This document shows positions 1 to 45,225 of a stretch of 45,225 bases of DNA, piece after piece (positions within the stretch are counted from its first letter, which is position 1; each line of letters opens with the position of its first letter). The notes under the pieces are model-generated. The model searched no databases. It saw nothing but the letters and a program-made list of their open reading frames with translations, and was not told the DNA's origin. The translations under genes and the position numbers were made by a program. Source of the stretch: Myxococcales bacterium (GTDB lineage Bacteria; Myxococcota_A; Polyangia; Polyangiales; Polyangiaceae); contig JAAZAA010000015.1 of assembly GCA_012514535.1 (NCBI GenBank), positions 1 through 45,225 on the forward strand, in the 5' to 3' direction.

Positions 1-90
1 GCCATGCGCAAGCTCCTCAGCGCCATGCTCAGCGTCGCGCGCTCCGGCAAGCCCTTCGAACCGAGGCTTCCCGAAGCGCCGACCGCATGA
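1..90 (+). pseudogene. 3' end of an IS110-family transposase (partial at window edge)
   Basis: An open frame enters from the left edge and stops at a TGA at 88-90. Its last residues begin AMRKLLSAML and continue with SGKPFEP. This matches the C-terminal signature of IS110/IS116/IS902-type DEDD transposases, which typically end with a CMRKLL or AMRKLL motif followed by a G-x-P-[FW] motif. Only 29 residues are visible, so I cannot tell whether the element is intact outside the window or a relic. I see no terminal inverted repeat after the stop, which agrees with IS110 elements usually lacking them. The alternative is an unrelated short C-terminus, but the order of conserved residues makes IS110 the better call. 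Confidence 0.6.
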
Positions 91-120
91 CGTTTTCCCT
101 TGCGTGGGCATCCCGGTATC

Positions 121-999
121 TCAGAAGTGCAAGCCGAGCACCAGTGAGCCCTGGAGGCTCAAACCGACGCTCGAGCCATCCGCGGCATAGGCGGCGCCGC
201 CCGGCGCGCCGGCGACCCCAGGACGTGAGAGGATGAGTAGATCTGCGCCCAGCTGCGGCCCCACGGAGAAGGTGTCGCTGAGGTGGTAGTCGAACCCGAG
301 CGCCATCCGCACGTCCACGCCACGGATCTGCAACGCGTCCGCGCCCGCGGTGGCCTCCTGGCGCGCCGCGTCGATGGAAGTGAGGGTCACGTAACCTGCG
401 CCGACGTTCACGTAGGGCTCGAAGTTGCCATAGGGGATGCGGAACCCCGCCTCCCCGAGGAGCGACCAGAGATCGAACTCACTGAAGACTCCGTAGCGGA
501 AGCGCGCGCCGACGGTGAAGTAGAGCAGCCGCACCCCGGCGCCTCCCCCGAAGCTCAACCCGCTCTGCGTCGGATCCAACACGGGCGCACCGGCGGCCTC
601 TGGCGTGGGCAGGAGGCCGCTGTCGCTCAACGCGCCGAGGTCGACGTACTGATACCCGACCTCGGCGTTGAGCCACACGAACTGCAAGCCGCGGCCCGAG
701 TCCTCTTCCTCCGCACGCGCGAGATCCTGCTCCACCGCGTTGGGGGCCGCGTCTTCTTCCTGCAGCGCGCCCGGTGGACGCAGGCCGCCGGCTTCGAGGT
801 TCGTGGGGGGCGGCGAGGAGTGCTGCGGCGACTGCTGAGCTCCCGGGGGCGACGGGTATCCGTAGTAGGGACCCGCGTGGAGCGGAGGCGCTTGCGAGGC
901 TCCGGCGGTGCCTTGAGGTGCCTGAGCCCAGGCCAACGCCGGGCAGACGGAGAGCCCGACGACTCCGAACAGCAGACCTTTCGCGGCTGGGCTGCGCAT
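121..999 (-). CDS. Outer-membrane beta-barrel protein
   Basis: This 292-residue protein has a clear signal peptide (residues 1-25, hydrophobic core GLLFGVVGLSV, cleavage after AWA). A Pro/Gln/Ser-rich linker runs to about residue 90, and the rest shows alternating short glycine- and aromatic-containing strands as in 8-stranded outer-membrane barrels. It ends in a phenylalanine (VLGLHF), the usual C-terminal signal for BAM-assisted barrel insertion. I chose the ATG at 997-999 because the signal peptide starts there; the open frame runs 43 codons further upstream but that part looks non-coding. It is probably a single-gene unit, separated by 164 bp from the next minus-strand gene. No specific ligand or function can be assigned. 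Confidence 0.75.
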   Translation of the reverse strand: MRSPAAKGLLFGVVGLSVCPALAWAQAPQGTAGASQAPPLHAGPYYGYPSPPGAQQSPQHSSPPPTNLEAGGLRPPGALQEEDAAPNAVEQDLARAEEEDSGRGLQFVWLNAEVGYQYVDLGALSDSGLLPTPEAAGAPVLDPTQSGLSFGGGAGVRLLYFTVGARFRYGVFSEFDLWSLLGEAGFRIPYGNFEPYVNVGAGYVTLTSIDAARQEATAGADALQIRGVDVRMALGFDYHLSDTFSVGPQLGADLLILSRPGVAGAPGGAAYAADGSSVGLSLQGSLVLGLHF

Positions 1000-1163
1000 G
1001 GGCGGCACGATACCTTGTCCGGCCCGCTGGAAGCCACAGTTACGCGGGGGCCGCTGCGAGGCGCTTCGCCGTCCTCGATACCTATGCGCAGGCGCGCCCG
1101 TCGTCTCGGGCGAGGCTTTCGCGAGCACCGGAGCGGAGCGAGATCGGCGGGCGTCCTAGTCCG

Positions 1164-2066
1164 TTAGGATTCCGGCAATGGGCGCTTCGCGGCTACCTCG
1201 GTGGCGCGCGCCAATAGTCGATCGGCGCCGAGCTCCCCGCAGAGCGCCTCCAGGGCCTCCCGACGGGGCCCCGCCCAGCTCAGCGCGGCTAGCTCCTCTG
1301 CCTGCGGCGCGTCCCGGCGGAGCGTCGCCAAGCGGCGATACAGGAGCACCTCTTCCTCACGCTGCACCAGCTCCCGGACCAGGCTCGCCGCACCCCGAAC
1401 GGAGATGTCCCACGCGGCGGGGTCCCGGGGGATGGCCTCGAGGTGCCCATAGCGGGCGAGCACCAGCGCGGCGGAGCGCGCGCCCCAGCGCGGCACACCG
1501 GGGATCCCGTCCGCCGTGTCACCCACGAGCGCCAGGTAGTCGGGTACGGACTCCGGGGGCACACCGAGCTTCTCGCGAACGCCCTCCTCGTCGTAGACGC
1601 GATCGCGCATGCGGTCCCAGGTGACGACCCGTTCCCCGCGCACGCACTGGAGCAGATCCTTGTCCGGTGAGCAGATCACGATCCGCGAAGCGGACTCCCC
1701 GAAGCGGGACGCCGCCGTCGCCAGAGCGTCGTCCGCTTCGAACTCGAGCATGCGCCAGGTGACGAAGCCCAGCGCCTCGCTCAGCTGCTCCACGATCGGG
1801 AACTGCGCCCACAGCAGCGGATCGATCCCCTCGCCCGTCTTGTAGCCAGGGAACAGGTCGTTGCGGAACGACTCGATCACCGTGTCGAAGGCGATCCCCA
1901 CGTGCGTCGCCCCGTCCACCTCCACCAACCGCAGCAAGCTCGAGGCGACCCCGAGCGCGGCGCCCACCTCCCGTCCGTCGGGCGCCTGGCGCGCGGGCGC
2001 GCCGTAAAACGCCCGGAAGAGCTCGTAGGTGCCATCCACCAGGTGCACTTGGGGACCGCTCTGCAT
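1164..2066 (-). CDS. 5'-3' exonuclease of the PolA N-terminal / FEN family
   Basis: The 300-residue protein is a stand-alone 5'-3' exonuclease domain like the N-terminal part of DNA polymerase I. Visible motifs are the N-terminal VHLVDGTYELFRAFYG with the first metal-binding Asp, FEADDALATAA, SPDKDLLQ, and the helix-hairpin-helix segment LVGDTADGIPGVPRWG. These supply the acidic residues that bind two magnesium ions in the family. Expected roles are flap and primer removal or nucleic-acid repair in the cytoplasm. It lies 33 bp downstream of egtB on the same strand, so it may be read with the ergothioneine genes, although no functional link is known. No polymerase domain follows, so it is not a truncated PolA; many bacteria carry such a short paralogue. 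Confidence 0.85.
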   Translation of the reverse strand: MQSGPQVHLVDGTYELFRAFYGAPARQAPDGREVGAALGVASSLLRLVEVDGATHVGIAFDTVIESFRNDLFPGYKTGEGIDPLLWAQFPIVEQLSEALGFVTWRMLEFEADDALATAASRFGESASRIVICSPDKDLLQCVRGERVVTWDRMRDRVYDEEGVREKLGVPPESVPDYLALVGDTADGIPGVPRWGARSAALVLARYGHLEAIPRDPAAWDISVRGAASLVRELVQREEEVLLYRRLATLRRDAPQAEELAALSWAGPRREALEALCGELGADRLLARATEVAAKRPLPES

Positions 2067-2099
2067 CGGCGACCACCCTGCGGCCCCGTAGCCGCCCGG

Positions 2100-3377
2100 T
2101 CAAGCGTCGCGGACGAGCCGCACCCCGAGGCAGGGTTGTCGCACGTGGGGCTCGTACCAGTTGCGAAAGGTGACGCGCGCGTTGCTGGGCGCCGTGAGCC
2201 AGGAGCCCCCGCGAGCCACCCGATGTCGCGCCCCGAACCAGGGGGCGCTGTACTCCGCATAACGCCCCGGGACGAAGCCCGGGTAGGGCGCGAAGTGGTC
2301 GGCGACCCACTCCCAGACGCCGCCACACAGGTCCTCGATCCCGCTCGGCGACGCGCCCCGCGGGTGCGCACCCAGGGCCGCGCAGTCCCCGGAGCATCGC
2401 CCCAGATCCGCCCGCCCCACCTCGAAGGAGGGCCCCCACGGGTAACGCCGTTTGTCGCGAGCGTCGCTCGCCGCGCGCTCCCACTCCGCCTCCGTCGGCA
2501 GCCGCGCGCCCTGGCTCCGCGCGTAAGCGTCTGCCTCGTACCAGCTCACGTGGGCGACGGGCCGCGCGCCGCCCGCCAGGGTGGGCCCACACAGGGCACG
2601 TCGATACCAGCGGCCGTCGGCGGAGCGCTCCCAATGCCCGGGGGCGACGACGCCGTGGTGCGTCCGCCAGCTCCACCCTTCCGGAGACCACCACTCCCGT
2701 CGCTCGTACCCTCCGGCGTGCATCCAACCGAGCCACTCCGCCTCGCTGACGGGGTGCCGCCGCATCAGGAAGGGATCGATGTGCACTTCGTGAGCCTCGT
2801 GCTCGTTGTCCCACGCGTCCTCGTCGACGTCCTTCTGGAGGGCGCTCTCGGTGTCGGACGCGTCCCCGCGCGGCGCGCCGAGGCGAAAGGTCCCACCCTC
2901 GACCGGGATCCACGGGCCGTCGGCGATCTCCGGGAGCTCGGATTCGATGGGTGACTCCGTCGGACCGACCGGCTCGACGTAGAGTCGCCCGAGCAGGCGA
3001 ACGCACAGCACGATCTCGACGTGTTGTCGTTCGTGGTTGTCCGCGAGCCGCGCTGCCCGCTCGAACTGCGGCTCTCCACGGTGGCGCGAGCGAGCGAGCT
3101 CCATCGCCTCGTCCACCTGCTCGACGTAGGAGCGCAGGCGCCGCGCGTCGGGGAGACGGGTCCCCCGCGCGCCTTTCCTGCTCCGGAAGGTGTCGAACAA
3201 CGCGTCGAACTCCGGCGCCAGAGGAGGGAGGCCTCCGACCTCCCGCAGCACCCAGCGCTCCCGCTGCCAGGCGGCGTGCCCCAGGTGCCAACCGATCGGA
3301 GAGAAGTCGACGTGGAACTGCTGGCGCAGCGTCACGTCGTCGAGATCCGCGACCACCGGGGCGATCCGATCGCTCAT
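2100..3377 (-). CDS. egtB: Ergothioneine biosynthesis sulfoxide synthase EgtB
   Basis: EgtB is a non-haem iron enzyme that joins trimethylhistidine (hercynine) to gamma-glutamylcysteine or cysteine using oxygen, forming the sulfoxide. The 425-residue length fits the family (about 430). The N-terminal DinB-like half carries WHLGHAAWQRE (a candidate iron His near residue 34) and NHERQHVE, the HxxxH iron motif. The C-terminal half is a formylglycine-generating-enzyme-type domain with PTEAEWERAA, GGVWEWVADHF and RGGSWLT. The start ATG (3375-3377) shares one base with the egtC stop (TGATG), indicating translational coupling. With egtC next door, the gamma-glutamylcysteine-using (actinobacterial-type) route is likely (inference). 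No egtA or egtE is seen in the window. Confidence 0.9.
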   Translation of the reverse strand: MSDRIAPVVADLDDVTLRQQFHVDFSPIGWHLGHAAWQRERWVLREVGGLPPLAPEFDALFDTFRSRKGARGTRLPDARRLRSYVEQVDEAMELARSRHRGEPQFERAARLADNHERQHVEIVLCVRLLGRLYVEPVGPTESPIESELPEIADGPWIPVEGGTFRLGAPRGDASDTESALQKDVDEDAWDNEHEAHEVHIDPFLMRRHPVSEAEWLGWMHAGGYERREWWSPEGWSWRTHHGVVAPGHWERSADGRWYRRALCGPTLAGGARPVAHVSWYEADAYARSQGARLPTEAEWERAASDARDKRRYPWGPSFEVGRADLGRCSGDCAALGAHPRGASPSGIEDLCGGVWEWVADHFAPYPGFVPGRYAEYSAPWFGARHRVARGGSWLTAPSNARVTFRNWYEPHVRQPCLGVRLVRDA

Positions 3378-4240
3378 CACGCCCTCACATGGACGACGCG
3401 CGGAGCGCCGACCTCGAGGGGCGCCCAGCCCGTCTCGAGATCCAGCGGCTCCGAGGCGAAGGTCCACCCGTCCGCCGCGCTGCGAACGTAGAGGGACGGA
3501 GGGCTCCCCCCGACGGCGATCCGCTGCACGACGAGGCTCGTCCGCACGCCGTCGTTCGCCCCGGCGTCCACCGACCCCCCAGCGGGCCCCTCCCCTGGCG
3601 TCGCACCTTCGCTCTCTCGAACGGCCAGCGGATCCGAGACGGCTCGCTCCACGAGCGCCGCCGCGATCAACGCCACCCCGCCGGCCTCCTCCGTCAAGGC
3701 GAGGAGGCGCCGCGTGGCCCCCTCCAGGGCCACGGCCGCGCGGCGCTCGCCCGGCTCCGCGCGCAGCCACTCATCCACGACCAGCGCGAAGTAGTGCTCC
3801 GAGTCCGTCTCGCCCCGGACACAGGCGTAGGCCTCGTCTCCGAGCGACCGTCGCAAGCGACGCTGGATGGACTCACGAAAAGGCTTCACGTAGCCGTTGT
3901 GCAGAAAGCAAAGCGGACCGTGGACGAAGGGCTGGGTGTTCGCGAGAGCATGGCTGAGGGGATCGGTGGCACTACGAACGGCAGCCATCAGGCAGGAAGA
4001 AGAGATCGTCCGCCCCAACCCGAAGCGGTTCGCGTCCGCCCAGATGGGGAGCGAGCTGCGATACACGCAGGGTTCCAGCTCGCCTCGTAGATACCAGGCG
4101 CAGCCCCAGCCATCGGCGTTGACCACGGCGCCCTGCATCTCCCGCGGCGCCCAACTCTGGCGCTCCAGGCCGTGGGGCGAGCCGTCGACGAGCGCGCGCA
4201 GCTTCGAACCGGTCCCCACGTACCCCGCCATCCGACACAT
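3377..4240 (-). CDS. egtC: Ergothioneine pathway glutamine amidotransferase-type hydrolase EgtC
   Basis: EgtC is a class II (Ntn) amidohydrolase that removes the gamma-glutamyl group from gamma-glutamyl-hercynylcysteine sulfoxide. The protein should start at the ATG at 4238-4240 rather than four codons upstream. This puts the catalytic cysteine at position 2 (MCRMAGYVG), as needed for N-terminal nucleophile processing. Other family motifs are NADGWGCAWY, the FLHNGYV segment and GETDSEHYFAL. At 287 residues it is longer than mycobacterial EgtC (about 230); the extra length includes a Gly/Ala-rich insert after the ALVERAVSD segment. It is the first gene of a minus-strand pair with egtB and is divergent from egtD, with about 130 bp between starts that must hold both promoters. 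Confidence 0.88.
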   Translation of the reverse strand: MCRMAGYVGTGSKLRALVDGSPHGLERQSWAPREMQGAVVNADGWGCAWYLRGELEPCVYRSSLPIWADANRFGLGRTISSSCLMAAVRSATDPLSHALANTQPFVHGPLCFLHNGYVKPFRESIQRRLRRSLGDEAYACVRGETDSEHYFALVVDEWLRAEPGERRAAVALEGATRRLLALTEEAGGVALIAAALVERAVSDPLAVRESEGATPGEGPAGGSVDAGANDGVRTSLVVQRIAVGGSPPSLYVRSAADGWTFASEPLDLETGWAPLEVGAPRVVHVRA

Positions 4241-4372
4241 GAGGTCCAGCATAGCGCCGCGACGCCGCCGAGCTGCCGCCCTCGAAACGTGCGACGCGCG
4301 GGCGCCTCATGGACCGGCGCGCCGCTCGACCGACGGAGGCACCCTGCGTCTCGGAGCGGGACGAGCCACGCC

Positions 4373-5395
4373 ATGACGGGATCGAGCAGCGCCCACTGGG
4401 CGAATCAGCGGTTTCGGATTGCGGTCTTGGGCCGGCCGACCTCTGCCCTCGCGGTCGACGTGCTCCACGGCCTGCGCGCCACCCCCAAACATCTGCCCCC
4501 GAAGTATTTCTACGACGACCGGGGCTCCGAGCTCTTCGAGCGGATCTGCGAGACGGACGAGTACTATCAGACGCGCGCCGAGCTCGCGTTGCTCGAACGA
4601 GCCGCGCCGATGCTGCTCGCGGAGGCCGCACCCGCCGATCTCATCGAGCTCGGCAGCGGCGGACCGCGCAAGGCCCGCGTCCTGCTGCGCGCCGCGGAGC
4701 AGCTGGGAGCTCACCCCCGCTACATCCCCTTCGACGTGAGCGAGGGGGCGCTCCGCAAGAGCGCCGAGGTGCTGCTCCGGGAGTTTCCTTGGCTCGAGGT
4801 CCACGGCACCCTCGGCGACTACGATCACCACCTGCACGCCCTGCCCCGGGGACGACGCCGGCTCTTCGCGTTCCTCGGAGGCACGATCGGCAACTTCGAA
4901 GCCGACGCCGCGCGCTCGTTCCTGAGCACCGTCCGGCGCGCCATGTCACCGGGCGACCACCTCCTGTTGGGGACCGATCTCGTCAAGGACGCAGAGGTGC
5001 TCCACCGCGCCTACAACGACGCCGCGGGCTACACCGAGGCGTTCAACAAGAACGTGCTCACGGTCATCAACCGTGAGCTCGGCGCGAGCTTCGATCCGGA
5101 CGCGTTCCGTCACGTCGCCTTCTTCGACGCCGAGCGCAGGCAGATCGAGATGCACTTGGAGGCGCTGCGAGCGCTGAGCGTGCGCATCGAGGCGCTCGAC
5201 CTGGACGTCCACTTCGAGGCGGGCGAGCGGCTGCGCACCGAGATCAGCCGCAAGTTCGATCGGGCCGCCGTGACGCAGATGCTCGCGGACGCGGGGCTCT
5301 CGCTCCGTGCCTGGTACGAGAGCCCCTGGGACGAGGGCCCCCGGAACGAGAACCCCGCGCGCGGCTTCGGACTCTCCGTGAGTCAGCTCCTCTGA
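4373..5395 (+). CDS. egtD: L-histidine N(alpha)-methyltransferase EgtD
   Basis: EgtD uses three S-adenosylmethionine molecules to convert histidine to hercynine, the first step of ergothioneine synthesis. The 340-residue protein has the family order: LPPKYFYDDRGSELFERI near the N-terminus, the SAM-binding motif LIELGSGGPRKA, FDVSEGALRKSAE, FAFLGGTIGNFE, and a C-terminal histidine-binding part ending in RGFGLSVSQLL. I chose the ATG at 4373; the open frame extends 67 codons upstream but reads as intergenic arginine-rich sequence. It is transcribed divergently from egtCB, so the three ergothioneine genes form one locus split into two units. The product is a cytoplasmic thiol/thione antioxidant. 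Confidence 0.92.
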   Translation: MTGSSSAHWANQRFRIAVLGRPTSALAVDVLHGLRATPKHLPPKYFYDDRGSELFERICETDEYYQTRAELALLERAAPMLLAEAAPADLIELGSGGPRKARVLLRAAEQLGAHPRYIPFDVSEGALRKSAEVLLREFPWLEVHGTLGDYDHHLHALPRGRRRLFAFLGGTIGNFEADAARSFLSTVRRAMSPGDHLLLGTDLVKDAEVLHRAYNDAAGYTEAFNKNVLTVINRELGASFDPDAFRHVAFFDAERRQIEMHLEALRALSVRIEALDLDVHFEAGERLRTEISRKFDRAAVTQMLADAGLSLRAWYESPWDEGPRNENPARGFGLSVSQLL

Positions 5396-5602
5396 CGTCC
5401 ACGGGGTCCTGGGCGACGACACCGCGTCGCGCCCCCCGATGCGCGTCAGTCGAGAGCTCGTCCTCCCCCCTCCCCGGCGCCCGCGCGCTGACACCGGCGT
5501 CCCTGCGCCCCCTCCTGGAGCCAGCAAACGGCGGCCCAGGGGTTGCGTCCGCGGCGAGCGCAGAGGAACAATGGGGCCCTCCGTTCTCCCAGGACCCCCA
5601 CG

Positions 5603-5854
5603 ATGCGCTCTCACCGTCTTCCGTTCGCCCTCGGCGCCCTGGGCGTCGCCGTCGCCGTCGCTAGCTGCACCCTCATCACGGACGTGGATCGCAGCCGGAT
5701 CCCCGACGACGCGACGGGCGGCAGCGCTGGCGCGAGCACGGGCGGTCGCTCCCCGGCCAGCGGCGGCGAAGGGGGCGAGGTCGCCACCGGAGGGACCGAC
5801 AGTCAGGGCGGCGCCGCCGGAGAAGGCGGCATGGGCGGGACCAGCGGGAGCTGA
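5603..5854 (+). CDS. Small Gly/Ser-rich lipoprotein
   Basis: This 83-residue protein has a lipoprotein signal peptide (hydrophobic ALGALGVAVAVASC with the lipidated cysteine at residue 22) followed by TLITDVDRSRIPDD. The rest is a low-complexity tail of glycine, serine, alanine and threonine with GG-x-G repeats. From memory, short CTLITDVDRS-type lipoproteins with Gly-rich spacers occur in Polyangia genomes, often as the N-terminus of larger surface proteins. Here the frame simply stops after the spacer, so it could be a truncated version of such a protein. I used the ATG at 5603 because it begins the signal peptide. Function unknown. Confidence 0.6.
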   Translation: MRSHRLPFALGALGVAVAVASCTLITDVDRSRIPDDATGGSAGASTGGRSPASGGEGGEVATGGTDSQGGAAGEGGMGGTSGS

Positions 5855-5890
5855 GCCGAGGCGCGCAGCGCGCCAGGAGGCGGAGCCTCA

Positions 5891-6041
5891 GGCGCCCCAC
5901 GGAGCGCGCAGCGCCGCACGAGCGCGACGCAACGACGCCCTCGAGGTGCCCCACGAAGCGCGCAGCGCCGCCGAGCATGACGCAACGACGCCCTCGAGGC
6001 GCCGCACGCAGCGCGGCGCCACACGAGCGACGCCAACGCGC
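5891..6041. repeat. Tandem repeat, unit about 54 bp, roughly 2.8 copies
   Basis: Two adjacent units (about 5892-5946 and 5948-5999) share GCGCGCAGCGCCGC and the block ACGCAACGACGCCCTCGAGG. A third, shorter and more diverged unit follows to about 6041 (CGCCGCACGCAGCGC, then GAGCGACGCCAACGCGCC). The array sits in the convergent gap between a lipoprotein gene and a cytochrome-like gene and has no credible reading frame. Confidence 0.7.
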
Positions 6042-6060
6042 CACGCCGCGCGGGCCCACG

Positions 6061-6107
6061 GCGGCGCCTCAGGAAACCGCGCGGCGCCTCAGGAAACCGT
6101 GCGGCGC
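6061..6107. repeat. 20-bp direct repeat overlapping a stop codon
   Basis: The unit GCGGCGCCTCAGGAAACCGC at 6061-6080 is repeated at 6081-6100 with one change at the last base, and the start of a third copy follows. The second copy contains the stop codon and the last codons of the minus-strand gene ending at 6089. A one-unit slip would therefore alter or re-use its C-terminal codons while keeping a stop. Confidence 0.8.
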
Positions 6108-6655
6108 CGCACCAACAAACCGAGCCCCAGCACCGTGAGCACGGCGGCGATGGGCCCCAGGGGGCTCACCGCCCCGCGTGGCTCCACCCGGGCCCCACAT
6201 CCGTAGCGCACGTCGAGGGCGCAGATGTCCCCTGCCCCCTCCACGTTGGGATCGTGCCCCTGGAGCAGCTCGTCCACGTCGCTCACGCCATCCCCATCCG
6301 TGTCCGGTGCATCGGCGGACTGATCGGCGGCGAGGGCGCGGATCGCGGTGCGCAAGCCGGACGTGTTCATCCCCGGGACCTTCAGCGTGTTCACGAAGGG
6401 CTGCGACGCCGTGCCCGCTCGCCCCGGGTTGGTGGTGTGGCACAGGGTGCACTGCGGCACGCAGGGCGTGCCGAGCTCGTCCTGGATTGCCGTGGGGTAG
6501 TCCGGCGACGCCAGCGCCCCCGGCGCCAGGAAGAGCACGGCAGCGGAGACGGCCACGCGGACGGGGCGGGCGCGACGGGTGCGATCGACGCCGGCGCGCG
6601 CCTCGGCTGCGCGGTGCACCGAGGTTCCTTGCGAAGAAGCGATTGTGCGGCTCAT
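6089..6655 (-). CDS. CxxCH-motif protein with a calcium-repeat and C-terminal anchor (MYXO-CTERM-like)
   Basis: The 188-residue protein has an N-terminal export signal (about residues 33-50) and one haem-binding-type motif CTLCH (69-73). A thrombospondin type-3 / dockerin-like calcium loop DTDGDGVSDVDE follows at 118-129. The C-terminus has two cysteines (145, 153), a hydrophobic stretch (about 165-182) and then RRR. That last arrangement (Cys, membrane segment, Arg cluster) resembles the MYXO-CTERM sorting tail, which would place the protein at the cell surface. The n-region before the signal core is long (about 30 residues), so the true start could be internal. Its start lies 10 bp after the stop of the next upstream gene, so the two are an operon. 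A c-type cytochrome role is inferred only from one motif. Confidence 0.7.
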   Translation of the reverse strand: MSRTIASSQGTSVHRAAEARAGVDRTRRARPVRVAVSAAVLFLAPGALASPDYPTAIQDELGTPCVPQCTLCHTTNPGRAGTASQPFVNTLKVPGMNTSGLRTAIRALAADQSADAPDTDGDGVSDVDELLQGHDPNVEGAGDICALDVRYGCGARVEPRGAVSPLGPIAAVLTVLGLGLLVRRRTVS

Positions 6656-6665
6656 GACGACGACC

Positions 6666-7988
6666 TCAGAGGTAGAAGTGCAGTTGGCCCAGGAGGGTTA
6701 GAGGCTCGTTCTGCCGTGACACGAGGTCGAGACGCATCTCGAACTGCTGGGCGAAGAACCAATCCAGGCTCACCCATCCGCCGAGCTTCGGCTCGCCCTG
6801 GCCCGGCCCCGCGAGGGGCGCACCCGTGAGCACGGAGCGCCCTTCGTCGAGCACCTCGCCGGTGAGCAGGAAGTGCAACCCCTGCACGATCTCGTAGTCG
6901 GCCTGCACGAAACCGACGAACCCGGCCTCCGCGTTCGTGCGGAACAACATGTTCGCCTCGAACATCACCGCGAGCTGATGCAGCGGTGCCCAGCGCCCCA
7001 TGATGCCGTGCGCCTGGCGCAGGACGTTCTCCTCGCCGGTGAAGCGATCGATGCTCGCGCTCGTCACCTTGCTGCTGACGCCCACGGCGACGTTGTTCGA
7101 CGCCACGCCCTCGACGTAGGCGGCGTAGCCTCGTTCGCGCACCTCAGAGGGATGAATTTGGTAGTTGCCCGCGATGCCCATGATCTCGGCACGCAGCTTC
7201 TGACCGACGTAAGCCAGCGCCACACCGTGCTGCTGGTCCGACTCTCGGTCGGTCATGGTGCTCTCACGCACCCACATCGTGTGTTCGGGGATGCGTAGGC
7301 CGAAGGGGAGGTTCATCCTCCCCGCGCGCAGGGTGAAGGACTCCGCGAAGTCGACGCCCACCCAGTGGGTGCGGGAGATGAGGTTCAGCTCCTCCCCTTG
7401 GCCGGTCGTGACCTGCGCCGCGCGCGCGTGAGGGGAGCCGACCTTCACCCGGGAGATCCCTCCGCTCGCCGAGGCGCGGAACGCACCGAACTGCACCTGG
7501 CCGTACAGGTCCGCTTGCATCACCGGCACCAGAGAGTTCTTGCGCCCCTCCGCCGTCGGCCGATACACGTTCAGGTTCCGGTACGTGCCGCTGAGCAGGA
7601 GCCACTCCGGCGGCTCCCAAAGACCCCACAGGACGCCGGTGGTCGGCTCGCCCAACGAATCGCCGGGCCCCGCTGCCTCATCCTCGCCGTCCTCGTCTCC
7701 ACCCTGGGTGGCTCCCGAGTCACCTCCGTAATGCATTCTCAAGAGCAAGTCGCCTTGAGCGCGCCCGTAGGCGGTGAGCAACTCGCCACCGCTGGGATCG
7801 GCGTGACAGGTACCGCAGGCCGTATACGAATGCCGAATCATCCACGCATAAGCGTGCGCCGACTCGGACCACGACCAGACTACGCAGGATACGGCCAGGG
7901 CCAAAAGGAGCTTGGGAGCGAACCAAGCTCGACGCCCGTTTCCGCCAGACATGGGGCGGAGCATGCTTGCAGTCGCAACGTAGGTCAA
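6666..7988 (-). CDS. Exported protein: N-terminal CxxCH motif followed by an outer-membrane barrel-like domain
   Basis: The 440-residue frame has a signal peptide (hydrophobic PKLLLALAVSCVVW, cleavage after AHA near residue 46). A single haem-type motif lies in YTACGTCHADPSGG (58-62) and is followed directly by LLTAYGRAQG. The remainder shows alternating strands and turns with repeated short motifs (FTLRAGRMNLPFGLRIPEH, WVSLDWFFAQQFEMRLDLV), as in porin-like barrels, and it ends in FYL. The given start is a TTG with GTGAGG six bases upstream; ATGs at 7964 and 7952 are alternatives that give a tighter signal peptide. It is co-transcribed with the CTLCH protein downstream. I read it as an outer-membrane barrel with a small periplasmic haem head; the electron-transfer role is inference. 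Confidence 0.75.
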   Translation of the reverse strand: MTYVATASMLRPMSGGNGRRAWFAPKLLLALAVSCVVWSWSESAHAYAWMIRHSYTACGTCHADPSGGELLTAYGRAQGDLLLRMHYGGDSGATQGGDEDGEDEAAGPGDSLGEPTTGVLWGLWEPPEWLLLSGTYRNLNVYRPTAEGRKNSLVPVMQADLYGQVQFGAFRASASGGISRVKVGSPHARAAQVTTGQGEELNLISRTHWVGVDFAESFTLRAGRMNLPFGLRIPEHTMWVRESTMTDRESDQQHGVALAYVGQKLRAEIMGIAGNYQIHPSEVRERGYAAYVEGVASNNVAVGVSSKVTSASIDRFTGEENVLRQAHGIMGRWAPLHQLAVMFEANMLFRTNAEAGFVGFVQADYEIVQGLHFLLTGEVLDEGRSVLTGAPLAGPGQGEPKLGGWVSLDWFFAQQFEMRLDLVSRQNEPLTLLGQLHFYL

Positions 7989-8265
7989 CGCGCCTCACGT
8001 CGAAATGGCGGCCTCCGGGACGCTCCCCAGATGGGAGTAGGATGTGAGAGCAGCGCCTCCAGTGACGCGGTGAGGATCCACCGTGACGCGGCACGGCGCC
8101 CCGACACGAATCCGCTACGCACGACACGATGACCCGCAGGACCAGCTCATGGCTCCGCGCGTCACGATGCGAGTCGCAGCGCACCCGTGGTCGCCGCTGG
8201 GCCATCGACAAAATGCGAGCGGCGCTCCCCGCGAACCGGCAAGGCCGTGGACAGCACCGCTCGTC
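7989..8265. other. Gene-free stretch upstream of the CxxCH/barrel gene
   Basis: No frame here has plausible coding character. The only local structure is a partial direct repeat (GTGACGCGG at about 8061 and 8091). The promoter of the minus-strand pair ending at 6089 should lie near 8000-8080, but I cannot name a confident -35/-10. Confidence 0.4.
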
Positions 8266-8294
8266 TCGTCGAGCCCTCGAGGAGGGCTCGACGA
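8266..8294 (-). terminator. Strong hairpin after the YceI gene
   Basis: A perfect 12-bp stem (8266-8277 with 8283-8294) closes a 5-nt loop 12 bp downstream of the YceI stop codon. No T-tract follows on the minus strand, so it may act as a 3'-end stabiliser or a U-tract-less terminator. Confidence 0.5.
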
Positions 8295-8305
8295 TGGTCG
8301 AAGGC

Positions 8306-8866
8306 TTACTTGTCCTGCAAGACCGCCTTCACCTCGATCTTCACGTCCGGCTTGACGCACACACCCAGGTAGCAGGGCTTCTTGATCCCGAACTCCTCGA
8401 TGTTCACGGTGGTGCGTCCAACCACCGCGTAATTACTCCCGTTTCGCTTCACGTCGTACGAGACGGGGACGGTCTTCTCCGTCCCGTGCAAGGTGAACTG
8501 GGCGCTCACCTTCTGATCCTTCAGGGCCTCACCCTCTCCGGGCAGCTTCAGCTTGCTCCGGTCGACGACGAGCTTGGCTTGCTTGTGCTTGTCGACGGCG
8601 AGGGTCTCCTTGAGGTGCTCGTCGCGCTTCTTGATCCCCGTCTTCAGGTCCCCGAGACCAGCGACGAACACCACTTTGCCGTCCTTCTCCGTCACGGTCA
8701 GCGAAGAACCGGAGCCGTCGATCTTGAGCCCGGCAGGACCAACGGCTTGAAATTCTACCGCGAGCGTCTTCGACAAAGAAAACTCCGCGTAGGAGCCCAG
8801 AGCGAAAGTCAGCCCAGCGAGGAGGCCAGCTGCTGCAACGAGAATGCGTCGGGGTTGGGATTTCAT
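8306..8866 (-). CDS. YceI-family periplasmic lipid-binding protein
   Basis: The 186-residue protein has a Sec signal peptide (AAGLLAGLTFALGSYA). A YceI beta-barrel domain follows: VEFQAVGPAGLKIDGSG, then GLGDLKTGIKKRDEHLKETL (the LxTGxxxRDxHL motif), KLKLPGEGEALKDQKV, and FTLHGTEKTVPVSYD. The family folds into a lipocalin-like barrel that binds polyprenyl chains such as quinones. I chose the ATG at 8864-8866, which gives a normal signal peptide; the frame runs 25 codons further. It is followed by the hairpin at 8266-8294 and points the same way as the two CxxCH genes, but the 300-bp gap and the hairpin argue for a separate transcript. Quinone binding next to cytochrome-like genes is suggestive only. 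Confidence 0.88.
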   Translation of the reverse strand: MKSQPRRILVAAAGLLAGLTFALGSYAEFSLSKTLAVEFQAVGPAGLKIDGSGSSLTVTEKDGKVVFVAGLGDLKTGIKKRDEHLKETLAVDKHKQAKLVVDRSKLKLPGEGEALKDQKVSAQFTLHGTEKTVPVSYDVKRNGSNYAVVGRTTVNIEEFGIKKPCYLGVCVKPDVKIEVKAVLQDK

Positions 8867-9065
8867 TGGGCAAGTATCCTCGTGAAGAGAGCCGCTGGCG
8901 GCAACCGTAAGTCGCCGAGCCAACGAGAGTCGTTCGTTCAACTGTAGGCTTTAGGGCCTGAATCGGGTCGAAAAAGTTTGATCGTTTCGCTCCGACCGAA
9001 TGATTACGCTCGCGCTGGGAACCAATCACCCCTCGGAGCCACCATCGTGACCGGTCTACGGGCGC

Positions 9066-9761
9066 TCACCGTGGATGCTTCCCGCCGACGTGTTCGTCGC
9101 ATCCCCGAGGGGTGGGGACGTACCGGAGCGCGCGTCGTGCCACGCGGGTCGCAGGCCAGCAATAGCTGAGCTCGTGGTCAATAGACCAGCCCGGGTGGCT
9201 GGGCGCCGGTTCGCGAGCGAGCAGCACCCAGACCGCCTCCGTGGAGAGGCGCGCGCCCTCCTCCAGCCACCGAGGCGGCGGCAGCGTGGCCCGCGCGACG
9301 GTGTGGGAGAACGTGTGCGCAGCGAGCGCGTCACTCCGACTTCGGACGACATCGACCCCGTCGAGTCCCAAGGTCCCGAGCACGCTGCGCAAGAAGGCCA
9401 CGCGCTTCACCCGAGGCTCGACGAGGGTCCCGCTGAAGCTCGGCGCTCCCTCGGACAGCAAGAGAAACAGAGGGATCCCGGGCGCGCCCGCTCCAGATCC
9501 CACGTCCGCCCAGCGCGCCTCGAGCGCGCCGGAACGCCGACGCTCCTCCCGAGCGATCACGACGGCGTCCGCGAAGGAGAGATCCACGAGCTCGTCCAAG
9601 GTCCGCGCCGCGGTCAGATCCATGCGCGCATTCCAGGTGACCACCTGGTCCAGGTAGACCGAGAAGGCCGTCTCGATCGCAGGTGAGATCGCGAAATCGA
9701 GGTCCTCGAGGAGCCGCGCGATGCGCGATGTCCAGCCAGCCGCAGGGAGATCGAGCGCCAT
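9066..9761 (-). CDS. rsmG: 16S rRNA (guanine527-N7)-methyltransferase RsmG
   Basis: RsmG (GidB) methylates G527 of 16S rRNA using S-adenosylmethionine. The 231-residue protein has the family features: an N-terminal helical part with VTWNARMDLTAARTLDELV, a SAM-binding loop WADVGSGAGAPGIPL (84-98), then VEPRVKRVAFLRSVLGTLGL and the internal VARATLPPPRWLEEG. E. coli RsmG is 207 residues, so the length is ordinary. The ATG at 9759-9761 was chosen over the longer open frame. It is not next to mnmG or parA, its frequent partners. The start is 49 bp from a divergent phosphotransferase gene, so the two share a very short promoter region. Confidence 0.88.
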   Translation of the reverse strand: MALDLPAAGWTSRIARLLEDLDFAISPAIETAFSVYLDQVVTWNARMDLTAARTLDELVDLSFADAVVIAREERRRSGALEARWADVGSGAGAPGIPLFLLLSEGAPSFSGTLVEPRVKRVAFLRSVLGTLGLDGVDVVRSRSDALAAHTFSHTVARATLPPPRWLEEGARLSTEAVWVLLAREPAPSHPGWSIDHELSYCWPATRVARRALRYVPTPRGCDEHVGGKHPR

Positions 9762-9810
9762 GACGCCCCCGGTGTAGCGTAGCTCGCCCCGCTCGGGGTA
9801 GACGAGAGCC

Positions 9811-10875
9811 GTGGTTTCCCCTGCCTCGCCGGCCGTGCCGCCACCACCTCCTCCCTTCGAACCCCTCGAGCGCGCGCTCCGCCGCCTCACGGGCCGCGAG
9901 GCAGCCTATCGCGCCGAGGAGATGAAGGGCGGCGCGTCGACCCGCCGCTTCTTCCGCGTCCACCTCGAGGACGGGAGCACGCTGGTCGCCATGTTCGTCC
10001 CCGGCAAGAGCCAAGAGATCGCCAAGACGAGCGAGGAGGGGCGCCGCTGGCCGTTCCTGGAGGTCCGGGACCTGCTGGCCGAGCGAGGCGTGCTCGTCCC
10101 CCGGATCCTCGCCGAGGCCTGCGACGACGGGCTGCTGCTGGTCGAGGACTTGGGCGACGACACCCTCGCGAACTACCTGACGCGACGCCCCGAGACCCGC
10201 GAGGCGCTCTATCGCGCCGCGGTGCGCGATCTGGCGGCGGCCCAGCGCGCGCTCGCGGAGCTGCCCGCGGGGAGCATCGTCCGGGAGCGAGCCTTCGATC
10301 GGGATCTGCTGCGCTGGGAGGTGGACCATTTCCGGGAGTGGCGCCTGAGCGCTCATGGCATCGAGCTCGGCCCGGCAGATCGAGAGGTCTTCGATCGGGC
10401 CGCGGAGCACCTGGCGACGACCATCGCCGGCTGGCCGCGCGGCTTCGTGCACAGGGACTACCAGAGCCGCAACCTGATGGTGCAGGAGGGCGCCGACGGA
10501 TCGCCCCACCTCGCCTGGATCGATTTCCAGGACGCCATGCTCGGTCCGCGCGTCTACGATCTCGTGGCGCTCCTCACGGACAGCTACCAGGTGTTCACGC
10601 GGGAGTTCATCGAGGCCCGCCTCGACGAGTACGCCGCCGCGCTCGGGCTCTCGTCCGCGGAGCGCCAGCGCATCGGGCGCGAGTTCGACCTCGTGACGGT
10701 GCAGCGCAAGCTGAAGGACGCCGGTCGCTTCGTGTTCATCGACCGACACAACGGCAACCCGGACTTCCTCCAGTTCGTCGAACCCACGATCGGCAAGGCG
10801 CGCGCCGCTCTGGCCCGGCTGCATGACGATCCGATCCTGGCGGAGCTCGACGCCCTCCTCGACCGCGTGCTCTGA
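9811..10875 (+). CDS. Phosphotransferase, AmgK-like (N-acetylmuramate/N-acetylglucosamine anomeric kinase type)
   Basis: The 354-residue protein has the aminoglycoside-phosphotransferase kinase fold: GGASTRRFFRV near the N-terminus, LLLVEDLGDDTL, the catalytic HRDYQSRNLMV and the metal-binding WIDFQDAMLGPRVYDLVALL. The last two segments match the AmgK subgroup, which phosphorylates the anomeric position of MurNAc/GlcNAc during peptidoglycan recycling (family knowledge). The usual partner MurU, a nucleotidyltransferase, is not next to it, so the substrate is not certain. Translation is taken from the GTG at 9811; an internal ATG (METKGG-like, at MKGGAST) would lose part of the N-lobe. A Pro-rich start PVPPPPPPFEP is unusual but short. 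Confidence 0.78.
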   Translation: MVSPASPAVPPPPPPFEPLERALRRLTGREAAYRAEEMKGGASTRRFFRVHLEDGSTLVAMFVPGKSQEIAKTSEEGRRWPFLEVRDLLAERGVLVPRILAEACDDGLLLVEDLGDDTLANYLTRRPETREALYRAAVRDLAAAQRALAELPAGSIVRERAFDRDLLRWEVDHFREWRLSAHGIELGPADREVFDRAAEHLATTIAGWPRGFVHRDYQSRNLMVQEGADGSPHLAWIDFQDAMLGPRVYDLVALLTDSYQVFTREFIEARLDEYAAALGLSSAERQRIGREFDLVTVQRKLKDAGRFVFIDRHNGNPDFLQFVEPTIGKARAALARLHDDPILAELDALLDRVL

Positions 10876-10996
10876 GCGCGCGCCGTCTCCTCATCCGTGG
10901 GAGGGCGCCCGCGACGCGCTCACGAGGCGCTCACGACGTACGCCCCGGCGCTCCCCGCTCCGCTGCCGGCCCCTATGGCAAGCCCCCCGCGTGGGC

Positions 10997-12079
10997 TCAG
11001 CCCACCTCCAGGCGCTCCTCGGCCCAGCGCGTGTCGTAGAAGCCGAGCTCCGCGCCGAGCTGCAGCCCTCGCACAACATCGAGGAGCGCGCCCAAGGCCG
11101 CGTCCTGCTCTCCCAGGCACAGATCGAAGAAGTCGTCCCTCTCGCCGAATCCGGTGCCCACGACCGCGCCGCAGCCCGCTCCCCGCAGGGCTTCGTCCAG
11201 GGTCTTTTCGACGCGCTCTCGGCGCTCCACGCGCGCCGCACCGCGGACGGCAGGAGAGCGCAGCCACACGAACCGCTCCCCCCAGCGGGAGAAGCGACGC
11301 GAGTGAAACGGCAACCCCTCCAGGGCACATTTCAGGAGCTCCGGGAGCCAGGTCACCGCAGCGAGGCGCTCCGGTTGCATCCCCTCCGACGTCGGCTCCA
11401 GCTCGAGCCAGACCCACTCGGCGCCGACGGGCCGTTGCCAGAGGGGCGTCGCGGGCAGCTGAGCCTCCACCGCCGCGGTGGCGCTCGCCAGTAGCTCACC
11501 GAGCTGGGTGAGGGGGTACGTCTCCGGGTCGTTGCCTCCCTGGAGGACACGCAGCGGTCCCGAGCGCGGCAACGGTGTCGTCCCGATGGCGACCACCCAG
11601 TCATCCACGAGGGCCTCCCCGAGCAGCGCGTCCACCAGCTCTTCGGCGACCTCCTGGGGATCTCCAGGGACCGCAGGCAGCGCCAGCACCAGCTCGAGCA
11701 GGTGCCCCCGCGTGAAGCCCCCGCGGACCCGGGCCGCCGAAAGATCGACCCGATGGAGGCGCTGGAGCTCCTCCAGAACCAGCGGGTACGGCCGCGCCGG
11801 TCGCCCGACGCTCACGCGCAGAGACGTCCCCGCTGCCTGGGCCGCCGCGAGCTCCGCCGCGCCGCGCGCCTCCAGCCCCGCATAGGTCACCCCCCAGCGG
11901 CCAGGCCCCGGGCCTGGCTCCAGGCCGAGCCGCGGGTCGATCTGGCGGAGCAGGCGTGAGGCCCCCTCGAGGGGCGCCCCCGCGTCGAGCTCCCCCCAGA
12001 GGAGCCGGGCCGCCTCCACGGCCCGCGAGTGGGCGGCTCGGGCGGGCGGGTCTCCAAACTGGGCGAAGCAGAGCGCCAT
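10997..12079 (-). CDS. Hypothetical protein, function unknown
   Basis: I do not recognise this 360-residue protein. It has no signal peptide, membrane segment, or common catalytic or cofactor motif. Composition is Ala/Leu/Glu/Arg-rich with regular helical stretches, for example an Ala-rich helix around residue 70-85 and AEELVDALLGEAL. There is also an aromatic-rich middle part (PLWQRPVGAEWVWLELEPTS and RFSRWGERFVWLRS). Codon use matches neighbouring real genes. The start ATG (12077-12079) is close to the divergent slyX-like gene, so both promoters fall in the 54 bp between them or inside the coding ends. It is likely a soluble cytoplasmic protein. Confidence 0.65.
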   Translation of the reverse strand: MALCFAQFGDPPARAAHSRAVEAARLLWGELDAGAPLEGASRLLRQIDPRLGLEPGPGPGRWGVTYAGLEARGAAELAAAQAAGTSLRVSVGRPARPYPLVLEELQRLHRVDLSAARVRGGFTRGHLLELVLALPAVPGDPQEVAEELVDALLGEALVDDWVVAIGTTPLPRSGPLRVLQGGNDPETYPLTQLGELLASATAAVEAQLPATPLWQRPVGAEWVWLELEPTSEGMQPERLAAVTWLPELLKCALEGLPFHSRRFSRWGERFVWLRSPAVRGAARVERRERVEKTLDEALRGAGCGAVVGTGFGERDDFFDLCLGEQDAALGALLDVVRGLQLGAELGFYDTRWAEERLEVG

Positions 12080-12133
12080 GGGGGCGCCATGCTACCCTCG
12101 CCGAGGCGGATTGGCCTCCCGCCCGCACGACCG

Positions 12134-12421
12134 ATGCCCGCCAGATCTGGAGCCCCCTTGCGCCCCGACGACGCTGCCCCCGACGACGCTGCCCTCGACG
12201 ACGCTGCCCTCGACGGCGCTGCCCTCGACGAACGATTCATCGCCCTGGAGACCAAGGTCGCCTACCAGGACAAGCTCATCGCCGAGCTGAACGAGGTCAT
12301 CGTGGAGCAGACCCGCGAGCTGACCCTCTTGACCAAGCGCCTCGAGCACCTCGAACGCTACGTCCGCGATCCGGAAGAGGACACCGCTCCGCCCGCGAAC
12401 GAGCGGCCTCCCCACTACTGA
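12134..12421 (+). CDS. slyX: SlyX-like coiled-coil protein with a repeat-encoded N-terminal extension
   Basis: The C-terminal half reads RFIALETKVAYQDKLIAELN, then EVIVEQTRELTLLTKRLEHL. This is the SlyX pattern of a short parallel coiled coil with heptad Leu/Ile positions. SlyX proteins are about 70 residues and have no firmly known function. Here about 30 extra residues precede it, encoded by four copies of a 15-bp tandem repeat (DDAAP, DDAAL, DDAAL, DGAAL). The start is uncertain: ATG 12134 gives 95 residues and leaves 54 bp to the divergent gene, while ATG 12089 would give 110 residues. Neither has a strong ribosome-binding site. Confidence 0.7.
   Translation: MPARSGAPLRPDDAAPDDAALDDAALDGAALDERFIALETKVAYQDKLIAELNEVIVEQTRELTLLTKRLEHLERYVRDPEEDTAPPANERPPHY
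12165..12228 (+). repeat. In-frame 15-bp tandem repeat in slyX, four copies
   Basis: The unit GACGACGCTGCCCTC and close variants occur four times back to back, each encoding D-D/G-A-A-L/P. The unit length is a multiple of three, so copy-number slips would keep the frame and change the length of an acidic N-terminal tail. Confidence 0.85.
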
Positions 12422-12590
12422 TCGGTCGCGGCTCGTCAGGCGCACGGTCGCCACGCCGCGCTCCGCCGTCTCCGCGCGGCGCAGGGCCGACGGTCGCGAC
12501 GGCCACGGAACGAGGCCCCTCCGCAGAGGCGCGCTCCGAAAAAGCTCCTCCGACGAAGCGCAGCGCAGGGCGTCCCCGCGACCGCAGTGA

Positions 12591-12626
12591 CCGGACACTC
12601 GTCCGCGGAACGCGACGAGTGTCCGG
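12591..12626. promoter_or_regulatory. Perfect 13-bp inverted repeat, candidate enhancer-binding-protein site
   Basis: CCGGACACTCGTC (12591-12603) is repeated in inverted form as GACGAGTGTCCGG (12614-12626) with a 10-bp spacer. The dyad centre is about 119 bp upstream of the start predicted from the sigma-54 promoter at 12702-12716, the usual distance for an upstream activator site. A second, shorter inverted repeat (GGCCGCC 12625-12631 with GGCGGCC 12646-12652) follows. It could instead be a hairpin after slyX, but it is 170 bp beyond that stop and has no T-tract. Confidence 0.55.
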
Positions 12627-12701
12627 CCGCCGCTGTCCGTTCTCTGGCGGCCACCCCCTGCCGACACCGGAAAATTCCGGGATTTCGCGGTGAATCCCCG
12701 C

Positions 12702-12716
12702 TGGCACGGGGGGTGC
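12702..12716 (+). promoter_or_regulatory. Sigma-54 (RpoN) promoter, -24/-12 type
   Basis: The sequence TGGCACGGGGGGTGC matches the consensus TGGCACG-N4-TTGC at 10 of the 11 fixed positions. The invariant GG (12703-12704) and GC (12715-12716) have the required 10-bp spacing. The predicted start is near 12728. An inverted repeat CCGGA-AAAT-TCCGG (12667-12680) in an unusually AT-rich patch lies just upstream and could be a bending or regulator site. Transcription would run into the three structured repeats. Confidence 0.7.
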
Positions 12717-12840
12717 ATTAGGTCCGAGCGTAACGACGGCGGGCGTTCTGCTCGAGTCCAATCAGGGAGGTTGTTTGTTGGTTCGGTCGGCTCCTCGGGA
12801 GCCCCGACCCCCAAGACGTAGGAGAGAAATCGAACGAGAG

Positions 12841-12940
12841 CCGAGGAGTCTCGGGAGTGGTTGCGTTTCAGGTCTGACGTGTCCCCCCGCCATCCCCCTC
12901 ATTCCCCCGCGTCCGGCTCCAGCCTCCCCGGACTCCTCGG
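12841..12940 (+). repeat. Structured repeat copy A
   Basis: The outer stem pairs 12841-12857 with 12924-12940 (15 Watson-Crick pairs, one G-U, one mismatch). A 14-nt 5' bulge leads to an inner stem, GTCTGAC (12872-12878) with GTCCGGC (12911-12917), which has one mismatch and one G-U. The loop (12879-12910, 32 nt) is C-rich and contains CCATCCCCCTC. Confidence 0.8.
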
Positions 12941-13121
12941 CTCCCGCTCCTTTCATCCTTCCTTCCGCTCCTTGGCTTCGCCCCTTTCTTTGACGACGAA
13001 CGTCAGGATCGAACGGCTCTTCGGCAGAAACTTTCGGGCGCATCGTCCCCAACTGAGTCACACTGAAATAGAACGGTCTTTGCAGAGCATCCCAGCGAGC
13101 TGACTTTCCCGAGCCGACTTC

Positions 13122-13242
13122 CCAGGGAACCAAGGAGTTCGGACGCGTCGCAGACTCTCTCGGTCGGACGGTCTTCCTCCCCTTCCATCCCCCCCTCCCC
13201 CCAGTCCGGCCCCGTACGCCTCCGGACTCCTTGGTTCTCTGG
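13122..13242 (+). repeat. Structured repeat copy B
   Basis: This is the strongest copy. The outer stem pairs 13122-13148 with 13216-13242: 27 positions with 24 Watson-Crick pairs, two G-U pairs and one mismatch. A 14-nt 5' bulge precedes the inner stem GTCGGAC (13163-13169) with GTCCGGC (13204-13210). The 34-nt loop is almost all pyrimidine and contains CCATCCCCCCCT. One outer pair is A-T here where copies A and C have G-C, a compensatory change. Confidence 0.85.
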
Positions 13243-13296
13243 CTCCTTCTCGACTTCCCATCTGCTCAGCTTGAAGCCTGCCCGGCTGGTGGCCGG

Positions 13297-13402
13297 GCCT
13301 CCGAGGAGTTTCGGGAGCGCTGTGTTCTCTGGTCGGACGCATCCCGCCATCCCCCCTCCCCTCCCCTCGCGTCCGGCTCGCGCTCCCGGACTCCTCGGAG
13401 GC
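13297..13402 (+). repeat. Structured repeat copy C
   Basis: The outer stem pairs 13297-13319 with 13381-13402, with a single bulged base near 13310-13312 and G-U pairs beside it. A 12-nt bulge leads to the inner stem GTCGGAC (13332-13338) with GTCCGGC (13371-13377). The 32-nt loop contains CCATCCCCCCTCCC. Sequence similarity to copy A is high in both arms and in the loop. Confidence 0.85.
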
Positions 13403-13565
13403 CTCGCCCCTCGCCGCGAACCCCAACGGATCAGCCGCAGCGATGAGGGGCGTCCCCCCTTCGACCGTCCCCTCTGCCGTTCGTCGTTTCTTCGCCCGGC
13501 GACCCAGGTCGCGGCCGCTGCCGTAGAGTGCTCCATCGATCCATATCCAGCGGGTCGACGGAAAG

Positions 13566-14999
13566 GTGCTCTTGATCTTCAGCCGAGCCAGCCTGGAGCT
13601 CCTCGCCTCGGGGCGCGTCGTCCTCGCGCTCTTTTCCGTGCTCGTCCTCGTGGCGCTGCTCACCGTGCCCTCGGTCTTGCTGCGGCGCCGAGGTCGTCCT
13701 GCGGCGGCGCTGTCCTGGCTCCTGGCTCTGTTCGCCTTGCCGGGGTTCGGTGTGCTCGCCTGGTGGGCGTTCGGTAGGACTCACCTCGAGCGCAAGAAGC
13801 GACGCCGCGCCCGCAAACACCGCGCCTTCGCCCAGGCCCGCGCCGTGCCCGGCCTGCAGCGCGGGACCATCTTCGATCGCCAGATGCCGCGGCGCGCCCA
13901 GGGGGAGTGCGTCTTCCCGAGCCGCGGCAACCGCATGCGCCTCCTGCTCGACGGCCCCGACGCCTACGCGGCGATGGAAGAGGCGATCGCGGGCGCGCGC
14001 AGCACCATCCACATCGCCATGTACATCTGGCAGAACGACACCACGGGTCGGCGTATCCGCGACCTGCTCGTGGAGCGGGCGCGAGCTGGCGTGCAGGTAC
14101 GCGTGCTGGTGGACGGCTTCGGGAGCCGGGGCTTCATGCGGCGGCTGGGCAAGCCGCTGCTCGAGGCGGGGGCCCGGGTGGCCGTGTTTCTGCCGTCCCG
14201 CTTCACCCCCTTCGACTCACCGCGCACGAACTTCGTCAACCACCGCAAGATCCTCGTGGTGGACGGCGCGGTCGCGTTCACCGGCGGCATGAACGTCGGA
14301 GACGAGTACGCGCAACGCTGGCGCGATGCCATGGTCCGCCTCGAGGGCCCGGCCGTACTCGACCTGCAGCACGTCTTCCTCGACGACTGGTACTTCGCCA
14401 CCGACGAGCTGGTCGAAGACGACCCCGAGCCCGAGCTCCTCGCCCACGCGGGGGGCATCGACCTGGCCATCATCGCCAGCGGCCCCGACAGCGAGGCCTG
14501 GATCCACGACGCCTACTTCCTGTCCCTCACCCAGGCCAAGGAGCGGATCTGGATCGCCACGCCCTACTTCATCCCAGGGCCCGCGATCTTGGCGGCGCTC
14601 CGCACCGCGGCGGGGCGCGGCGTCGACGTGCGCATCGTGGTCCCCGCCGAGTCGGACGTCGTCCTCGTCACCTGGGCGTCGCGCTCGTTCTATCGGATGT
14701 TGCTGCACGCGGGGGTGCGCATCTTCGAGTACGGGGGGACGATGCTCCACGGCAAGGCCCTCGTCACCGATCACCTGATCGGCAGCGTGGGCACCGCGAA
14801 CATCGATAGCAGGAGCTTTCGCCTGAGCTTCGAGGTGGGGTGCTTCTTCGCGTCGCGGGAGCCGAACGAACGGTTGGCGGCCTGGATCGAGTCCCTCTGC
14901 GACGCCGCGACGGAGGTGACCCTCGAGGCCATCGCGCGCAAACCTCTGACGCAGAAGCTGGCCGAGTCGGTGGCCCACTTGGGGAGCCCGCTCCTCTGA
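13566..14999 (+). CDS. cls: Cardiolipin synthase (phospholipase D superfamily)
   Basis: The enzyme condenses phosphatidylglycerol molecules to cardiolipin at the inner membrane. The 477-residue protein has two N-terminal membrane segments (about 17-39 and 46-69), a basic linker (RKKRRRARKH) and two HKD catalytic motifs: HRKILVVDGAVAFTGG (H226, K228, D233) and HGKALVTDHLIGSVGTANID (H395, K397, D402). Length and order match bacterial ClsA-type enzymes. I take the GTG at 13566, which has GGAAAG just upstream. It follows the structured region and the sigma-54 promoter, so that promoter could also drive it through an unusually long leader. Two lipid-exporter-type genes come next on the same strand. 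Confidence 0.92.
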   Translation: MLLIFSRASLELLASGRVVLALFSVLVLVALLTVPSVLLRRRGRPAAALSWLLALFALPGFGVLAWWAFGRTHLERKKRRRARKHRAFAQARAVPGLQRGTIFDRQMPRRAQGECVFPSRGNRMRLLLDGPDAYAAMEEAIAGARSTIHIAMYIWQNDTTGRRIRDLLVERARAGVQVRVLVDGFGSRGFMRRLGKPLLEAGARVAVFLPSRFTPFDSPRTNFVNHRKILVVDGAVAFTGGMNVGDEYAQRWRDAMVRLEGPAVLDLQHVFLDDWYFATDELVEDDPEPELLAHAGGIDLAIIASGPDSEAWIHDAYFLSLTQAKERIWIATPYFIPGPAILAALRTAAGRGVDVRIVVPAESDVVLVTWASRSFYRMLLHAGVRIFEYGGTMLHGKALVTDHLIGSVGTANIDSRSFRLSFEVGCFFASREPNERLAAWIESLCDAATEVTLEAIARKPLTQKLAESVAHLGSPLL

Positions 15000-15201
15000 G
15001 AGTGAAACGGGAGACGACCGGAGCGCCGCTCGGGAACGCCAGCGAGCCTGACGCAGATCGATGGCTCGGATGGTTCGTTCTCACGGGCGCATCGCCGACG
15101 CGCAGCTATAAGAAGGCGCCCTCTCGTTGATTTCGAGGCCCCCTGGGCCTAGCACCCCGTGCACCGCCGGAGCGGCCCCTCCTGCTCGGCGGCCCCCTCC
15201 C

Positions 15202-17862
15202 ATGTCAGCGTCGCCACCCTCCCTCTCCTCGCTCGCCTCCTTCAAGCAGCGTCTCATCCGCGGGTACCTGGCGCTGGCGGGTCGACGCCCCGGCACCGTG
15301 CTCCTGGTTCTGGCGCTGCTGACCACGGTGCTCGGAGCCCTCGTGCCGCGGCTCGAGGTGGATCCTCGCCTCGAGGCGCTGCTGCCGCCCAACACGACGA
15401 CGTCCCAGGCGAACGACGAGGCGAAGCGCCGCTTCGCGAGCGTCTCTCCCTACTACCTGGTCATCCAGTCCTCGGATCCGGACCTGAACCGCCGCATGGC
15501 CCAGCAGGCGCTGGCGGAGGTGCAGAAGTGGCCGGAGACCCTGTGGGCCATCCAGCGCCGCGATCCGAGCTACTTCCTGGATCGGCGCTTGCTGTACATC
15601 GATCGAGGGACCCTCGAGGAGCTCGGCGAGGACGTCGAGATTTTCCTCGACTGGCACCGCTGCGCGGCGATGCCCGGCTGCGTGAACTTCGAAGAGGAGC
15701 CGCCGGAGCCCGACTTCGAGCGCATCCGCAGCCAGTACGAGAGCGCCCCCGAGCTCGCCGCCCTCATCGGCTTGTTCGGCAAGGAGAACATCCCCGATCC
15801 GGAGGCGTCCGCCGAAGCGGAGGCCCCCGCGGAGGACCCCTCCGCGGTCGAGGGGGGAGCGCTCCAGAAGGTGAGCGCCACCCAGGCCTCCTCCAAGCAA
15901 TTCGGCGAGCTGTGTCGCCCCGACGGCGGCGCCTGCGTCGTGCAGGCGACCATCGACGGTGACGCATCGGATCTCCAGTTCGCCACGGAGATGCTCCATC
16001 GGGGCGAGGCGCTGCTGGAGTCCCTCCACCCCGAAGACAAGCCCAGCGATCTCATCACGGCGGTCACCGGCATCTACCGCAGCCTGCCCCTGACCCGCGA
16101 AGCGGTGATGACGGACCTCCAGTCCACCTTCGGGCTGACCCTGGCCCTGATCGTCGGTGTGCTGGCGCTGCAGTTCCGTCGGCCGCGCACGTTCCTCCTG
16201 CTGTTGGTGCCCCTGGGCGTCGGCTCGGTATGGTCGCTCGGGGTGTTCGCCCTGATCAGCCCGACCCTGAACCTGATCAGCTCCGCGGTCATGATCGTGC
16301 TGGCGGGGCTCGGCATCGACTTCGGGATCCACCTGATCACCCACTTCAGCAACGAGAAGGAGCGCGGGCTCGCGACCAAGGACGCCCTGTACAACAGCCT
16401 CGACCAGCTGATGTCGTCCCTGTGGGTCGCGGCCCTGACGACCAGCTGCAGCTTCCTGGCGCTCACGGTGGGGCGCTTCCGCGGGTTCGCCCAGATGGGG
16501 TTGCTCGCCTCCGTCGGCATCATCTGCATCCTCGTGGCGACGATGGTGGTGATGCCCCCGCTCATCCTGTGGCTCGACCGGAGGCGCCCCTTCCAGGGGT
16601 CCGTGATACGCCCCTGGACGCCGCCCAGCGCCCTCTTGGGGCGTTGGCGCCGCGGGCCGGCCCTCGCGGTCACCTTGCTCGGGCTCGCGTGCCTCGGCGG
16701 CGGCATCTGGCAAGCCCGCAACCTCGAGCTCGAGCACGACTTCAAGCGCCTCGTGACCCAGGCCGCAGGCGATCACGGGACGGACTTCGGCCCCGCGCTC
16801 CACGGGACCTCCCGCGGCGTGGTCCTGATGCTCGCGGACGATCCCGAGGCGCTCGAGGCCGCGGGGCAAGGTGTGCGCGAGCGCTACCCGGAGGGGCTCC
16901 GGGGCAACGAGGGAGCCGCGGTGATCACGCCGGGCACGTTCGTTCCCCCGGAGCAGGACGAGCGCCTCGCCGCGATCGCCCGCTTGAAGGCCCTCGCCGC
17001 GGACGCGGAGCGCCACGCCAAGGGCAAGCTCGCGCAGCGCTTGAAGGCCTGGCAGCCCCTCCTCGACGTCGACGAGCCGATCCGCGCCGAGGACATGCCC
17101 CAGTGGGTGCTCGACTCCTTCGCGGAGCGGGATCGCAGCTTCGGCAAGGTGGGCGTCATCTATCACTCCTACTCGAGCGAGGACGCCCACCACATGATCG
17201 AGCTGACGAAGAAGCTCGACGACCTGCGCGCGACCTACCCGAAGGTGCGCTTCGCCTCCTCCTCGGCGGTGCTCGGCGAGGTCGTCCCCCTGCTCGCGGC
17301 GGACGGCTTGCTCGTGACCGGCCTCACCCTGGTGGGTCTCCTCGTCGGGACCTTGCTCGTCGGGCGGTCCCTGCGGCGCACCCTGCTCGTGGTGACGGCC
17401 ATCTGCACCGCCATCGCCAGCAGCATCGCCCTCATGCCGCTGCTCGGCTGGAAGGTGAACTTCTACAACATGCTCGTCTTCCCCGTCGGCTTCGGCATGG
17501 GGGTGGACGGCGCCATCTACGTGGTGTGGTCCGTCTACCGGCGGCGCGGCGTCACCGACTGGTCCGGGCTCCTCGTGAGCTCCCGCGCCGTGCTCGGCGC
17601 CACGCTGACCACCTTCGTGGCCTTCGCGAGCCTGACGACGTCCCACAACGGCGGCCTCGCCTCCCTGGGCAAGCTCGCGATGCTCGTCCTCTCGATCACC
17701 CTCGTGACCAACCTGCTGTGGTTGCCGGCGGTGCTGTCCCTCATCCCCCAGCGCGCCAAGCCGGAGCCAGACAAGGGGCCCGAGGGGCCCACGCAGAGCT
17801 CGCGTGAAGAGCTCCCCGCCACCGCGCCCCCGGTCACCGAAGAGCTGCCCGAAGCCGGCTGA
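15202..17862 (+). CDS. RND/MMPL-family exporter 1
   Basis: The 886-residue inner-membrane protein has the duplicated RND layout: one N-terminal membrane helix (TVLLVLALLTTVLGALVP), a large periplasmic domain, five helices, then the same again. The first half carries LAGLGIDFGIHLITHFSNE and the second GFGMGVDGAIYVVW, each with the helix-4 acidic residue used for proton coupling in MmpL/HpnN-type transporters. HpnN-type members move hopanoids or other lipids; the cargo here is unknown. The ATG at 15202 follows a C-rich leader; the open frame begins 25 codons earlier at a TTG. It lies between cardiolipin synthase and a second exporter of the same family, which suggests envelope-lipid transport. 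Confidence 0.88.
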   Translation: MSASPPSLSSLASFKQRLIRGYLALAGRRPGTVLLVLALLTTVLGALVPRLEVDPRLEALLPPNTTTSQANDEAKRRFASVSPYYLVIQSSDPDLNRRMAQQALAEVQKWPETLWAIQRRDPSYFLDRRLLYIDRGTLEELGEDVEIFLDWHRCAAMPGCVNFEEEPPEPDFERIRSQYESAPELAALIGLFGKENIPDPEASAEAEAPAEDPSAVEGGALQKVSATQASSKQFGELCRPDGGACVVQATIDGDASDLQFATEMLHRGEALLESLHPEDKPSDLITAVTGIYRSLPLTREAVMTDLQSTFGLTLALIVGVLALQFRRPRTFLLLLVPLGVGSVWSLGVFALISPTLNLISSAVMIVLAGLGIDFGIHLITHFSNEKERGLATKDALYNSLDQLMSSLWVAALTTSCSFLALTVGRFRGFAQMGLLASVGIICILVATMVVMPPLILWLDRRRPFQGSVIRPWTPPSALLGRWRRGPALAVTLLGLACLGGGIWQARNLELEHDFKRLVTQAAGDHGTDFGPALHGTSRGVVLMLADDPEALEAAGQGVRERYPEGLRGNEGAAVITPGTFVPPEQDERLAAIARLKALAADAERHAKGKLAQRLKAWQPLLDVDEPIRAEDMPQWVLDSFAERDRSFGKVGVIYHSYSSEDAHHMIELTKKLDDLRATYPKVRFASSSAVLGEVVPLLAADGLLVTGLTLVGLLVGTLLVGRSLRRTLLVVTAICTAIASSIALMPLLGWKVNFYNMLVFPVGFGMGVDGAIYVVWSVYRRRGVTDWSGLLVSSRAVLGATLTTFVAFASLTTSHNGGLASLGKLAMLVLSITLVTNLLWLPAVLSLIPQRAKPEPDKGPEGPTQSSREELPATAPPVTEELPEAG

Positions 17863-18039
17863 GCCACCCACGCTACCCGGCCCCTCCCCGACGGCAGCAC
17901 CCCACCGACCGGCCCGACGAAGCGCCGCTGCTCCCGCGGCCGCGACGGAAACGAACGTTCGACCTTGTTCGGCGCGCGCCATGGGCCGTTAGTGCCCCCG
18001 TGGCCCTCCTCTCCGCCGCGCAGGAGCCGGAGCTCGGCA

Positions 18040-20646
18040 ATGCCTGAGCACCGCGCCTCCACCCGCGAGGCCCGCGAAGAGCGGGCGATCCGCTGGTTGC
18101 TGCAGCAGCGCCTCTGGATCGTCCTCGTCTCCCTCCTGCTCGGCGTGGTGGCGATCCCGCGTACGGTGCTCACGTACGCCTCGTTGCGGAGCGATCTCGA
18201 AGAGCTGCTCCCCGAGGACGCCCCCAGTGTGCGCGCCCTCGACGAGCTCCGCGCGCGGCTCCCTGGCATGCGCTACCTCGGGGTCGTCGTCGACACGGGG
18301 GGCCCGCAGAACGTCCCCCACGCCCTGCGCTTCATCGACGATCTCGCGGCCCGCGTGGAGCGCTACCCCAAAGACCTCGCGGACGGCGTGCGCACCGGCA
18401 TCGAGGAGGAGCGCGCCTTCGTCGAGACGTTCGCCCTGCAGCTGATGGACCTCGAGGACGTCCGCGAGCTCCGGCGCTCCGTCGAGCGGCGCCGTGACTG
18501 GGAGGTCACCCACGCCCTCGATCTGAACCTCCTCGACGAGGAAGAAGACCCGCCCCCCGAGATCCCTTTCCGCAAGCTCCAGGAGAAGTACGAAGCACGC
18601 TACGCGTCCGGCGGCTCGAGCTCGCTGTTCCCGGACGGGCGCTTCGTCGACGCGGAGGGGCGGACGGCGGTGTTGCTCATCCACAGCAGCTCCACGTCGA
18701 CGGGTGCGGGCCCGGATCGGCAGCTCATCGGGCGGGTGCGCGACGACATCGCGGACCTCGGTTTCCCCGACGCCTACGCGCCCGGCATGCGCCTCGGGCT
18801 GGCCGGCGACGTCGCCGCCCGCATGGAGGAGATGTCCGGCCTCCAGGTGGACCTGACGCACTCGTCCCTGATCGTGATGATCCTGGTCACGGCCCTGCTC
18901 TGGTGGTTCTTCGGCTCGCTCTGGTCCTTCCCGGTGCTCGGCGTCCCGCTGCTGCTCGGGATCAGCTACGCCTTCGCCGTCGTCGCGCTCCCGCCTCTGT
19001 CCATCCGAGCGCTCAACTCGAACACCGCGTTCCTCGGCGCGATCGTCGTCGGGAACGGCATCAACACGGGCATCATGCTGCTCGCCCGGGTGCAGGAGGA
19101 GCGTCGTCTCGGCGCCTCCGTCGACGAGGGCGTCCGGCGCGGGCTCGCGGCGACCTGGCGCCCGACCCTGGCGGCCGCCTGCGCCGCCGCCGCCGCTTAC
19201 GGCTCCCTCATCTTCACGGCTTTCCGCGGCTTCAACCAGTTCGGCTGGATCGGCGGCTTCGGTCTGCTGACCTGCTGGATCATCAGCATGACCCTGACCC
19301 CCGTGCTGTTCCTGGCCTGGGGGCACCGGATTCCCATCCCCACGCAGCGCCTCGGCCGCGGCCATGGGCGCGCGTTCCTGAAGGGCCTGGCGGCACGCCC
19401 CTGGACGGTGCTGGCCGTCACGGCGCTGGCCTGCGCCGGGAGCGCCCTGGCCATCGCGGGGCGCTCCGGCACGTGGATGGAGTACGATTTTTCCAAGCTG
19501 CGGCGCAGCGACTCCTGGATCTCCGGGGAGCGCTACTGGGGTCCACGCATGAACCAGACCCTCGGGCGCTATTTGACCCCCACGGTCGTGCTGACCGAGG
19601 ACGCCGAGATCGCGGACATCGTGCGGCAGCGCGTCGAAGCTCTGAAGGAGCAGGGGAAAGCCGGCGGGCTCATCGACTCCGTCCGGACCGCGCGGGACCT
19701 GCTCCGACCGGACCGCGTGGAGACCGCGCGGGAGGCCGCCAAGATCGCGGAGCTCCTGACGCCCCGCATGCTCGCGGAGCTGAAGCCCGAGGACCGAGAG
19801 GTGGTGCAGAAGGCGGTGAGCGTCGTGGCTCGAACACCCCTCACCCCAGAGCAGGTGCCGGAGACCTTGGCGACCGGGCTCCGAGAGCTCGACGGGCGCA
19901 TCGATCGCAACGTGCTCATCTTCCCCAAACTCGACGCGGGCACCTGGGAGTCCAAGCTCATGGCCGAGTTCACCAACGACCTCCGGGAGGCGGCGACCGT
20001 GGCCGGTCGTCCACAGGCCGTCGCTGGCTCGCTGCTCATCGCGAGCGACATCACCGAGGCCATGCGCCGCGACGGTCCGCGGGCCACGGTGGTCGCCCTC
20101 CTCGCCGTCCTCGCCGTCTGCGCGTTCGCCTTCCGCGTCCCCGCCCGCGACGCTCCCGCTCCAGCGGAGGACGACTCTCGGCTCCACACCGCCGCCGAGG
20201 AGCGGATCGCGCGTCTGCGCCGGCCCGTGTGGCTCTCAATCTCCGCCGTCACCTCGATCTTCCTGGGTGTGCTCTTGATGATGGGGTTGGTGGCCTGGTC
20301 CGGAGAGCGCATCAACTTCACCAACTTCGTCGCGCTCCCGATGACGTTCGGGATCGGCGCCGACTACGCGATCAACATGCTGCGCCGTTGGCAGAGCGAA
20401 GACAGCCGCGACATGACCAACGCGCTGGCGTCGACGGGCGGCGCCGTGACCATGTGCTCGGTGACGACCATCGCCGGCTTCGGCTCGCTGCTGGTCGCCC
20501 AGAACCGCATGCTGTTCTCCTTCGGCGTGATGGTCGTCGCGGGCATGGTCGCGTGCCTCGTGACCTCCACGCTCGTCCTGCCCGCGGTGCTCCGCCTGCT
20601 CGGGCAGGATCGCTCCGCGGGCGCGGCCTCGCTCAGGGCTCGCTGA
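18040..20646 (+). CDS. RND/MMPL-family exporter 2 (first half lacks the conserved Asp)
   Basis: This 868-residue paralogue of the preceding gene has the same two-fold membrane layout (first helix LWIVLVSLLLGVVAIPRTVL). In the second half the helix-4 motif is intact (TFGIGADYAINMLRRW). In the first half the matching segment reads VVGNGINTGIMLLARVQ, with Asn where Asp is expected, so only one half may couple to protons. The ATG at 18040 has AGGAG upstream. It lies 177 bp after exporter 1, and its last 14 bases overlap convergently with the lipoprotein gene ending at 20633. Two unequal paralogues side by side suggest a hetero-complex or divided substrate range (inference). Confidence 0.88.
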   Translation: MPEHRASTREAREERAIRWLLQQRLWIVLVSLLLGVVAIPRTVLTYASLRSDLEELLPEDAPSVRALDELRARLPGMRYLGVVVDTGGPQNVPHALRFIDDLAARVERYPKDLADGVRTGIEEERAFVETFALQLMDLEDVRELRRSVERRRDWEVTHALDLNLLDEEEDPPPEIPFRKLQEKYEARYASGGSSSLFPDGRFVDAEGRTAVLLIHSSSTSTGAGPDRQLIGRVRDDIADLGFPDAYAPGMRLGLAGDVAARMEEMSGLQVDLTHSSLIVMILVTALLWWFFGSLWSFPVLGVPLLLGISYAFAVVALPPLSIRALNSNTAFLGAIVVGNGINTGIMLLARVQEERRLGASVDEGVRRGLAATWRPTLAAACAAAAAYGSLIFTAFRGFNQFGWIGGFGLLTCWIISMTLTPVLFLAWGHRIPIPTQRLGRGHGRAFLKGLAARPWTVLAVTALACAGSALAIAGRSGTWMEYDFSKLRRSDSWISGERYWGPRMNQTLGRYLTPTVVLTEDAEIADIVRQRVEALKEQGKAGGLIDSVRTARDLLRPDRVETAREAAKIAELLTPRMLAELKPEDREVVQKAVSVVARTPLTPEQVPETLATGLRELDGRIDRNVLIFPKLDAGTWESKLMAEFTNDLREAATVAGRPQAVAGSLLIASDITEAMRRDGPRATVVALLAVLAVCAFAFRVPARDAPAPAEDDSRLHTAAEERIARLRRPVWLSISAVTSIFLGVLLMMGLVAWSGERINFTNFVALPMTFGIGADYAINMLRRWQSEDSRDMTNALASTGGAVTMCSVTTIAGFGSLLVAQNRMLFSFGVMVVAGMVACLVTSTLVLPAVLRLLGQDRSAGAASLRAR

Positions 20647-21751
20647 AGCGAGCCTCGCTCACGAACTGCAACGTCCCGCGCTGGGCTCCCGGGGCAGCGC
20701 CCGCCGGGGCCCCCCGCGGAGAGACGAGGGCCGAGAGGGACAGCTGGAAGCGCCCCCGGAACGGCAAGGACCGCCCGCTCCGATAGCGGAGCGCCCCCTC
20801 GCCGCCGGACTGCAGCTCCTCGAGCAGGTAGCTCCCGTCGAGGCTGGGCAACGAGAAGTCGTCGCTGGCCGCGTAGCGCTTCGTGCTCACCCGCAGGGTC
20901 ACCGCTCCATCGACGATCGACTCCACCCGAGCCAACCGATAGCTCACCAGATCGAGCCCCATGAGGCCGTCGCGGCTCGTCACCATCCAGAACCCGCCCA
21001 CGCCGAGGGGTTCGTCCGGGTAGGGCAGGGTCACGGCGGCGATGGCGTCCCCGAGGGCCCGCACCACGTCCCCCAGCTCCGCCGGCATGCCTGCCTTCAT
21101 CTCCGTGCGGAGCCCCGTCGCGGCGCCGTTCGGCCACAGGTCGAACGCCACCTCGACGCCCCGCAGCTTGGCGACGGCGTCCTTCACCGGCGCCGGCACC
21201 TGGCCGAGCCCCTGGGGAACCTGCGCACCGACGACACGTCCCCGGACGGCCGCGCGCGGGCGCGGGGTCACCTCCGCGTCGCCCGCCTCTCCCTCCCGCG
21301 CCGCGGCGGGTGCCGCCAACGGCGACTCCTCGAACTGCAAGTCGAAGTCCACGGGCAGCCCCCCGGGGCCGCTCTGCAGCATCACCTCGACGCGAGCGGT
21401 CACCGGGTTCGCCTTCGTCCCGAACCCCCCGGTGAGCTGCATCCGCGGCTCCGAGCCCGTCGAACCCACGGTGATCACCGGGGGCGCCTCCACCCCGATC
21501 TGCGCGTCCGCGCCGCCGGGAGGGAAAATGCCTCGGGGGGGCGGTCCCTCTTGCCCCGGGGTCCCTGGCGCGGGGCCCGCGGCGGCCGAGGCGGACGCCG
21601 CAGCCACGGCTTCCGCGAGCTCGGGCTCGAGCGCCGGCTGGTTCTCCTGCTCGCCGCTCTGCTCCGCAGGGGCGGCGGACCGTTCCTCTTTCTCGTTGCA
21701 GGACAGGGCCAACAGCACCAGTCCTGCGCTCCAAAGGGCCGGGCGGATCAT
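20633..21751 (-). CDS. Lipoprotein of unknown function
   Basis: The 372-residue protein has a lipoprotein signal (LWSAGLVLLALSC, lipidated Cys about residue 17), then a low-complexity Glu/Ala/Pro linker to about residue 75. Beta-rich sequence follows, with repeated strands such as PRMQLTGGFGTKANPVTARV and GAVTLRVSTKRYAASDDFSL. I recognise no named domain. The pattern resembles proteins of myxobacteria that measure as long beta-structures in the periplasm. The frame is convergent with exporter 2 and overlaps its last 14 bases. The upstream part of the open frame (to 22306) is rejected because it has no coding character and runs through the divergent PDZ gene. Envelope location is well supported; function is not. 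Confidence 0.7.
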   Translation of the reverse strand: MIRPALWSAGLVLLALSCNEKEERSAAPAEQSGEQENQPALEPELAEAVAAASASAAAGPAPGTPGQEGPPPRGIFPPGGADAQIGVEAPPVITVGSTGSEPRMQLTGGFGTKANPVTARVEVMLQSGPGGLPVDFDLQFEESPLAAPAAAREGEAGDAEVTPRPRAAVRGRVVGAQVPQGLGQVPAPVKDAVAKLRGVEVAFDLWPNGAATGLRTEMKAGMPAELGDVVRALGDAIAAVTLPYPDEPLGVGGFWMVTSRDGLMGLDLVSYRLARVESIVDGAVTLRVSTKRYAASDDFSLPSLDGSYLLEELQSGGEGALRYRSGRSLPFRGRFQLSLSALVSPRGAPAGAAPGAQRGTLQFVSEARFSEP

Positions 21752-22027
21752 GGCAGCGGAATAATCCCTGCTCCGAGCCCTTGTCCAGTCCGCTCCGCAG
21801 GGCAACGCCGCCCCGAAGACCGCTCGGTTCGTTGCTCTAGCCGGTCCGTCTCCCGGAGGGAGCCCAGAGACGGGTAGCCCGACGGGCCGTCTCCGGCCGG
21901 GACCCCCACGCAGGTACGGCGCAGGGCCTCGGAGCCGCCGGGCCCGCGGATCCCGGGCACTTGGAGCCACTCCGGGGGCGAGCCCTCCCCTCGAGCCACT
22001 GGCTCGCTGATTGCAACTGGAAGGGGA

Positions 22028-22360
22028 ATGGGCGAACAGCAGAAGATCGCCGACGCGTACGAGGGGATCTTGGTCCTCGGGGCGCTCCCGGGGTCGCCCG
22101 CCGCGGAGCTCGGTCTCCGCTACGGGGACGTACTCCTGGCAGTGAACGGGATGCGCACTCGGGTCGTGGAGGATTTCCTGGTGGCCCGCACCCTGAACAC
22201 ACAGCGGATGCGGCTGCAGATCGTCCGCGGTGGTCAGGCGGTGTCCGTCGAGCTGGACATCAGCGAACGGACGACCCGCAAGAGCCTGCAGCAGGTCACG
22301 GACCACTTGCTCGGAGCGAACGCGGCGCCCTCGAGCGAGCCGGGCAGCAAGTCCTCCTGA
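22028..22360 (+). CDS. Stand-alone PDZ-domain protein
   Basis: The 110-residue protein is almost entirely one PDZ domain: EGILVLGALPGSPAAELGLR, then YGDVLLAVNGMRTRVVEDFL, then the strand RMRLQIVRGGQAVSVELDI. This is the layout found after the protease domain in HtrA or in RseP, but here no protease, signal peptide or membrane helix is attached. The protein should therefore be cytoplasmic and act by binding peptide C-termini or hydrophobic tails. A good ribosome-binding site (GGAAGGGGA) precedes the ATG. A bidirectional hairpin follows 17 bp after the stop. The neighbouring genes give no clue to its partner. Confidence 0.8.
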   Translation: MGEQQKIADAYEGILVLGALPGSPAAELGLRYGDVLLAVNGMRTRVVEDFLVARTLNTQRMRLQIVRGGQAVSVELDISERTTRKSLQQVTDHLLGANAAPSSEPGSKSS

Positions 22361-22376
22361 GGGATCCTTCGGCGAA

Positions 22377-22406
22377 AAGCCCCGCGACCCGAGGTGCGCG
22401 GGGCTT
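22377..22406. terminator. Bidirectional intrinsic terminator between the PDZ and fdxA genes
   Basis: A perfect 10-bp stem (AAGCCCCGCG 22377-22386 with CGCGGGGCTT 22397-22406) encloses a 10-nt loop. On the minus strand it is followed by TTTT, so it best serves fdxA. On the plus strand the T-run is only two bases. Confidence 0.75.
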
Positions 22407-22441
22407 CGTCGAGCCGCAGGGCCGGGATCCCGGAGCGTCCC

Positions 22442-22747
22442 TCAGAACCCGAGCTGCTGTTTACGCTCCTCGGCGCCGGGGAGCGGATCCGTCTGCTCGC
22501 TGACGACAGGGAGCTTGGGAGCCCGCTCGGCGTTCAGCTTGAGCCAGTGCTGCTGATCTTCGGGGAGCTGAGCCTCGTCGTAGATTGCCTCGACCGGACA
22601 CTCAGGCACACACGCACCACAATCGATGCACTCCTCGGGATCGATGTAGAGCATCTCGTCATCGCCGTGGAAGCACTCGACCGGGCATACGGCGACGCAA
22701 TCGGTGAAACGGCACCCCTTGCAGTTGTCAGTGACGACGAAGGTCAT
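22442..22747 (-). CDS. fdxA: 7Fe ferredoxin FdxA
   Basis: The 101-residue protein is a seven-iron ferredoxin with one 3Fe-4S and one 4Fe-4S cluster. The cysteine pattern matches Azotobacter ferredoxin I: C9, C17 and C50 for the 3Fe cluster, and C21, C40, C43 and C46 followed by CP for the 4Fe cluster, with extra cysteines at 12 and 25. A C-terminal tail (about 55-101) also fits that family. It carries low-potential electrons in the cytoplasm. It appears to be a single-gene transcript with a strong terminator after it and a gene-free stretch before it. Confidence 0.95.
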   Translation of the reverse strand: MTFVVTDNCKGCRFTDCVAVCPVECFHGDDEMLYIDPEECIDCGACVPECPVEAIYDEAQLPEDQQHWLKLNAERAPKLPVVSEQTDPLPGAEERKQQLGF

Positions 22748-23209
22748 GGAGCCTCATTACCCCCCATCTGCGGCCTTCGCAATGCGCCTCGTCGGCATTC
22801 TGGCGCTGCGCGTCGGCTCGCGTCGCGGAGCCCCCGGCGGCAGCGTCCCACGCCCCTGATGACTGGGGAACAGCTCGCGCAAGGCGCGCGCTTCGCCAGC
22901 GCCTCGACGGACCAGCAGGACTCGGCGAGCTCCGGTCTCGGCTCCTTGGCTCCGGTCTCGGCTCCGTCTCGTCGAGCAGCTCTCGACTCGAGCTCGCCCG
23001 ACGGAGGCGCCTGGCGAGCGCCGAGGGTGCGCAGCCCCGACGGCGAAGCGCGCGAGCTGCAGGGCACGCGGCGTCGGCGAAGCGCGCGCAAGCTGCAGGG
23101 CGCCGCACGCAGACCACGCGGTGACGGCGCAAAAATCGCGCGGTCCCGCGCATCCGCACGGGGACACTCGTAGGTTGGAGGGACGCTCCGACGGACGGCG
23201 CGCGGACTC
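22748..23209. other. Gene-free stretch with two sets of short direct repeats
   Basis: No frame here reads like a protein. GCTCCGGTCTCGGCTCC occurs at 22929-22945 and again at 22949-22965 (20-bp period). A second pair, beginning CGGCGAAGCGCGCG and ending GCTGCAGGGC, lies at 23041-23065 and 23076-23102. The fdxA promoter must be near the left end. The repeats suggest slippage or decayed sequence. Confidence 0.5.
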
Positions 23210-23818
23210 TCAGGCGCGGAACGCCGTCACGTCACCCGCACCCTCGCGGATGATCTTGGGCTCTTCCGTGGTGAGGTCGACGATGCTGGTGGGGACGGTG
23301 CCGCCCGGCCCTGCATCGACGACGAGCGCCAGCCCCTTGAACTCCTCGTCGATCTCCTTGGGATCGGGGTTCGGAGCGTGGCCATGACGCGCCGCCGTGC
23401 TGGAGATGATCGGCCGCCCCAGCTCGGCGCACAGGGCGAGTGCCACGGGGTGATCCGGCACGCGGACCCCCACGGTCTTCCGGGGCCAGTGCACGATCTT
23501 GGGGACCTCGCGGGTGCTCTCGAGGATGAACACGTAAGGACCCGGCAGGAATTCCTTCAGGGTGCGGTACACGTGATCGTGCATGATCGCGTACTTGGAG
23601 ACGTCCGTCAGGTCTCGACAGACGAACGCCAGCTTCTGCGACTTGTCCGCGCCCTTGATGCGGTAGAGGGACTCGACGGCCTTCTTGTTGAACAGGTCGC
23701 AGCCAAGTCCGTACACCGTGTCCGTGGGATAGGCGATGACTTCGCCGGCTTCGAGAGCTTCCACTGCCCGCCGGATCTTGCGGGGCTCGGGGTTCTTCGG
23801 GTTGACTTCGAGCAGCAT
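23210..23818 (-). CDS. sua5: L-threonylcarbamoyladenylate synthase (Sua5/YciO/YrdC)
   Basis: The enzyme makes threonylcarbamoyl-AMP from threonine, bicarbonate and ATP for the t6A37 modification of tRNA. The 202-residue protein is the catalytic YrdC domain: RRAVEALEAGEVIAYPTDTV followed by YGLGCD, YRIKGADKSQKLAFVC, the loop LPGPYVFILEST, the segment VGVRVPDHPVALAL, IISSTAARHG and the C-terminal PTSIVDLTTEEPKIIREGAG. It lacks the extra C-terminal Sua5 domain, so it is closer to TsaC/YciO in length. The ATG at 23816-23818 begins just before the conserved start of the domain. Confidence 0.9.
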   Translation of the reverse strand: MLLEVNPKNPEPRKIRRAVEALEAGEVIAYPTDTVYGLGCDLFNKKAVESLYRIKGADKSQKLAFVCRDLTDVSKYAIMHDHVYRTLKEFLPGPYVFILESTREVPKIVHWPRKTVGVRVPDHPVALALCAELGRPIISSTAARHGHAPNPDPKEIDEEFKGLALVVDAGPGGTVPTSIVDLTTEEPKIIREGAGDVTAFRA

Positions 23819-23916
23819 GGGGGTGTTCCCTGACCCCTGTTCCCCCAGCCAGGACCACTTCACCGATGGAGCGTCGGCCAGGCGAAGAAAGGGGGAGGGC
23901 TCGTACTACGAAACCC

Positions 23917-23959
23917 CTCCGAGCTCCACTCGCGAGAGCACTCGGAGCGGCATTTTTTT
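23917..23959 (+). terminator. Orphan terminator-like hairpin with a seven-T run
   Basis: CTCCGAG (23917-23923) pairs with CTCGGAG (23941-23947), and TTTTTTT occurs at 23953-23959. This is the layout of an intrinsic terminator on the plus strand, but no plus-strand gene precedes it. It may end an unseen small or antisense transcript, or the T-run may be part of an upstream promoter element. Confidence 0.4.
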
Positions 23960-24023
23960 GACGGGACAGCCGTTTTCGGGCCGCTCGCTTGCGTAGGCCC
24001 GCCCGGGGCGTTACGCCCGAGCC

Positions 24024-24713
24024 ATGGCCGGCCCCGCTCTCTCCCGCCAGCCCGCCTCCCGGCGCTCCCGTGCCGGGCTCCTCGCTTCCGGGCTGCTCAC
24101 CAGGCTCGGGGGCGCTGGTCCTCTCCGGTTTGGGCTTCCCGGCTCCAGGCGCCTCGGCTCCGAGCGTCCGGGGCGGCGCGGGAGCCTCTGGAGCGTGGGG
24201 CTCTTGGCCTTGGCCTGCAGCAGCTCCCAGCGCTCGGAGCCCGAGTGGCCTCCCCAGATCCCCGCCGGCTTCCGCGAGGGAACCCCCGCCCCCCGGGAGA
24301 GCTCTCCCCTCCCCACGAGCAGCACTTCGAGCGCCTCCCCCGCGAGCGCCCCGACGGACCAGGCTCAGCCGACCTCCCTCGCCGAGCGCTACGCAGCCGC
24401 CTCCCCCCTGGAGACCTTCTCGGGGAAGGCCACGTACTACGCGGACTCCCTCGCCGGGAACTCGACGGCCAGCGGCGAGCCCTACGATCCGAAGCTGCAC
24501 TCCGCCGCCCACCGCAAGCTGCCCTTCGGTACCGTGGTGCGAGTGACTCGACAGGACACGGGCGCCGTCACCTACGTCCGAGTGAACGATCGGGGGCCCT
24601 TCGGGAGCCGCGACAGAGTCATCGACCTGTCGCGAGCGGCCGCGGAGGAGCTGGAGATGCTCCGCGCCGGGGTGGTGCCGGTGCGGGTCGAGGTGCTCGA
24701 CCGTCCCCGGTGA
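24024..24713 (+). CDS. rlpA: RlpA-like septal lipoprotein (double-psi beta-barrel)
   Basis: The C-terminal part (about residues 130-229) is a RlpA double-psi barrel: ETFSGKATYYADSLAGNSTA, LHSAAHRKLPFGTVVRVTRQ, TYVRVNDRGPFGSRDRVIDL, SRAAAEELEM. The family cuts or binds glycan strands lacking stem peptides at division sites and contains lytic transglycosylases. The protein has a lipobox-like segment LLALACSSS (Cys about residue 65) before a Ser/Pro-rich linker. The n-region before it is unusually long (about 55 residues, Arg/Gly-rich), so the real start may be a downstream non-ATG codon, or the region may be genuine. No SPOR domain follows. Confidence 0.82.
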   Translation: MAGPALSRQPASRRSRAGLLASGLLTRLGGAGPLRFGLPGSRRLGSERPGRRGSLWSVGLLALACSSSQRSEPEWPPQIPAGFREGTPAPRESSPLPTSSTSSASPASAPTDQAQPTSLAERYAAASPLETFSGKATYYADSLAGNSTASGEPYDPKLHSAAHRKLPFGTVVRVTRQDTGAVTYVRVNDRGPFGSRDRVIDLSRAAAEELEMLRAGVVPVRVEVLDRPR

Positions 24714-24729
24714 GGGGCGTCGCACGCGC

Positions 24730-24747
24730 AAAAAGCCGAGGGGGGCT
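24730..24747 (-). terminator. Weak terminator-like hairpin after the fasciclin gene
   Basis: On the minus strand a 4-bp GC-rich stem (AGCC...GGCT) is followed by TTTTT, about 30 bp after the fasciclin stop codon. The stem is short, so this is tentative. Confidence 0.3.
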
Positions 24748-24777
24748 GCCGAGGGAGGCCGCCGCGCGCTGCCGAGC

Positions 24778-25449
24778 TCAAGGCAGCAGCACCCGATCGA
24801 TCTCGTGCATCATCCCCTCGTCGGTGTCCCGGGAGCCCAGGAGCTGGGCGCCGTCCACCACGGGGAGGCCCCCGATCGCCTCGATGCGCAGCCGCGTCCC
24901 CGCGAGGGTCGTCAGCTCGCCCGCCTTCGCGACGTCCTCGGCGGAGTAGAGGCCACGCACGACGTGGCGCCGCACCACGTCCGCCATCAGATCCGGGTCA
25001 CCGATCTCGAAGAGCTCCAGGCGGTTCTCCAGGGACAGGAGCTGAAAGGCCCGATCGTTCGGCACGAAGATGGTGTAGGGGTCCCCCGCGAGCTCCTTCT
25101 CCAGCTCGGTGACGAGCAGCATCGCCGCGAAGGAGCGGAACACGGGCCGATCGAGCAAGCACTCCAGCAACGGAGGAGCTGGCTCCTCCGGCTCCAGCCG
25201 CCCCTCGAGGGCTCCCACCGCCGCCTCCACGGCGACCGCCGTGCCGCTGCGCTCGGCGACGGGTGCTTCGCTCGTCGGCCTCGTCGGGACGGGTTCGCTC
25301 GGCCCGGCCGCGAGCGTCTCGACGCTCGGTCCGCCTGGGGCGTCCTGAGGCGCTCGCGCGTCGTGGTTGCCCCGGGCCGCCCCGCAGCTCGCCAGCGGCC
25401 AGAGCGCCAGGGCACACACCACCGCCCACCTCTTCTTGGCCCCCCGCAT
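24778..25449 (-). CDS. Fasciclin (FAS1) domain lipoprotein
   Basis: The 223-residue protein has a lipoprotein signal (VCALALWPLASC), a low-complexity Pro/Ala/Thr linker to about residue 85, and one FAS1 domain. The domain shows the usual blocks: FRSFAAMLLVTELEKEL, the H1 motif YTIFVPNDRAFQLL, VVRRHVVRGLYSAEDV and the H2-like end VVDGAQLLGSRDTDEGMMHE followed by IDRVLLP. FAS1 domains mediate adhesion or small-molecule binding outside the cell. It is convergent with the RlpA-like gene and 52 bp from the cutA stop on the same strand, so it may be read with cutA. Confidence 0.85.
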   Translation of the reverse strand: MRGAKKRWAVVCALALWPLASCGAARGNHDARAPQDAPGGPSVETLAAGPSEPVPTRPTSEAPVAERSGTAVAVEAAVGALEGRLEPEEPAPPLLECLLDRPVFRSFAAMLLVTELEKELAGDPYTIFVPNDRAFQLLSLENRLELFEIGDPDLMADVVRRHVVRGLYSAEDVAKAGELTTLAGTRLRIEAIGGLPVVDGAQLLGSRDTDEGMMHEIDRVLLP

Positions 25450-25500
25450 CCTCTCTCCAAGGTGCGCCGGGCCGGACCACCGTTCAAAAGGTCAGATCGG

Positions 25501-25833
25501 TCAGCCGACGGAGCGCTCCGTGCGCTCGGCGACCCAGGCCGCGAAGGGTGCATGCACCGCGCCCAGGGGGAGCTCGACGATGCAGGGGCATTCGTAGGGG
25601 TGGAGCTCCGCCACCCGGTCAGAGACGCGCTCGACCAGCTCCTTGCGCGTCTTCAGGAGCAGCACGAGCTCCTCGCTCTCCGTCTGCTCCCCCTTCCACT
25701 CGTAGACGCTGGTGACGGGCCCGAGCAGGTTCCCGCAGGCGACCAGCGCCTCCCCCACCAGCTGGCGAGCCAAATCGAGCCCCACCTGGCGCTCGGGCAC
25801 CGTGACGTACAGGAAGCGGACCTCCGGCGGCAT
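25501..25833 (-). CDS. cutA: CutA1 divalent-cation tolerance protein
   Basis: The 110-residue protein is a complete CutA1: VRFLYVTVPERQVGLDLARQ, VACGNLLGPVTSVYEWKGEQ, SEELVLLLKTRKELVERVSD, then ELHPYECPCIVELPLG. CutA1 forms very stable trimers and is associated with copper and other metal tolerance, though its biochemical role is unsettled. The ATG at 25831-25833 was chosen because the conserved domain starts right there; the much longer open frame upstream is not coding. The usual family Cys in VACGNL is present (family reference: VACVN or VACGN). Confidence 0.9.
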   Translation of the reverse strand: MPPEVRFLYVTVPERQVGLDLARQLVGEALVACGNLLGPVTSVYEWKGEQTESEELVLLLKTRKELVERVSDRVAELHPYECPCIVELPLGAVHAPFAAWVAERTERSVG

Positions 25834-26080
25834 GCCTCCAAGAAAGCCCGCCGACGCACCGCGCGCAAGGTCGCCGGCACCTTCCAAGCTCCGGGGGCGA
25901 CCGGACATTCGGGGGGCCGGTCGACGGGCTGCAGGGTGGCCCCTCGACGCGTCGCGCCAGGCCCCCCTGCGGTGGGGACCCACCGGGCCACCCAAGAGCT
26001 TCCACCTCTGCGGTAACGAGGGAAGCTGTGGTACACGCTGACTCCGCTCCTTCCCTTCGACCCTCCCCTTCGACTTCCCC

Positions 26081-27850
26081 ATGCGACTCCGGGGCACCCG
26101 CTCAGGCCATTCTTCTCCACCCGTCCGGAACCCACACGCCCCCGGGCGACGTCCCGCGCGCGTGCTCCGCGCCGCGCTCACCCTGGGAGCGTGCCTGGCC
26201 ACCCTCCTGCCCCTGACCGGCTGCTCCAAGCGCAAGGCTCCCGAGCACGAGCCGGGCGTCGCGGTCGTGGTGCCCTCCACTCGGGCCACCTGGATCCGGA
26301 ACTTCAATCCGTTCTTCGAGAGCCAGGCGCGCTGGCCCGCCGCCGCCGGCATCTATGAGCCCCTGGTCATCTTCAACCGCGCGACGGGAGAGTTCGTCCC
26401 CTGGCTCGCCACCGCCTGGCGCTGGGAAGACGACAACCGCACGATGGTCCTCACGATCCGCGAAGGCGTGAAGTGGTCCGACGGGGAGCCCTTCACGCCG
26501 CGCGACGTCGTGTTCACCTTCGAGCTCATGAAGAAGTTCCCGGCGCTCGATCAGTCGGGCGCCTGGAACCGCCTCGAGGGCGTCAGCGCAGAGGGCAACG
26601 AGGTGCGCTTCGCCTTCAAGCGCCCCTTCGTGCTGCCGGCGCTCTACCTGCTCGGCGAGCGCCCCATCGTCGCCGAGCACGTCTGGCGGAACGTGGACGA
26701 TCCGGTGAAGTTCAGCGACCCGGAGCCCGTCGGGACCGGCCCCTTCACCCGCGTCCTGTCTTTCAAGACGCAGGTCTACGAGCTCGGCAAGAACCCCAAC
26801 TACTGGCAGCCAGGCAAGCCGAAGCTCGACGTGATCCGCGTGCCCGCCTTCGCGGGGAACGAGCAGCAGGCTCTGTCCATCATCCGCGGCGAGGTCGACT
26901 GGTCCGCGGCGTTCCTCCCCGCCATCGATCGCATCTTCGTGGCGAAGGACCCGGAGCATCATGGCTATCACTTCCCCTCCCTGGAGGGCACGGTGATGCT
27001 CTACCCGAACACGCAGCGCCCGCCCCTCGACGATGTGCGTGTCCGGAAGGCCATCAGCCACGCCCTCGAGCGGGAGCGCATCGTGCGCATCGCCATGCAG
27101 GGCTACACCCGCGTCGCGGACGCCACCGCCTTCAGCGATCTCTACGCCCGCTACCACGACCCGCGGGTGCTCGAAGAGGAGGGCGACTGGACCAAGTACG
27201 ACGTGGCCCGGGCAGAGGCGCTCCTCGACGAGGCGGGCCTCCGCCGCGGCGAGGACGGCATCCGTCGTCTCCCGGACGGGCGTCCCCTCAAGCTCGATCT
27301 GAACTGCGTCGTGGGCTGGTCCGACTGGATCATCGCAGCCCAGATCATGGTGAAGAACCTCCAGGCCGTGGGCATCGACTCGACCCTGCGCACCTACGAG
27401 TTCGGCGCCTACTTCAACCGGCTCCAGACGGGGGATTTCGACCTCAGCATCTCCTGGTCCGACGGCGGCGCCACCCCGTTCGTGTTCTATCAGCGGCTGA
27501 TGTCCAAGGACACGGTGCGCCCCGTGGGGCAGGCCGCGGAGAGCAACTGGCACCGCTTCTCCAGCGCGCGCGCCGACGAGCTCCTCGAGGCCTTCGCCGC
27601 CGCCAGTGATCCGGAAGAGCAGCAGCGCCTCGCCAGCGAGCTGCAGCGCGAGTACGTGCGCCACGCTCCCACCCTCCCCCTGTTCCCCGGACCGACGTGG
27701 GGGCAGTACAACACCAAACGCATCAAGGGGTTCCCCACGAAGGACAACCCCTACGCGCCGCTCGCGCCCTACAAGTCGCCCGGGCACCTGCTCACGCTCG
27801 TCGAGCTGGAGCCCGTCACGAAGGCGTCCTCCGGGCAAGCGCAGAACTGA
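26081..27850 (+). CDS. ABC transporter substrate-binding lipoprotein (peptide/oligosaccharide type)
   Basis: The 589-residue protein is an SBP family 5 member that captures ligand outside the inner membrane for an ABC importer. It has a lipobox LLPLTGC (Cys48) and then typical family blocks: FNPFFESQARWPAAAGIYEP, LTIREGVKWSDGEPFTPRDV, VGTGPFTRV, ELGKNPNYW, RPPLDDVRVRKAISHALERE and the C-terminal PTWGQYNTKRIKGFP. The n-region before the signal core is about 28 residues; a GTG at 26161 is an alternative start. It heads a five-gene operon with both permeases and both ATPases. Family 5 includes dipeptide, oligopeptide, nickel and cello-oligosaccharide binders, so the ligand is open. Confidence 0.9.
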   Translation: MRLRGTRSGHSSPPVRNPHAPGRRPARVLRAALTLGACLATLLPLTGCSKRKAPEHEPGVAVVVPSTRATWIRNFNPFFESQARWPAAAGIYEPLVIFNRATGEFVPWLATAWRWEDDNRTMVLTIREGVKWSDGEPFTPRDVVFTFELMKKFPALDQSGAWNRLEGVSAEGNEVRFAFKRPFVLPALYLLGERPIVAEHVWRNVDDPVKFSDPEPVGTGPFTRVLSFKTQVYELGKNPNYWQPGKPKLDVIRVPAFAGNEQQALSIIRGEVDWSAAFLPAIDRIFVAKDPEHHGYHFPSLEGTVMLYPNTQRPPLDDVRVRKAISHALERERIVRIAMQGYTRVADATAFSDLYARYHDPRVLEEEGDWTKYDVARAEALLDEAGLRRGEDGIRRLPDGRPLKLDLNCVVGWSDWIIAAQIMVKNLQAVGIDSTLRTYEFGAYFNRLQTGDFDLSISWSDGGATPFVFYQRLMSKDTVRPVGQAAESNWHRFSSARADELLEAFAAASDPEEQQRLASELQREYVRHAPTLPLFPGPTWGQYNTKRIKGFPTKDNPYAPLAPYKSPGHLLTLVELEPVTKASSGQAQN

Positions 27851-27861
27851 GGCGAGGACGC

Positions 27862-28836
27862 GTGACGTACATTCTCCGACGCCTGGGCTTTTACCTCATC
27901 GCCGCGTGGGTCTCCCTCACGCTCAACTTCTTCATCCCTCGCTTCGCGCCTGGTGACCCGGCGAGCGCCCTGCAAGCGCGCTTCCAGGGGAAGCTCGAGC
28001 CGAGCGCGATGGCCGCCATGAAGGTCGCCTTCGGGCTCACGGACGAGCCCCTCCACGTGCAGTACTTCACCTATGTGAAGAACCTGCTCCGCGGGGATCT
28101 CGGCACTTCCATCGCCTACTTCCCGGCTCCGGTCTCGGAGGTGATCGGCAAGGCGCTGCTGTGGACGCTGTTCCTCGCCGGGCTCGCCGTGCTGGTGAGC
28201 TTCGCCCTGGGGACGCTGCTCGGTATCCTGACCGCCTGGAAGCGCGGCAGCTGGCTCGACTCCGTCGCGCCGCCGACCTTCATTTTCCTCGGAGCCTTCC
28301 CCTACTTCTGGATGGCGATGCTGCTCCTGTACGCGCTCGGGTTCGTCGGGGGCTGGTTCCCGCTGCTGCACGCACACTCCAGCCACCTCAGCCCGAGCCT
28401 GAGCCTCGAGTTCATCGGCGACGCCCTGTACCACGCGGTGCTGCCGGCGGGCTCGATCGTCATCGCGTCCCTCGGCGGCTGGCTGCTCAGCATGCGCAAC
28501 ACGATGATCGGCGTGCTCTCCGAAGACTACATCACGATGGCCCAGGCCAAGGGGCTGTCGGAGCGGCGCGTCATGCTGCACTACGCGGCCCGCAACGCGC
28601 TGCTCCCCAACGTCACGGGGTTCGGCATGGCCCTCGGGTTCGTGCTCAGCGGCTCGCTGCTCACCGAGATCGTGTTCTCGTATCCGGGCCAGGGCTACCT
28701 GCTCTTCGAGGCAGTGAAGAGCCAGGACTATCCCCTGATGCAAGGGCTCTTCCTCTCGATTACCGTGGCCGTGCTGGCCGCCAACTGGCTCGTGGACATC
28801 GCGTACGTCTGGCTCGATCCGCGGACGCGCAGCTGA
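27862..28836 (+). CDS. ABC transporter permease (DppB/OppB type)
   Basis: The 324-residue inner-membrane protein has about six helices and the BPD-type permease pattern. The N-terminal helix YILRRLGFYLIAAWVSLTLN is followed by FFIPRFAPGDP. The cytoplasmic EAA-like loop is EDYITMAQAKGLSERRVMLH followed by YAARNALLPNV. This loop contacts the ATPase subunits. The GTG start at 27862 lies 12 bp after the stop of the binding protein gene. It pairs with the next permease to form the channel. Confidence 0.92.
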   Translation: MTYILRRLGFYLIAAWVSLTLNFFIPRFAPGDPASALQARFQGKLEPSAMAAMKVAFGLTDEPLHVQYFTYVKNLLRGDLGTSIAYFPAPVSEVIGKALLWTLFLAGLAVLVSFALGTLLGILTAWKRGSWLDSVAPPTFIFLGAFPYFWMAMLLLYALGFVGGWFPLLHAHSSHLSPSLSLEFIGDALYHAVLPAGSIVIASLGGWLLSMRNTMIGVLSEDYITMAQAKGLSERRVMLHYAARNALLPNVTGFGMALGFVLSGSLLTEIVFSYPGQGYLLFEAVKSQDYPLMQGLFLSITVAVLAANWLVDIAYVWLDPRTRS

Positions 28837-28864
28837 TGCCCTTGGGCGACGGAGAGCCGCTTAC

Positions 28865-29830
28865 ATGAGCTTTTTCAGACAGCTACTGAGCAATCGCAAA
28901 GCGAACATCGGGCTCACCTTGCTCGGGGTGTTCGTGCTCATCGCCACCATCGGCCCCTACCTCGTGCGCGACGCGTCCGAGTTCTTGACCACCCCGCTCT
29001 CACCGCCGGACAGCGAGTTCTGGCTCGGCTCGACGTCCCAGGGGCAGGACGTGTTCGCCCAGACCATCGTCGGCGCGCGCACCTCGTTGCTCATCGGGTT
29101 CTTGGTCGGCATCGTGGTCGTGGCCATCGGGGCCACGGTCGGGATCGCCGCGGGTTTCTTCGGCGGCTGGGTGGACGACGTGCTGTCGCTCCTGACGAAC
29201 GTGTTCCTGATCATCCCCGGGCTCCCGCTCGCCGTCGTCCTCGCCGCCTACCTCGAGGCGGGCCCGGTGAGCATCGCCTTCGTGCTGATCCTGACGGGCT
29301 GGGCCTGGAACGCGCGCGTGATCCGCGCCCAGACCTTGTCCCTCCGCCGCAAGGACTTCGTCGCGGCGGCCATCGTCGCGGGAGAGAGCCGGCTGCGGAT
29401 CATGTTCTTCGAGATCCTGCCGAACATGACCTCGCTCATCGTCTCCGGCTTCATCGGAGCCACCGTCTACGCGATCGGCGCCCAGGTGGGCCTCGAGTTC
29501 TTGGCCCTCGGCGACGTGAGCAAGGTGACCTGGGGCACGAACCTGTACTGGGCAGCGAACAACCAGGCGCTGCTCACGGAGTCCTGGTGGACCATCGTGC
29601 CCACCGGCGTGTGTGTCGCCCTCGTCGGCTTCGCTCTGGTCATGATCAACTTCGCCATCGACGAGATCACCAACCCCCGACTGCGCTCGGAGGGCGGCTG
29701 GAAGGCCGTCGTCCGCGCCGCCGGCGTCACCCCGGGCTTCTCCACTCCGGTGCTGCGCCGGGGATCGCTCGCCGACTCCAACGCGCTCGCCGACTCGAGC
29801 GCCCCCGCGCTCTCCAAGGAGGCCTCGTGA
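28865..29830 (+). CDS. ABC transporter permease (DppC/OppC type)
   Basis: The second permease (321 residues) begins with FRQLLSNRKANIGLTLLGVF and carries FWLGSTSQGQDVFAQTIVGA, the DppC signature before the first transport helices. The EAA loop reads RRKDFVAAAIVAGESRLRIM and continues with FEILPNM. A low-complexity C-terminal tail (SLADSNALADSSAPALSKEAS) shows Ala/Ser/Asp repeats encoded by related short DNA units. Its stop overlaps the GTG start of the first ATPase gene by four bases (GTGA), so the two are translationally coupled. Confidence 0.92.
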   Translation: MSFFRQLLSNRKANIGLTLLGVFVLIATIGPYLVRDASEFLTTPLSPPDSEFWLGSTSQGQDVFAQTIVGARTSLLIGFLVGIVVVAIGATVGIAAGFFGGWVDDVLSLLTNVFLIIPGLPLAVVLAAYLEAGPVSIAFVLILTGWAWNARVIRAQTLSLRRKDFVAAAIVAGESRLRIMFFEILPNMTSLIVSGFIGATVYAIGAQVGLEFLALGDVSKVTWGTNLYWAANNQALLTESWWTIVPTGVCVALVGFALVMINFAIDEITNPRLRSEGGWKAVVRAAGVTPGFSTPVLRRGSLADSNALADSSAPALSKEAS

Positions 29831-30915
29831 GCTCCACTCCTCCTCCCGCAGCCTCTCGGGCACGACCCGGCGAGCCCCTGCTCTCGGTGCGTGACCTCTG
29901 CGTCGAGTACGTGACCCCCACCGGCCCCGTGCGCGCGGTCGACCGGGTCTCCTTCGAGATCGGCCGCGGGCAGGTCTTCGGGCTCGCGGGGGAGTCGGGC
30001 AGCGGCAAGTCGACGGCGGCCATGGCCGCCATGCGTCTCCTGCAGCCGCCGGCGGTGATCACCGGCGGCGAGGTGCACTACGAAGGCCGCGACGTGCTGG
30101 CCATGGGTGAGGACGAGCTCAGGGCGTTTCGCTGGAAGGAGATCGCCCTCGTCTTCCAGAGCGCCATGAACGCCCTCAACCCAGTGCTCACGGTCGGCGC
30201 GCAGATCGCGGACGTGATCGAGCGCCACGAGAACGTGAGCTCCGCGCAGGCCCTGGAGCGCGCCGCGGAGTTGCTCGCGCTCGTGGGCATCGAGAGCTCA
30301 CGCTTGCGCTCCTATCCCCATCAGCTCTCGGGGGGGATGCGGCAGCGGGTCGTCATCGCCATCGCGTTGGCGCTCAATCCGCCGTTGCTGTTCATGGACG
30401 AGCCGACGACCGCCCTCGACGTGGTCGTGCAGAAGGAGATCCTGCAGCAGATCGCGGAGCTGAAGGAGCGCCTCGGCTTCTCCATCCTGTTCATCACCCA
30501 CGATCTCAGCCTGATGCTCGAGTTCTGCGACACGGTGGGGATCCTGTACGCGGGGCGGCTCTGTGAGGTCGCGCCCGCCAAGGAGCTCTTCGCCAACCCG
30601 CAGCACCCCTACACCCGCGGGCTCATGCGCTCGTTCCCCGAGCTGCACGGTCCCAAGCAGCGCATCGAGGGCATCCCCGGCTCGCCTCCAGACATGCGCT
30701 CGCCCCCCTCGGGCTGTCGCTTCCATCCCCGCTGCTCGGTCGCCATCCCCGTCTGTGACCAGGAGCAGCCCCAGCTGATCACCCTCGCCGCGCCGGCGCT
30801 GGCTCGCGCGGTCGGAGCCGAGACCGACACACCGGACGCCCCCGTGGGCCAGCAGCGCGGGCACCGGGTGGCGTGCCACGTCGCCGCCCAAACCGCAGGC
30901 TCCAGCGACGTATGA
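29827..30915 (+). CDS. ABC transporter ATPase (DppD/OppD type)
   Basis: The 362-residue ATPase has Walker A GESGSGKST (55-63), the signature LSGGMRQRVVIAIAL, Walker B LLFMDEPTTALD and the switch His in FITHDLSL. The oligopeptide-family C-terminal extension carries PPSGCRFHPRCSVAIPVCDQ, a cysteine set that binds an Fe-S cluster in OppD-type subunits (family knowledge). It energises the importer together with the next gene. The start is the GTG overlapping the previous stop. Confidence 0.93.
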   Translation: MSSTPPPAASRARPGEPLLSVRDLCVEYVTPTGPVRAVDRVSFEIGRGQVFGLAGESGSGKSTAAMAAMRLLQPPAVITGGEVHYEGRDVLAMGEDELRAFRWKEIALVFQSAMNALNPVLTVGAQIADVIERHENVSSAQALERAAELLALVGIESSRLRSYPHQLSGGMRQRVVIAIALALNPPLLFMDEPTTALDVVVQKEILQQIAELKERLGFSILFITHDLSLMLEFCDTVGILYAGRLCEVAPAKELFANPQHPYTRGLMRSFPELHGPKQRIEGIPGSPPDMRSPPSGCRFHPRCSVAIPVCDQEQPQLITLAAPALARAVGAETDTPDAPVGQQRGHRVACHVAAQTAGSSDV

Positions 30916-30943
30916 ACGCTCCCCTCTCGCCGCAGACGAGACC

Positions 30944-32080
30944 GTGAACACCGACGAATCCATGAGCAGCGACGAACCCACGAGCACCGTCCAGGACACC
31001 GCCGTGTCCTCCTCACCCGCGGCGCGGGGCGAGACGGCGCGCGCCGTGGACGGTGAACCGCCGATCCTCCGCGTCGAGGGCCTCACGAAGTACTTTCAGG
31101 TGGGCGGTGGCCTGCGCCCCAAGCAGCTCCGCGCGCTGAACGACGTCTCGTTCACCCTGCGCCGCGGCGAGGTGATCAGCCTGGTCGGTGAGTCCGGGAG
31201 CGGGAAGAGCACGGTCCTGAAGATGCTCTCGCGCCTGGAACAGCCCACCAGCGGGCGCATCCTGTTCAAGGGGCGCGACCTGCTGGCGGAGGAGCCGCGC
31301 AGCGCGTCTCTGTCCTATCGCGGCCAGGTGCAGATGATCTTCCAGGATCCCTTCGGATCCCTGAATCCGGTCCACACCGTCGCCTACCACCTCGAGCGCC
31401 CCCTGGTCCGCCATCGCAAGGCCACCACGCCCGAGGAGCTGCGCCGGAAGGTGCTCGAGCTGCTGCACACCGTGGGCCTGAACCCCCCGGAGGAGTTCGC
31501 CGCGAAGCACCCCCACCAGATGTCCGGCGGGCAGCGGCAGCGCGTCGCCATCGCGCGGGCCCTGGCCGTCGATCCCGACGTGATCCTCGCCGACGAGCCG
31601 ATCAGCATGCTCGACGTGTCGATCCGCATGGGCGTGCTCAACCTGATGGACGAGCTGAAGCGGAGCCGCGGCATCGGGTACCTGTACGTGACCCACGACA
31701 TCGCGAGCGCGCGGTACATCGGCGATCGCACGATCGTCATGTACGCCGGGCACATGGTGGAGGGCGGCTCCAGCGAAGAGCTGCTCGACTCTCCCGCCCA
31801 TCCCTACACGAAGCTGCTGCTCGAGGCCGTGCCCGATCCTCGCGGCAACATCTTCCGGGAGCTCCCCGCGAAGAGCGGCGCGCCCCAGCTCGTGGACCCG
31901 CCCCCCGGGTGCCCCTTCGCGCCCCGCTGCCCGGAGGTGATGGACGTGTGCCGGCGCGAGAGCCCGCGGCCCGTGCAGCTCCGGCGCCGCGATCCGGGAG
32001 CGCCCGAGCGCTTCGTGCGCTGCCACCTCTACGAAGAAGACCAGGCGCCCCCGGTGGGCGAGGCCCTGGGCGAGGCCTGA
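30944..32080 (+). CDS. ABC transporter ATPase (DppF/OppF type)
   Basis: This 378-residue protein is the second nucleotide-binding subunit: VEGLTKYFQVGGGLRPKQLR, Walker A GESGSGKST, signature MSGGQRQRVAIARAL, Walker B VILADEPISMLDVS, and the C-terminal PPGCPFAPRCPEVMDVC with its cysteine cluster. The N-terminal 35 residues are Ser/Thr/Asp-rich and may be disordered. The GTG at 30944 is taken as start; an ATG 18 bases downstream is equally possible. It is the last gene of the operon; a gap with alternative hairpins follows. Confidence 0.93.
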   Translation: MNTDESMSSDEPTSTVQDTAVSSSPAARGETARAVDGEPPILRVEGLTKYFQVGGGLRPKQLRALNDVSFTLRRGEVISLVGESGSGKSTVLKMLSRLEQPTSGRILFKGRDLLAEEPRSASLSYRGQVQMIFQDPFGSLNPVHTVAYHLERPLVRHRKATTPEELRRKVLELLHTVGLNPPEEFAAKHPHQMSGGQRQRVAIARALAVDPDVILADEPISMLDVSIRMGVLNLMDELKRSRGIGYLYVTHDIASARYIGDRTIVMYAGHMVEGGSSEELLDSPAHPYTKLLLEAVPDPRGNIFRELPAKSGAPQLVDPPPGCPFAPRCPEVMDVCRRESPRPVQLRRRDPGAPERFVRCHLYEEDQAPPVGEALGEA

Positions 32081-32107
32081 CGGCGCCGCGCGGCCGCTTC
32101 GGCGCGG

Positions 32108-32176
32108 GGTCCAGCGCAATGGGGGGTCCAGCGCATCGGCGCGATGGCCCCCGGCGCGAGAGCACGGCGCTGGACC
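32108..32176. terminator. Convergent-gap inverted repeats with two alternative pairings
   Basis: GGTCCAGCGC occurs twice (32108-32117 and 32125-32134), and its inverted form GCGCTGGACC occurs once at 32167-32176, just before the stop of the hydrolase gene. Either upstream copy can pair with the third, giving two mutually exclusive 10-bp stems between the converging transcripts. No T-tract is seen. Confidence 0.5.
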
Positions 32177-33904
32177 TCAGCGCGTGGGACGGAGCCGGGG
32201 GCGGTGCCGCTGCACGATCTCGAGGATGTCGGCGAGCTCGTCGCTGGACGGCGCCTCGAGGGCGAACTCGACGTCTGGACCGCGGAGGGCCAGGTGCCGC
32301 CCGCGGCGAGCGCCGATGGACTGGAAGTCCGGCGCGGGCACGGAGGCGACGCAGCGATCGACGAGGGGCGCGCCGGGGGCGTCGTAGAACTGCTGGACGA
32401 GGTCCTGCCCGCAGCCGTCGAGGGAGGCCCCGTGGGACAGATTGTCCACGATCACGAGGGTGGAGTTTTCGAGATCTCCGTGCACCAGCTCGGCGTAGAT
32501 CGGTGGCGTGATGGGATCGAAGCCCCCCGCCATCACCAACGTGGGGACGCCGCTGCTCACGGGCTCGTTCTCGCGGGCGTCCGCGGGGGGCACCCGCCAG
32601 GCGTCGCAGTAGTCGAAGTAGTAGGCGCCCGACAGTCCCCCGACGAGCTCTTCGGGGAGGTCCGCCTCGATGGCGGCCACCGTCTCCCGGCTGGTAAACG
32701 GGATCTCTTCGGCGCAGTGAGCCGACAGGTGCAACCCGAAGCTCATGTCCCCATCGCTCCCGCCGCCGTCTCCGTCCCCGGAGAGGATCTCGAGGATGTT
32801 CGCGAGGCGGCCCATCTCTCCCCGCTCCGCCTCGTCGATGAGCAGCGGGATCAGGGCGACCCCCTGGGGGTGGTACATGAGGTTGAACAAAAGGTTCAGG
32901 AGGTCGTCGCCGGTCATCCCGAACTCGCCGAACTCCCCCGGCGTCTCGTTGAGCTGGGCCGTGACGCGACGAAGCTGCGTCATGGGGTCCGGGTACTTGG
33001 CGCTGCAGGCCTCCTGCTCGGCGCAGGAGGCGAACACCGCGTCGAAGCCGAGGAGCCCGTTCACGGCGAGGTGTCCGATCAGATCCACCTGAAGCGGCAC
33101 CACGGAGTCCAGCACCACGGAGCGGACGCCCGCGGGGTGATCCCGGAGCACGGTCAGCGCGAGCCGCGTGCCGTAGGAGATGCCGAGCAGGTTCCACTGA
33201 TCGTAGCCGAGAGCCCGTCGCACCGCGTCGACGTCCGCCGCGCTCGGCGCAGTGCGGTAGGCGGAGAGATCGACGCCTTCCGCGGTGAGCCGCACCGAGC
33301 AGCGGGCGAGCAGCTCGAGGAGCGGATCGTCGAACTCCGGGCCCTCCTCCGCCGAGCCCTGGCCGAGGGAGTCGATGTCGACGGTGCAGTCGAGGGAGTC
33401 TCCGCTCGCCCCCGTCCCCCGCTGATCCACCACGACCAGGTCCCGCTCGGCGACGAACGGCTCGAAGGCCTCGAAGGCCCCCAGCACCGCGGAGCTCCCC
33501 GGGAACCCCGGTCCTCCCTCCAAATACACGATGGGATCGGGGGCGGGGTCGTCGGCGTTGCTGAAGACGCGGAGCACCTCGATGGTGAGGGTCTTGGTCG
33601 AGCCCGGGGCGACGGGGACCGTCACCCGCCCGCACTGGGTGGCGTAGCCCGGGATCCGCCCGCGGCAGGAGTGCTCCACGAAGTCGGCGGTCGGCTCCGG
33701 GAGGCGCTCGTCGGGGGGCGGCAGGTCCGCCCCCTTGCCTCGGTCGAGGATGGGCGGACGATCGTCGTCCTTGCTCGAGCAGCCAGCGAGGCCCAGCAGG
33801 GCGACCAGGGCGACCCCCTGGAGCCACCAGGTGGACCGGCGCGAGCGTGGGTTCGGGGACCCGGGCTCCAGACCTGGGCGGCGCGAGAAGAAGGCAGGAC
33901 TCAT
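32177..33904 (-). CDS. Alpha/beta-hydrolase lipoprotein (proline-iminopeptidase / TAP-like)
   Basis: The 575-residue protein has a lipoprotein signal (GVALVALLGLAGC) and a large alpha/beta-hydrolase domain. Visible elements are the oxyanion region IVYLEGGPGFPGS, VVVDQRGTGASGDSLDC, the nucleophile motif NLLGISYGTRLAL (Ser in G-I-S-Y-G), a C-terminal VLVMAGGFDPITPP-type segment with the acid residue, and LSHGASLDGCGQDLVQQF with the catalytic His. The layout is that of tripeptidyl-aminopeptidase/proline-iminopeptidase-like secreted enzymes (MEROPS S33 style). It converges on the ABC importer operon, so release of peptides outside the cell for import is a reasonable idea (inference). Confidence 0.88.
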   Translation of the reverse strand: MSPAFFSRRPGLEPGSPNPRSRRSTWWLQGVALVALLGLAGCSSKDDDRPPILDRGKGADLPPPDERLPEPTADFVEHSCRGRIPGYATQCGRVTVPVAPGSTKTLTIEVLRVFSNADDPAPDPIVYLEGGPGFPGSSAVLGAFEAFEPFVAERDLVVVDQRGTGASGDSLDCTVDIDSLGQGSAEEGPEFDDPLLELLARCSVRLTAEGVDLSAYRTAPSAADVDAVRRALGYDQWNLLGISYGTRLALTVLRDHPAGVRSVVLDSVVPLQVDLIGHLAVNGLLGFDAVFASCAEQEACSAKYPDPMTQLRRVTAQLNETPGEFGEFGMTGDDLLNLLFNLMYHPQGVALIPLLIDEAERGEMGRLANILEILSGDGDGGGSDGDMSFGLHLSAHCAEEIPFTSRETVAAIEADLPEELVGGLSGAYYFDYCDAWRVPPADARENEPVSSGVPTLVMAGGFDPITPPIYAELVHGDLENSTLVIVDNLSHGASLDGCGQDLVQQFYDAPGAPLVDRCVASVPAPDFQSIGARRGRHLALRGPDVEFALEAPSSDELADILEIVQRHRPRLRPTR

Positions 33905-34013
33905 CGAGGGGAGCCTCGCGGGGGGCGGTCTTCGAGGGTATCCGAGTTCCCTGGTCAACCCAAGGCACGGCCGCGGGCGCACGGGGTGTGTCCGAGGAGC
34001 CCGAGGGTACCTG

Positions 34014-34069
34014 GCGCCCCGAGCAGAGCGCCCCGAGCAGGCGCCCCGAGCAGAGCGCCCCGAAGCAGG
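34014..34069. repeat. Four tandem copies of a 13-15 bp unit
   Basis: GCGCCCCGAGCAGA and close variants occur four times in a row, ending four bases before the symporter stop codon. The array lies between two minus-strand genes. Confidence 0.75.
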
Positions 34070-34072
34070 AGC

Positions 34073-35977
34073 TCAGCTCGCCGGGCGATCCGGGGGCCGA
34101 GGGCCCGGGGGTGCCTCGGGAGACGCCGCGCCCCCGGGGCTCCCGAGATGTTTCCACCACACTGGAACGGCCACGAGGCTGAGCCCCAGGGTGGCGAGGG
34201 CGCTGCCCCAGCGCTCCGGGCGCAGGACGAGGAGTCCTCCTCCGACGAGGAGGGCGTACACGCTCACGGCCGCTGCCACGACCGCCACGGCGCCCCGGAC
34301 CAGGGCCGCGCGGGGGGCGTTCGGATCGTCCCCCGCGCGCTCTGCGGTGCGCCGCCACCAGCCGGGCGGCTCGACGCGGCGATAGAACTCGACGAGGCGA
34401 GAGGGCTCCGTCGGGGACGTCAGGAGCGCCGTGGCCACGACGGCGACGCTCGAGATCGTGGCCATGCTCACCAACCGCACCCAATCCTCGTCCACCGCGA
34501 GGAGCAACAGGGGCGCCAGGATCACGGACACCAGGATCGCCACGATCTCGCAGGCGAGGTTGATGCGCTCCCACAGCCAGCGCAGCACGAGGACGGCGCC
34601 GAGGCCCGCTCCGAAGAGCAGCGACACCTGCCAGGCCGTCTGGATGGACCGCAGGTGAGTCATGATCGTGACGGAGATCGACACGATGACGACGTTCGAG
34701 AGCCGGGCCACGAACACCATCTCCCTGGGGCGCGGCGCCCGCTTGCGCACGCGCCCGAGCCAGAGCGCCCCGTACAGATCGTTGCTCCAGTAGCTCGCGC
34801 CCCAGTTCAGGTGGGTGTCGATGGTCGACGCGAGGGCCGCCAACATGCCCGTAATCATCACGCCGCGCGCGCCGACGGGCAGCAGGTCGTCGATGCCCTC
34901 CGCGAAGGTGAGCTCCCGCGCCGCGATGGTCGCTTCGGTGATCTCCGACGCGTCGAAAGGGTAGAGCACGAGCAGCGCGAGGACGATGGGGAGCCACAGC
35001 AAGCTGCGCAGGGCGACCTGGGCGAAGGTGAACACCAGCGCGGCGCTCCGGGCCTGGCGGTCCGACGCACAGGCCATCGTGCGCTGGGCGAGATAGCCCG
35101 TGCCGTCGCTGTTCATCTGAAAGAGCCACTGCAAACTGACGACGACGAGGACCGGGAACAGGGCGTCGCTCAAAGGCGGCGTGAAGCTGAGGATCTCCTC
35201 CGCGCGCTCGGGTCCGTAGTGCGCCCGGAGTGCCTCGAGGAGCGAGTCGTGTCCTCCGGCGGCCCGCACCGCCAGCAGCGCGTACAGGGCCGTTCCCAAC
35301 ATCATGAAGATGAACTGCCCCACGTCCGTGTTCACGACGCTGCGCAGCCCGCCCGTCGTGGAGTACAGAGCGACGAACGTCAGCAGGAGCACGATGCTGA
35401 TGACGTTGTTGGTCGTGGCGATGGCGGCGGGCAGGCGCTCCGAGCCCGACCAGAGGTTGGCCCCGGTGGCCTCGACCACACCGAGGAGAGGCTCATACAG
35501 GGACCCGGGCAGCCACTGATGCCACGGCAGAAAGATCTCGAAGACGCGCGTCGCCGCGACAAGCACGAGGGCCATCACGGTGCAGTTGACGACGGTCCCG
35601 TAGTAGACGGCCTTGAGCGCCCGCAGCCAGGGCACACCGGAGCCGCTGTAGCGGATCTCCGTGAGCTCGGCGTCCGTGAGCACGCCGGCGCGACGCCAGG
35701 CGCGCCCCAACAGAAAGCCCATCATCAGGAACGCGAGGCCGTAGCTCCAGAGGCGCCAGAGCGAGAAGACTCCCCCCACCGCGACCAGGCCCGCCACGAG
35801 CATCGGTGTGTCCGCCGCGTACTGGGTCGCGGCCATGCTCACGCCCGCCCGCCACCCCTCGAGGCTCCGACCGGCGAGGAAGTACTCGGAGAGATCCCGG
35901 GACGCGCGGCGGCGTGAGGCGAAGCCGGAGGCCACGCTGTACGTCACGAAAGCGAGCACGATGGCGAGATCGATCAT
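34073..35977 (-). CDS. Sodium:solute symporter (SSS family)
   Basis: The 634-residue inner-membrane protein has 13-15 predicted helices. It begins with IDLAIVLAFVTYSVASGFAS and has the SSS-type start SEYFLAGRSLEGWRAGVSMA followed by ATQYAADTP. The central LLTFVALYSTTGGLRSVVNT segment continues with DVGQF, a hallmark of the family near the sodium site. Another family-like segment is MLAALASTIDTHLNWGASYW. The C-terminus ends in Pro/Gly-rich sequence. The substrate (sugar, amino acid, proline or other) cannot be deduced. The true start is the ATG at 35975-35977; the longer open frame upstream overlaps the PBP gene antisense to nothing and is not coding. Confidence 0.9.
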   Translation of the reverse strand: MIDLAIVLAFVTYSVASGFASRRRASRDLSEYFLAGRSLEGWRAGVSMAATQYAADTPMLVAGLVAVGGVFSLWRLWSYGLAFLMMGFLLGRAWRRAGVLTDAELTEIRYSGSGVPWLRALKAVYYGTVVNCTVMALVLVAATRVFEIFLPWHQWLPGSLYEPLLGVVEATGANLWSGSERLPAAIATTNNVISIVLLLTFVALYSTTGGLRSVVNTDVGQFIFMMLGTALYALLAVRAAGGHDSLLEALRAHYGPERAEEILSFTPPLSDALFPVLVVVSLQWLFQMNSDGTGYLAQRTMACASDRQARSAALVFTFAQVALRSLLWLPIVLALLVLYPFDASEITEATIAARELTFAEGIDDLLPVGARGVMITGMLAALASTIDTHLNWGASYWSNDLYGALWLGRVRKRAPRPREMVFVARLSNVVIVSISVTIMTHLRSIQTAWQVSLLFGAGLGAVLVLRWLWERINLACEIVAILVSVILAPLLLLAVDEDWVRLVSMATISSVAVVATALLTSPTEPSRLVEFYRRVEPPGWWRRTAERAGDDPNAPRAALVRGAVAVVAAAVSVYALLVGGGLLVLRPERWGSALATLGLSLVAVPVWWKHLGSPGGAASPEAPPGPRPPDRPAS

Positions 35978-36058
35978 CCGTTCCCCACGACGGACAGGGG
36001 CTCCCGCGGACGACGGTCCCGGGCACGCCGTCGACGACGAACGCTGCCGCGACGAAGC

Positions 36059-36081
36059 CCGCCACGGACCTGCCGTGGCGG
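36059..36081 (-). terminator. Hairpin between the PBP and symporter genes
   Basis: A 9-bp perfect stem (CCGCCACGG 36059-36067 with CCGTGGCGG 36073-36081) closes a 5-nt loop about 95 bp after the PBP stop. There is no T-tract, so it is a weak terminator candidate. Confidence 0.4.
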
Positions 36082-36174
36082 CCCCTTCTCCACCGACCCC
36101 TACCACGGCGGACGTGGATCTCACGGCAGGCATCGGCTCCGACGTGAGGCCGCGCTCCTTTGAGGCCCCCGACG

Positions 36175-39100
36175 TCAGAAGGGCGGGGGTTCGTCCTCCA
36201 GAGGGGTGTCCCCGGGGGTGACCTCTGGCAGGGACCAGGCTGGATCCTGCGGCGGCGGCGGTGGGGGTGGCGGCGGGGGTGGCTCGGCGCCCCGGTGATC
36301 GCTGGGAGGCTCGACGTCGTCGAGTCGATGCGCGGGCCTCTCGCGGTGCTCCGCGGGTCCGTCGAGGTGCCCGGCGGGGACGTCGGAGTGCTCGGAGGCG
36401 GCGGGGTCGGCGGGGTCTCCGGGCCCGTCGCCGTGCTCCTCGGGCTCGTCTTCGGGGTCCGCAGGGTCGTCGAGGGAGGCCACCTGCTCGGGAGCGGTGC
36501 CGTCCAGGAACAGCTCGACCAGCGCGTCCTCCTGGTCGAAGCGCGCCAACAGACCCGTCGCCGGATCGATGCGCTCCTCCACGATCCCTGGTGGGCGGGG
36601 GAACTCCGTCGCCGGCTTGCCCTGGTGGGCCACCTTCATCCAGCTGATCCACGCTGGCAGCGCGGTCACCGCGCCCGCCTCGCCCCAGCCGAGGGGCAGC
36701 GCGTCGTCGAAGCCCACCCAGGACGCGACCGCGTACTCCGTCGAGTACCCGACGAACCAGGCGTCCTTCGCCTTGTTCGTCGTGCCCGTCTTGCCGGCTA
36801 CGGGGAACCCCAGGCTCTTGGCGCGGGTCGCCGTCCCCTCCTTGACGACGCTCTCGAGCAGGCTGGTCATGAGGTACGCGACCTCCGGGGAGATCACGCG
36901 GCGCGCTGGAGGCGGCTCCGGGAGCGGGATCTCTCCGTCGGGGCCGATCACCTTGCTCACGAAGCGCGGCGCCGCCACCTGTCCCCCCGTGCTCAGGGTC
37001 GCGTAGGCGTTCGCGATCTCGAGGGGGGTCACCTCGTAGGCGCCCAGGGCGAGGCTCGGCGTGGCGCCGAGCTTGGACTCGATGCCGAGCGCGCGGGCCC
37101 ACTCGACGACGTTCGCGGCGCCCACCTCCTGCAGCACCCGCTCCGCGACGCGGTTGTCGCTGCGGGCCACGCCTTGGCGGAGGTTGATCACGTCCTCCGC
37201 GGCGGCTTCGTCGCCCTCGGCGACGTCGTCACCGCGCTGGGACGGCCCCGCGCGCTCGAAGCGGAACTGCGTGGCGGGCGTGACGCGCCGGGCGTGGAGC
37301 GCGTAGCTGTAGACGAAGGGCTTGAAGGACGAACCGGGCTGCCTGCGCGCCTGCACGGTCCGGTCGAGGCCGCCCATCAGGGCCTCGTAGCTCCCGACGG
37401 CGGCCACGACGTCCCGGGTGCGCACGTCGATGGCGATGAGCGCGCCCTGGGGAGCGAGCTCGAGCCGGAGGCGCACGGGGTCCGCCTGCGGAGTCGGCGT
37501 GGCGCCCTGCTCCGCGGATTCCGTGTTGGGAGGCGCAGCGGCCCCGGCGCTGGAGTCGCTGGGCTCCGTGGGAGGCGCCTCGAGGAGCCGCACCCGCAGG
37601 GCGGCGCCAAGGCCCACGAACTCCGACGGCTTGAGGTGCTGCGGGTTGTAGCGCTCCTCACGACGCAGATCGACGCGGCCGAGGACCTCCCCCACCTGGA
37701 CGTCGATGGTGTGGCGCTCGTCGTCCACCGCGACCACGCGCCCGGTGTAGATGGCGTGCTGCCGCGGCTTGCCCGTGAACACGTCGCCCCAGAGCCTGCG
37801 CTTCTCCAAGGTGAAGGGCGGCTTCAGCTTCTGCCGCCGCATGTAGTCGTCGAGGTTGTCCCGGAGCGCCTTGCGGGCGGCGGCCTGCAGATGGGGATCG
37901 ATGGTCGTGTGGACCGTGAAGCCCCCGCGACGGGCATCTTCACCGGCCAGCTGCCGGAGCAGCTTGCGCACGTGGGGGACGATCTCCGGAGCCAGATCCG
38001 ACTCCGCCTCGACGGCGGGGGCGAGGCGCACCGGCTCGTCGATCACCGCCTCGTAGACGGCCTCGGTCATGAACCCCTTGTCGCGCATCTGCCCGAGCAC
38101 GTAGCGGCGCCGCTCGAGGGCTCGCTCTTCGCTGCGGCGAGGCGTGAAGCGCTCCGGCGACGCCACGATGCCCGCGAGCAGAGCCCCCTCGGCGATGTCG
38201 AGCTCGTCGACGTGTTTGCCGAAGTAGTAGACCGCCGCCTCCTCGACGCCCCAGCGCCCGTGCCCGAGGTAGATGTGGTTCAGGTACAGGCCGAGGATCT
38301 GGTCCTTCGACAGGTGCTGTTCGAGGCGGTGCGCGAGCAAGGTCTCGCGAATCTTGCGGCGGTAGCTGCGCTCGCTGTCGAGGAGCACGTTCTTCACCAC
38401 CTGCTGGGTGATCGTGCTGCCTCCTTGGGACACCTTGCCCGCCCGCAGGTTCACCCAGAGCGCCCGCACCATGCCAAGGTAGTTGAGCCCCTCGTGCTGG
38501 TAGAAGTGGGCGTCCTCCGCGGCGAGGAACGCATGTTTGACGTGGCTCGGGACGCGCTCGAAGGGGACGACGGTGCGCCGCTCCGTGAAGAGGTTCGCGA
38601 GCAACGTGCCGTCCCGCGCCAGGATGCGAGTCACCTGGGGCGGCGCGTAGCCGCTCTCCAGCTCCGCCACGCTCGGCAAGTCTCGGGAGAAACGCCACAC
38701 GGTGATGACCACCGCGAGGACCCCGACGACGCCGAGGACCAGGCCGCTGAACAGGCACCAGCGCAGCACCTTCGCCCAGCGCCGGGTCGGCGGCTTCTCG
38801 GGGGGGAGCCCCGACGCCAAGGGATCACGCGGGGGGCGTCCCACCGGCGCGATCGAAGAAGGAGCAGCGCCGAGCCCGGACTCGTGCTGCGCTGCCCCCG
38901 ACCACGCGGCGTCCGAAGGAGGCGCAGCGCCCGGAGGCTCGGACCCCCACCCCATGGCCTCCGAGGGCGCCGTGTTCCACGACGCCGCCCTGGTCGATGA
39001 CGGGGCGGCGCCCACGAACGATCCGCCCTCATCCCCGGACGGCGCGGCACGCTCGGAAGGCACGCCGCCCGGCGGCATCCCGCCCGGCGGCTCGAAACTC

Positions 39101-39423
39101 GACCTCTCCCTCCCCGAGAGCTCCGCACCCCAGTCGTCTGCAGCCGAGCCGTCTGCAGCCGAGCCGTGCGCGCCCGAATCGTCTGCAGCCGAGCCCTCCG
39201 CAGCCGAGCCCTCCCCGGACAGCTCCGTCCCCGAAGGCGACGCGTCCGAAGGCGACGCGTCCGAAGGCGACGAACTCGAGCGCACGCCGGGATCACCGTC
39301 GGCGGGGTGAGCCGACTCGCGCGGCGGAAGATCGGCGCGCTGCCTCTGGCTCTCGTCGAGCTCGAGGGACGGATGGCTCGCAGTGGATGGCCGGGACGGC
39401 TTGGTGGAATCGTGGTCGCTCAT
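36175..39423 (-). CDS. Class A penicillin-binding protein with a 217-residue cytoplasmic tail
   Basis: The enzyme polymerises and cross-links peptidoglycan. After a long Ser/Ala/Asp/Pro-rich tail (1-217) comes one membrane helix (about 218-243). The glycosyltransferase domain follows (AAEDAHFYQHEGLNYLG, catalytic Glu303; GGSTITQQVVKN 334-345), then the transpeptidase with QPGSSFKPFVY (S-x-x-K), SDN and KTGTTNKAKDAW. The C-terminus is an acidic and Pro-rich tail including eleven prolines in a row. At 1082 residues it is far longer than typical PBP1a (about 850), mostly because of the two tails. Its ATG overlaps the stop of the upstream kinase gene (ATGA), so kinase and PBP are translationally coupled. 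Confidence 0.93.
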   Translation of the reverse strand: MSDHDSTKPSRPSTASHPSLELDESQRQRADLPPRESAHPADGDPGVRSSSSPSDASPSDASPSGTELSGEGSAAEGSAADDSGAHGSAADGSAADDWGAELSGRERSSFEPPGGMPPGGVPSERAAPSGDEGGSFVGAAPSSTRAASWNTAPSEAMGWGSEPPGAAPPSDAAWSGAAQHESGLGAAPSSIAPVGRPPRDPLASGLPPEKPPTRRWAKVLRWCLFSGLVLGVVGVLAVVITVWRFSRDLPSVAELESGYAPPQVTRILARDGTLLANLFTERRTVVPFERVPSHVKHAFLAAEDAHFYQHEGLNYLGMVRALWVNLRAGKVSQGGSTITQQVVKNVLLDSERSYRRKIRETLLAHRLEQHLSKDQILGLYLNHIYLGHGRWGVEEAAVYYFGKHVDELDIAEGALLAGIVASPERFTPRRSEERALERRRYVLGQMRDKGFMTEAVYEAVIDEPVRLAPAVEAESDLAPEIVPHVRKLLRQLAGEDARRGGFTVHTTIDPHLQAAARKALRDNLDDYMRRQKLKPPFTLEKRRLWGDVFTGKPRQHAIYTGRVVAVDDERHTIDVQVGEVLGRVDLRREERYNPQHLKPSEFVGLGAALRVRLLEAPPTEPSDSSAGAAAPPNTESAEQGATPTPQADPVRLRLELAPQGALIAIDVRTRDVVAAVGSYEALMGGLDRTVQARRQPGSSFKPFVYSYALHARRVTPATQFRFERAGPSQRGDDVAEGDEAAAEDVINLRQGVARSDNRVAERVLQEVGAANVVEWARALGIESKLGATPSLALGAYEVTPLEIANAYATLSTGGQVAAPRFVSKVIGPDGEIPLPEPPPARRVISPEVAYLMTSLLESVVKEGTATRAKSLGFPVAGKTGTTNKAKDAWFVGYSTEYAVASWVGFDDALPLGWGEAGAVTALPAWISWMKVAHQGKPATEFPRPPGIVEERIDPATGLLARFDQEDALVELFLDGTAPEQVASLDDPADPEDEPEEHGDGPGDPADPAASEHSDVPAGHLDGPAEHRERPAHRLDDVEPPSDHRGAEPPPPPPPPPPPQDPAWSLPEVTPGDTPLEDEPPPF
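39136..39272 (-). repeat. In-frame 15-bp tandem repeats encoding the PBP tail
   Basis: Two related sets are visible. GTCTGCAGCCGAGCC-type units lie at 39136-39213 (encoding SAADG/SAAEG-like residues on the minus strand). CGCGTCCGAAGGCGA units lie at about 39231-39272 (encoding SDASP). All units are 15 bp, so copy changes keep the frame. Confidence 0.85.
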
Positions 39424-40481
39424 CGGCCCAGCAGGCTCATGACGACGACTGCTAGCACCACGCCCACGAGGAGGCACGAAGCCGCCACGACCACGAGCAA
39501 CCGCGTGCTCGGCCCCGTGTCGGGCGCGCTCTCCCCCTGCCTCGGGCTCTGGGGAGACGTGGGTGCGTCGGCCCAGGTGTTGTCCGTGCCCTGCCCTTCG
39601 TTCGCGAAGGGCTTGAGCGCGTTCCCGAGCTCCGCGGCGGTCTGATAGCGATCTTCGGGCTTCTTCTGCAGGGCCTTCTCCAAGACCTTGCCGAGGCCTT
39701 CGGGGAAGGACATGCCCTCCACGCGCTCGTTGAGGGGGATGATCGGCGCGGTGACGTGCTTCTGGATGTACTCCATGGGCGTCTTCGCGTCGAAGGGCAG
39801 CTTGCCGGTGAGCACCTCGTAGAGGATCACCGCCAGGGAGTAGATGTCGCTGCGTGCGTCGAGGGTGCGCCCCTGCGCCTGCTCCGGAGACATGAACTCC
39901 GGGGTCCCGAACACCATGCCCTCCTGCGTGAGGATCATGCTGCCCGGCTGCATCTGCTGTTCCGTGACCTTCGCCAGCCCGAAGTCGAGGACCTTCGGAA
40001 AGTCGACGAGCCCGCCCTGGTTGCAGAGGAAGATGTTCTCGGGCTTGAGGTCCCGGTGCACGATGCCGAGCTCGTGAGCTTCCTGGAGGGCACCGCACAC
40101 CTGCACCAGGATCGGGATGGCGCGTTCGACCGGCAGCGGTCCACCGCGCCGCACGGTCTGGTTGAGGTTCTTGCCCTCCAACATCTCCATGACGATGTAG
40201 AGCGAGCCGTCCTCCTCGAGCTCGCCGTACATGAACACGCGGGCCGTGTTCGGATGGGTCAGCTGGCTCATCGCGCGCGCCTCACGGCGGAAGCGGCTCG
40301 TGAGATCCTTCCGGCCAGCGAGCTTCGGATGGAGGATCTTGATCGCGACCTCCCGCTTCATGGCGGGTTGCGCGGCCCGGTACACCGACCCCATGCCCCC
40401 CGTGCCAATCTTCTGCAGAATCCTGAACTGCCCATTCAGGATCTCCCGCCCGATGAACGGATCCGTTTGACGCGACGCCAT
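39420..40481 (-). CDS. Hanks-type Ser/Thr protein kinase with C-terminal membrane anchor
   Basis: The 353-residue protein is a PknB-type kinase: glycine loop KIGTGGMGSVYRA, VAIKIL (Lys48), catalytic loop HRDLKPEN (Asp144), DFGLAK (Asp166), activation segment ending GTPEFMSPEQ. After the kinase domain there is a short Pro/Ser/Asp linker and one membrane helix (about 327-350), with only a residue or two beyond it. The kinase therefore sits on the cytoplasmic side and has no external sensor domain such as PASTA. The stop overlaps the start of the PBP gene, and the PBP has a large cytoplasmic tail rich in Ser and Thr, so the PBP is a plausible substrate (inference). Confidence 0.93.
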   Translation of the reverse strand: MASRQTDPFIGREILNGQFRILQKIGTGGMGSVYRAAQPAMKREVAIKILHPKLAGRKDLTSRFRREARAMSQLTHPNTARVFMYGELEEDGSLYIVMEMLEGKNLNQTVRRGGPLPVERAIPILVQVCGALQEAHELGIVHRDLKPENIFLCNQGGLVDFPKVLDFGLAKVTEQQMQPGSMILTQEGMVFGTPEFMSPEQAQGRTLDARSDIYSLAVILYEVLTGKLPFDAKTPMEYIQKHVTAPIIPLNERVEGMSFPEGLGKVLEKALQKKPEDRYQTAAELGNALKPFANEGQGTDNTWADAPTSPQSPRQGESAPDTGPSTRLLVVVAASCLLVGVVLAVVVMSLLGR

Positions 40482-40547
40482 TCGGCTCCGGTGTTATCAG
40501 AATTGTCAGAGTTCCCCCAGCCCGTCAGTCCCTTCCTCGCACACCCG

Positions 40548-41339
40548 ATGTACCTCGAGAGCCCTCTCCTCACCGCCGCCGGCTTCCGCCACGCCTTCTT
40601 CACCCGCCAGGGCGGCGTCTCGGAGGGCCCCTTCGCGTCCCTGAACTTCTCGAGCGCCCTGGGAGACGCCCCCGAGAACGTCGCCGAGAACCTGACCCGC
40701 GCGGCCGGCGCCCTGGGGGTGGATCCGACGCGAGTGTATTTCCTCGATCAGGTGCATGGGGCAGAGGTGCACGCCCTCACCAGCGACGACGATCGGGCCG
40801 CCGTCCTCGCGACCCAGGGCGACGCCCTGATCGCCGCCGATCCCCAGGTGGCCTGCGGGGTCCGGACGGCGGACTGCGTCCCCGTGCTGCTGGCCTGCAC
40901 GAGCTCGGGCCAGGTCGGCGCGGCCCACGCTGGCTGGCGGGGCGCGGTCGCGGGCATCGTCCCTGCGACGGTCCGTGCCCTCAGGGCGCGCGGTGCCCAG
41001 GGCCCCCTGATCGCCGCCATCGGTCCCCACATCTCGCTCCAGGCCTTCGAGGTCTCCGAAGACGTCGCCGCGCAGATCCAGGCCGCGGCTCCCGGGGTTC
41101 CCCTCCTCGATCGGACCTTGGGGCCGCGTCCCCACGCGAACCTGCGAGAGCTCGTCCGCTCGCAGCTGCTCGATCTGGGGGTCGTCCAGATCGACGAAGT
41201 GCCGGGCTGCACCGTGAGCGCCCCGGAGCTCTTCTTTTCCTACCGCCGCGACGGCCGCGTGGGGGGGCGCCACCTCTCGGCCATCGTGCCGCGGAGCCCC
41301 GAGAGCCTCCGTCCACCGAGTGCCCCGCCGACCCTCTGA
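40548..41339 (+). CDS. pgeF: Peptidoglycan editing factor PgeF (YfiH, DUF152)
   Basis: The 263-residue protein has the YfiH/PgeF motifs: HAFFTRQGGVSEGPFASLNF near the N-terminus, YFLDQVHGAEVH, GVRTADCVPVLLA, the HAGWRGAVAGIV block with zinc-binding His, and ELFFSYRRDG near the end. PgeF hydrolyses wrongly made UDP-MurNAc-L-Ser and related precursors; older names call it a laccase-like or purine nucleoside phosphorylase. The ATG at 40548 is chosen; a GTG at 40491, 10 bp from the divergent kinase gene, would extend the N-terminus by 19 residues. Its location beside a PBP and kinase fits cell-wall work. Confidence 0.9.
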   Translation: MYLESPLLTAAGFRHAFFTRQGGVSEGPFASLNFSSALGDAPENVAENLTRAAGALGVDPTRVYFLDQVHGAEVHALTSDDDRAAVLATQGDALIAADPQVACGVRTADCVPVLLACTSSGQVGAAHAGWRGAVAGIVPATVRALRARGAQGPLIAAIGPHISLQAFEVSEDVAAQIQAAAPGVPLLDRTLGPRPHANLRELVRSQLLDLGVVQIDEVPGCTVSAPELFFSYRRDGRVGGRHLSAIVPRSPESLRPPSAPPTL

Positions 41340-41642
41340 GGGGCCGCCCCCTCGAGGATCGGGGGGCGCGCCTACACCCACCCCAACGCTACCCCCCCCC
41401 ACGGCGGGGCCACCAACGCCCCCGCCGAGCCCGGCGACGGCGCCAACGACTTTTTCCCCAGGCCACCCGGCAACGGGACGTGTGCCGCGGCGTGATGGGC
41501 CGCTCATCGACGTGCGCGCCTGTGGGCGGCGCCGTCGGGCTCCATCCCTTCGGCTTAGCGAAGTGTCGCGGGGCGTTTGCTCCTGGCTCGCCTCTGGCGT
41601 TCCATCAAGATGACGGAGGTTCGCTCCACCTCGCAGGTGCCC
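41340..41642. other. Gene-free stretch after pgeF
   Basis: A hairpin at 41345-41368 (CGCCCCC with GGGGGCG) just after the pgeF stop may end that transcript, without a U-tract. A run of nine C (41392-41400) follows, then unremarkable GC-rich sequence. I see no RNA gene or good promoter here. Confidence 0.45.
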
Positions 41643-42158
41643 ATGTCCCACAGCAGGTCGTTTCGTCGTCGATGGTGGCTCGCGCCACGGCTGCCGAGGT
41701 TGGCCATCGCCTCCGCGACAATCATGTCCGTGGCCCTCGCCTCCCTCGCCGCACCGGCGGCCTGGGGCGACGCCGCCGGCGAGCCGGTGCCCTCCGCCGC
41801 TGCCGACGCGGAGGGCGTGGTCGCCACGTTCATCGGTTTCCGCCAGCTCGGCGCCGGACGCACGCTCGTCTACGTGGAGCTGTCGAAGGAGGTCGAACCG
41901 ACCCTCTCCGTGCAAGGCAAGACCCTCGAGTACACCTTCCCGGGGACGCGGGTCACCCTGCGCAACAACCGGCGTCCGCTCCTGGCACGTCACTTCGAGT
42001 CCGTCGTGCACAGCGCCCAGCTCGTTCCCCAGGGCAAGGACCTGAAGTTGGTCATCCAGCTCCGGCAGGAGACGAAGCCCGCGAGCCGCACGGTGCGGCA
42101 GGCACGAGGAGCGACGTTCGAGGTCGAGCTCGCGTTCCCCGAGCAGCCCGCTCCCTGA
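41643..42158 (+). CDS. Exported AMIN-like domain protein
   Basis: The 172-residue protein has a basic start (MSHSRSFRRRWW), a signal segment (ASATIMSVALASLAAPAAWG) and about 105 residues resembling an AMIN domain: VVATFIGFRQLGAGRTLVYV, ELSKEVEPTLSVQGKTLEY and HSAQLVPQGKDLKLVIQLRQ. AMIN domains occur at the N-terminus of AmiC-type amidases and PilQ secretins and bind peptidoglycan or localise proteins. Here the domain is alone, with no catalytic part. Starts at 41577 (TTG) and 41610 (ATG) are also open; I chose 41643 because it gives a compact signal peptide. Confidence 0.72.
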   Translation: MSHSRSFRRRWWLAPRLPRLAIASATIMSVALASLAAPAAWGDAAGEPVPSAAADAEGVVATFIGFRQLGAGRTLVYVELSKEVEPTLSVQGKTLEYTFPGTRVTLRNNRRPLLARHFESVVHSAQLVPQGKDLKLVIQLRQETKPASRTVRQARGATFEVELAFPEQPAP

Positions 42159-42207
42159 CGCTCGTACGCCGCGCCGCGTCGCGGCACTCGGCCCCTCCTG
42201 AAGCGCG

Positions 42208-45200
42208 TCAGCGCAGATCGATGGGGGACGAGCTCGCCGCGGCGACGTCGGATGCCTGGGTGAGGACGTCCGGGTGGATGGCGACGTCCAGCTCGTAGCC
42301 GCTCACGGAGCCATGACAGCTCCCACACATCCCGTTGAACAGGGAGCGGGGGAACGACTGGCGCGCCACCTCTCCCGGATAGAACTGGAACTGCTCTCGC
42401 ACCACGTGTCGTCGCGGCCCGTCGTCGCCCACGAGCTGGATGCTGGTCCCGTAGGTGAGGGGCACCCCGCCCGGCACCTTCACCCGCAGCGAGCCGTCGA
42501 TCTCGAGGGGCGCCGTGCCGAGCAAGCGATGCCGCTCGTAGAGGCGCCCGAAGGCGTCCTCCTCCACGTGGTCCGCGTCGTCGAAGCTCGTGACGCCGGG
42601 CTCCGGCGGGAGCACCTCGAAGACCTCCAGGGGGTCAGGAGCGCCGAGCAGCCTCCCCGTGCGGGTGTTCTGGAACACGAGGCTCATCAGGAGGGGCACG
42701 TCGAGGAAGAGCACGTCCGCGTCGCTGCGCCCGGGGACCACCCGCGTGGCGCCGTTGACCTCGTCGATCCGTGACTGGAACACCTTCCGCGGCTGCCGCG
42801 CGTACACGGCCACCGGCCAGAGCAGGTCTTCCCCCGCCCCACCGCTCAGGAGCGGCGAACGACGGCCCGTCTCCGGGTCCATCACCACGAGCTCGAACCC
42901 GCCGTCGAAATCCGTCAGATCGGTCACGTCGGGCGCGTAGCTCACGACGAAGCGCCCGTCCGGCAGCGGCGCGGGGCTGCGGTAGGCGCCCTCGGTGCCG
43001 TCGAGCTTGCCCGTGGCGGCCGGATCGAGCACCCGCGCCGATCTCTGGTAAAATAGAGGGTTGGGCCAGGTGATCGCGCCGGGATCCTGGAGGTAATCCT
43101 CGGGCTCGGTGCTCAGGTGATCGACGCCCACGCTGCGATTGACGAGCAAGAGCCCACCGGCGCCGTGGCGCGCGCCGCGATCGCTCACGATGCCCACCAG
43201 GTTCTTGTCGGAGAGCTCGACGATCTCCGTCATCTGCTCGTGACCGACGGTGCTGCGCTGCCCGAACAGCGGGTGGTAGTCGCCCCCGTCGAGGTTCATG
43301 CGGCGCCCGGCGAGCTGATAGAAGCCCTTCGCGCGCTTCTCCGTGGTGAAGATGAGCCGCCCGTCGCTCATGAACGCGGGCGTGAGCTCCTGATCCAGGA
43401 GGAAGGTGAGCTGACGCACCCGCGGCTCCTCGGCGCCAGACCCCGGGCCGTCGACGATGTACAGGTTCGCGTTGAGCCGGCTGGGATCCGCCGGGGAGCG
43501 TTGGGGGCCGTCGTAGGTGAACGCGGCGCGGTTCATCACGTTGCCCCGCGTCGACGTGAAGACGATCCGCCCATCGGCGGCGAACGCCGGATCGAAATCG
43601 TGGACGAGCTCCCCGTTGTCGGGCACCGCCTCACCGTGCTCGTCCACCGGAGGCGCGGCGATGGTCGGCTCCAGGGCGCAGGATCCGTCCGCCTCCACGA
43701 CGTAGATCCGCCAGGGCGCGTCCGCGGCGCTGCGGGCAGAGAAAGCGACCCGTGACCCATCCCACGACACGGCCGGCCGCCGCGCGTCGCTCGTGGCGGG
43801 GTCGAGGCCACAGACGGCGCTCAAGCTGGTCTCGGCGCCCAGGGTGAAGGTGCCGTCCACCTCGGCGCTCGCCTCGATCCGGACCACCTCCGCGCCGGGA
43901 CGGAAGGTCTCGAAATCCTGGGGCAGCTCGGCGTCCGTGACGGGGCCCCGGCGCACGAACACGAAGGCCTCCAGCGGGCGCGCGTCGCTCATCCGCGCCG
44001 CGCGCTCCCGGGCGATCCACGCCACGATCACGCAGTAGGGATCCTGCTCGTCGATGGGGCCGTTCTCGGCGGCGTCGAGGTCACAGCGCTCGGGATCCCC
44101 GCCCGAGGCGAACAGCGGCCCGCCCCGATGCAAGATCCCCCCTTCGCCCACGGCGAGGTTCTTGCGGAGCAGGCGGCTCGCGTTCGGATCCGGTGACTCG
44201 AGGGCCACCTGCTCCAGCGTGAGCTCGTAGTTGCGTCGTGTCGCCGCCAGGCCGAAGTGCCCCGCGCTGCCTCCGCGCAGCCGGTAGTCGTGGAACGCGC
44301 TGGGGGAGTGGCAGCCGAGCATCATGCAGCCGCGCTTGACGAGCATGGGCTGCACCCGCTCGGCGAAGAACGGAAAGCCCTCGTCGTCGGGGACGTTGCC
44401 GGGGCCGCCCTTCTCTTCCGCCCAGGTGCGGAGCGCGCGGTAGCTCGGATCGTCGGTGTTCGAGAAGAGCACACCTCCCTCGTGGAAGGTGCCGCCGAAG
44501 GCGGGGGCCAGGGTGCGTCGCAACAGCTCGCTCGAGTCCGTCTCCACCGCCAGGTAGTCCGAGGCGGCGAAGTAGTTCCAGCGCTTCTGCTCGTCCGTGG
44601 AGCCGCAGGTCAAGTACAGGACGTTGCCGGGAGATCCGTGGCAGTTGCCCGCGGCGCAGCTGCCCGCCAGCACCCGGTTGGCTGCGTCGAACGCGCGGTA
44701 GTCATCGCCGGGGGGATCCGCCTCCGCGTCGAAGGCGGGATCGGTGCCGAGGAGCTCGTTGCACGCGGAGCGCTCCTTCGGCGCGGAGGACGGCGGCGCG
44801 TTGTTTTCGGAGGCGCCGTTGCGGATCCAGGTCTCGAGGGTGTTGAAGCCGCTGCTCGTGAAATCCAGCAACGGTCCGCCCACGTGGGGGATGTCGGTGG
44901 TGATGAGCAGGGGCTCGGAGTCGTCCCAGGAGGTGAGCCGCACGGGATAGGGGGGCAGCGCCTTGAGCAGCAGCCCGGGCACCCCGTAGGGGCCGTAGTC
45001 AGCGAGGAGGTCCTCGCGTTTACGGAGGTCCTCGAAGCTGGCCACGCTGAGGTTTCCGAGGGCGTTGCCCCGGTCGTCCGCCTGGACGTGGCAGCGGGAC
45101 TGGCTCGGGCTCGCGGCGCAGGAGTTGCCGAGGATCGGCTCGATCTGACGTTGGAAGAACGTCGTCGACTCGGGTCGTTCGTCCCGTGAGCAGCCAGTGA

Positions 45201-45225
45201 GCGCCGCCACGCTCACCGCGCCGAA
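42208..45225 (-). CDS. Large lipoprotein with PD40-type repeats and haem-motif-like cysteines (5' end cut)
   Basis: The frame runs off the right edge in the middle of its signal peptide (FGAVSVAALTGC, lipobox LTGC), so a few N-terminal residues are missing. More than 1000 residues are visible. The first third has cytochrome-like segments: an N-terminal CX8CH (near SQSRCHVQ), SCAAGNCHGSPG (CX4CH), RGCMMLGCHSPSAF (CX4CH). The middle carries WD40-like PD40 blocks (VSWDGSRVAFSARS, DPAFAADGRIVFTSTRGN, TPAFMSDGRLIFTTEK). A C-terminal MCGSCHGSVSGYELD is a classic CX2CH. The architecture resembles proteins annotated with a hydrazine-synthase-alpha-like domain (family knowledge); hydrazine synthesis itself is unlikely here. 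Confidence 0.78.
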   Translation of the reverse strand, partial: FGAVSVAALTGCSRDERPESTTFFQRQIEPILGNSCAASPSQSRCHVQADDRGNALGNLSVASFEDLRKREDLLADYGPYGVPGLLLKALPPYPVRLTSWDDSEPLLITTDIPHVGGPLLDFTSSGFNTLETWIRNGASENNAPPSSAPKERSACNELLGTDPAFDAEADPPGDDYRAFDAANRVLAGSCAAGNCHGSPGNVLYLTCGSTDEQKRWNYFAASDYLAVETDSSELLRRTLAPAFGGTFHEGGVLFSNTDDPSYRALRTWAEEKGGPGNVPDDEGFPFFAERVQPMLVKRGCMMLGCHSPSAFHDYRLRGGSAGHFGLAATRRNYELTLEQVALESPDPNASRLLRKNLAVGEGGILHRGGPLFASGGDPERCDLDAAENGPIDEQDPYCVIVAWIARERAARMSDARPLEAFVFVRRGPVTDAELPQDFETFRPGAEVVRIEASAEVDGTFTLGAETSLSAVCGLDPATSDARRPAVSWDGSRVAFSARSAADAPWRIYVVEADGSCALEPTIAAPPVDEHGEAVPDNGELVHDFDPAFAADGRIVFTSTRGNVMNRAAFTYDGPQRSPADPSRLNANLYIVDGPGSGAEEPRVRQLTFLLDQELTPAFMSDGRLIFTTEKRAKGFYQLAGRRMNLDGGDYHPLFGQRSTVGHEQMTEIVELSDKNLVGIVSDRGARHGAGGLLLVNRSVGVDHLSTEPEDYLQDPGAITWPNPLFYQRSARVLDPAATGKLDGTEGAYRSPAPLPDGRFVVSYAPDVTDLTDFDGGFELVVMDPETGRRSPLLSGGAGEDLLWPVAVYARQPRKVFQSRIDEVNGATRVVPGRSDADVLFLDVPLLMSLVFQNTRTGRLLGAPDPLEVFEVLPPEPGVTSFDDADHVEEDAFGRLYERHRLLGTAPLEIDGSLRVKVPGGVPLTYGTSIQLVGDDGPRRHVVREQFQFYPGEVARQSFPRSLFNGMCGSCHGSVSGYELDVAIHPDVLTQASDVAAASSSPIDLR

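Follow-up and report, generated by a model that had tools for sequence, protein, structure and literature searches.

A candidate genus-restricted structured RNA behind a predicted sigma-54 promoter upstream of cls in Polyangiaceae

The window analyzed here, the whole 45,225-nucleotide stretch of contig JAAZAA010000015.1 from a Myxococcales bacterium of the family Polyangiaceae, carries three copies of a long composite hairpin ahead of cls. Two diverged species of the genus keep the promoter-plus-hairpin arrangement, and the element very likely represents a genuine structured RNA, hitherto undescribed, that follows a conserved predicted sigma-54 promoter and a candidate enhancer. It is best read as a new genus-restricted RNA under putative sigma-54 control, perhaps with readthrough into cls. 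Its predicted structure, conservation, strand, promoter, and enhancer candidate are well supported at the sequence level.

Architecture and covariation of the hairpin copies

All three copies lie on the plus strand: copy A at 12832-12949 (core 12841-12940, C-rich loop at about 12880-12909), copy B at 13122-13242 (core 13130-13234, loop at about 13171-13202), and copy C at 13283-13416 (core 13301-13398, loop at about 13340-13369). Repeat finding places their inverted arms at 12832-12857/12924-12949, 13122-13148/13216-13242, and 13283-13309/13390-13416, respectively. The RNA fold z-scores of copies A, B, and C are -4.8, -5.3, and -6.4, with 0 of 200 shuffles equally stable in each case, and the single copies of the two related species (z of -6.0 and -9.4) likewise fall below all 200 of their shuffles, giving a range of -4.8 to -9.4 for five copies from three species. 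The three repeats of one architecture described by the first-pass annotation are thus borne out by both repeat finding and fold stability. Its core layout also stands, although the stems reach past the cores that it delimited. An inner stem is present as proposed but has nine pairs, with a U-C mismatch in copy A, and encloses a loop of 30-32 nt rather than 32-34. The outer pair described as G-C in copies A and C and A-T in copy B is correct (alignment columns 13/138).

Each unit consists of an outer stem of copy-specific sequence, a near-invariant GAGGAGU/ACUCCUC core, a 5′ bulge, the inner stem, and a large pyrimidine loop. Across the five copies, the loop, carried by a long stem with a bulge, measures about 20-32 nt and always contains runs of at least five C residues; that of one relative, G001, is shorter and U-rich compared with the others. 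The core is identical in four of the five copies, with copy B reading AAGGAGU/ACUCCUU, a constancy stronger than pairing alone demands. An additional GC-rich, hairpin-like sequence, GGTCGGCTCCTCGGGAGCCCCGACC, is located at 12784-12811, between the promoter and copy A.

Covariation is strongest in the outer stem, where 90% of cells are paired and 9 of 19 pairs have changed on both sides. The sample comprises five sequences from three species, three of them paralogues of one genome, and against shuffles that ignore this relatedness, 0 of 500 reach the observed values for cells paired, double-changed cells, pair types, or covariation score, while 1 of 500 reaches the count of pairs with a double change. 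The pairing and covariation statistics drop sharply once the partners are slid by one column. Among 120 matchings of 5′ to 3′ arms, the true one alone reaches its score over pairs p2-p9 and p2-p10, and two reach it over p3-p9 and p3-p10. The inner stem is 96% paired with two pairs changed on both sides and gives a weaker signal, its score and pairing each being reached by 10 of 500 shuffles and its double-changed pairs by 78 of 500. Read on the plus strand, the juxtapositions include 16 G.U against 3 A.C, which favors an RNA of that strand. Selection for RNA structure, as initially suggested, is therefore supported both by this covariation and by homologues in the two other genomes of the genus.

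The copies share no apparent reading frame, since several frames are interrupted by stops and the copies differ by indels whose lengths are not divisible by three; a protein-coding reading was rejected. The earlier description of the locus as the largest gene-free stretch of the window is doubtful, since the 2.2 kb at 33983-36174 may exceed it: none of the three open reading frames tested there (75, 71, and 137 aa) has a Pfam match. The statement that no named RNA family has this layout holds against Rfam 15, which gives 0 matches in the window at the gathering cut-off; at E values up to 5, the region 12560-13570 returns microRNA and IRES matches alone, at chance level.

The long inverted repeats would also be expected of an element acting at the DNA level, such as a palindromic repeat, a MITE, or a protein-binding site. 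This explanation is very improbable: the G.U bias favors one strand, the three genomes hold no convincing copy elsewhere (a MITE or dispersed repeat was rejected on this ground), and in each of the three species the element sits at the orthologous position, downstream of a predicted promoter that reads into it.

Conservation of the locus, promoter, and candidate enhancer

The two other genomes of the genus, G001 and G002, carry one copy each in the same place, between slyX and cls, and their contigs correspond in position and identity to JAKVCH010000025.1 (Polyangiaceae bacterium ALOHA_ZT_49) and NASX01000002.1 (Sorangiineae bacterium NIC37A_2). A search of the window region against 38 relatives returned a weak match in G002 (L009) that proved to be the orthologous element, in the order slyX, sigma-54 site, one element copy, and cls; the same layout in G001 was reached through the cls protein. 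In the window, slyX spans 12218-12421 on the plus strand (Pfam SlyX PF04102, E=4e-19), and cls, which encodes a cardiolipin synthase-type phospholipase D protein (Pfam PLDc_2/PLDc/PLDc_N), spans 13566-14999 on the same strand. The cls proteins of the relatives are only 49-50% identical to that of the window, yet G002 and the window share a downstream ferredoxin gene and a Sua5 gene, which indicates that the loci are orthologous. These two genes directly follow cls in G002, and in the window they are separated from it by two adjacent MMPL transporter genes and a 557-aa gene (15127-22306).

Beyond the genus, the element was not detected. A covariance model built from the five copies scores them at 72-91 bits, a match by construction (90.6, 79.5, and 90.5 bits for A, B, and C), and finds no further match at E 0.01 in 318 genomes of the class or 379 across the phylum, in searches that score only a handful of initial candidates in each genome and may overlook diverged copies. 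The core pattern does not occur elsewhere in 108 genomes of the family, and no element was seen upstream of cls at the inspected loci of other genera (L039-L041, of which L039 has only 292 upstream bases) or of the cls relatives L020 and L021. Two other weak DNA matches, L002 and L012, looked like chance, as did a 9.7-bit match among viral contigs within an open reading frame of a phage-like contig (L106). The window copies are 69-79% identical to one another and 59-67% identical to those of the other species, so the triplication probably arose in the lineage of the window species.

The predicted sigma-54 (-24/-12) promoter, TGGCAC-N6-TGC (TGGCACGGGGGGTGC), lies at 12702-12716 on the plus strand, ahead of the copies as first annotated, and is the sole match in the window (0.38 expected); transcription would start near 12728. 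Sites in the same slyX-element interval are present in G001 and G002, and, given how often the pattern occurs genome-wide, the joint chance of the three is about 3e-9. Of 30 slyX loci examined in the family, three belong to the genus members, one (L060) was unscorable, and none of the remaining 26 has a sigma-54 match within 900 bases (for two of these, L046 and L048, the end of slyX was assigned an atypical offset). The pattern shows no genome-wide enrichment over its reversed control in the window genome or G001, and support for the promoter thus comes from position and not from number.

A candidate enhancer at 12592-12639 contains three CGGACA sites, including the dyad CCGGACACTCGTC...GACGAGTGTCCGG, that start 68-110 bp upstream of the promoter. 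The hexamer occurs 3, 4, and 3 times in the three orthologous slyX-promoter intervals, against 0.14-0.21 expected. It was first spotted by eye, and all 6-mers were tested as well: in 0 of 1000 shuffles does any 6-mer occur at least three times in all three intervals. At least two CGGACA sites 40-200 bp upstream are found at 0 of 25 other scored sigma-54-like sites.

Possible modes of action

An explanation with slightly less than an even chance of being right is that a sigma-54-driven structured RNA acts in trans through its C-rich loop. In this scenario, the promoter at 12702 would be activated by an enhancer-binding protein bound to the CGGACA cluster, and transcription would begin at about 12728. 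The stem of the RNA would keep the C-rich loop single-stranded, and this seed would base-pair, with no need for Hfq, with G tracts at the ribosome-binding sites of mRNAs transcribed from other loci and reduce their translation. Three units in the window species, against one in the relatives, may provide a higher dose or a wider target range. Either a separate sRNA or a leader processed from a transcript that continues into cls would fit. Transcription, the loop-seed mode, the targets, and the direction of the effect are what we infer. The shorter, U-rich loop of G001 counts against this reading, as does the near-invariance of the core, which exceeds what pairing would require. Hfq was not found in any of the three genus genomes.

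The position of the element also fits a cis-acting 5′ leader, in which the sigma-54 promoter would drive cls and the hairpin or hairpins would control mRNA stability, processing (e.g., by RNase III), or translation. This is a substantial though minority possibility. The order and orientation next to cls are the same in all three species (slyX, promoter, element, cls), the element core ends 57-167 nt ahead of cls, and simple scans find neither a sigma-70-type promoter nor, on the coding strand of the window, G001, or G002, a terminator-like site between the two. The latter result weighs against a discrete 3′ end. The two terminator-like matches found in the window (1.1 expected) are at 12559-12544 on the minus strand and at 13609-13626 on the plus strand, inside cls; G002 has none, and G001 has one on the strand opposite to cls. 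Against a leader, the window transcript would have to span about 840 nt ahead of cls, and slyX is equally conserved upstream, so that linkage to cls may be passive. Moreover, loop pairing with the cls start region is not supported: no conserved pairing was found, the duplexes being ordinary in the window and G001 and borderline in G002. The choice between action in trans and a cls leader is close to even.

The large pyrimidine loop, the near-invariant GAGGAGU core, and the repetition of units, as in sponge RNAs, could alternatively reflect protein binding, whereby the hairpins would titrate, or be read by, a protein such as Rho, S1, or a cold-shock or other protein at the loop, or CsrA at GGA. 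Such a role is unlikely overall. Both G001 and G002 encode CsrA, but the search for it came up empty in the window genome (98.8% complete), the one with the most copies, and the GGA of the core is paired within the stem. These two observations make a CsrA sponge unlikely.

Relation to Pxr and 6C/B11 and biological implications

The trans-acting reading has its closest parallels in two known systems. Pxr, an sRNA of Myxococcus xanthus and other Cystobacterineae, has an apparent sigma-54 promoter, a host without Hfq, paralogues in Cystobacter, and an SL1 loop that is essential; a published primer for its positions 13-33 ends in CCCCCC (positions 28-33) (PMC5568312, PMC5684412). These six residues presumably lie in the SL1 loop. 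Like Pxr, the element is myxobacterial, has several stem-loops with paralogues in some lineages and a host in which Hfq was not found, and appears, here from sequence alone, to follow a sigma-54 promoter with an upstream enhancer region. It differs in that the published 21-nt 5′ segment (SL1) has no match in the window even when 3 mismatches are allowed, in that slyX lies directly upstream where pxr adjoins the NtrC-like pxrR/nla19, in forming one long composite hairpin per unit, and in showing no counterpart of the 3′ hairpin with a T-rich tail that ends Pxr. Searching for pxr loci with the primer pattern gave three matches among 379 sampled genomes, each with two mismatches and taken as chance.

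The 6C RNA/B11 of mycobacteria represses through C-rich loops that act on G tracts at ribosome-binding sites (PMC10470900), independently of RNA chaperones according to the title of a paper cited there. In both it and the element, C runs occur in more than one hairpin loop; however, 6C/B11 is actinobacterial, whereas the loops of the element span about 20-32 nt, on long stems with a bulge that follow a putative sigma-54 promoter, and the 6C family covariance model has no match in the window. The likenesses to Pxr and 6C/B11 are resemblances, as the sequence and neighborhood expected of the one family and the covariance-model match expected of the other are lacking. By analogy with 6C/B11 and perhaps Pxr, the pyrimidine loop may well bind G-rich ribosome-binding sites by base pairing that does not depend on Hfq.

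A more far-reaching proposal, held tentatively and with odds against it, is that the element evolved independently as a genus-restricted riboregulator that is controlled by an enhancer and acts through its C-rich loop, in a lineage where Hfq was not detected; it would have expanded from one to three units in one species and be convergent with 6C/B11 and Pxr. If this is true, C-loop pairing to G-rich ribosome-binding sites would be a recurrent chaperone-free solution in GC-rich bacteria. As a covariation-supported RNA family outside Rfam, with a conserved putative promoter and a candidate enhancer in a lineage without detectable Hfq, the element would allow a test of whether C-rich loops generally silence such sites without a chaperone in these bacteria, as well as a study of how regulatory RNA units change in number during evolution.
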